Position numbers and translations under genes: made by a program. 44,248 bases of DNA from Planctomycetota bacterium (lineage in GTDB: Bacteria > Planctomycetota > Planctomycetia > Planctomycetales > Planctomycetaceae). A model generated the notes under the pieces. That model searched no databases. It had not been told where the DNA came from and was given only the letters and a program-made list of their open reading frames with translations. Of the stretch, positions 1-44,248 are shown one piece after another (within the stretch, counting starts at the first letter, position 1; every line of letters starts with the position of its first letter). The stretch is from contig JAJXXL010000163.1 of assembly GCA_021781115.1 (NCBI GenBank), positions 1 to 44,248 of the forward strand. Reading direction: 5' to 3'.

Positions 1-173
1 CACGACGGCGTCATCAGCACCTTGCGAATCGCCGCCTGCTCTTCGAGGATCCGACAACAGCGCTGCGTGAACGCGCCGTCGCCAGCGATATTCCCCAGTG
101 TGACCGCCTGGGCCACATAGTACAATTCGCGTCCCGCGATGAACGGCTTGTTGAATGGAATCGCGCTGGGCAT
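1..173 (-). CDS. wecE: dTDP-4-amino-4,6-dideoxygalactose transaminase-like (WecE/RffA family), N-terminal fragment running off the window edge
   Basis: Own reverse-strand translation from ATG at 173: MPSAIPFNKPFIAGRELYYVAQAVTLGNIAGDGAFTQRCCRILEEQAAIRKVLMTPS; resembles the WecE N-terminus (IPFN..PxxGxEL..GxGxFTxRC...LLTPSC). Not in ORF track because it is partial. Confidence 0.8.
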   Translation of the reverse strand, partial: MPSAIPFNKPFIAGRELYYVAQAVTLGNIAGDGAFTQRCCRILEEQAAIRKVLMTPS

Positions 174-175
174 CG

Positions 176-1528
176 TCAAATTACCTCCCAACCGCCGCCG
201 TACAGGAACGACAGCCAGACCAGCCCCACAGAAAACGCCAGCAGCGTCGGCCAGCGCCAGCGGCTTTGCGCCAGGCTGCTGCCCGCCGCAATGAACACGG
301 GCATGACCGCCCACACGTAGCGCCCGATGGAAATCGTGCCGCTGGCTGAAATTGGCAACAGCAGCATGACCAGTGCGCCGAACAGAACGCCCCAGCCCAG
401 CCGACGGACAGCCGGCAACAGCGCCAACGCCCACACCAGCAGCAAGGGGTCGGTCACCCGCCCCGAATAGACCTGTAAGGGGCTGCCTCCGCGCAAGACG
501 AGCGCCGCCGCCTGCGCCAACCCGAGAATAACGCTCGCGGCCCAGGCCAGCGGGTTCAACGTCGTGCCTTCGGTTCGCCAACTGCGAATGACATGCGGGT
601 ACAGCCAGGGGTCGCCCGACATCCACCCCAGGTAACCGAAAAACGCCACGACCCCGCCGATTGCCAGAATTCCGCCGCCGATCGCTGACAACCACCGCCG
701 GCTGAATACTGCTGGTACGAATGAAGCCGCGAGCGCCAACCCCGATGGCCGCACCGCCGAGGCCAGGCCGGCCCATGCCCCCGCCGCCAGGCAGCGGTTT
801 TCCAGCAATCGGGCCGTCGAAAGCAGGCCTACGAGGGACAGCAGCGAATCGGCGTACGGCACGCAGCCGAACAGGGCCGACGGAAACACCAGCCACAACG
901 CTAGCGACCACCGCGCCGCAGGCAAGCCCGCCCGCCGCGCCACAACACGATACAGCAGGCAGGCCGTGGCGAGCGTGGCCAAATTCGCAATGAGCAGCGC
1001 GCCCAGTAGAGGATTCACACCGGCCTGGCACAGCAGGCGAATCAACAGCGGGTACAGCGGAAAGAAACAGATGTTTTGTTGCACCGGCAACGAGGCGTCA
1101 GCCACGTAACCGGCCTCCACCACGCTCAAATACCACAACGCATCCCACCGCACGAGCGGGTCGAGCCACCGCCACGCCCCCCCCACGCGTACGCCAAGCA
1201 TCGGTTTCTTGCCGAATTCCGACTGGTGCTGAGCATATTCTGCGTAGAACTGTGGCAGGCTGACGACAAACCCGGCCCGCGGGTTCTCGGCGCGCAGGTC
1301 ATAAGTAATCGGCCACAGCATCGCGCCGGCATACATCGCCAGGATGCAGGCAATTCGCGTAATGAGCCACGCGACCGCCGGTTCGGCCAATGACGGGTTC
1401 ACCGCCGCCCCGCAGGCGACGACCGCCGTCGCGCCCCCTGCCAACGGCACGTCCTGACCACACGCCGCGTCCTGCGTGGCGGGGCACGTGCCTTGATGCA
1501 GCTCGTCAACGGTCGATACACCCACCAC
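176..1528 (-). CDS. PIG-V-like GT-C mannosyltransferase, integral membrane (start uncertain)
   Basis: WDALWYLSVVEAGY ... NICFFPLYPLLIRLL motif and many TM helices; ends 2 nt before the wecE-like start (operon-like). Confidence 0.75.
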   Translation of the reverse strand: MVGVSTVDELHQGTCPATQDAACGQDVPLAGGATAVVACGAAVNPSLAEPAVAWLITRIACILAMYAGAMLWPITYDLRAENPRAGFVVSLPQFYAEYAQHQSEFGKKPMLGVRVGGAWRWLDPLVRWDALWYLSVVEAGYVADASLPVQQNICFFPLYPLLIRLLCQAGVNPLLGALLIANLATLATACLLYRVVARRAGLPAARWSLALWLVFPSALFGCVPYADSLLSLVGLLSTARLLENRCLAAGAWAGLASAVRPSGLALAASFVPAVFSRRWLSAIGGGILAIGGVVAFFGYLGWMSGDPWLYPHVIRSWRTEGTTLNPLAWAASVILGLAQAAALVLRGGSPLQVYSGRVTDPLLLVWALALLPAVRRLGWGVLFGALVMLLLPISASGTISIGRYVWAVMPVFIAAGSSLAQSRWRWPTLLAFSVGLVWLSFLYGGGWEVI

Positions 1529-1929
1529 GCACAGGTCTCCTCGATGCTGGAATGCCGGGGTTTTCCGGCGGGCTGGCCATGCGCACCCTGAGGCACGCCG
1601 ACCTCGTCAAACCGGTCAACCGATGCTTGTGGGCATATCGAATGCCAGACCGTCGGTTTGTGGAACCAGCGGCGACAGATTCGCCCCTCGTGCGTGCGAT
1701 TGTTGCGATTGACGCAGCAAAATCGGCCGCGGGGTGAGGTCGTGCCCACCACTTGGCACGCGGCCCCCCCGTTCCTTGCCGAACTCACGTTGCAATTTGG
1801 CAGCACGCGGTTGCCGGAATGCAACGCGGGCGCCCCGAACCGGGGCGTCCGCATTACGCCGTTCGCACCTTGCACTGAACGGCCTGCGACGGGTAAGCTG
1901 GAGTTGTTCGCGGCTCCAGGGGTACGACG

Positions 1930-4386
1930 GTGGCACTCTCTGCAATTCAATTTGGCAAGGCGCTGGTCACTTCTGGCCTGATGAAGGCTGATGACGTCCG
2001 CTCGTTTTGGCGCGAGCTGCCAATCGACGACCGCCCACAGACCGGTGTTGCGCTGGGTGCGTTATTGGTACAGCGCGGCCTGCTGACCGAATTTCAGCGC
2101 CGGCAAATCCTCGAGGGCCATGCGGCCGCCCTCCTGATGGGCGATTACGTCCTGCTAGACAAGATCGGTTCTGGCGGCATGGGCCAGGTGTTCAAGGCTC
2201 GGCATCGCCGCATGAACCGGGTGGTGGCCATTAAACGTCTGCCGCCCGCGATGCTGAAAAATGGTGATGCCGTGAAGAGATTTCAACGTGAAGTTGAAGT
2301 CGCGGCGAAACTGGTGCATCCGAACATCGTGATTGCCTACGATGCCGGTCAGGCCGGCGCCGCGCACTATCTTGTCATGGAGTATGTCGATGGCCGCGAT
2401 CTGGGATCTCTGGTGAAAGGGCGCGGCCCGCTGCCGGTCGATGTGGCAGTGGACTCCATCCGCCAGGCCGCTTGCGGATTGGCGTTCGCTCATGAAAACG
2501 GAGTGGTCCACCGCGACATCAAGCCAGCCAATCTATTGATGGACCGTAAGGGCGTGGTGAAGATCCTGGATATGGGCCTGGCACGCTGGGATGACCAACT
2601 CGCGGCGAACACGGAAGGCTTGACCCAATCGGGCCAGGTGATGGGCACGGTGGATTACATGGCGCCTGAACAGGCGTTTGATATCCGGCATGCCGACGCC
2701 CGGTCTGACATTTACTCGCTCGGCTGTTCGCTCTATCGGTTGTTGATCGCCCATAATATGTATGGCGGCGACAGCCTGATGCAAAAGTTCTTCGCCCATC
2801 GCGAGGCTCCAATTCCCCAGCTTCGGGCCGAGCGTGCTGACGTTTCGCCCGAGTTGGAGGGGGTCTTTCACCGCATGGTGGCCAAGAAGCCCGAAGATCG
2901 CTACCAGACGATGAGCGAAGTTTTGGCGGCACTCGACAGTTGCCGGGCGGCCCCTTCGAAAAGCGTGGCGAACGACCTGGAGCGGCACGCCAGCGCGAGC
3001 GATTGGCAATCTTCGCTCGCCGCGCACAGCCAACTGACGCTGGAATCGTCGGGCCGCCAGAACGTCGCAAGCACCGAGCGCACGCACAGCAGCCTGAACT
3101 CCGACGTGGCCACTAACCCGAAAAGCGAACGGGTAATTCACCGGGCTGTTCACCCCTCGGATAACAGGCCCCACAACGAAACTCGCAATCGTTGGGGGCG
3201 CTCGCGGTACTTGCTCCTCGGGGGCGGCCTCGGGGGGCTCTTGATCGTCATCATTGGCGTGTGGAATCTCGTCAAGGACGACCCGGCAGGCGTCGTCAAA
3301 CCGGCAAACAACCGTACCCGACAATTGGCACTGTCCGCCGCGAAGAAATCCGGCGCGAAGAATAACGCCGCGAAACCTGCCGGTGCGCCCAAACCAATGT
3401 CGGCGCCATTTGACGCACAGCAGGCGCGAGCCGGTCAAGAAGCCTGGGCCACGCACCTGGGACTGGGTACCAGGATCGAACAAATCAACGCGATCGGGAT
3501 GACGCTGGTACTGATCCCGCCGGGGACGTTTCTGATGGGAAGCACGCCGGAACAACACGCTCAGGGAGTCAAAATGGCCAAAGAGGCCGCGATTAATCTC
3601 GATGCTGGATATTTAATTTATATAAAAGAAGAAATGCCGCAGCATCGTGTCTCCATATCGAAACCGTATTGGATAAGCATGACCGAAGTGACGATCGCAC
3701 ATTTCAAAAAGTTCGTGAAGGCCACGAACTATGTCACCCAGGCCGAGCAGTTCGGTTTCGGTAATTCAGGTACGACGCAAGCAGACGAAAAAATAACGCC
3801 AGAACAGAAAGCCATGACCTGGCAAACGCCTGGTTACCCCGTCACCGACGAATCGCCTGTGACGCAAGTCACCTGGAACGACTGCGTCGCATTCTGCAAC
3901 TGGCTTTCAGAACAGGAAAACCTTAAGCCCTGTTATCTCCGGGATGAGAAATCCGAATGGGCTTTATTGGCTTCGAACGCCGGCTACAGGCTGCCAACGG
4001 CGGCCGAATGGGAATATGCCTGCCGCGCCGGCACAACCACGCAGTTCTCATTTGGCGACGACCCGGCGATGCTCGCCGACTATGGATGGTTCATTAAGAA
4101 CTCGGGCGGCAACGTTCGAACTGTGGGGTTGAAGATTGCCAACCCGTTCGGTCTGTTCGACATGCACGGAAATGCCTTCGAGTGGTGCCATGATTGGTAC
4201 TCTGGCAGCTATTATTCGAAGTCGCCGCCAGTCGACCCCATCGACGTTTCGATTAACTTTGGCCACACAGTTCGCGGAGGTGTCTGGTACGGTGCCTCGT
4301 ACATCGCTCGCTCGGCCTTTCACGTACATCTTGCGCCAGTTAACCGCGATACCAATTGCGGCTTTCGATGCGTCCGCGTGCAATAG
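1930..4386 (+). CDS. Serine/threonine protein kinase with C-terminal formylglycine-generating-enzyme/sulfatase-modifying-factor domain
   Basis: [34 protein letters not shown]; single TM ([18 protein letters not shown]); then [10 protein letters not shown]...[12 protein letters not shown]...[12 protein letters not shown]...RGGVW...GFRCVRV. GTG start. Confidence 0.93.
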
Positions 4387-4523
4387 GCTTTCACGTTGAG
4401 TTGCGACGCCGCGCGGGCAGAATCTCGGTGCTATTTTACGCGTCATCGTTGGGGCCGTTTGGCAAAATTCCCATCAACGATCGAACGCGGCTCGGTTAGC
4501 CACAGGTTACCGCGGGCTGAGCG

Positions 4524-7055
4524 TCATGCGGAGCTGGCCGACGGGTCGGCAACGGCGCAGGACGCTCGCTCTACTTGTCGGCCCAGGAACTCTGCCTTTG
4601 GTTCATCTGCCGAAATCGTACCGGCGGCGGCCCGATCGCGCCGATTCAGGTTTGTCACCAGTAATGTCACGACGGTCACGAACGTGGCGAACCCGCCGAA
4701 AGTCAGTCCCGGCGGTGTATATTTGAAAACCACTTCGTGCTTTCCCGCTGCCAGCGGCACTGCGCGAAATGCCAGGTTGGCCTGTAGCACAGGCACCGGC
4801 TGGCCGTTGTCTTCGGCCTTCCAGCCCGAGTACCAGACATCGCTTAACACCAGGTAGCCCGGTGCGTCGAGTTCGGCCGAAATCGTCACCCGGTTGGGCG
4901 TATAGTTCACGATCGACGCCGGCTGAAATTCCTGCCGCGGGCCGGCGGGCAAGGCGTCGTGTGGCAGCACCAGTTCCCGCCGGGGGTTTGCGGCTTGCAA
5001 TACCGCGACCGGGTTTTCGCCATAACGAACTTCTCGCACCCGGCCCAGCACGAACGCCCGCGGCATGGCGGTGGGGTTTTCATAAACGGCAAACGGCGAA
5101 TTGGCCGTATCCTGGCCACGCAGGTGCAGTTGCTGCGGCAACCCGCCGCGGGCGGCAAGTTTCCACGTGCCGATGGTGGCTGGCGGCTGGCTTAACTGCA
5201 ACACGGCGTAGCGCACGCCCAGAAAGTCGATCAGGTTGTGGTGATACTCGCCCAGGTCGATCGGATCGAACCCAACCAGTTCCATCACCGGATCGCGCGT
5301 TTTGGTCACCGCATCGATGAACGACGTGTAACTCAGCAACGGCACGGGTTCGTAGGCATGCACCTTGTACAAACCTTCGGCCCACGCTTCGCGGTCGCTG
5401 AGCACGTCCTGCCGGGCCACAATTCGCGCCAGCCCGGCTTTCTCCTTGAGAAACACCGCGAGTGGGCTGCGCTCGCGAATCGCGGCCGCCGGAATCGTCC
5501 TGAAGATTCTCGCTGAAAACAGGCTCAATTCGGCGGCGCACAGAATCGTCAAACCCAGTCCGGCGAACTGCACGCGCAAAGGCCACCGCCAGGCGGCCCA
5601 GATCAGGGCGAATGCCAGAGACATATAGCACCACGCGGCGGGCGAAAGCACCGCCCCAACCAGCGGAGACCTGGCCCCGGTTCCGCGAATGCCGGTCAGC
5701 GCGCGGGGCGCCGGCTGATCGGCGGCAGCCTGTGCCTCTTGTGCCGGTTGCAACGATTCGGTCCGCAACTCGCTGAATCGTGAGCTGTGCGTGGCGGCGA
5801 ACGTTGCCAGCGTGCAGACCACCGCAATCAGGGCGATCGCCTGCACGCGCCCGCGAGCTTTGGCAGTCGCCGCACGGGCCGCCGCAAGCAACGCATCGAC
5901 ACCGGCAGCAGCCAGCACCGCCGTGGCCAGCGACGTGTGAAACAGCGCTCGAGACGGTGCGCGAAACAGGGCTATTCCAGGAAAATAGTGGTGCATCGCA
6001 TGGTAGATCGGCCCCTGCGTTCCGAACGCAAACAGCATCGTTACGAGCCAGACCGCCGCGATCCGCTGCACGGGGTACCGGCGCCAGCCGCCCACGACGC
6101 CGCAGGCCGCCAGCAACAACGGCACGACGCCGAAGTGTGTCAGCGTTTCCCAGTAACAGACGCCCGGCCCGGAATAGGCGTCGGGCCCGCCAAGAATGAA
6201 CGGGTCGATCAATTGCAGCAGGTTCGACAGCCCCAGGCTGACACTGCTCGACTGGGCCGAAGTCAGCCCGCCCGCCCGCGCCGCCTGACGGGTATAGATC
6301 CAGATCGGCAGGAAGTCGATCGCTATCAGCCCTGCGGTTGCGGCACCGGCCGCGATCCAGTTGCGCAGCAGCCGCCAGGCGGATGCAGCCGATCCATTGC
6401 GAAACCGATGCAGCGCATCGGCGGCCATAAAGGCCGACATGATGACCACAAGGTAAAACAGTTCCTGGACATGGCCGCAAAAAAAGCACAGGGCAAAAAC
6501 GAGCGCCACCAACGACACGCCGCCGCGTTGCGCATTGCGCACACGTTCGAAAGCCAGCAGGGCCCACGGGGCCCAGGCCATCAGACATACCGGGTTGTAG
6601 TGCCCTTCGGCCGTGTTCACGAGATAATAGGGTGCGGCGAGGTACGCCACGGCCCCACACAGGGCGGCAGGCTCTTCAAAACCATACCGGCGGCACAGGC
6701 GGTACATGCCGGCCCCCCCCAACAGGTGATGGGCGGCCATCATCCAGCCAACCCAAAAGGGCGCGGTGAGCAGGCACAACAGCCAGTTGGGCGGGTAGAA
6801 CAGCGCCGTTTGGGGGTTGCCCAGCCACGGTTCGCCCCCCAGCGCGTAGGGGTTCCAAAACGGCAACGCCCCGTCACGCAGCAGCGACTCTGCCGGGAAG
6901 TTGCGCGTGGCAATGATATTGTCGGTCACATCGTTCAGGCCGCCCCGTTGGGGACCGACCAATAAATCGGTTGGGTGCTGCACCAGCGGAAAGAAGCAGG
7001 CTGCAGTTGCGCCGACCAGAACGAGCGTTGCGAGGATCGTCAAACGCTGTTTCAT
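4524..7055 (-). CDS. YfhO family multi-spanning membrane protein
   Basis: MKQRLTILATLVLVG...DNIIATRNFPAESLLRDGALPFWNPYALGGEPWLGNPQTALFYPPNWLL and C-terminal LVLSDVWYSGWKAEDNGQPVPVLQANLAFRAVPLAAGKHEVVFKYTP, typical of YfhO. Start moved in from 7169. Confidence 0.85.
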   Translation of the reverse strand: MKQRLTILATLVLVGATAACFFPLVQHPTDLLVGPQRGGLNDVTDNIIATRNFPAESLLRDGALPFWNPYALGGEPWLGNPQTALFYPPNWLLCLLTAPFWVGWMMAAHHLLGGAGMYRLCRRYGFEEPAALCGAVAYLAAPYYLVNTAEGHYNPVCLMAWAPWALLAFERVRNAQRGGVSLVALVFALCFFCGHVQELFYLVVIMSAFMAADALHRFRNGSAASAWRLLRNWIAAGAATAGLIAIDFLPIWIYTRQAARAGGLTSAQSSSVSLGLSNLLQLIDPFILGGPDAYSGPGVCYWETLTHFGVVPLLLAACGVVGGWRRYPVQRIAAVWLVTMLFAFGTQGPIYHAMHHYFPGIALFRAPSRALFHTSLATAVLAAAGVDALLAAARAATAKARGRVQAIALIAVVCTLATFAATHSSRFSELRTESLQPAQEAQAAADQPAPRALTGIRGTGARSPLVGAVLSPAAWCYMSLAFALIWAAWRWPLRVQFAGLGLTILCAAELSLFSARIFRTIPAAAIRERSPLAVFLKEKAGLARIVARQDVLSDREAWAEGLYKVHAYEPVPLLSYTSFIDAVTKTRDPVMELVGFDPIDLGEYHHNLIDFLGVRYAVLQLSQPPATIGTWKLAARGGLPQQLHLRGQDTANSPFAVYENPTAMPRAFVLGRVREVRYGENPVAVLQAANPRRELVLPHDALPAGPRQEFQPASIVNYTPNRVTISAELDAPGYLVLSDVWYSGWKAEDNGQPVPVLQANLAFRAVPLAAGKHEVVFKYTPPGLTFGGFATFVTVVTLLVTNLNRRDRAAAGTISADEPKAEFLGRQVERASCAVADPSASSA

Positions 7056-7171
7056 AGCCAACAAGAAAACACGACCTGAGTGACGGAATGCAAGGACGAT
7101 ATGTTCAAGCGAAAATCGAATCGACGACGATCGGGCAGTGCCAGAAGGTTGATCAGCCAACGACGACAATC

Positions 7172-7996
7172 TCAGGTGCAGGCGCGCAAGACCCCCGACG
7201 GGTTTGCCACGGCCGCGGCCGACGACGAAACGTTGCGGGCCACTGCAAACGTGCTGATCCCACAGGGAAAATTGAAGCCGGTCTTCAGCAGCCAGTTTTC
7301 CATTTGCAGCAACCGATGCACAGCGATATTGATCGGCCGCGCCAGCGCATGCAGGTCACCCTCACCGGCGGGCTTGGCGCGGCGCGGGGGAAGCGGGTTA
7401 ACGCAGCGTGCGACGACAACCGGCGCCAGCAATGTGAAATTCCAATACCCCAGGCGAACTGGCTGCAAACCATTGTTTCGCAAGACTTCAGCCAGGCTGC
7501 GGCGCGTGTACCGTCGATAGTGCTGGTTAACGACGTCATGCAGCGACCACAGCCAGTTGTACGCGGGCACGAACACAATTGCGATGCCGCCAGGTTTGAG
7601 CAACCGCTGCCAGTTCGCTACCGCCCGATTGTCGTCGGCCAGGTGTTCCAACACGTCCGAAGCAATCACGACGTCGAATCGGGCGTCGTCAAATGCCGGG
7701 TTGGCGCCGTCCATTTCATACGCATGAGGAATGCCGTTTTCGCGACACAGGCGAATCGCCCGCCGGCTGATGTCGACGCCCGTCAGGTCACGGTAGCCGT
7801 CGGCAGCCAGCCGCTTCAGCAGTGGCCCGGCGGAACAGCCGATTTCGAGAATCGAACTATCGGGGCCGCGGCCCCATTGTTTCAACAGGTCGACAACGAT
7901 CGCGCGGCGCGCCTTGAACCAGCAATGATTCTCTTCCAACTCATGGTACCGCGCTTCGTGAACAGGGTGCATGTACCAACCTGCAAAATGTGCCAT
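7172..7996 (-). CDS. SAM-dependent methyltransferase (class I, Methyltransf_11/23 type)
   Basis: ILEIGCSAGPLLKRL, FDVVIASDVLEHLADD, LLKPGGIAIVFVPAYNWLWS. Confidence 0.88.
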   Translation of the reverse strand: MAHFAGWYMHPVHEARYHELEENHCWFKARRAIVVDLLKQWGRGPDSSILEIGCSAGPLLKRLAADGYRDLTGVDISRRAIRLCRENGIPHAYEMDGANPAFDDARFDVVIASDVLEHLADDNRAVANWQRLLKPGGIAIVFVPAYNWLWSLHDVVNQHYRRYTRRSLAEVLRNNGLQPVRLGYWNFTLLAPVVVARCVNPLPPRRAKPAGEGDLHALARPINIAVHRLLQMENWLLKTGFNFPCGISTFAVARNVSSSAAAVANPSGVLRACT

Positions 7997-8014
7997 TGTA
8001 CCGACGCAACACCA

Positions 8015-9262
8015 TCAGGAAACGACCGGTTCGCTCTCGCGCACGGGTGCCTCAGAAACCTGATTGGCCGGTTCCTGGCCCAAGCTCGCAGGCAACGTGG
8101 CCAATTCGGCGCTTGCGGGCGACGACACGCCGCATTGTGGCTGAGCCGCAGCCCCGACCCGCGTACGGGCTCGAAACACGAAACTGCGGCTCAACAGAAA
8201 ATTGAAACCGGCGCCGCCCACAGCGCCCAGCATGGCCGCCGCCAGGCGATGCCCGTCAAAGGCACTGTTCAGGCGGCACAACCCCACGCTCAGGCCCCAA
8301 TTGACCCCCGCCCCGCACAGGCAGCTCAGGCAGAATGCCGCGTATTGCCGCAGTGCCGGTTCGCGCCGCGCCGCCGAAAAAGTGAACCGCCGGTTCAGCC
8401 AGAAATTGAAGGTCATGGCCGTCCAGATTGCGGCGCCGCGGGCTGCGGCCAATGGCAACCAGGCCAACAGCACGGCATACGACGCGAGGTCGACCCCCAT
8501 GCCCGCCAGGCCCACCGCCAGAAACAGCAGCAGGTGAAACCAGCCGCCGAATTGGAATTCGTACAGCCGTTTCAGATGCCGCACATAATTGACCTGCTCG
8601 CGCAGCGTCAGTTTGCTTGTGCCATGCAACCGGTCGGCGAACCGGATCGGAATTTCCCGCACCTGTCGGCAGCGCCCCTTGACGATCAATTCGAGGCCAA
8701 TCTTGTAGCCGATCGGATCGAGCGGGGCGGCGCTGGCGAATGTCGTTTTTCGCAGCGCGAAAAACCCGGCCATCGGGTCGGCAACGCGGGTAAGCGGGCG
8801 TGCCAGCCAGGTGGCGACACGCGAGTTCAGTTTGCGGAACAACCCCCAGCTCTCATCGGTCGCCGCGCCGGGCACGTAGCGGCTGCCGATCACAAAATCA
8901 ATCTCGGGGTCGTTGAGCGCGGCGACTAGTTCGGGAATCTTTTCGGGCGGATGCGACAGATCAGCGTCCATGACCAGCAGCACGGCGCCTCGCGCCTGAC
9001 GCATGCCGTGAATGACCGCGCTCGACAACCCCCGCTCGCTCTGCCGCACTTCCAACCGCACCGGAAATTCCGCGGCCAGCCGGCGACAGAGGTCCGGCGT
9101 GTCATCGGGGCTATTGTCGTCGACAATCAGGATCTCGGCGTCAAGGCCAACATGGTGCACGGCGGCAGTAATGCGCGGCACGAGGACCGGCAGGTTCGCC
9201 GCCTCGCGATATGTCGGCACAATGATGGTCAGATCGCACGGGGTCATATTGCCTTCGATCAA
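8015..9262 (-). CDS. Glycosyltransferase family 2 (dolichyl-phosphate-sugar synthase type) fused to a GtrA domain
   Basis: DLTIIVPTYREAANLPVLV...ILIVDDNSPDDT...DADLSHPPE...GSRYVPG plus C-terminal GtrA-like four-helix region (LAGMGVDLASYAVLLAWLPLA...FWLNRRFTF). Confidence 0.92.
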   Translation of the reverse strand: MIEGNMTPCDLTIIVPTYREAANLPVLVPRITAAVHHVGLDAEILIVDDNSPDDTPDLCRRLAAEFPVRLEVRQSERGLSSAVIHGMRQARGAVLLVMDADLSHPPEKIPELVAALNDPEIDFVIGSRYVPGAATDESWGLFRKLNSRVATWLARPLTRVADPMAGFFALRKTTFASAAPLDPIGYKIGLELIVKGRCRQVREIPIRFADRLHGTSKLTLREQVNYVRHLKRLYEFQFGGWFHLLLFLAVGLAGMGVDLASYAVLLAWLPLAAARGAAIWTAMTFNFWLNRRFTFSAARREPALRQYAAFCLSCLCGAGVNWGLSVGLCRLNSAFDGHRLAAAMLGAVGGAGFNFLLSRSFVFRARTRVGAAAQPQCGVSSPASAELATLPASLGQEPANQVSEAPVRESEPVVS

Positions 9263-9361
9263 TGCACGTGCGTCGCGGCATACCGGGCCGCGCCAAACCG
9301 ACGACGCAAGAAACTCGCGGCGAGCCGCGCCGCCGGGGCGCGCCCGCGAACCAGCCCCTGG

Positions 9362-9619
9362 TCAATTGATCGAGTTGATCGCGTTGGCCAAATCGTTCAA
9401 TTCATTGATCAGCGCACCGCGCAGCGTCGCCAGCCCCACGATGACGCCCAAGCCGACGAGCGTCACCAGCAACAGGTATTCAACGAACACTGCCCCGCGA
9501 AACTTGCGGGAAATCCGGGTGGGAATCTTTTTCAGCGTGGAAAACACAGTACCTCCAGTGACCTGAAACGGCGAACCCTCGTTGCTTACAAAACAGGAAA
9601 TCTCGCAAGATCGAAGCAC
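9362..9619 (-). CDS. Flp/Fap-type pilin (type IVb)
   Basis: Short protein with prepilin site KFRG|AVFVEYLLLVTLVGLGVIVGLATLRG; Glu5-Tyr6 of the Flp motif present. Confidence 0.85.
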   Translation of the reverse strand: MLRSCEISCFVSNEGSPFQVTGGTVFSTLKKIPTRISRKFRGAVFVEYLLLVTLVGLGVIVGLATLRGALINELNDLANAINSIN

Positions 9620-9859
9620 GCACTTCGCGTGCCGTCAGACTTGGTTCACAAACTTGACGAATTGCCCCGCCCGAATCCGGGCGGCCGCAGTCGCGACGTG
9701 AGTGTTGTTCCAGAGTTGACGCCGCGATATGTTGATTTTTGAACCGATTTTCGCGGCTGACCGCCACCCTGGTTGCAGCGACCACGCCACACATTTCTGC
9801 ATTCGGCCAACCTTTAACTGTGAGTATTGCCATTTCGAAGCGCCCCGCATTACTGTTCG

Positions 9860-11554
9860 TTAACGTCCGTTTGCGCTCAGGGCGGCCAGCCCGTCGAGCG
9901 AATTCGCCCGCCGCACGGCAATCGCGCCGGGGTTGGCCGTCAGCGCTGCGACCGACAGGCCCGGCCCGGCGGGGAACAGTTCCCAGGCGGCCTCGGCCGG
10001 AACCGCCAGCCGCCCAGCGCGGCTGCGGGCAATCAACGGTGCAAAACGTGGCGTGTTGCGAACAAATAACGCGGCCTGATCGTCGGCAAAGATCTTGACC
10101 CAGTCGCTGCGGCCCGCCAGATAATTCGCTGGCCCGTGCTTCGTGGGGACGAGGGCAATTTCAGTATCGAATTGATCGAGCAGCGGCGTTTTTGCCGGCT
10201 GGTTTCGTGACACCTGCTGAAACGCGAGAAAATCACGTTCGAGCTGCATGGGGTACACGGTGCGGTACCGACCGTCGAACGCCACCCGGCTCTGGGGAAA
10301 AAGGTGCCATAGCACGTACTGGCCCCAACCGTACTCTGTGACAAGATTGCCCGAGATTCCTTCGGCAACCATCAGCCGCACCGCCCGCGCCGGCACACCC
10401 GGCACGTCGCGTCGAACTTCGGTCGCGATGTTCCAGGGAAGCATTCCATGCCGCCACATCGACCAGGAGTCGTGGGCTTGCAGCGCGACGAGCGCCAGCA
10501 CCAGGGCCAGCGTCGCCACCCAGCGCCCCCCCGGTGCACCGGCAAGCTGTCTCGCGACATGCGGGAATAAGCGGTTCAAACCGTCGGAAAGCGATCCGGG
10601 CAACAGCACCATCACGGCGATGCACAACAGGGCGATATGCCGAATGTGCATAAGGCCCTGCACTGTCACTACGGCCAAAATCAGCAGATCGATCCATTTC
10701 CAGCGTTTCGACCAGGGCAGCGCGAGTGCCATGATGACAAACGGCAGGTAATACCCCGGCGACTGGCGCGCGCCCCACAGCGGTTGCCATTCGCGTACCA
10801 TCTGTTCAGGAATGAGGTGGTCCCAGAGCATCGAATATAGCGATGCACCGTAAGGGTTTAAAAGCGTCGCCGCGACCGACAGTCCGCAAACTGCACTGAA
10901 TTTCATGCAGTCGCCCCACCGCCCCGCGCCGGCCATGCAGCGTGCCGCGCCGGCCCCCGCAAATACGGCCATCAAGCCCACGCCGGCCAAAAAGCCGCCG
11001 TGCAGGTTGACCCACAATGCCGCCAGCACGGGCAACGACCAGATTTTTCGCGAACGGGGGTTGTCCCAATGCTCACGCAAAATCGCCAGGACCAGGGCGA
11101 ACAGGGCAAATGTCGCCAGTTGCGGCCTGATGAACGCCACGAAATTGGCCAGGCAAAGCGCTCCAAACACCCACAGGCAAATCGCCGCCGCCACGCTGCC
11201 CCGCGCCCGGCGCAGCGACCAGGCAGCCACGAAAAACACAGTGGCCACCGCCAAGTTCCTCCAGATCCACAGGCCGGTATTGCCGGCATGATTCCAGATC
11301 CACCCGTACGCATATTCGGTGAGCCACTCGTGGTTGACCCACGCTGCATGAGGCGCCGTGTATGAAAACGGGTCGGTGCGTTCGAGCCAGATCCCCTGGG
11401 CAATCGCTCGCAGACCGTACAGCGTATGCCCCCACAAATCGGGGTCGGCGATTGTCATTCCGCAACTGTACAGCAAGCACCCGAGCAGCACCAACGCCAG
11501 CAATTTACGCTGTTCACTGCGGCATACTTTCGTCGGCTGGTTTGTCAAATGCAT
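9860..11554 (-). CDS. Multi-spanning membrane protein, GT-C-like architecture
   Basis: ADPDLWGHTLYGLRAIAQGIWLERTDPFSYTAPHAAWVNHEWLTEYAYGW with ~10 hydrophobic segments. Confidence 0.7.
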   Translation of the reverse strand: MHLTNQPTKVCRSEQRKLLALVLLGCLLYSCGMTIADPDLWGHTLYGLRAIAQGIWLERTDPFSYTAPHAAWVNHEWLTEYAYGWIWNHAGNTGLWIWRNLAVATVFFVAAWSLRRARGSVAAAICLWVFGALCLANFVAFIRPQLATFALFALVLAILREHWDNPRSRKIWSLPVLAALWVNLHGGFLAGVGLMAVFAGAGAARCMAGAGRWGDCMKFSAVCGLSVAATLLNPYGASLYSMLWDHLIPEQMVREWQPLWGARQSPGYYLPFVIMALALPWSKRWKWIDLLILAVVTVQGLMHIRHIALLCIAVMVLLPGSLSDGLNRLFPHVARQLAGAPGGRWVATLALVLALVALQAHDSWSMWRHGMLPWNIATEVRRDVPGVPARAVRLMVAEGISGNLVTEYGWGQYVLWHLFPQSRVAFDGRYRTVYPMQLERDFLAFQQVSRNQPAKTPLLDQFDTEIALVPTKHGPANYLAGRSDWVKIFADDQAALFVRNTPRFAPLIARSRAGRLAVPAEAAWELFPAGPGLSVAALTANPGAIAVRRANSLDGLAALSANGR

Positions 11555-11677
11555 GTTTCCCGAGAGAGCAAGCGCCCCCCTGCATTGCGACCTGGCGCCG
11601 CAACTGCAATTCGGGTGGCGTGAGGGAGGAAACCGGAATCAACGCATCGCGGTTGGCCGGCTGGAGTGCGCGCCTGG

Positions 11678-12256
11678 CTATTCGTCAATTTGCAGCGAGC
11701 TGACCTGCAAGACCTGCCCGCTGATCGAAAATCCGAATACCTTGAGCCAGTCGGGAACCGGCTGGTTACCTGAAAAGTTTGACAGCACGCACACGGTCAC
11801 GCGGACTTCGTTTGAATTGAGCGTCGCCGGGTTCGGTTGCGTGAACGCAATCGAGGTGTTGCCGGTTTGAACTTTGGGATTGGTTCCGTTTTCGATCGTC
11901 AGTAACGCGCCGTCAGTGTTATTGGTGCCGCTCGTGCTCAAACTGATGTGATGCAGCGCCAGGATCGACTCGACCACGGTCGCGATGTCTGACGTGCTGG
12001 TGTTGACACGCACACCTTCGCGTGCGCCTTCAATCGCAGCCGTCGTCACCGCAGCCTTCACGAGCATCATCAAGCCGAACTCAAACGCCGCCGTGGTGGC
12101 AATCACCAGAATCGGCAGTGCCAGAATTACTTCGACATACACCGAGGCCCGTCGGCGTGATGCGTTTGAACGCCGGGGCGGCTTCCTGCCGTCGCGGCGC
12201 ACACCGGCCAGGTCATTGGTCGCTCGATCACCCGAGGTTATGCGATGGTCAAACAT
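11678..12256 (-). CDS. TadE-like pseudopilin
   Basis: N-terminal SRRRASVYVEVILALPILVIATTAAFEFGLMMLVKAAVTTAAIEGAREG. Confidence 0.75.
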   Translation of the reverse strand: MFDHRITSGDRATNDLAGVRRDGRKPPRRSNASRRRASVYVEVILALPILVIATTAAFEFGLMMLVKAAVTTAAIEGAREGVRVNTSTSDIATVVESILALHHISLSTSGTNNTDGALLTIENGTNPKVQTGNTSIAFTQPNPATLNSNEVRVTVCVLSNFSGNQPVPDWLKVFGFSISGQVLQVSSLQIDE

Positions 12257-12978
12257 GGGGCGGCGACTGTCTGTGGGAAGGGCGACAAGATGGGCGCGGG
12301 GAACTTGATCAGCGTCATTAACACGCGATGATCATCGCGCGTTAACGGTTGGATACAGCGACGGCGTGCGTCGCCACCGGTGTTGACAAACCCGAATTGC
12401 AAAACCAGTGGCGCCGCGAAGCTTTTGTGTACCGAAGCTTTGATTCGCGCCGTGATCACAACTCGCGATTGATCAGCATATCGCGTGCCAGCACACGGTT
12501 CAGCAATCTTTCGCGCGGCTCGAAATCGGCGTGCACCGGGAGAGTATCGTGAAACACTCCGTTCCAATTGCGTCTGAACCCACGCCAATTTCGTGGTTCG
12601 CCGCACCCTGCATGACGTTGCACAAAAACACCGCGCCCCGATGTTTGACGGATTTCGGCAACATCACATTCCGCCTATCGGCGGCGGCGGGTTGATTGTA
12701 GTGCAATTTGGCAAACAGCGTCGTTGGGCGAGGCAAGCGACCGTATTATGCGAAACGATGCGGCGATTTCGCGATACCCCGTCCCGTGCGGCGCCGCCCC
12801 CCGGTCTCCTGAAACCCTCTTGGAAACGATGATTTCACCGCGTGGACTGCGCACTGGCATAAGGGTTGCAATGTCGATCGTCTGCGTTTGTGCACTTTCG
12901 GTCGCCGCGCCATGCCGCCGACCGCGCGACTTCACCAATCGCCGCTGGCCCTCTTCTCGACAGGCAAAAGTGGTCACG

Positions 12979-13572
12979 ATGGTTTTTTCCACACAGGCTT
13001 TGGCGACAGGGCGACACAACCGGAAGCCGGTTCAGTATTACCGGTCGTCCCACGCCGCCCCGCACGCGAACGCGCGGCGACGCAATGGCGTTGTCACGCT
13101 CGAACTGATCCTGGCGTTTCCGATTCTGTTCACGCTGCTGCTCGTGATCATTGAATTTGGTTTGATCTTTTCCGCGAGCAGCCACGTTTCCGCGGCCAGT
13201 CGCCTGGGGGCCAAGGTGGCTTCCAAGGCGGGCACCGTGGCGGGCCTGCAAGCGCTCATGCCACCCGTCTCCAGCAGCCCCGGTCCGCTGGCCACCGAAA
13301 TCAACCGCTATCTGACCTCCGCCGGGTTTGTAACCAGCGCCTGCCAGGTCACGCTTCAATACAACAACGGTGGCAACCAGGTGCTGACCGACCCCAGCGG
13401 CGGCGGGACGTGTAATTGCTCCGCCCCCACGGCCAATTTTCCCCCCACAAACTACGTCCGGGTGACCGTGTGCGTGCCGCTTTCGCAGAATGTCCCTGAC
13501 CTGCTCACGATGTTCGGCTTCTCGTTGACAAACCGCTCGCTCGAGCATACCACCACGTTCCAACTCCAATGA
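12979..13572 (+). CDS. TadE-like pseudopilin
   Basis: ARRRNGVVTLELILAFPILFTLLLVIIEFGLIFSASSHVSAASRLGAKVASKAG; start trimmed from 12724 to ATG 12979; overlaps next gene by 4 nt (ATGA). Confidence 0.75.
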   Translation: MVFSTQALATGRHNRKPVQYYRSSHAAPHANARRRNGVVTLELILAFPILFTLLLVIIEFGLIFSASSHVSAASRLGAKVASKAGTVAGLQALMPPVSSSPGPLATEINRYLTSAGFVTSACQVTLQYNNGGNQVLTDPSGGGTCNCSAPTANFPPTNYVRVTVCVPLSQNVPDLLTMFGFSLTNRSLEHTTTFQLQ

Positions 13573-14219
13573 CCGACGCCATGCGCATACATCACGGCAA
13601 TGTTCGCCGAAATCCATTCACGCGATCGGCTGCCACTCGGGCAAACGTCGCCGGGGCGCTGCGTCGAGGTACTCACCGGCGGGCCGGCGTGGCAACGGTT
13701 TGGGTCATTCTGACCGTCCCGGCCATTTTTACGATGCTTGTATTCGTCAGCGACATTGCCAATCTTTGGCTGGCTCGCATCGAATTGGGCAACGCGCTCG
13801 AAGCGGGCGCACTGGCCGCCGCCGAAGAGTGGGCGCAGGGCAGCAGCACCACGCAGGCCCGCACCATTGCGCAGGATTACGCGTTTGCCAATAATGTCAT
13901 CGGCCAGCCGGTCAGCCTCGGTTCGAACCAGGATCTCGCGCAGGGACCGAATGACAATGCGAGCTGCACGGGCGATATTGTACTCGGGGCTGTTGATGTT
14001 CTTACGTTCACTTTCAGCGCGGGGACTGCACCGGGACCTCCCTCAACCCGGCATTTCGGCGTGAAAACGCAAAAAACGGTTGTCGTGCCCAGTCTCTGGA
14101 CCAGCCTGTTCGGCTTCACGCCCGGCCCGTATGAGGTGACAGCGCACGCCATTGCGATGTGCCCCGCGACGGGCACTCCGGCCCAACTCGTGCATATCAA
14201 TACCTTTACCTGCCCATAA
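13569..14219 (+). CDS. TadG/TadE-like pilus assembly protein
   Basis: RRAGVATVWVILTVPAIFTMLVFVSDIANLWLARIELGNALEAGALAAAEEWAQG. Confidence 0.7.
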   Translation: MTDAMRIHHGNVRRNPFTRSAATRANVAGALRRGTHRRAGVATVWVILTVPAIFTMLVFVSDIANLWLARIELGNALEAGALAAAEEWAQGSSTTQARTIAQDYAFANNVIGQPVSLGSNQDLAQGPNDNASCTGDIVLGAVDVLTFTFSAGTAPGPPSTRHFGVKTQKTVVVPSLWTSLFGFTPGPYEVTAHAIAMCPATGTPAQLVHINTFTCP

Positions 14220-14253
14220 CGCGGCGTGTTGACCCCGCCAAGCGGGCGAGCCC

Positions 14254-15228
14254 TCAATTCATGCCCCGCCCCGTGTAATTGACGAGTGTCAGCTCACTTT
14301 CAGGCACCGGCAACTCGTGAATCGCTGCCGCGGCGGCGTCGAGCAAAGCCACCGCCTCAAGCGCCGCGGGCTCCAGTGCGTCTGACCACTCCTTGGGTAA
14401 TGGTTCGGCGCGGCCGCCTTGCCAGTAGTTTGTCACCGGCTCGGTGCTGGTGTGGCATACCCCGCCCAGATACTCGCCCGCCATGACGAACGCGCGAACC
14501 ACCCAAAACCGCCCCGTACGCAGCGGCGGGACGATGCGCTCCTGCAGCAGGTGCTTCCCGGAAAACCGATGCGGTGGCTCGTCTTTCGCCGCAACCTGCA
14601 CGCCATGCCCGCCCCAGCCGATGCGCGGTTTGACAACATAGCCTTCGGCAAACAGGTCGGCGTGTTCCTGCAAGATGCGGGACACTTCGGCGGCGCTTTC
14701 GACGGCAAAGCCGCGCGGCGTGCGAAACGTGGCCGCGGCTTGCACCGCCTGGCTGCAGCGCCACTTGTCGCGAACTGCAACCCACGCGCAATTCGGATTG
14801 ATCACCCGCACCCCGGCCCGCTCGTAAGACCAGGGCAAGCCATACCACCAGCGAAATATGCTGCCCGGCCGCACAGGGCGGCCGTCGCGGTCGATCAGTT
14901 CAGTACGCGGATCCTCGTTCGCTTCGACGTTGCAGATGACCGGCGGCTCGCGCAAATGCGGCATCAACCTGGCGGCGATGAAGCACGCGTCTTCGTCAGC
15001 GTCGGGAAACGGGTCGCCGGCCCGCCACAACAAGCAGGGCGTACCACCCGCCGCATTCATTGCTGCGGCGGTTAATGCAAAGGGGCGGTCATTGCCCACG
15101 AGTTCCTGGTATTCGCCCAACATATGCGACGCCCGATTTGCCTCGAGGAAAACCGGCTCGCCCCGGCGGTCGAACATGAAATCCAGCCCCGCCCACCAAT
15201 AGTGCCTGACGACAATCGACTGTGCCAC
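14254..15228 (-). CDS. ATP-grasp domain protein of unusual motif order
   Basis: GLDFMFDRRGEPVFLEANRASHML near the N-terminus; pre-ATP-grasp-like INPNCAWVAVRDKW; GYVVKPRIGWGGHGV...LLQERIV. GTG start at 15228 preferred to ATG at 15264. Confidence 0.7.
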   Translation of the reverse strand: MAQSIVVRHYWWAGLDFMFDRRGEPVFLEANRASHMLGEYQELVGNDRPFALTAAAMNAAGGTPCLLWRAGDPFPDADEDACFIAARLMPHLREPPVICNVEANEDPRTELIDRDGRPVRPGSIFRWWYGLPWSYERAGVRVINPNCAWVAVRDKWRCSQAVQAAATFRTPRGFAVESAAEVSRILQEHADLFAEGYVVKPRIGWGGHGVQVAAKDEPPHRFSGKHLLQERIVPPLRTGRFWVVRAFVMAGEYLGGVCHTSTEPVTNYWQGGRAEPLPKEWSDALEPAALEAVALLDAAAAAIHELPVPESELTLVNYTGRGMN

Positions 15229-15393
15229 AACGCCCGTTCCCCCATTCAGAGATTCAACGCACATCGACTGAACGGCAGGCGATTATTGCATTTGCGATTT
15301 CGAGTCGTGACAAATCGCCGGCCTGGGAACCGAACCGAAAATCGCCCGTGCGGGGCGAAATTCGCTAATCGGGAAAAAATTGAGAAAATCGTA

Positions 15394-15422
15394 TTGACCA
15401 ATTTCGGCGAAGACTCTATTTT
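15394..15422 (+). promoter_or_regulatory. sigma70-like promoter for candidate small RNA
   Basis: TTGACC (15394-15399), 17-nt spacer, TATTTT (15417-15422). Confidence 0.5.
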
Positions 15423-15428
15423 CCCGCC

Positions 15429-15604
15429 TCATTGAACGGACGCAATCACCCCTCTCACGCTCACTTCAACTACCACCATTCAACCGCTCAGCGAACGACG
15501 CGGCACGTCGGCCCTTGATCGTCCACTGCGTTTGATCCAATCGCCCCGGAAGTAGCGGATGTCCTTTGCCCCCCTGGGACCCGCTGCTTCCGGGTGTTTT
15601 TTTT
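15429..15604 (+). ncRNA. Candidate intergenic small RNA
   Basis: Promoter-like boxes, G-depleted segment 15443-15485, small hairpin CGACG-CGGCA-CGTCG (15496-15510), strong intrinsic terminator; no convincing + strand ORF. Confidence 0.5.
15545..15604 (+). terminator. Rho-independent terminator
   Basis: CCCGGAAGTAGCGG (15545-15558) pairs with CCGCTGCTTCCGGG (15581-15594), stem extended by GTCC/GGAC across a bulge, followed by TGTTTTTTTT (T8 at 15597-15604). Confidence 0.8.
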
Positions 15605-15738
15605 CTGATTGGGATCTTTCCGGCAGCGATCTGCGATCCTGGAGCAACCTCAATTGCCACGCGGTTCGGGCGGCAGGCGACGGGGCGTGCGAACGCACCA
15701 TTCAGGAGCTTGGGGCTCATCGCTGACGGTCGAACCGT

Positions 15739-17013
15739 TCATCCGGCGGCCACGGGTGCACTGCGATAGCGGCTCGTGGTTTCGGCAACGGGAAAACCTT
15801 CAATCTTGCCGATGACCACCACGCCCGAATCGGTCACGGTAAAGCCGCGGGCCCGGTCTTGATCGAGGTTGTACCCCACCTCCATCTGTTCGGGAATTCG
15901 CACCCCCTTGTCAAGAATCGCCCGGCGGACCTTGGCATGCCGCCCGATATCGACCCCTTCGAACAAAATCGAATCTTCGACCACGGCCCAACTGTTGACG
16001 CGCACGTTGGGCGACAACACCGAGCGCTGCACCCGCCCGCCGGAAATAATCGACCCCGAGCAGACCATGCTGTCGAGCGCCTGCCCGGCGCGGGGGTTGC
16101 CGCCCCCCATTTCGGCAAACACGAATTTGGGCGGCGGCGACGGCGGCTGATACGTGCGAATTGGCCAGGTGCCGTCGTACAGGTTGAGTTCAGGGGCAAC
16201 GGCAACCAGATCCATGTTGGCTTCGTAATAGGCGTCGAGCGTGCCCACGTCGCGCCAATATCGGCTTTTGCCCGTATTTTTGTCATGAAACGGAAACGCC
16301 CGCACCACGTGCGAATGCAGCACCGACGGGATGATGTTCTTGCCGAAATCATGCGAACTGTCGGCCTGGGTCGCGTCGCGGCACAACTGGTCGAACAGGA
16401 AATTCGCGTTGAACACGTAAATGCCCATCGACGCCAGGCATTGTGTCGGGTCGTCGGGCAGCGGCTCGGGGTGCTTCGGCTTTTCCTTGAAATTGATCAC
16501 CCGGTGGTTCGTGTCAATGTGCATCACGCCGAACTGGTCGCCGTCTTTGAGCGGAACGGGAATGCAGCCGATCGTCACATCGGCCCCGGCATCGATATGG
16601 TCGCGCACCAGTTCCGCATAGTCCATCTTGTAAATGTGGTCGCCTGACAGAATGACGACGTAGTCGGGGTTGCTCTTTTCGATGCTGTAAATGTTCTGGT
16701 ATACGGCATCAGCCGTACCCTGATACCAGTGTTCGTCGATCCGCTGCTGCGGCGGCAGGACGTCGACAAACTCGTCGAGTTCGCGGCACAAAAACCGCCA
16801 CCCCAGGTTGATGTGACGGTCGAGGCTCGCCGCCTTGTATTGCGTCAGAATCAGGATCTGTCGCAAGCCGCTGTTGATGCAGTTCGACAGCGTAAAGTCG
16901 ATGATCCTGTAGATTCCGCCAAACGGCACCGCGGGCTTGGCGCGATCGCGCGTCAGCGGCTCCAGCCGCACTCCTTTGCCCCCGGCCAATACCAAGGCCA
17001 GAACTCGACTCAT
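15739..17013 (-). CDS. glgC: Glucose-1-phosphate adenylyltransferase
   Basis: MSRVLALVLAGGKGVRLEPLTRDRAKPAVPFGGIYRIIDFTLSNCINSGLRQILILTQYKAASLDRHINLGW; start moved from 17409 to ATG 17013. Confidence 0.95.
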   Translation of the reverse strand: MSRVLALVLAGGKGVRLEPLTRDRAKPAVPFGGIYRIIDFTLSNCINSGLRQILILTQYKAASLDRHINLGWRFLCRELDEFVDVLPPQQRIDEHWYQGTADAVYQNIYSIEKSNPDYVVILSGDHIYKMDYAELVRDHIDAGADVTIGCIPVPLKDGDQFGVMHIDTNHRVINFKEKPKHPEPLPDDPTQCLASMGIYVFNANFLFDQLCRDATQADSSHDFGKNIIPSVLHSHVVRAFPFHDKNTGKSRYWRDVGTLDAYYEANMDLVAVAPELNLYDGTWPIRTYQPPSPPPKFVFAEMGGGNPRAGQALDSMVCSGSIISGGRVQRSVLSPNVRVNSWAVVEDSILFEGVDIGRHAKVRRAILDKGVRIPEQMEVGYNLDQDRARGFTVTDSGVVVIGKIEGFPVAETTSRYRSAPVAAG

Positions 17014-17160
17014 CCTGCACTCTCCTCGTCCTGAACTTCGCTCGCTTACCTGAGGCTGGCTGGCAGAGCCGAAACTTTGCGGCCTCAGCGCTTGCAATCT
17101 CCTGTGGCACGATATTATATACCGATCGAAACGAAAAGGGTAATGGCCAAGGCGTGCGAC

Positions 17161-19125
17161 ATGGATCGTCAGAATCAGCTCAATGCCGCACAGCGTGAAG
17201 CGGTTGAAACGCTTAGCGGCCCAGTGCTCATTCTGGCAGGCGCGGGTACCGGCAAAACCCGCGTCATTACGCACCGCATGGCCGAACTGATCCGCCGGGG
17301 CACACCCCCCGAACGCATTCTGTCGGTTACGTTCACCAACAAGGCGGCCCGCGAAATGCGCGAACGCGCGGTGCGCCTGTTGGGCGCGGGCCGCAAGCCC
17401 CACCCGCACGTTTCAACCTTTCACTCGTTGTGCTCGCACATCTTGCGGCAGGAAATCTGGCGACTGGGTTACCCCGCCGAGTTCGTCATTCTCGACCGCG
17501 GCGACCAGGAATCGCAGGCCCGCACCGCACTGCGCGATATTCGCGTCGCCGAAGAGAAGCTGCGGCCCGCCGACCTGATCAACATCATCAGCCGCTGGAA
17601 AATGGTGGGCGTCGAACCCGAAGCCGCCGCCGAGGCCGCGCAAAACCCGCGCGACGTCCTGGCCGCGACAGCTTACCGCCGGTATCAGAAAAACATGAAG
17701 GCCAGCGCGTCGGTCGACTTCGATGACCTGCTGCTGCTCACCTCGCGGATTTTCGAAAATTTTCCCGAGGCCCTCTCCCGTTGGCAGGCCCGTTTCGACC
17801 ACGTGCAGATCGACGAATACCAGGACACCAACGGCATTCAGTTTGACCTCGTCGAAGCGCTCGTTCGCCCGCACCACAATCTCTGCGTCGTCGGCGACGA
17901 CGACCAGTCAATTTATGGCTGGCGCGGCGCCGACCTGCGGCACATTCTCGGCTTTGCCGAGGCCTTTCCCGGAACGCGCGTGATTCGCCTGCAAGACAAT
18001 TACCGCTGCACCGACCAGATCCTGCAATTGGCCAACAACCTGGTGCGGCACAATAAAAGCCGCCACGAAAAGCACCTGATCCCCCACAAGTTTGCCAGCC
18101 AGAGCGTGCGGTACCTCGAATTTCCCGACGACATCAAGGAGGCCGAGCATGTCGTGCGCGAAATTCAATATCTCGTCAATGAACAGCAGGTTCTGCCGGG
18201 CGACGCGGCGATTCTGTTCCGCACGAATGAACAGCCGCGCGTGTTTGAAACCCAGCTTCGCAAAGCCCGCCTGCCCTACGTCGTACTCGGCAGCATGTCG
18301 TTTTTTGACCGCCGCGAGATTCGCGACCTGCTCGCATATCTGAAGGTGCTGTGGCGTCCCGAAGACGACATTTCCCTGCTGCGAATCATCAACGTTCCTG
18401 CGCGGGGCATCGGGGCCACGACGACCGAAAAAATCATGGCCCGCGCTGTGTTGAATCGACAGAAGTTCTGGGATGCATCGGCTGAGGCGGCCGCCGCCGG
18501 CGCTATCCCCAAAAAAATGGCCGATGCGCTCGTGGCGTTTCAACAACTGCTCAACCGGTTTCGCGCCGATTGCCGCGAACATCCGCAGCGGCTTGACGAA
18601 ATCCTGTCCCGGCTGATTGAGGAAATCGGCTACGAAGCCGAAATCGAAAAGCAGTACAAGGAACCGCCCGAACAGTTGATGCGCATGGCTGTGGTCGAAG
18701 ACCTCGTCAAGACGCTCAAAGACTATTGCGCCCAGGCCGCCGAGCCATCGCTGGGCGGCTTTCTTGAAGAAGCTGCACTGACCGGCAAGGACGAACAGGG
18801 CGACAAGGACGACAAACTCGCCGAAACCGGAGTCAAGCTGATGACCCTGCACAGTGCCAAAGGCCTGGAGTTTTCGCGGGTGTACCTCGTGGGCATGGAA
18901 GAAGGCTTGTTGCCGCACAAACGCTCGATCGACGACATGACCACCGCCGCGATTGACGAAGAACGCCGATTGGCCTACGTGGGCGTGACTCGCGCCAAAG
19001 ATTACCTAACGATTACCCGGGCCGCCCGGCGGATGAAATGGGGCCGTACGATCTTCACACAACCCTCACGGTTTCTCAACGAAATGCGTGCCGCCCACCC
19101 CACGCTTGAAACCAAAGACGAATAA
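17161..19125 (+). CDS. ATP-dependent DNA helicase, UvrD/PcrA family
   Basis: LNAAQREAVETLSGPVLILAGAGTGKTRVITHR, TFTNKAAREMRER, VVGDDDQSIYGWRGA, LMTLHSAKGLEF, EERRLAYVGVTRAKDYL. Confidence 0.95.
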   Translation: MDRQNQLNAAQREAVETLSGPVLILAGAGTGKTRVITHRMAELIRRGTPPERILSVTFTNKAAREMRERAVRLLGAGRKPHPHVSTFHSLCSHILRQEIWRLGYPAEFVILDRGDQESQARTALRDIRVAEEKLRPADLINIISRWKMVGVEPEAAAEAAQNPRDVLAATAYRRYQKNMKASASVDFDDLLLLTSRIFENFPEALSRWQARFDHVQIDEYQDTNGIQFDLVEALVRPHHNLCVVGDDDQSIYGWRGADLRHILGFAEAFPGTRVIRLQDNYRCTDQILQLANNLVRHNKSRHEKHLIPHKFASQSVRYLEFPDDIKEAEHVVREIQYLVNEQQVLPGDAAILFRTNEQPRVFETQLRKARLPYVVLGSMSFFDRREIRDLLAYLKVLWRPEDDISLLRIINVPARGIGATTTEKIMARAVLNRQKFWDASAEAAAAGAIPKKMADALVAFQQLLNRFRADCREHPQRLDEILSRLIEEIGYEAEIEKQYKEPPEQLMRMAVVEDLVKTLKDYCAQAAEPSLGGFLEEAALTGKDEQGDKDDKLAETGVKLMTLHSAKGLEFSRVYLVGMEEGLLPHKRSIDDMTTAAIDEERRLAYVGVTRAKDYLTITRAARRMKWGRTIFTQPSRFLNEMRAAHPTLETKDE

Positions 19126-19210
19126 GCCAAACTCATCGCACTGAAATATAACAGACATTCATAAATAAGAACGCCATCCTGACACCTGCGACCAAAGTCC
19201 CGACGAAAAG

Positions 19211-19993
19211 TTGGTGCTATTCCTGGCCCCGGGCTGGTCCATGGAATCGTTTTGCGCCATGATTTGCTCGGCATGGACAGAAGGAACGGCATGGTGCGGC
19301 ATCTGGAAGATGCCTCGACAAACCGATCTGTTTGACTTGTTTGCCGGCATTCTGTCGCCGGTCGCTTACCGGAAGCTGCGCAGCGGATGGCACCATCTGT
19401 TTCGGCTGGCCATTTGGAAGCGGTTTCCTGCCGGGAAGCTGGCCGATCACTTTCACCCGGTAATCGGCCGGCCGACCAAAGAGTTGTACTCAATGGCCGG
19501 CCTGCTGTTCATCAGGGAGTTTCGCGACTGAACTCACGACGAAGCCGCCAACGCGTCCCTGTTCAACGTGGCCGTTCACTACGTACTGAATCTGAGGCCG
19601 GAGCAGCAGAGTCTCTGCCGTCGGACGATCGAGCGCTCCATCGCGCTGTTTCGTGAAGATGATCTGGCCCAGGAGATCCTGCACGACGTGACGGCGGAAC
19701 GGGTGACACTGCTGGAACGGGATGTTTCCGAGCAGCGTCTGGACTCCACGCACCTCGAATCCAATCTGGCCAAGTTTGGCCGGATCAGGGTGACGGGCAG
19801 GGGACGACTACGCGTTCGCGGCCAACCGGCCGTGTTCCTGAGCGTCTTGTTGAAAGTCGCCGGCAGGAACCTCCTGCGCGCGGCGTCGGTGCGTTCATTA
19901 CTTAAGAAACTCGCCAAATCCGGCGCGACGGGGCCGCTTCTTTGCGATTCAGACCGCCCCGCCAGGCACGCCCCGACGATTCTGGCTGCCTGA
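19211..19993 (+). pseudogene. Transposase relic (IS1182/DUF772-like N-terminal region) with an in-frame stop and no catalytic C-terminus
   Basis: ORFs 19211-19531 and 19568-19993 share a frame. Read through TGA 19529-19531: ...GRPTKELYSMAGLLFIREFRD*THDEAANASLFNVAVHYVLNLRPEQQSLCRRTIERSIALFREDDLA...QRLDSTHLESNLAKFGR, then similarity fades. Confidence 0.75.
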
Positions 19994-20087
19994 CGTTCGA
20001 CTTTGGACCGTCGGGCCTGCAACCGACCCGCGCCGCGAAAACCCACGCGTCGGCTTTTGTCGCACGTGTGCATAATGGTGGGGCGAA

Positions 20088-20116
20088 TTGACGGGGGGGG
20101 CGGGTTTTTGGATACT
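20088..20116 (+). promoter_or_regulatory. sigma70-like promoter whose 17-nt spacer contains most of a G8 tract
   Basis: TTGACG (20088-20093), spacer 20094-20110, GATACT (20111-20116); G8 at 20093-20100. Confidence 0.4.
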
Positions 20117-20163
20117 TCGAGGTTCGTTTGCAGCGGTGGCCGGGACGAATAAGAAAGGCATTT

Positions 20164-21174
20164 ATGCTGACACGGCGCGATTTCAATGCGATGGTGGCGC
20201 GGGCGGGCCTTTCGGCGGGGCTGTTGGCTGGCTGTGAGCAACGTCGTGAGGTGCCGGCGGCAGGCGGGGCGGGCCAACCGCCCGCATTGCGGAAAATCAC
20301 GATCGGAATCGTTGCCAAGAGCCAGTCAAACCCGGTGTTTCTGGCCGCACGCCGGGGAGCCGAAAGCCGGGCGGGCGAGTTGTCAAAGTCCGAGGGTTTA
20401 GAGGTGGCGATCGACTGGCGGACCCCAAACGATGAAGACCCTCAAAAGCAGGCGGAATTTATCGAACAGCTTGTGGCTGCCGGCGTCGATGCTCTGACAA
20501 TTGCCTGCTCTGATGCGAGCAAGGTGACCCGCACTATCGACGACGCGATTGCCAAAGGAACGATTGTGATGTGCTTCGATTCTGATGCCCCGGAATCGCA
20601 GCGGCTGTGTTACGTCGGCACCGACGATGTCGATGCCGGGCGATCAGTAATGCGCAATGTCGCCGAACTGCTGGGTGACAAGGCCGGCGTCATCGCCATC
20701 CTGGCCGGCAACCAAACGGCCACCAATCTGCAAAAGCGGGTGCACGGCGCCCAGGAAGAACTGGCCCGCCACGCGAACCTGACGCTCAAACAGGTGTACT
20801 ACCACAAGGAGACGCCCCAAGATGCCTACGCCGAGGTCGAAAGCGTGCAAAAGGCCAATCCTGAAATCAACGGCTGGGCGATGATCGGGGGGTGGCCGCT
20901 GATGACCGAACGGGCGCTGCCGTGGCCGCCGGGCGAAGTGGCATGCGTCAGCATGGATACGTTGCGGCCGGAGTTGTCGCACATTCGCAGAGGCGACGTG
21001 CAGGTATTGCTGGGGCAGCAGTATTTCCGGTTTGGCCAACAGTGCGTCGATATCCTGGTTGAAAAGGTGGTGCATGGCAAATCGCCGGAAAAGACGATCG
21101 ACTTTGCACCGCTGGACCGCGTGACGCGCGAGAATGTCGACGAATATGAAAAGAACTGGGATATCTGGTCGTGA
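20164..21174 (+). CDS. Periplasmic sugar-binding (Peripl_BP_4) lipoprotein, RbsB-like
   Basis: MLTRRDFNAMVARAGLSAGLLAGCEQ (lipobox LAGC after an RR motif), then KITIGIVAKSQSNPVFLAARRGAE...ALTIACSDASKVTRTIDDAIAKGTIVMCFDSDAPESQRLCYVGTDD. Confidence 0.9.
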   Translation: MLTRRDFNAMVARAGLSAGLLAGCEQRREVPAAGGAGQPPALRKITIGIVAKSQSNPVFLAARRGAESRAGELSKSEGLEVAIDWRTPNDEDPQKQAEFIEQLVAAGVDALTIACSDASKVTRTIDDAIAKGTIVMCFDSDAPESQRLCYVGTDDVDAGRSVMRNVAELLGDKAGVIAILAGNQTATNLQKRVHGAQEELARHANLTLKQVYYHKETPQDAYAEVESVQKANPEINGWAMIGGWPLMTERALPWPPGEVACVSMDTLRPELSHIRRGDVQVLLGQQYFRFGQQCVDILVEKVVHGKSPEKTIDFAPLDRVTRENVDEYEKNWDIWS

Positions 21175-21211
21175 GAAAGCCACTCGGCCGGCCCTGCGTG
21201 CGCTGACGGCC

Positions 21212-22750
21212 ATGATCACATTTGATCGAGTTGGCAAGCGGTTCCCCGGAGTGACCGCGCTCGACAGCGTGAGCTTTTCGATCGCCCGGGGCGAATGCCA
21301 CGCGCTCTTGGGCGAAAACGGCGCAGGAAAGAGCACACTCGGCAGGATTCTGGCCGGCTTGCTTCGGCCCGACTCGGGTGAAATCCGGCTCGACGGCCGC
21401 CCGCTGCTTTGCCACTCACCGCGTGATGCGGCGCGCGCCGGAATTGGCATCGTGCATCAGGAACTGGCGTTTTGTCCGAATTTGTCGGTTGCCGAAAACC
21501 TATGCCTGCACGACCTGCCGCGCCGCCTGGGTCAACTCGATCGTCGCGAAACGCGGCGGCGCGCCAATGATCTCCTGCAGCGGGTCGGCTTGGTGCTCGA
21601 CCCCGACACGCCCATGTCGAAGCTGTCGATCGCGCAGGAGCAGTTGGTTCAAATTGCCGCGGCGGTGGGGCTGGATGCGAAAGCACTCGTGTTGGACGAA
21701 CCGACCAGTTCGCTCGGCGGAGCTGAAGTCGCCCGACTGTTCGCGTTGATTCGCGAATTGCAGGCGAGCGGGACGACAATCATCTATGTGTCGCACCGGC
21801 TCGAGGAAATCTTTGAGATTTGCCAGTCGGTGACGGTGCTGCGCGATGGACGGCACACCACGACTGCGCCGGTTGCCGAGTTTTCTCGCGATGATCTGGT
21901 GCGGTTGATGGTGGGGCGGCCGGTGCAGGATACGGCACTTCAAACTGTGGCGCCTCCCTTGAGCCCGGTTCGATTGCGGGCGCGGGGGATGAACTCTCCG
22001 GGGCGGTTCCAGGATGTGGGGTTCGAAATTCGGGGCGGCGAAGTTGTCGGTTTGGCCGGTCTGGTCGGCGCGGGGCGAACGGAACTTGCCGAGGCGCTAT
22101 TCGGGCTAGACCCCGGGGCGCGTGGTGAGCTGGAAATCGATGGTGTGCCGGCGCAGATCGACACTCCGCGAACTGCGCTGGCGCTGGGCGTAGCGCTGGT
22201 TCCTGAAGACCGCAAGCGGCACGGGTTGGCGCCGCTCATGACAATTCGTGAGAATCTGACGCTGGCGGTACTTGATCGCTTTCGTCGCCGGCTGGGTTAT
22301 TGCGATCGTCGGGCCGAATCGGAACTCGCACGTGAGTATTGCCGTCGTTTGAACGTTCGCGCCCCCGGCATCGAGACGGCCGTGGCCGGGTTGTCGGGTG
22401 GAAATCAGCAGAAAATCGTGTTGGCCAAAATGCTCGCAACCGATTGTGCGGTGCTGGTTGTCGACGAGCCGACGCGGGGCGTCGACGTCGGGGCCAAGCA
22501 GGAAATTCACGAATTGATCGCCGCCGAAGCGGCTCGCGGCCGGGCCGTGATTGTGATTTCGTCTGACCTGCCCGAGTTGCTCGCGGTTTCACACCGAATT
22601 CTGGTATTGCGCTTGGGGCGGCTCGTCAGAGAATTCACCCGGGCCGAAGCGACGCCCGAAACCGTCTTGCGCTGGATGGCGGGTTTTGCCCCGGGGGCGC
22701 CAGAATCGGCTGACGCCGCCGGGCGGGCGCAAGAACTGAGGCATGATTGA
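21212..22750 (+). CDS. Sugar ABC transporter ATPase with two ABC domains, RbsA/MglA family
   Basis: MITFDRVGKRFPGVTALDSVSFSIARGECHALLGENGAGKSTL...LSGGNQQKIVLAKML...VLVVDEPTRGVDVGAKQEIHELI. Confidence 0.93.
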   Translation: MITFDRVGKRFPGVTALDSVSFSIARGECHALLGENGAGKSTLGRILAGLLRPDSGEIRLDGRPLLCHSPRDAARAGIGIVHQELAFCPNLSVAENLCLHDLPRRLGQLDRRETRRRANDLLQRVGLVLDPDTPMSKLSIAQEQLVQIAAAVGLDAKALVLDEPTSSLGGAEVARLFALIRELQASGTTIIYVSHRLEEIFEICQSVTVLRDGRHTTTAPVAEFSRDDLVRLMVGRPVQDTALQTVAPPLSPVRLRARGMNSPGRFQDVGFEIRGGEVVGLAGLVGAGRTELAEALFGLDPGARGELEIDGVPAQIDTPRTALALGVALVPEDRKRHGLAPLMTIRENLTLAVLDRFRRRLGYCDRRAESELAREYCRRLNVRAPGIETAVAGLSGGNQQKIVLAKMLATDCAVLVVDEPTRGVDVGAKQEIHELIAAEAARGRAVIVISSDLPELLAVSHRILVLRLGRLVREFTRAEATPETVLRWMAGFAPGAPESADAAGRAQELRHD

Positions 22751-22908
22751 ATTGTCGCGGTTGCCAAGCTAACCTCGTGCAACGTACTGTGCCACAGATC
22801 AGCTCACCCGTGGGCATGTGGCAACGACTGTGCCGGTGGTCGGCGGTTGCGGCGGGGGCGTGTACGAAATTCGCGCAGATTCCGGGTGATTCTACGATTG
22901 GCGGGAGA

Positions 22909-24687
22909 ATGAACCAACTGTTTGCCAAGAAGCCGCTGAAGCAGTTGCTCGACGAAATGGAAGGCGACAACCGCCTGAAGCGCGTGCTGGGGCCGATCAG
23001 CCTGATCGCGATGGGCATCGGAGCGATTATCGGCACGGGCATTTTTGTACTCACGGGGCTGGCGGCCCGAAATTACGCGGGGCCAGGGCTGATCATGTCG
23101 TTCGTGATTGCCGGCCTGGCCTGTTTTTTCGCTGCCCTGTGCTATGCCGAATTCGCGTCAATGGCCCCGGTTGCCGGCAGCGCGTACACCTATGCCTACA
23201 CGACCCTGGGCGAATTGGCCGCGTGGATCATCGGCTGGGATCTGGTGCTCGAGTACGCTATGGGGTCGGCCACAGTCGCCAACGGTTGGTCGCACTACCT
23301 GCTGAAGTTTCTGGCGTTGTTCAAATCGTCGAAGACGGCTGAAGTGCTGATCACGATTCCCTTGTGGCTGACGATGGACCCGTTCACGGCGGCCGGGCAA
23401 CATCTGGATTACCGCACTGCCAGCGTGCTTACAGTTCAGTCGGCAGAGGGCGAACTCGCAGGACGGCCGCGCTGGCAACTGCCGATCTCGGCTGCTGAAG
23501 GCGTGTTGCGGGTCGACCTCGTGCGGGTCACATTCACAGCCGCTTCGATCGCCCAGGCGCTGGAATTCGACCCCACACAGGAGTCGGTGAAGCGCGTGCA
23601 GCACCAGCTTGAAGAAGGGTTGAAGTTTGAGCCCGGGCGGCCTCCCGCCGAAAAACTGCAAGCCGTTCGAGACGGCTTTCACGACGGGTATTCAGCGTTC
23701 GAAGCCACGCCCCTGGTCGTCGGAGGGCTGCATTTGACGGTCAATGTGCTGGCCATTCTGATCGTAGCGGTGATCAGTGCGATCCTGGTGCTGGGCATCC
23801 GCGAAAGTGCCGGGTTCAATGCCGCCATGGTGCTCGTAAAAATCGCGGCGGTGCTGTTCGTCATCATCGCCGGCGCCGGTTATGTCGATGCCCGCAACTG
23901 GTCGCCGTTTTTACCCTACGGTTGGTCGGGCGTTATGGGGGCGGCGGGGGTCATATTTTTTGCGTACATCGGGTTCGACTCGATTTCGACGCAAGCCGAA
24001 GAAGCCCGCAACCCGAAGCGCGACGTTCCGCTGGGCATCATCGGCTCGCTGCTGATCTGCACCGTGCTCTACATCCTCGTGACGGCCGTCGTGACCGGCA
24101 TGACGCCGTACCCCGAAATCCCGCTCGATGCGCCGATCGCCGGCGTGTTCGAAAGCAAGCACCTCGGGGCGGCCTCGGCAATCATCACGGTGGGCGCCCT
24201 GACGGGCATTACCAGCGTGCTGCTGGTCATGCTGCTCAGTCAGCCTCGAGTACTGCTGGCCATGGCCCGCGACGGGCTGTTGCCCGTGGGGTTCTTTGGC
24301 GCGGTGCATCCCCGGTTCAAAACGCCGCACAAATCGACGATTCTTACCGGGTTTCTATCAGCCATGACGGCGTCGTTGCTGCCGCTGGAAGCACTGGGGC
24401 ACATGGTGAGCATTGGCACATTGTTCGCCTTTTCGGTCGTCTGTACGGCGGTTTGGATCATGCGATTCACGCACCCCGAACAGGAACGCCCGTTTCGCGC
24501 GCCAGCTCTGCATTTGGTGGCGCCGCTGGGAATTGCCTTTTGCGCGGCGATCATGTACTCGCTGGGCGTCGTGAACTGGCTCCGGCTGTTCGGCTGGCTG
24601 GCGATTGGCCTGGTGATTTATTTCGGCTACGGCAAGCGGAACAGCCGGTTGTGGAAGCAATTGCAGGAGCAGGCTCGGGTCGGTTGA
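22909..24687 (+). CDS. Amino acid permease (APC superfamily, cationic amino acid transporter-like)
   Basis: GPISLIAMGIGAIIGTGIFVLTG...AALCYAEFASMAPVAGSAYTYAY; start moved from 22747 to ATG 22909. Confidence 0.92.
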   Translation: MNQLFAKKPLKQLLDEMEGDNRLKRVLGPISLIAMGIGAIIGTGIFVLTGLAARNYAGPGLIMSFVIAGLACFFAALCYAEFASMAPVAGSAYTYAYTTLGELAAWIIGWDLVLEYAMGSATVANGWSHYLLKFLALFKSSKTAEVLITIPLWLTMDPFTAAGQHLDYRTASVLTVQSAEGELAGRPRWQLPISAAEGVLRVDLVRVTFTAASIAQALEFDPTQESVKRVQHQLEEGLKFEPGRPPAEKLQAVRDGFHDGYSAFEATPLVVGGLHLTVNVLAILIVAVISAILVLGIRESAGFNAAMVLVKIAAVLFVIIAGAGYVDARNWSPFLPYGWSGVMGAAGVIFFAYIGFDSISTQAEEARNPKRDVPLGIIGSLLICTVLYILVTAVVTGMTPYPEIPLDAPIAGVFESKHLGAASAIITVGALTGITSVLLVMLLSQPRVLLAMARDGLLPVGFFGAVHPRFKTPHKSTILTGFLSAMTASLLPLEALGHMVSIGTLFAFSVVCTAVWIMRFTHPEQERPFRAPALHLVAPLGIAFCAAIMYSLGVVNWLRLFGWLAIGLVIYFGYGKRNSRLWKQLQEQARVG

Positions 24688-24711
24688 CTTCCCGTCCTGT
24701 TGTCGGCCCGC

Positions 24712-25431
24712 TCAGCGCTGCGTCAGCACCCACAGGTTTGTAACACCCGCCGGGCGCGACGGAAACGGCAACCGCGCAATCGCTCGGAGGGCGCAGTCGA
24801 AGCCGGCCGTACGGGCGTCGGCGAGAAAAGCGTCAGCCTGGTGGCGGCCGGGGTCGGCGATCCAGCATTGACCGGCGGGCGCGAGCATTTTTCCCAAAAG
24901 GGCCAGGATGGGCGCGTGATTTTGCCGTTCGTAAATCACGTCGCACCCGAAGATCACGGGAAATTGTTCGGCACTCGGACTACGCCAATCGAGCACCAGG
25001 CCCCGAGCCCGGCTCCAGCCATTTTGCCGGGCGTTGTGCAGCGCCAGGTCGACCGCTTGAACGTCGTAGTCACTGAATGTGACGCTTAGGCCGCGGGCCA
25101 GGCCCGCCAGGCCGGTCAGCCCGATACCGGCCCCGATTTCCAACGCCGGCGTTCCCGCCGGCCAGTCGTGGTCGAGCACGGCGGCGGCCATCTCGAGCGA
25201 GGTGGGCCACAGGTAACCCCAATACGGCATGTAGCCATCGCGGGCGTGCGCGGCCTGCACGCCAGGGTCGTCAAGAAAGGCGTCGGGCGCGGCAGGCCGC
25301 GTGATAAGAAACCGATAGTTATGCACTGCAATTTCGGAAGTCGTCCAACCGCCTGGCACGCAGGCCAGCGCGGCGCAGGGTTCAATCGCGGCGCCGTTGA
25401 CGGCACCGGCAGAAGCGATGTCACCTTTCAC
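24712..25431 (-). CDS. SAM-dependent methyltransferase (predicted nicotinamide N-methyase / Methyltransf_16-like)
   Basis: YWGYLWPTSLEMAAAVLDHDWPAGTPALEIGAGIGLTGLAGLARGLSVTFSDYDVQAVDLALHNARQNGW. Confidence 0.8.
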   Translation of the reverse strand: MKGDIASAGAVNGAAIEPCAALACVPGGWTTSEIAVHNYRFLITRPAAPDAFLDDPGVQAAHARDGYMPYWGYLWPTSLEMAAAVLDHDWPAGTPALEIGAGIGLTGLAGLARGLSVTFSDYDVQAVDLALHNARQNGWSRARGLVLDWRSPSAEQFPVIFGCDVIYERQNHAPILALLGKMLAPAGQCWIADPGRHQADAFLADARTAGFDCALRAIARLPFPSRPAGVTNLWVLTQR

Positions 25432-25994
25432 GTTTGTCGCCCTTCAATCGCCACCAGCAGAATTCCCGCTGCGAGGATGAGAACCGGGTCGACTGGGCAT
25501 TGGGGCTCGATGCGCACGGTCAGGCGGTGTACAAACGGGTTGAAATGCGTGCGGAACTCGGCCAATTGCTGGTTGTGCGCGTCGTGGAAAATGAAGTGCT
25601 GAGGCACAAGCCACCCGGCGATATGCCGGCGGATCAGCGCCAAGAGCAGGTTGTCTTCGCGAATCGCGCCGATTTCGCCGTCGTGCGGGTCGAACACGAT
25701 CCACGAATCGCGAATCAGCGAGGCGAACCCCTTGCGTTTCAAGGCCCCGATTTTTGTCTGGGTCAGGCTGTTGTACACATCGTACGCGGCGCTGAAGTCG
25801 ATGATCGACCGCGCCCTGACCGCCAGTTTTTCGGCCGATTTGCTTTCATCTGAAAAGACGCGAATATCTTCCTTGAGCTTGAATGCCTTTTGTTCCGAAT
25901 AGCCGATCAGGGCACCGTCGTCGCCGAAGATGTGAAACTTCGCACCGAAGAGTGTGAACACTTTGCGGCGAATCGTAAATTCTATGGCAGGCAT
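25428..25994 (-). CDS. LURP-one-related / scramblase-like protein
   Basis: FTIRRKVFTLFGAKFHIFGDDGALIGYSEQKAFKLKEDIRVFSDE...AYDVYNSLTQTKIGALKRKGF; 4-nt overlap with the methyltransferase start. Confidence 0.65.
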   Translation of the reverse strand: MPAIEFTIRRKVFTLFGAKFHIFGDDGALIGYSEQKAFKLKEDIRVFSDESKSAEKLAVRARSIIDFSAAYDVYNSLTQTKIGALKRKGFASLIRDSWIVFDPHDGEIGAIREDNLLLALIRRHIAGWLVPQHFIFHDAHNQQLAEFRTHFNPFVHRLTVRIEPQCPVDPVLILAAGILLVAIEGRQT

Positions 25995-26084
25995 AGGGCA
26001 ATGGCCGTTCGATGAAAATTCGGCCGCCCGGCCGACGGTACGCCGGAGTCGCCGAGGCTTTTGGCGGAATGCGATGCGCGCGGG

Positions 26085-26393
26085 TCAAACCGGTTCAAGG
26101 ATTTTCAATTCGACGCGTAGGACGAACTCTTTCACCTTGGGGCGATAGGCGTGCATATGCGGGGCGGCCAGGTGGGCCTTGAGCGCGGGTACGTCGGCCC
26201 AGCGCTCGACAATTGTGACAACGTCCGTCCGCGGCGGGGCTTGCATGGGAATGTCCGTCGCAGCGTCGATCGCGGCGCCGTATTCGATACAGCCCGGTTC
26301 GGCCCGAACCAGCGGCACAATCTGGTGAAACTCGTGCAAAAATGCGGCCCGTGCGCCGGGGGCGAGTTCAATTTGAGCGAGAACATGAATCAT
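26085..26393 (-). CDS. Antibiotic biosynthesis monooxygenase (ABM/YgiN-like) domain protein
   Basis: MIHVLAQIELAPGARAAFLHEFHQIVPLVRAEPGCIEYGAAID...VVTIVERWADVPALKAHLAAPHMHAY; the true gene is only the 3' end of ORF 26085..28055. Confidence 0.85.
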   Translation of the reverse strand: MIHVLAQIELAPGARAAFLHEFHQIVPLVRAEPGCIEYGAAIDAATDIPMQAPPRTDVVTIVERWADVPALKAHLAAPHMHAYRPKVKEFVLRVELKILEPV

Positions 26394-26652
26394 GGTCGTC
26401 TTCACAGTCGGGGGCGTCACGAAAGCAACTGGGCCAGCCCCCAGCGGCACAACGTGCGATCGCCCAGGGGGCGGTGCCGGTCGCCGCATGCTGCGGTGCA
26501 GCCCGAAACCATTGCGGCGCGGCCTGCGTTGTACCAAACCCGGCGGTTGCCGCCTATCGTGCCGGGATGGCCGTCTCAGAGAGTGTCTGGAGCTATGGTC
26601 GCTCATGAATGCGATCCATTGAACTGCCGGGTTGTTTTGGTACGATTTGCAC

Positions 26653-26864
26653 TCAGCGACGCCGCAGGCGGTTCTGCCGTGGCGCGTTCGGGGAACTGGT
26701 ACGGCGGCGCAGGCAGAACCAGCTCGGGGTCTGACAGGTGCTACGGAAATCGGGTCAGGGATTGCAGCCCGCCGGAGCGGGTGTCGGCAAGTGGCGGGGT
26801 TGCTCCTCCAGGGAACGCTCGCTAGCCCCTGACCTGTGTTCTGGCTGTTCACAACGAGTCGACC
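26653..26864 (+). promoter_or_regulatory. Candidate structured 5' leader of the methyltransferase-ligase fusion gene
   Basis: GGTTCTGCC (26670-26678)/GGCAGAACC (26712-26720) and GGTCAGGG (26753-26760)/CCCTGACC (26827-26834); TTGAAC-16-TACGAT promoter-like boxes at 26619-26646. Confidence 0.35.
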
Positions 26865-28871
26865 ATGAACCCGAATGAATCCCGCGTGCGGCGTCCGCTG
26901 GCCGGCAACCGCATGGATCGGCCCAAAAAGACCGCGCCGGCCGACGGTGCAAACCGCACGCTGGGGCCGATTTCCGATCTTGAACGGCACCTGCCATCGG
27001 ACTGGTGGCGAACGTTGTTCAATTCGGTGTACCTCAAAACCGACGGTGACGTCGTTGAAAACCGCCTGAACACGGTGCAGGAAGTCGACCTGCTCATCAA
27101 GGCCTGCGGCCTGGAACCGAACGACCGAATTCTCGACCTGTGCTGCGGCCAGGGGCGGCATTGCCTCGAGCTGGCTGTGCGGGGTTTTAAGGCGGTCACG
27201 GGGTTGGACCGTTCTCGATACCTGATTCGACTTGCCAAAAAACGGGCCAGATCGGCGGGTGTGAATATTGCGTTTCATGAGGGCGACGCCCGGCGGTTTC
27301 GGCTGCCCGCCGATGCGTTCCATTGCGTGGCGCTCATGGGCAATTCGTTTGGTTACTTTGACCGCGAAGACGACGACGTTGCGGTGTTGCAGGCGGTAGC
27401 CCGTGTGCTTTCGTCGGGCGGCATTCTGGCGCTGGATCTTGTCGATGGCGAATGGATGCGTAAAAACTTCGAACCACGTTCGTGGGAATGGATCGACCAG
27501 AACCATTTCGTCTGCCGCGAGCGTTCGCTGACATCTGATGGCGCACGGCTCGTTTCGCGAGAAGTCGTGGTGCATGCCGAACGCGGGGTCATCGTCGACC
27601 AGTTTTATGCCGAGCGCCTGTATTCGCGCGAGCGGATCAGTGAATTGCTGGACCGCATGGGGTTCACGTCGCTGCGATACCACGGCAACCTGGCGACCGA
27701 ATCGGATCGAAACCAGGACTTGGGCATGATGGCCAACCGGTTTTTCCTGACGGCCGTGGCGCCGCGCAAAAAGTCTGGAGCCGCGTCGAAAATCGAGCCG
27801 CTGTTTCCCGAGGTCACCGTGCTGCTGGGCGACCCGGCCCTGCCCGACCCCGTCAAGCGCAACGGGCAATTCAACGCTGAAGATTTCGACACGATCGACC
27901 GTCTCAAAGAGGCGCTTCACGAGCTGGCGGCGTACCGGTTCACGTTTCTCGACAATCATACGTCGCTGTTTTCCGACTTGCGTCACAAGCCCCCGCAGTT
28001 CGTGCTTAACTTGTGCGACGAGGGGTTTCAAAATAACGCCGTGCTGGAACTGCACGTGCCGGCACTGCTTGAACTCCTGAAGGTTCCCTACTCAGGCGCC
28101 GGGCCGGTCGCACTGGGCATGTGCTACAACAAGTCGCTGGTGCGGGCGATTGCGGCGGGACTCGACATTCCGGTGCCGCTCGAAACCTATTTCGACCCCG
28201 ACGATCAGTCGGCCACGCTGCCATCAGTGTTTCCGGCATTGGTAAAGCCGAATTACGGCGACAGCAGCATTGGCATCACGCAGGACGCCGTGGTTCACAA
28301 CCCGCAAGAGCTGATCGCCCGCCTGGGGCGCCTGCGCGACATGCTGCCCGGCTGCCCCATGTTGATTCAGGAGTTTTTAAACGGGCCCGAGTACACCGTG
28401 GGCATTATCGGCAACCCAGGCATGCGGATTACGTTTTTACCCCCCCTCGCAGTGAACTACTCCGAGCTGGACGGCAGGTTGCCACCCATTCTGGGTTACG
28501 AGTCGAAGTGGCTGCCCGATTCGCCCTACTGGACGCGGATCCGATACCAGGAGGCAAACGTCGACGAAGAAACCCGCCGCAAACTGTTCGACTTTTCCGC
28601 CCTGTTGTTCGAGCGCCTCGGCTGTCGCGATTACGCCCGATTCGATTTTCGGACTGACGCCGAAGGCACGATCAAGCTGTTGGAAGTCAACCCGAACCCC
28701 GGCTGGTGCTGGGACGGCAAACTGAACCTGATGGCCGGCCTCGCCGGGCTGCGGTATTCCGATCTGTTGCGATTGATCCTCGAGGCTGCGCAGGAACGCT
28801 CGGCCGCCCATTCGACGCGGCCCGCAGTGCCGCAAACGCCACAGCCCGCCACGGTGGGCGCGGCGCTGTAG
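26865..28871 (+). CDS. Fusion: class I SAM methyltransferase + D-alanine-D-alanine ligase-like ATP-grasp
   Basis: N-term ILDLCCGQGRHCLELAVRGFKAVTGLDRSRYLI; C-term VLELHVPALLELLKVPYSGAGPVALGMCYNKSL...PALVKPNYGDSSIGIT...LIQEFLNGPEYTVGIIG...YARFDFR...KLLEVNPNPG. Confidence 0.9.
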   Translation: MNPNESRVRRPLAGNRMDRPKKTAPADGANRTLGPISDLERHLPSDWWRTLFNSVYLKTDGDVVENRLNTVQEVDLLIKACGLEPNDRILDLCCGQGRHCLELAVRGFKAVTGLDRSRYLIRLAKKRARSAGVNIAFHEGDARRFRLPADAFHCVALMGNSFGYFDREDDDVAVLQAVARVLSSGGILALDLVDGEWMRKNFEPRSWEWIDQNHFVCRERSLTSDGARLVSREVVVHAERGVIVDQFYAERLYSRERISELLDRMGFTSLRYHGNLATESDRNQDLGMMANRFFLTAVAPRKKSGAASKIEPLFPEVTVLLGDPALPDPVKRNGQFNAEDFDTIDRLKEALHELAAYRFTFLDNHTSLFSDLRHKPPQFVLNLCDEGFQNNAVLELHVPALLELLKVPYSGAGPVALGMCYNKSLVRAIAAGLDIPVPLETYFDPDDQSATLPSVFPALVKPNYGDSSIGITQDAVVHNPQELIARLGRLRDMLPGCPMLIQEFLNGPEYTVGIIGNPGMRITFLPPLAVNYSELDGRLPPILGYESKWLPDSPYWTRIRYQEANVDEETRRKLFDFSALLFERLGCRDYARFDFRTDAEGTIKLLEVNPNPGWCWDGKLNLMAGLAGLRYSDLLRLILEAAQERSAAHSTRPAVPQTPQPATVGAAL

Positions 28872-29155
28872 ACGTTGCGGGCAACTTTGACGCGGCCTGA
28901 TTCGGGGCGGCCGGACTGTGGCACGGCGGCCGTGTTTAGCGATCGTGCCGGCGGCGCGGGCCGAACCGGTGCGTCACGCATGAGCGGCTTGACATCGGGC
29001 CGGCGTGAGGTAGGTTTCGGATGGATGAAGTTTCTCCCAAGCAGCGAAGATTCTGTTTCGAACGCAGCGTGAGTGGGCCACGCGCTGCGGGGGCAAACGA
29101 ATGCCGGCTGCGGCCATGATCCTGTTGGCATTTACAGATTGGTGCGACAGCCGCC

Positions 29156-31333
29156 GTGCAAGCACTTCAGGCAGCCCCCAAAATGGCAAGCGGACGATTG
29201 CTGTCGGATGATTTGGCGCTGCCCGATGCGCACGGGCAAAGCCCGCATCCTATGGATTCGTCGCGGGTGCTGCTGGGGCTGATGACGCTGTCGCGCAAGG
29301 CGACCGACGCTGAGGCGGTGCCGGAAGCAAATGGCCCACTTGAAGGAGTGATTTCGGCGGCGGTGCTGCGGAGCCTGCTGTCGGCCCTGCACTTTCGCGA
29401 CGTGGCCACCGTGCGGCACGCCCGCCGCGTCGCCCAGCTCGTGGTGGGCATGGCCCAATACCTGGGGTGGGAAGGCCGCCAGCTCAAGCTGCTCGAAATC
29501 GCGGCGCTCCTGCACGACATCGGCAAAATCGGCGTGCCCGACAACATTCTGTTCAAGCCCGGCGGGCTGAGCAGCGACGAAGCCAACCTGATGGCCCTGC
29601 ACCATGCGGTGGGCGTCGATGTGCTGCAAGCCTGCCGCGTCGACAAGGAAGTACTGGAAATCGTGGGCCAGGCCCGCGACGAGTACGGCAGCCCGGCGTG
29701 CGGGCTGCGGCGGACCGGAAGTGCGATGAGCCTGGGCGCGCGACTGCTTGCGGTCAGCGACGCCTACGACTCGCTGCGCACCGAGCAAGTGTACCGCAAA
29801 GGCAAGTCGCATGAAGAAATCATGCGAATTCTGATGGACAACGCGGGCACGCAGTTCGACGGAAATATCGTGTGCGCCTTGGCGCGGTGGTCTCAGGAAT
29901 CGGGGCTGGCCCACACTCCAACGGCGCAGGGCGACGGTGGGGGCGGCCCGGTGCGGGCGCTGGGGCCGGCCCACCCTGAAGAGGCCCTCGAAGCCAGCAC
30001 CTTGTGCAACATCTTCTCGTACTTGTACGTGCTCGAAAGTCTGTACGACGGGTTTTACCTGCTCGATTCCGACATGCGGTTCGTGGTTTGGAACAGCGGC
30101 AGCGAGCGGTTGCTGGGCCATCGCACGCACGACATGCTGGGCCGCGTGTGGACGCACCGCGCGCTGTCCTACGCCGAGGCATCGGGCCAGCCCTACCCTG
30201 AGCACGACAGCCCGATTCACCATGTCATGGCGTCGGGCCGGGCAACGACAACGACGGTCAAGATCCGTCACGCCGACGGCCAATGGATCGACGTGGAAAC
30301 CCAATCGGTGCCGCTGCTCGATGAACAGGGCCATTTGCAGGGCATCGCCGAGATTTTTCGTGATCTGTCTCGCCCCAGTCGCCGTCCGCAGGAGTACCGC
30401 GATTTACGGCTGGCCGCGACGCGTGACCCCCTGACAAGCGTGGCCAATCGCGGTGAACTCGAAACGCAATTGACGCTGTTGCTCGCCGAATCGACGCGCA
30501 CGAACTGGGCCGAACCATTCAGCGTGATCTTTGTCGACGTCGATCATTTCAAGCGCATCAATGATGAACTCGGGCATGGAGTGGGCGACGCTGTGCTCGT
30601 CGAAGTCGCGCGGCTGTTGCAGCACGAAACTTATTCGGGCGAACTCGTGGGCCGGTATGGCGGCGAAGAGTTCGTCGTATTGTGTCCTGGCACGGAACTC
30701 GAACAGGGCGTAAAACGGGCCGAGCGCGTGCGACTGGCCCTGAGCCGCACCCGGCTCGCTGAGCTCGATCGCCCGCTGACCGCCTCTTTCGGAGTGACCC
30801 AGGCCGAGCCGGGCGATTCGGTAGAAAGCGTGCTTCGTCGGGCCGACAAGGCGCTGTACGCCGCCAAGCACGACGGCCGCAACCTGACCCGGTCACTTTC
30901 GCTCGCCGAACAAAACCGCGGCGAACTGGTCCAGGCAACCCCCGAACTGGTACCGCAAAACAAGGTGTTTCAGGGGACGTTCGTGACCATGGTCGCCGCC
31001 GACATGCTGGTGTACAAAATGGGCGGGTTTGTTACCGATGAAAAGGCCAAGCTGCTGGAGGTAACGCCCAACCGCGTCCTGTTGCGCGTGGGCCAGCGCG
31101 GCCTGCTGCCATTCTGGGGCGGCAGCGACGACCGCCGCCCGGTTGATGTCGAAGTGAACTTCGGCGAACCGCAGCGCAGCGAAGTGCGGGGCCGCAAAGT
31201 GGGGACGGCGAAAGTGCTGGTCACAGTACGTATTCGTCCCGTCGGCTGGATTCGCGACAAGGAGACGTTCGACGAGCGCGCCGCACGGGTGTTGCGCCAG
31301 CTCAGTTCGTACTTTGCGGCCCAAGGCGAGTAA
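29156..31333 (+). CDS. HD-GYP-like (degenerate) + PAS + GGDEF signalling protein with C-terminal ~120-aa extension
   Basis: LLHDIGKIGVPDNILFKPGGLSSDEANLMALHH...; FYLLDSDMRFVVWNSGSERLLGH (PAS); DPLTSVANRGELETQ...FVDVDHFKRINDELGHGVGDAVL...GRYGGEEFVVLCPG. GTG start (ATG 29183 possible). Confidence 0.9.
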   Translation: MQALQAAPKMASGRLLSDDLALPDAHGQSPHPMDSSRVLLGLMTLSRKATDAEAVPEANGPLEGVISAAVLRSLLSALHFRDVATVRHARRVAQLVVGMAQYLGWEGRQLKLLEIAALLHDIGKIGVPDNILFKPGGLSSDEANLMALHHAVGVDVLQACRVDKEVLEIVGQARDEYGSPACGLRRTGSAMSLGARLLAVSDAYDSLRTEQVYRKGKSHEEIMRILMDNAGTQFDGNIVCALARWSQESGLAHTPTAQGDGGGGPVRALGPAHPEEALEASTLCNIFSYLYVLESLYDGFYLLDSDMRFVVWNSGSERLLGHRTHDMLGRVWTHRALSYAEASGQPYPEHDSPIHHVMASGRATTTTVKIRHADGQWIDVETQSVPLLDEQGHLQGIAEIFRDLSRPSRRPQEYRDLRLAATRDPLTSVANRGELETQLTLLLAESTRTNWAEPFSVIFVDVDHFKRINDELGHGVGDAVLVEVARLLQHETYSGELVGRYGGEEFVVLCPGTELEQGVKRAERVRLALSRTRLAELDRPLTASFGVTQAEPGDSVESVLRRADKALYAAKHDGRNLTRSLSLAEQNRGELVQATPELVPQNKVFQGTFVTMVAADMLVYKMGGFVTDEKAKLLEVTPNRVLLRVGQRGLLPFWGGSDDRRPVDVEVNFGEPQRSEVRGRKVGTAKVLVTVRIRPVGWIRDKETFDERAARVLRQLSSYFAAQGE

Positions 31334-31345
31334 GCCCGGGCCGGT

Positions 31346-32461
31346 TCAGGTGCGGACCAGCCCCGAAGCCGCCGAACTCAGCGTGCCCAGTAAAATGACG
31401 GGGGCCCATGCCGCCAGATCCGCCGCCAGGACGTGCGCCCCGCCCAGATACAGGAACGCCTGATTCACGCCGAACGTAAAGCCCACCGCGCCGCCGGCCA
31501 GGGCCAGGCTCGTGATCAGCCCGCGGGCCTCCTTGCGAACGACCAGGGGCATGCTGAGCAGCACGGCAATCAGGTTGATCAGCGGCTGGGTACACCGGGA
31601 ATGCAGATGCAGGCATTGCCGCCGAATGGAAATCGAACTGAACGACGGGTTGCGAATCCGCCGCCGCAACTCGGGCGTCGAAAGGTACTGGAAGTTTTTG
31701 TCGCTTTTATAGAGTCGATCGAAACTGACGTCGGTGGCGATGAACAATTCGCCTGGAACGGCGCCGGTGCGCACGATTTCCCTGCCTCGGGGCGTGAGCC
31801 GCAGTTCATCGAAGCGGTGCGAGGCCCCGATGAGTTGCCAGCCACCCGGCTGATCACCCGCTGCCGGGTGGTAAATCGCTTCGGCCGCTTTGACCGTGGT
31901 CAGTTCATCGGCGATTTGGGGAAACGGCAGGACAAACTCGGCTAGTTCAATCTTTTGTTCGAGCAAATGTAGCCGTTTGCCCGTAACGAGCACCTGGGTG
32001 ACGAAGTCGTACACCGGCTCGACCTCGTCGCGAACGTCCTTGCCCTGGCCCGCTTCAACCTGCAGGTGGCTGGCAATTTGTGGAATGATCAGTTCCTGGT
32101 TTGCGATCAGCAGCAGGTTCACCACGATCGCCCCGGTCAAAACCGGCCGCATCAGGCGGTACGTGGGAATTCCCGCCGACAGAATCGGGTTGAGTTCGCC
32201 GTGCCGCAGCACGAGGGCAAACACGACGGTCGCCGCGATCACGGCGATTGTTCCGCCGATCAGCGACAGAAACTGGCTCGACCGATAACTGTAAAACCGG
32301 CCCATGTCGAGCAGGACTTCGAGCGTTCCCTTTTTGGGGTCCATGAATTCGTCGGAATTCGTGAACGCATGGAAAATGACGTACAAGCCAAACAGCGCGA
32401 CGAAGAACACGACGAACACGTGCACGTACCGGCCGAGCAGGTAGCGGTCGAAGGTCGTCAT
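31346..32461 (-). CDS. LptF/LptG (YjgP/YjgQ) family permease
   Basis: MTTFDRYLLGRYVHVFVVFFVALFGLYVIFHAF...RSSQFLSLIGGTIAVIAATVVFALVLRHGELNPILSAGIPTYRLMRPVL. Confidence 0.88.
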   Translation of the reverse strand: MTTFDRYLLGRYVHVFVVFFVALFGLYVIFHAFTNSDEFMDPKKGTLEVLLDMGRFYSYRSSQFLSLIGGTIAVIAATVVFALVLRHGELNPILSAGIPTYRLMRPVLTGAIVVNLLLIANQELIIPQIASHLQVEAGQGKDVRDEVEPVYDFVTQVLVTGKRLHLLEQKIELAEFVLPFPQIADELTTVKAAEAIYHPAAGDQPGGWQLIGASHRFDELRLTPRGREIVRTGAVPGELFIATDVSFDRLYKSDKNFQYLSTPELRRRIRNPSFSSISIRRQCLHLHSRCTQPLINLIAVLLSMPLVVRKEARGLITSLALAGGAVGFTFGVNQAFLYLGGAHVLAADLAAWAPVILLGTLSSAASGLVRT

Positions 32462-32785
32462 CCCACACTGCGCTCGTTTCCGAATAATCCGAGCCCGGCT
32501 TGGCCACACGCCCCGCCCGCCCATACGGCCGGGGCGAAAACGCAATTGCACCGTTCATTTCGGGCGCTTGATTACCGCAAAATCGCACGCGGGGTCAAGA
32601 CCAAGCCGTGTTTTGCCGCATTGCGGGGGGCGTCGCACATGTCGACAAAGCAATTTGTCAACCGCGCCCGCGCGTTGAGCCTGACCGCGGCGCACCGACC
32701 GCCAATTGACCACCGGAAACTGCGTAAGAGAAACCCCGTGCGGCGTGCGCACCGACTGTGCCAACCACCGGCAGCAACCGGGCGA

Positions 32786-33532
32786 TTATCGCCCTATCAA
32801 ATCGGCCCATTCGGCGTGCGGCCAGCAGGCTGCGAAATGCGTCGCCGTGACGCCCCGCGAAAGTCGGACAAACGCGGCTGCAGCGACGACCGCAAGAGCC
32901 ACAACGGGCACCGCAGGCAGTTGCAACTCCATAATCAGGAGGATTGCGACGCCCGCAATAAAACTGACGCCTATGGCGACGGAAAACAACAGGACGGCGT
33001 CAGCGAGGTTAATGCGATCGGCGGCATAATCGCGCCCTGGAGGCCATTCTCCCCGGCAACGCGAGCGGTGCAGCGCGGGGCTGATCCAAACTTGCAAATT
33101 GTGCCAGTGCGCGATGACGCAGCCCGGCAGGGCAAACAGCACCATCAGGATTTCCGTCACGGCCAGGACGCAAAACTGCGTGGCGAAGAACCCTGCCGGC
33201 GCGGGAAAACCACCCGCACCGCCAGGTGCAAAGTGTGCGATGACGATGAGGCCAGCGAACATGGCAACCATGAGCGCCACCGTGGCGAAACTGATGCGGC
33301 AGACAGCAATCATCAGCGAAAACCACAGGCACGCTGCGCCCCGGCCGGCTTTCGAGTCGTTCCGCCAGAGCCAGATCCCGGTCTGCGCGTCGTTCCAGCC
33401 GAACTTGCTGCATAAGACGGCCGATGAAATCGCCGGCTCGGCCGTCAGTTCGAATACGAGCAACGCCAACAGCGACAAAAGCGACCAGGCCAGCGGCGTG
33501 AGCCACGGCGAACGGGCAGGTGGCCGTTCCAT
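32786..33532 (-). CDS. Hypothetical multi-spanning membrane protein
   Basis: MERPPARSPWLTPLAWSLLSLLALLVFELTAEPAISS... several hydrophobic helices; family not recognised. Confidence 0.6.
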   Translation of the reverse strand: MERPPARSPWLTPLAWSLLSLLALLVFELTAEPAISSAVLCSKFGWNDAQTGIWLWRNDSKAGRGAACLWFSLMIAVCRISFATVALMVAMFAGLIVIAHFAPGGAGGFPAPAGFFATQFCVLAVTEILMVLFALPGCVIAHWHNLQVWISPALHRSRCRGEWPPGRDYAADRINLADAVLLFSVAIGVSFIAGVAILLIMELQLPAVPVVALAVVAAAAFVRLSRGVTATHFAACWPHAEWADLIGR

Positions 33533-33564
33533 TTCGGGATTTCTCCTGTCGCGGTGTATCAGTT

Positions 33565-33985
33565 CTACCCGTGCGTTGCAAACCGTTCGGCCCACATTGA
33601 CAGCACCCAATTCCAGCCGTCTTCGTGCCGCCGCCCCAGTTCGTCATCAGGCACGTTCGATTGCGTGAGCGTGACGTGCGTTTGCCCGCCGTGGGGTTCA
33701 AACGTCACCAGCACGATCGATTCGGCGCCTTGGGTTGCCTCAGAGACCCAGGTGTATTCGACGCGACACGGGCCGCTCGATTTTGAGGAATCGCCCTTGG
33801 TGCGGCCACCGGCGTCCTTCATGGTTGACTGCAAAATAAAAGAGGCCATCGACCGTGGGGTCGAGAATGACGCGCTCTGCCCCAAACCAAGGCCCGCCGG
33901 GGCTGTGCGGGTCGATTCAGACGTCGAACACATGCTCGGCCGGCGCGGGACTGGTGCGCGACACTGTGATTTCGGTGAACTGCAT
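33565..33985 (-). pseudogene. SRPBCC/AHSA1-domain protein, disrupted by an in-frame stop and a frameshift
   Basis: From ATG 33985: MQFTEITVSRTSPAPAEHVFDV*IDPHSPGGPWFGAERVILDPTVDGLFYFAVNHEGRRWPHQGRFLKIERP // (frameshift ~33764-33771) RVEYTWVSEATQGAESIVLVTFEPHGGQTHVTLTQSNVPDDELGRRHEDGWNWVLSMWAERFATHG. Confidence 0.85.
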
Positions 33986-34039
33986 CCGGCAGGCTGCAGT
34001 GTAACCGTGAACCGAACGGTGGACTGTTCGAACCGGGCT

Positions 34040-35236
34040 TTAATCGATCGGAGTCAATTCGCGGCGAACGGCAGTAAATGCTTCAATGGCGAATTCCAGA
34101 TCCTCGGGCGTGTGCACGGCCGAAATCTGCGTACGAATGCGGGCTTTGCCCAAGGGCACGACCGGGTAGGAGAAGCCAACGACATACACGCCCCGCGCCA
34201 GCATGGCGTCGGCAAAGCGCGCCGCGAGGGCCGCGTCGCCCAGCATGAGCGGCGTGATCGGGTGCGTGCCGGGCACTACGTCAAAGCCGCGGTCGGCCAG
34301 GGCGCCGCGAAAAGACAACGTGTTGGCGATCAGCCGGTCGCGGAGTGCGGTCGATTGGCTCAAAAGTTCGAGCACTTTGAGCGATGCACCGGCAATTGAC
34401 GGGGCGAGTGTGTTCGAAAACAGATATGGCCGCGAACGCTGCCGCAACAGGTCGATGATTTCGCGGCGGCCGCTCGTATACCCGCCGCTGGCGCCCCCCA
34501 GGGCTTTGCCGAGTGTGCCCGTAATGACATCGACCCGCCCCATGACGCCGTGGTGCTCGTGCGTACCGCGGCCGGTGGGCCCCATGAAGCCCACGGCATG
34601 CGAATCATCGACCATGACCAGCGCGTCGTATCGGTCGGCGAGATCGCAAATGTCGGGCAGGTTGGCGATGTAGCCATCCATGGAAAACACGCCGTCGGTG
34701 GCAATCATCTTGAAACGGGCCCCGCCCGCAGTCGCCTCGCGCAGTTTTGCTTCGAGGTCGGCCATGTCGTTGTTGCGGTAGCGAAAGCGGCGGGCCTTAC
34801 ACAGGCGAATGCCGTCGATAATGCTGGCGTGATTGAGTTCATCGGAAATGACGGCGTCGGTTTCGCCGAGCAGGGTTTCGAACAGCCCCCCGTTGGCGTC
34901 GAAACACGAACTGTACAAGATCGACGCCTCAGTTCCGAGAAACAGGCTCAGGCGGGTTTCGAGTTCCTGGTGCAGGTTTTGCGTACCGCAAATGAACCGT
35001 ACTGAAGCGAGACCGTACCCCCAGCGGTCGAGAGCAGCATGCGCGGCGGCGATGACTGCGGGGTGGCTTGCCAGGCCAAGATAATTGTTGGCGCACAGGT
35101 TGAGGACGGGCGGTCCGTTGCCGACGCGAATGTGAGAGCCTTGCGGCGTGGCAATGCTCCGTTCGCGTTTTTCAGTGCCCGCTTCCCGAATGCCGTCGAG
35201 TTGGTCGCGAAGGTGTTGCAAGAAGGGGGCATGCAT
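34040..35236 (-). CDS. kbl: Glycine C-acetyltransferase (2-amino-3-ketobutyrate CoA ligase)
   Basis: [49 protein letters not shown]...[50 protein letters not shown]. Confidence 0.95.
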
Positions 35237-35257
35237 GGCGGTCTGAAATTCCTCGAT

Positions 35258-35794
35258 TTACCCCGCCTGGTTCGCGTCGCCCCAGGCGCTCATTGGCTTT
35301 TCCCACTCTTTGCGAACCTGGTGCAGGCCAACGCTGCACAGTTCGAACTCTTCGCTCAAACGTCGCAGCACGGGGGCTTCGTCGCGGTACGGTTCGTCGT
35401 CGAACGTGCTGGCAATGTAATACGAGCGTTTACCCTGTTCGAGATAGTCGAGCAGGTGGTCCTTCGTGTCGCCCGATTGTAAATGACGCAGCGCCTCGGG
35501 ATAAAGCCCGGTCCAGAACAACGTGAAATCGCCGATATGCCGGTAAAGCTCGCGACGTGGCTTGCCCTGCCGCTGCTGGGCCTCGAGCATCATCTCTGCG
35601 ACTTCCTCCAACTGCCGCCCCAATGTGTCACGAAAACGAAAGATGACGTCCGTTCGCACGAATCTGAGCAACATGGCTGCGATGTAGTCGGTCAGCGGGG
35701 GGTCGGCAATGCCCAAGTCGACCTGAAACGTGTGTTCGGTCAACGCGGCGAACAGTTGCTGCAGAGCCTCGGGCCCCTTGACGACGGCAACCAT
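35258..35794 (-). CDS. Conserved-looking hypothetical protein
   Basis: MVAVVKGPEALQQLFAALTEHTFQVDLGIADPPLTDYIAAMLLRFVRTD...; ORF coherent in same orientation as kbl; family not recognised. Confidence 0.65.
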   Translation of the reverse strand: MVAVVKGPEALQQLFAALTEHTFQVDLGIADPPLTDYIAAMLLRFVRTDVIFRFRDTLGRQLEEVAEMMLEAQQRQGKPRRELYRHIGDFTLFWTGLYPEALRHLQSGDTKDHLLDYLEQGKRSYYIASTFDDEPYRDEAPVLRRLSEEFELCSVGLHQVRKEWEKPMSAWGDANQAG

Positions 35795-36275
35795 GGTTAC
35801 GGCTCCTTTCACGCTCGGCGAGTGATTTCGCAGCGCGGGAAGCGGGCGTCGTGCGGCACGACTCGTCTCGCGCGCAGGCATTTCGTAAGGGCAATACCGC
35901 CCGGGTTTCGGTTTCGTCTCCCTGTGGTCGCGGGGCGTTCGTCACGTTGTCGCGCAAAAGTTTGCCCGAACCGGATATTGAACGAAATCGTTATAACCCG
36001 AGAGCCGACTTGAGAGAAAACGCGTGAATCTCCACCGCGAGCGTCGATTTCAGTCACCCGGTGGCTTCAGCTATCAATTTTAGGGGCCGTTTTTTGCGTT
36101 GGTCAACATGGATTTCATAACCTATTATATAGCAATGAGTTAATGTTTTCTTGTTTCAACACGCCCTGGCAGGATGTGATAAAAGAACAGTTTGCGTAAA
36201 ATTGCGACGGGTTGATCGGATAGGGTCGACGATCAAATCACGCAGCGGGCGAGTAACGTGGAGTGCGAATTCACG

Positions 36276-37670
36276 ATGAAAATCACGTTTTGCGGAGCCG
36301 CGGGGGAAGTAACCGGCAGCCAACATCTGCTGGAATGCGGGCGGCTGAAGATCCTGCTCGATTGCGGCTTGTTTCAGGGAAGTCGCGCTGAAGCATATTT
36401 TCGCAATCAGGGGTTTCGGTTCAACCCGGCGGATCTCGATGCGGTCATCCTTTCGCACGCGCATATCGACCATTGTGGGAATCTGCCCGGCTTATTCCGC
36501 AAGGGGTTTCGCGGCCCGATCTATTGCACTGCCCCCACGGCCGAAATCGCCGAAATCATGCTCGCCGACAGCCTGCGCATTCAGGCGGAAGACATGCGGT
36601 ACCTGACCCGCAAGCAGCCGCAGCATGCACCGAAACTGCCCGCGCTGTTCGATGAAGAGCATGTCAGACAAACGGCCCGGCTGATGGAGCCGGTGCGGTA
36701 CGGCAAATGGCACACGCCGTTTGCCGGGTTGCGATTTCGGCTGCGCGATGCGGGCCACATTTTGGGGTCGGCAATCAGCGAGCTCGAATTCGCCGAACGC
36801 GGCGAAACCCGCCGCGTCGTGTTTACGGGCGACCTGGGCCGGCGTGGCTTGCCGCTGTTGCGCGACCCCGAACTCGTCAACGGCTGCGACATTCTGATAA
36901 CCGAGTCGACCTACGGAAATCGGGTGCATGCGCCGCCGGGCGACCTGAAAGTCGAATTACTCAGGATTTTTCGTCGGGCCGCCGACATCGCAGGCAAAGT
37001 GATCATTCCTGCATTCAGCCTGGGCCGCACACAGCAAGTCGTGTTTTTCTTGAACGAACTGGCCAATGCGGGCGAACTGCCTGACATGCCAGTGTTCGTC
37101 GACAGCCCCCTTTCGAACCGCCTGACGACCGTCTATCGCCGCTACGCCGACCTGCTCAATGACACCGTGCGGCAAACGCTGCAGGCCGACGCCGACCCCT
37201 TCAATTTTCCGGCGCTGACCTATGTGACGACGCAACAGGAAAGCATGGCGCTAAACCATCGGCGGGGGCCACTGGCCGTGATCGCCGCCAGCGGCATGTG
37301 CGAAGGTGGGCGAGTGCTGCACCATTTGAAGCATTGTGCTTCGAACCCGAATAATGCGGTGGTCTTGATCGGGTTCCAGGCAGCAAACACGCTGGGGCGG
37401 CGGATCGCCGAACGGCAGCCCCGCCTGCGAATTTACGATCGCGAGTACCCGCTGCTGGCGCAGGTCGAAGTGTTGCACGGCTTGTCAGGCCACGCCGATG
37501 TGCACGACTTCAAATGGTGGTTTGAACACCTGGCTGCCCACACGGGCGTGGGGCAGGGGTTTCTGGTGCACGGCGAGCCCGCGGCGGCACAAGGGCTGGC
37601 GGGGCTGCTGGGTGATTATTGCGACACGCCCCCGATCATTCCGAAACGGGGCGAATCATTTCAGGTGTAG
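36276..37670 (+). CDS. MBL-fold metallohydrolase with beta-CASP / RNA-specificity domain
   Basis: MKITFCGAAGEVTGSQHLLECGRLKILLDCGLFQG...LSHAHIDHCGNLPGL...VFTGDLGRRGLPLLRDPE...VIAASGMCEGGRVLHHLKH...VLHGLSGHADVHDFKWW. Confidence 0.95.
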   Translation: MKITFCGAAGEVTGSQHLLECGRLKILLDCGLFQGSRAEAYFRNQGFRFNPADLDAVILSHAHIDHCGNLPGLFRKGFRGPIYCTAPTAEIAEIMLADSLRIQAEDMRYLTRKQPQHAPKLPALFDEEHVRQTARLMEPVRYGKWHTPFAGLRFRLRDAGHILGSAISELEFAERGETRRVVFTGDLGRRGLPLLRDPELVNGCDILITESTYGNRVHAPPGDLKVELLRIFRRAADIAGKVIIPAFSLGRTQQVVFFLNELANAGELPDMPVFVDSPLSNRLTTVYRRYADLLNDTVRQTLQADADPFNFPALTYVTTQQESMALNHRRGPLAVIAASGMCEGGRVLHHLKHCASNPNNAVVLIGFQAANTLGRRIAERQPRLRIYDREYPLLAQVEVLHGLSGHADVHDFKWWFEHLAAHTGVGQGFLVHGEPAAAQGLAGLLGDYCDTPPIIPKRGESFQV

Positions 37671-37762
37671 CGCTGCGTCGAGCGCAGTTCGATCATTCAG
37701 CGAGCGGCATCAGGGCGTGCCGCCGTGGACGGTGACCTGTGGCGACCACGGCGCGGCGCGCG

Positions 37763-38506
37763 TTATTTCGCCGAAATCGCCTGGGCCAAGGGACGCAGAA
37801 CCTGGTCAATGACGTGCTGTTGCAGAAACCGTTCGTGGTGCTGGCGGAGCTGATTCAGGGTGTCTTCAAACGATGCGCCTGGTTCGAGGCTGCCATATTG
37901 CCGCACTGTGAAATACACGCTGATCTGGTCTTCTGGAAACTCGCCGCGCCGCACATGGTAGGCGTTTGTGCGGGTTTCGATCATCAACCGCGCCTGCTGG
38001 CGACAGGTTTCATCGAGACAGACCGTGAGCGCAGGTTCAAAATTGATGACGAGCGATCCGGGGATATCCAGCAATCCTTCAAACGCCGGGCCGGTGCCCA
38101 AGGCTTCGGCAACGAGGGCGTCGTGATTGCCCCGGTAGGCGTAATCGAACCCCATCATGAAGTCGAGCGCCTCGCAATCGAGCGGGCTGACCGACAGCAT
38201 ATAGGGGATCAGTTCGAGCACGAGCCGGTGCTGTTCGAGGGCGGCGGCAATACTGGGGGGGTTGACATACCCACTGCACACGCGGCGCGATTCAATCGTG
38301 ATCCAGCGGTAATGACCGGGTTCCTTGTCTTCTTCGAGCACGAAGTCGCCCGATTCGCGGGCATAAAAATTTCGCATCGTGGGGTACGTCTTTTGAACCC
38401 GCTCGAAGAAACCGAGCACCGTCTCTCGTGCCGCGGGCAGGGCCATTTCGGTGTTGAGGTTCATATTGACGTAAAAATCATCCGCGAGGGTGCTAAAGTC
38501 AATCAT
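37763..38506 (-). CDS. Conserved-looking hypothetical protein
   Basis: MIDFSTLADDFYVNMNLNTEMALPAARETVLGFFERVQKTYPTMRNFYARESGDFVLEEDKE...; coherent ORF, family not recognised. Confidence 0.7.
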   Translation of the reverse strand: MIDFSTLADDFYVNMNLNTEMALPAARETVLGFFERVQKTYPTMRNFYARESGDFVLEEDKEPGHYRWITIESRRVCSGYVNPPSIAAALEQHRLVLELIPYMLSVSPLDCEALDFMMGFDYAYRGNHDALVAEALGTGPAFEGLLDIPGSLVINFEPALTVCLDETCRQQARLMIETRTNAYHVRRGEFPEDQISVYFTVRQYGSLEPGASFEDTLNQLRQHHERFLQQHVIDQVLRPLAQAISAK

Positions 38507-38774
38507 CTATTGATCCCTGCAAGGGGGCGCCAGTTTCGCGCTGTCGAAACCATGCCACCTGGCGATTCGCGGCACAGTGCAGCTTCGGGAACCTTGTCTG
38601 GATCGCCCATTATTGGCCGGTACGCCACGCTGCCAAGTTCACCCGACTGGTCCATTTGAGGTTGAGTGATGAATCGCGGCGTTCGGCAGACAACCGCATC
38701 AATTCAGTTTATCATGCACGACATCGCAGTGCGACCTTAAAGATTCATGCCTGCATTGTAAGGAGTCGCGAAAC

Positions 38775-39374
38775 ATGTTTCAAAGTGGCAAATCGTCGGG
38801 TTCGCTCAAATCCGCGAATTCCGCCGTTTGGGAAGCGTCGATTTTTCGCACCGACCTGGGGTGGATCGGCGTTGCCGGTCGCCAGGGTGTACTTTGCCGG
38901 CTGACATTGGGGCATGCGAACGAACACGCCGCCCGCCGCGCTTTGCACCTCGCGTACGCCGGAGAAATCCGCGACCGCCATTGGTCGCCCGACTTGCGCC
39001 AGCGGCTGGAAATTTATGCCAGCGGAGCGGTTGTCGACCTTTCCGATATTCCGCGGCACCTTGAGGCGCGGACGCCGTTTCAGGCCCGCGTGCTCGAATT
39101 AACGATCGCGGTGCCGTTCGGGGCGACCGTGACATACGGTGAGCTGGCCGAACAGGCCGGGTTTCCACGTGCGGCCCGCGCCGTGGGCACGGTGATGTCA
39201 TCGAATGTAATTCCGCTGGTCATTCCGTGTCACCGCGTGGTGGGTGCCCAAGGCGGCTTGGGTGGTTATTCGGCGCCGCAAGGGGTCAGGCTCAAACACC
39301 GCCTGCTGGCGCTGGAAGCGATGGCCGTTGGCAACCCGCTGCCGTCGCGCGCTGTGCGAATGGCGGCGCCGTGA
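38775..39374 (+). CDS. ogt: Methylated-DNA--protein-cysteine methyltransferase
   Basis: TPFQARVLELTIAVPFGATVTYGELAEQAGFPRAARAVGTVMSSNVIPLVIPCHRVVGAQGGLGGY; PCHR active site. Confidence 0.95.
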   Translation: MFQSGKSSGSLKSANSAVWEASIFRTDLGWIGVAGRQGVLCRLTLGHANEHAARRALHLAYAGEIRDRHWSPDLRQRLEIYASGAVVDLSDIPRHLEARTPFQARVLELTIAVPFGATVTYGELAEQAGFPRAARAVGTVMSSNVIPLVIPCHRVVGAQGGLGGYSAPQGVRLKHRLLALEAMAVGNPLPSRAVRMAAP

Positions 39375-41026
39375 GCCTGCTCAAAATCGCTGGCGGGCGG
39401 CTGTATGACCCGCGGAACGGCATCGACGGCGAAATTCGCGACGTCTGGATCGAAAAGGGTATCGTCGTGGCCCCGCCCGCGGCAGCGCGCCCACCCGACA
39501 GGGTTCTTGACGCCACAGGGTTGGTGGTCATGCCCGGTGGGGTCGACATGCATTGCCATATTGCCGGCCCCAAAGTCAATGTGGCCCGCAAGATCACGCC
39601 CGAAAGCAAACGGCTCGCCGCGAAAGTCCTGCGCACGCCGCAAACGCGATCGGGCACGCTGGGCAGCGTGCCCAGTACCTTTGCCACCGGGTACAAGTAT
39701 GCCGGCCTCGGTTATACGACCGCGTTCGACGCGGCGATTCCGCCGCTGGCCGCGCGTCATGCCCACGAAGAATTTCATGACACGCCGATCATTGACAAGG
39801 GCTTTCTGGTGCTCGTCGGCAACAATCATTATGTCATGGATCAGGTACGCGCCAAAGAGCCCGGGCGGCTGCGCGATTACCTCGGCTGGCTGATTGGCGC
39901 AACCGGCGGTTACGGTGCAAAAATCGTCAACCCCGGTGGTGTCGAAATCTGGAAATCGGGCCAGGGCGACGCCGCCGGCCTCGATTCCGTCGTCAGTCAT
40001 TTCGACGTGACCCCCCGCCAGATCATTACGCATGTGGCGCAGGCGGCGGTCGAGTTGGGGTTGCCGCACCCCGTGCATATTCATTGCAATAACCTGGGTT
40101 TGCCTGGCAACTGGAAAACGACGCTCGCGACGATGCAGGCGCTCGAGGGGCGGCGGGCGCATCTGACGCACATTCAATTTCACAGCTACGGTGGCGACCC
40201 CGACGATCAGGGCACGTTTCGCTCAGAGGCTGCGACGCTGGCCGAATACGTGAATGCCCACGACAATCTGACGGTCGATGTGGGGCAGGTGATGTTCGGC
40301 GATACAATTTCGATGACGGGCGATGGCCCGCTCGGTTACTTTTTACACAAGATTTACGGGGGCAAATGGTTTTCTTCAGACACCGAACAGGAAGCGGGCT
40401 GCGGCATTGTGCCCATCCGCTACCAGAACAAGAGCCACGTGCATGCCCTGCAGTGGGCGATCGGCCTCGAATGGTACCTGCTGATGCAAGACCCGTGGCG
40501 TGTGGCCATGAGCACCGATCACCCCAACGGCGCGTCTTTTCTGGCATATCCTGAAATCATCGCGCTGCTCATGCATCGTGACCGCCGCGAAGAAGCGCTC
40601 GCCCGCGTGCCGCCGCAGGTCCGCGATAACTGCGTCCTGGGCGACCTCGACCGTGAGTACACGCTGTACGAAATTGCCATTGTCACGCGTGCGGCACCGG
40701 CCCGCATGCTGGGCCTCGATCGCAAGGGGCACCTCGGCCCGGGCGCCGACGGCGACGTGACCATTTACACCCCGGGGCCAGACATTCAGCAGATGTTCGA
40801 ATTGCCCCGGTGCGTCATCCATCACGGAGAAATCGTGTTCGAGCAGGGCGAAATTCGCCAGGCGCCGACAGGCCGGCTGCTGCACGTGGCGCCGCAATTC
40901 GATCCCGCTTCCCTGCCCGACATCCGCCGCTGGTTCGAGCGGACCTACTCCATTTCGTTTGCCAACTATCCGGTCGACGACAGTTATTACGACGACCACG
41001 AAGTCATCGATTGCCACCGCCCTTGA
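39371..41026 (+). CDS. fhcA: Formylmethanofuran dehydrogenase / formyltransferase-hydrolase complex subunit A
   Basis: GTG start overlapping the ogt stop (GTGA); MPGGVDMHCHIAGPKVNVARKITPE...AMSTDHPNGASFLAYPEIIALLM...IVTRAAPARMLGLDRKGHLGPGADGDVTIY; 551 aa. Confidence 0.92.
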   Translation: MSLLKIAGGRLYDPRNGIDGEIRDVWIEKGIVVAPPAAARPPDRVLDATGLVVMPGGVDMHCHIAGPKVNVARKITPESKRLAAKVLRTPQTRSGTLGSVPSTFATGYKYAGLGYTTAFDAAIPPLAARHAHEEFHDTPIIDKGFLVLVGNNHYVMDQVRAKEPGRLRDYLGWLIGATGGYGAKIVNPGGVEIWKSGQGDAAGLDSVVSHFDVTPRQIITHVAQAAVELGLPHPVHIHCNNLGLPGNWKTTLATMQALEGRRAHLTHIQFHSYGGDPDDQGTFRSEAATLAEYVNAHDNLTVDVGQVMFGDTISMTGDGPLGYFLHKIYGGKWFSSDTEQEAGCGIVPIRYQNKSHVHALQWAIGLEWYLLMQDPWRVAMSTDHPNGASFLAYPEIIALLMHRDRREEALARVPPQVRDNCVLGDLDREYTLYEIAIVTRAAPARMLGLDRKGHLGPGADGDVTIYTPGPDIQQMFELPRCVIHHGEIVFEQGEIRQAPTGRLLHVAPQFDPASLPDIRRWFERTYSISFANYPVDDSYYDDHEVIDCHRP

Positions 41027-41296
41027 CCGCGAGCGGTTCAATCAGCCGCGATGCGCTGCGCCGGACGGCCGTTGCTTGCAACCGGGCTGGTCGCTTTCGA
41101 ATTCGTAAGTTTTTGGTTGCCAAACCGGCCGGCGATTGTTAGAAGCATTGTTATTGCAACAACTTTCATCCCGCGAACTCATCAGCCGCTCGGCCTCGCG
41201 GGTTATTTTCGGGTAGCTTGCGCTGGTCGGCAGTCTCTCGACCTCTGGCCGGTTGGATTTTTTCCCTTTCGCTGATTGTTGCAAGAGGAGTCGGCC

Positions 41297-42292
41297 ATGC
41301 TCCGTCAGTTCAAGTTCGCGCTTCGCCGCGGGTTCACCCTGATCGAACTGCTCGTGGTCATTGCCATCATTGCCGTATTGGTGGCGCTGCTGTTGCCGGC
41401 GGTGCAGCAGGCCCGCGAGGCGGCCCGGCGGTCGCAATGTAAGAACAATCTGAAGCAAATCGGGCTGGCGCTGCACAACTATCATGGCAGCCTGAACGTG
41501 TTCCCGCCGGCGCTGATTGGCTCGGGGCGAATGCAGGCCCCCCCGCCCGGCTATGTCACGCAAAACACGACGGGGTGGGTGCTGCTGCTGCCGTACCTCG
41601 ACAACGCCCCAATGTACAACCAGTACAATTTTCTGGTTCCGTCGAGCGTTTCGAACCCCTATGGGCACCCCTACGCCGGCAATGTCAAGACTAGCAGTAC
41701 CAACCAGGCGATTTACTCGACGAAGCTCGACATTTTCAATTGCCCCAGCGACCCGGCCAATGAGCCGTTGTATGTCAATGCTCCGAACTCATCGGGCTTT
41801 TACGAAGCCAACAGCGTACGGAGAAGCAGTTACCTGTTTTCGGCGGGCGGGTTCGATGACTATTCATCGACATACCAGGCAAATATCTCGAATACACAAA
41901 ACCTGGGGGCGTTCGGCAACGACGGCGCCTGCCGGCTTGGCGACATTACCGACGGTTCGAGTAACACGATCCTGGTGGGCGAAAGCAAGCAAATCAAGGC
42001 GACGTCGGCGGCCTTTGGGCCCTATTGGGGCGCGGGCGTGCATACCTGCTGCCATGGCTATACGCCGCTCAATGACATTCGATTTACTGTCGACGGCAAC
42101 TTCAACACATGCCCAAAAAGCCCAGCGTATTTATGTCAGTACGCCTGGGGATTTGGCAGCTACCATTTTGGCGGCGGTCAATTCCTGATGGGCGATGGCA
42201 GCGTGCGATTCATCAGTGACAACGTCAACTACACTGCCATTTTCCAATGGCTCAATCGAATTCAGGACGGCAACGTCATCGGCAGCTACTGA
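41297..42292 (+). CDS. DUF1559 domain-containing pseudopilin-like protein with H-X9-DG C-terminal motif
   Basis: RRGFTLIELLVVIAIIAVLVALLLPAVQQAREAARRSQCKNNLKQIGLALHNYH ... HFGGGQFLMGDGSVRFISDNV. Confidence 0.97.
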   Translation: MLRQFKFALRRGFTLIELLVVIAIIAVLVALLLPAVQQAREAARRSQCKNNLKQIGLALHNYHGSLNVFPPALIGSGRMQAPPPGYVTQNTTGWVLLLPYLDNAPMYNQYNFLVPSSVSNPYGHPYAGNVKTSSTNQAIYSTKLDIFNCPSDPANEPLYVNAPNSSGFYEANSVRRSSYLFSAGGFDDYSSTYQANISNTQNLGAFGNDGACRLGDITDGSSNTILVGESKQIKATSAAFGPYWGAGVHTCCHGYTPLNDIRFTVDGNFNTCPKSPAYLCQYAWGFGSYHFGGGQFLMGDGSVRFISDNVNYTAIFQWLNRIQDGNVIGSY

Positions 42293-42414
42293 CGCCGCCC
42301 CGCACGCCGCGGCACGGGCCAGCTACCGACTGCGATAAAACGCCCTGCCGGCTTCGGCCAGGCATTCCGCTGGCCGCGACAGCACACCCGAATGTCAACC
42401 AGGACCGCGTGACC

Positions 42415-42888
42415 ATGAACTCTCGATTGTCGATAGACGCGACCGTGGCGGCGGTTTTGGCGATTTTCGCATTGGCAGGATGTGGCAATGGCGCCGCCGA
42501 CGCACCGAAGACTGTGCCCGTCACCGGTACGGTCACGTTGGCCGGTGCGCCGCTGGCCAACGCAACGATTCAGTTTACGCCAACCGACGCGACGAAAATG
42601 AATCCGTGCAGCGGTATCACGAATGCGCAGGGAAAATACGAACTGGTGCAATCGGTGAACAAGGGGGCCGTTCCTGGCCCGTACAAGGTCACGATCGAAT
42701 ACTACGCCAAACCCGATGGAACCGCCGCCGTGCTCGAAGACGGCATTGATATTGAACAATTAAAAAAACAGGGGCTGGTGCAGCAGGCGTTGCCTGCAAA
42801 ATACAGCGATTTGGAGCAGACAGAGCTCAAAGCCGACGTCAGCGACAAACGCGACCAGAAAATCGACTTTTCGCTGACGAAGGAGTAG
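42415..42888 (+). CDS. Lipoprotein with carboxypeptidase-regulatory-like fold
   Basis: Lipobox LAGC; VPVTGTVTLAGAPLANATIQFTPTDATKMNPCSGITNAQGKYELV; start trimmed from 42247. Confidence 0.8.
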   Translation: MNSRLSIDATVAAVLAIFALAGCGNGAADAPKTVPVTGTVTLAGAPLANATIQFTPTDATKMNPCSGITNAQGKYELVQSVNKGAVPGPYKVTIEYYAKPDGTAAVLEDGIDIEQLKKQGLVQQALPAKYSDLEQTELKADVSDKRDQKIDFSLTKE

Positions 42889-43011
42889 TGCCGCCGCGAT
42901 GTCTACGCGGTATGGCAAACGCAGGTTTCGCCACGCGCCGCCTGAAAACATTCTTGTGAGGTATGCAGTCAAAGGCCGCGAGCGCTCAACGCCCCGCCGC
43001 ACCTCGTCGAC

Positions 43012-44248
43012 ATGATGCGAACCACCCGGTTGAAACCGTCTTTATTCATCGCGGCGCTGGGCGTCGGGTTATTGCTGGCGCTCGTCGGCATTGTTGCTGC
43101 GGCGCGCTGGCGATGCGAGCCGGTTCATTTACGGCCCGCACCAATTCCGGCAGGTCATTCGCACGGTGCGTATTTCACCGAAGCCACGTTCGAGATGGGC
43201 CTCGATTTTATGCACGATGCGGGGCCGGTTGGCGACTATTTCTTTCCCCAGATCATGGGGGCCGGATGTGCACTGCTCGACGTCGATCAAGACGGCGACC
43301 TCGATCTGTTCTTCGTCAATTCAGCGGCGCGACCCGCCAATTTCAAACCGCAACCGGGCCGGGCGGCGACGCATCGGTTGTACCTGCAAGACGGGGCCGG
43401 GCAGTTTCGCGATGCGACGGCCGGCTCAGGGCTGGAAACCTCCGATACGGGCATGGGGGTTGCAGCGGGCGACGTCAACAACGACGGCTTCCCCGATCTC
43501 TATGTGAGTAATTACGGCCCCGATCGCCTGTTTCTGAACCGTGGCGACGCGACTTTTCGCGATGTCACGCTGGCCGCCGGCATCGACAACCCGCTGTGGG
43601 GCGCATCATGCAGTTTTCTCGACTACGATCGCGACGGCTGGCTCGATCTGGTGGTGGTCAATTATGTCGCGTATGACGTCGACCACGCCTGCATCACCCC
43701 GCGTGGTGACCAGGATTATTGCCATCCACAGAATTTTTCGGGAACGCCCGCGAAACTCTACCACAACGAAACCGGCGCGGTGCAGGTGGCCAGCGGCCGC
43801 CGTGATCGCGTGCGCTTTCGCGACGTCAGCCTGCCTGCGGGAATTGCCAGTTTACGCGGGCCTGGCCTGGGGGTTGTGTGTGCTGACTTCAGCGGCGACG
43901 GCTGGCCCGACATCTTCGTGGCGAATGACAGCGCCCCAAACTTCCTGTGGGTTAATCAGCGCGACGGTACATTTCGCGACGAGGCCGTGCAGCGCGGGGT
44001 GGCCACCGACGCCCAGGGCCGGGCACAAGCCAATATGGGCATTGCCTTGGGCGACTTGAACGCAGACGGTCGGGGTGACCTGTTCGTCACGCATCTTTCG
44101 GGCGAGGCGAATGCACTGTACCTGAGCCACGGTCGCGGCAGCTTCGAAGAAGCCGCCGCCCTGAAGGGCCTGGCTGACGCCGGTTTTCCGTATACGGGGT
44201 TCGGAACGGCCTTGATCGACTTGGACCACGACGGCGACCTGGATCTGG
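43012..44248 (+). CDS. FG-GAP/VCBS repeat protein (CRTAC1/ASPIC-UnbV type), C-terminally cut by window end
   Basis: Own translation from ATG 43012: MMRTTRLKPSLFIAALGVGLLLALVG...GAGCALLDVDQDGDLDLFFVNS...GVAAGDVNNDGFPDLYVSNYG...CSFLDYDRDGWLDLVVVNYV...ALIDLDHDGDLDL. Absent from the ORF track because it is open at the edge. Confidence 0.92.
   Translation, partial: MMRTTRLKPSLFIAALGVGLLLALVGIVAAARWRCEPVHLRPAPIPAGHSHGAYFTEATFEMGLDFMHDAGPVGDYFFPQIMGAGCALLDVDQDGDLDLFFVNSAARPANFKPQPGRAATHRLYLQDGAGQFRDATAGSGLETSDTGMGVAAGDVNNDGFPDLYVSNYGPDRLFLNRGDATFRDVTLAAGIDNPLWGASCSFLDYDRDGWLDLVVVNYVAYDVDHACITPRGDQDYCHPQNFSGTPAKLYHNETGAVQVASGRRDRVRFRDVSLPAGIASLRGPGLGVVCADFSGDGWPDIFVANDSAPNFLWVNQRDGTFRDEAVQRGVATDAQGRAQANMGIALGDLNADGRGDLFVTHLSGEANALYLSHGRGSFEEAAALKGLADAGFPYTGFGTALIDLDHDGDLDL

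Follow-up and report, generated by a model that had tools for sequence, protein, structure and literature searches.

A probable sRNA gene family of Planctomycetia with a conserved C6 terminator loop and CsrA-type hairpins in its long forms

Genomic context of the predicted sRNA gene

The window analyzed here is the whole stretch of 44,248 nucleotides from a Planctomycetota bacterium. Between an ATP-grasp gene that diverges on one flank (14254..15264, − strand) and a convergent glgC gene for ADP-glucose pyrophosphorylase on the other (15739..~17013, − strand; start codon placed from the MSRVLALVLAGGKG reading), the + strand contains a predicted sRNA of about 176 nt (15429..15604), both ends of which were placed from the sequence, the fold and the promoter in relatives. 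Beside the sRNA region, Pfam assigned TadE/TadG-like pilus proteins at 11678-12256 (− strand) and 13569-14219 (+ strand), and a similar-looking ORF lies near them at 12724-13572.

By direct reading and by a promoter scan, we found a -35 element, TTGACC, at 15394..15399 (+ strand), followed after a 17-nt spacer by the -10 element TATTTT at 15417..15422, which the relatives also support. The GC-rich discriminator and 5' end, CCCGCCTCA (15423..15431), is kept among relatives, and transcription would start at about 15428-15431 (+ strand). About 115 nt separate CCCGCCTCA from a 50-nt hairpin with T8, whose U-tract (TG, then T8; 15595..15604) was read from the sequence and found by a terminator scan. 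For the 177-nt transcript, the folding energy is -55.8 kcal/mol (z -2.9), which is mostly owed to the terminator hairpin. The scan of the window region recovered both promoter and terminator; it returned 5 promoters of such form in 16 kb compared to 3.7 expected, and as shuffles already give about one per 4 kb, the promoter alone is not significant.

Downstream of the sRNA, the glgC gene lies tail-to-tail with it not only in the window; about 18 further loci, which come from both orders, have this arrangement, mostly at a distance of 67-250 nt. It is the commonest neighbour, and most loci have other genes alongside; no ATP-grasp homologue was found beside the sRNA in the other loci. We infer that adjacency to glgC is an old position, later lost in most lines.

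Conservation of the promoter among related loci

The promoter was evaluated in 149 non-identical loci with sufficient upstream sequence. The results showed that a TTGA/TANNNT pair with the right spacing was present within 450 nt in 144 of them, compared to about 11 in mononucleotide shuffles, and that the promoter together with CCG in the discriminator was present in 101 (1.15 expected). Because these shuffles preserve composition but disregard relatedness, the counts cannot be taken as independent events, which is a minor worry given the breadth of the lineages. Among the 145 promoter-assigned loci, TTGAC was found in 142, and with spacers of 15 to 18 nt allowed, 122 had 17 nt and 23 had 18 nt. 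The consensus across loci is TTGACC, TATTNT and a CCCGCC discriminator, and the whole 5.7-Mb genome has just 3 occurrences of the pattern of promoter plus discriminator. From the -10 element to the terminator end, the loci measure about 90 to 470 nt, with a median of 291. A conserved small ORF was rejected, since no ORF is favoured in the family: the longest ATG ORF did not exceed shuffles, and the window copy has none.

The terminator hairpin and its C6 loop are conserved

The terminator hairpin of the window (15545..15594, + strand) is GC-rich, 50 nt long, and composed of an outer stem of 12-14 bp (CCCGGAAGUAGC...GCUGCUUCCGGG) and an inner stem of 5 bp containing GUCC/GGAC, followed by U-G-U8. 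Hairpin alignments place a conserved apex, UCCUUUGCCCCCCUGGGA, at 15562..15579, with the C6 loop at 15569-15574. Immediately 5' of the hairpin and outside the stem, CCAAUCGC (15537..15544) is also conserved in the alignment, and CCAATCGC was present in 106 of 145 transcripts. The aligned hairpins share CCAAUCGC, an invariant CCCGGA(A)/(U)UCCGGG stem base and the apex UCCUNNGCCCCCCUGGGA; the C6 run and its loop are near-invariant, and the middle of the stem drifts. The C6 loop is the most conserved unpaired stretch of the RNA.

The compensatory changes in relatives were evaluated in two ways. RNAalifold on the aligned hairpins gave 17 pairs, 5 of which had compensatory changes. In 93 distinct hairpins, 94% of the cells were paired, two-sided changes occupied 155 cells compared to 51 in shuffles, and 10 pairs had two-sided changes compared to 5.6 in shuffles. 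None of 500 shuffles reached the observed level of covariation, and slid controls were far lower. The alignment used here was fitted to the covariance model, and an independent MAFFT alignment agreed with it.

The preliminary description had placed the pairing element elsewhere, in the G-depleted segment at 15443..15485 (+ strand), whose CCCCUC, it proposed, could pair with Shine-Dalgarno sequences. The segment itself is real: a G-count scan of both strands showed that no other 43-mer of the whole window has one G or fewer. It is not conserved in the DNA comparison, however, and among 122 related transcripts just 3, one of them the window copy, had a similar 40-mer with no more than one G, so the segment was rejected as a conserved seed. 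As G-poor segments are no trait of the family, the CCCCCC loop of the terminator, which is the conserved unpaired C-run, takes the place of that seed.

Distribution of the sRNA gene

In a DNA comparison that covered 59 genomes, namely this one together with 58 relatives, matches were obtained in 28 relatives at one place each, and 27 of these aligned at the hairpin only, that is, at query positions 155-228 covering the hairpin and tail; the exception, G056, had a 25-nt match. With the covariance model, the hairpin was detected, almost always as a single copy, in 148 of the 171 family genomes examined, and in 116 of the 131 family genomes of good quality, which shows that it is conserved beyond this genome, as the preliminary description had required of its terminator. 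It was also detected in two other families of the same class (f5 and f7) and was nearly absent from the rest of the phylum, where one weak match (G369) was obtained. When named genomes were scanned with a pattern, at least 120 loci were found, nearly all with titles naming planctomycetes and a few with just "bacterium". Among the loci listed, one side included Schlesneria and Fuerstiella, and the other Blastopirellula, Botrimarina, Bythopirellula and Thermogutta; the named Pirellulales with the hairpin include Blastopirellula marina and Botrimarina.

Some genomes depart from this distribution. One (G121) gave four covariance-model matches (L266-L269), and the simple pattern regained one of them, with its promoter. 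There was no model match in several good-quality family genomes (G003, G007, G060, G100, G101 and others), nor in any examined member of the genera g4 and g8, which may reflect either loss or divergence.

No Rfam family was found for the window or for 16 related loci at gathering and relaxed thresholds; matches of the hairpin to plant miRNA families were rejected as chance. The conserved hairpin and upstream promoter, together with this lack of an Rfam match, therefore indicate an sRNA gene family. We regard it as very probable that the stretch is a real, unannotated sRNA gene and, judging from the sequences compared, an independent, usually single-copy gene of Planctomycetia, occurring in Planctomycetales and Pirellulales. 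These results support the initial proposal of a free-standing + strand sRNA gene that has its own promoter and intrinsic terminator and serves no + strand gene; the order of TTGACC-N17-TATTTT, GC-rich hairpin and T8 was borne out by both sequence and conservation.

CsrA-type hairpins in the long members

Over the whole set of loci, the middle part of the RNA shows no conservation. The long members (interior of at least 160 nt), however, are rich in ANGGA hexaloops carried on stems. The motif CANGGAYG occurred 100 times compared to 6 in dinucleotide shuffles, and ANGGA lay on stems of at least 3 pairs in 47% of cases, compared to 1-11% for control pentamers. The closing pair of the hexaloop was C-G in 107 of 114 hairpins; these 107 C-G-closed ANGGAN hairpins compare to 1.3 in matched DNA pieces of equal size from these loci and to 2 on the opposite strand. 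At least one was found in 77 of 95 long members, 25 of which had two or more, and none in the 36 shortest members. The geometry of an ANGGAN hexaloop closed by C-G has high affinity for Csr/Rsm proteins (PMC4005645), and the hairpins of the family are close to the CsrA SELEX consensus RUACARGGAUGU (PMC7652899).

We also searched for the protein. CsrA genes were found in all 59 genomes searched, with 2-16 matches each, and every genome of the family that was searched had 5-16. This genome has 13 CsrA-family matches, and the residues L4, R6 and R44 are kept in 11 of the 12 that could be aligned, so that CsrA with RNA-binding residues is encoded in the same genome as the sRNA. One of the 13 matches lies within a 561-aa open frame and lacks R44 (L219).

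The window copy differs from the long members. Its interior is 122 nt, and its sole ANGGA, the ACGGA at 15436..15440 (+ strand), has 0 contiguous stem pairs, with an A.G mismatch adjoining the hexaloop; as modelled, it may be a weak CsrA-type site at best. The series of ANGGA hexaloops on C-G-closed stems was not found in the window copy. The CsrA reading thus holds for the family and not for the window copy.

In the Pirellulales-type loci (L100, L114, L120, L156 and others), the RNA contains an extra conserved structured block, read by eye as AUCCACGUGGAUGGGUCUGCA...UGCGGACC...GAAGCG, the CsrA hairpin and CGCUUCG. Its elements, CCACGUGG and the stems GGUCUGCA/UGCGGACC and GAAGCG/CGCUUCG, are not in the window copy. 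RNAalifold performed poorly on whole Pirellulales transcripts because their variable segments misalign.

Comparison with known RNAs

The nearest likeness of the C6 loop is to 6C/B11 (RF01066), a structured sRNA with C runs in hairpin loops, as judged from PMC10470900 and from the Rfam model. The 6C RNA of Actinobacteria, a different phylum, has two C-rich stem-loops, whereas the planctomycete RNA has one, on the terminator itself, and its long forms add CsrA-type hairpins. Identity with 6C was rejected, since there was no covariance match in 21 genomes and none with E<5 in the region. The long relatives share with CsrB, RsmZ and RsmY the ANGGAN hexaloops placed directly on C-G-closed stems, but the sites are few, none in the window copy is proper, and the invariant part of the family is the C6 terminator loop. 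No match to an Rfam Csr/Rsm family was found, and an upstream GacA/UvrY box was rejected, as the best match had at least 3 mismatches of 12 and the window 5. For the long form, a nearer analogue than the CsrB-type RNAs is McaS, an RNA that base-pairs as well as binding CsrA (PMC7652899).

A resemblance to 6S RNA (RF00013) lies in the stable-RNA-like gene and the similar size, but the fold differs; 6S identity was rejected, since no covariance match was obtained at the locus and 6S is encoded separately on C246 of the same genome. The Rhodopirellula-1 motif is a named candidate RNA motif from Planctomycetes and Proteobacteria (PMC2864571); compared by description only, it differs in being apparently tabled as likely cis-regulatory and has no Rfam entry (PMC2864571). 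In the open literature, our coverage of which takes in few subscription journals, no planctomycete sRNA of such form was described. We consider the family to be of a known kind, new to the literature and Rfam releases searched, and unusual in the way that two modules are joined in it. To our knowledge, no CsrA-binding sRNA is known from Planctomycetes. An sRNA kept in most genomes of one family across dozens of genera is yet undescribed in the sources searched, and it offers a way into the post-transcriptional control of a phylum whose cell plan is unusual and whose genomes, wherever searched, have multiple CsrA paralogues.

Possible function and alternative explanations

The reading that we favour, at somewhat better than an even chance, is that of a trans-acting sRNA that works through its C6 loop and is coupled to CsrA in the long-form lineages. 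A vegetative-type promoter (TTGACC-N17-TATTNT-CCCGCC) would drive an RNA whose length varies in the family from about 90 to 470 nt and is about 176 nt in the window, its transcription being predicted from the sequence, and the RNA would end at a highly conserved intrinsic terminator that presents a CCCCCC apical loop. This loop may serve as the seed that pairs with G-rich tracts in or close to the Shine-Dalgarno sequences of target mRNAs. Such pairing with G tracts of ribosome-binding sites, proposed by analogy with the C-rich loops of mycobacterial 6C/B11, would likewise lower the translation of the targets; the loops of B11 pair with ribosome-binding sites (PMC10470900). In the long forms, an added middle domain with 1-3 C-G-closed ANGGAN hairpins is predicted, from its modelled structure, to bind CsrA dimers, and the RNA would titrate some CsrA or be controlled by it. 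For the window copy, the function of the C6 loop is what applies, because it has no proper CsrA hairpin.

No conserved target of the C6 loop was found in our searches. G6 tracts before ATG were about twice as frequent as in the backward control, but this was so in genomes with the hairpin and also in those where none was detected (G003, G007), and this excess was rejected as evidence for a set of targets.

The RNA might instead be primarily a Csr/Rsm-type sponge that sequesters CsrA, with the C6 hairpin as a mere terminator and short forms such as that of the window as degenerate copies. The excess of C-G-closed ANGGAN hairpins in the long members, the multiple CsrA matches in every family genome searched and the frequent position beside glgC, which in E. 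coli is a classical target of CsrA, all argue for it. Yet the universal part of the family is the C6 hairpin and not the GGA hairpins, an invariant loop is needless in a plain terminator, most RNAs have 1-2 sites, unlike CsrB, and the GacA box is missing, which makes this explanation unlikely. The same extreme conservation of the loop without a conserved target would suit a protein-binding or other housekeeping RNA in which a protein, such as a chaperone or ribosome factor, recognizes the C6 loop. Growth-rate-controlled stable-RNA promoters have discriminators to which the CCCGCC of this promoter is similar, which would fit as well; but the RNA is not 6S and has no Rfam match, and we hold such a role to be rather improbable.

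Explanations tied to glgC fare worse. A dedicated regulator of glgC is suggested by a perfect 12-nt complement in this genome between the conserved loop (UCCUUUGCCCCC) and GGGGGCAAAGGA, the GGKG codons about 11 codons into glgC, with a duplex of -26.4 kcal/mol, and by the recurring linkage. The GGKG codons are G-rich in any case, however, most loci lie away from glgC, and a synonymous-codon test gave p = 0.06 in the window and a mean p = 0.56 over 17 glgC loci; as the 12-mer match is not kept in relatives, this pairing was rejected, and a dedicated glgC regulator seems very unlikely. Least probable, and likewise very unlikely, is a mere terminator that stops + strand read-through ahead of the convergent glgC and makes no functional RNA. 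The tail-to-tail arrangement, the strong stem and the U-tract would fit it, but the neighbour is other than glgC in most loci, a promoter with fixed spacer and CCCGCC discriminator lies upstream, CCAAUCGC is conserved outside the stem, and termination needs neither an invariant loop nor a conserved outer-stem sequence.

Returning to the trans-acting C6-loop sRNA, a broader form of this reading, to which we give slightly less than an even chance, is that of a class-wide sRNA in which a 6C-like anti-Shine-Dalgarno C6 loop on the terminator has been joined in the long forms by grafted CsrA hairpins of the high-affinity type, linking base-pairing control with the expanded CsrA paralogues, and whose ancestral gene stood beside glgC.

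One minor observation concerns the DNA beyond the terminator. GCGC follows soon past the T-tract in 95 of 145 loci, for example at L014:5070-5073 and not in the window copy, compared to 14.5 expected and to 5% behind other T5 runs; it may represent a pause element downstream of the terminator, or indicate that the RNA runs beyond the U-tract.
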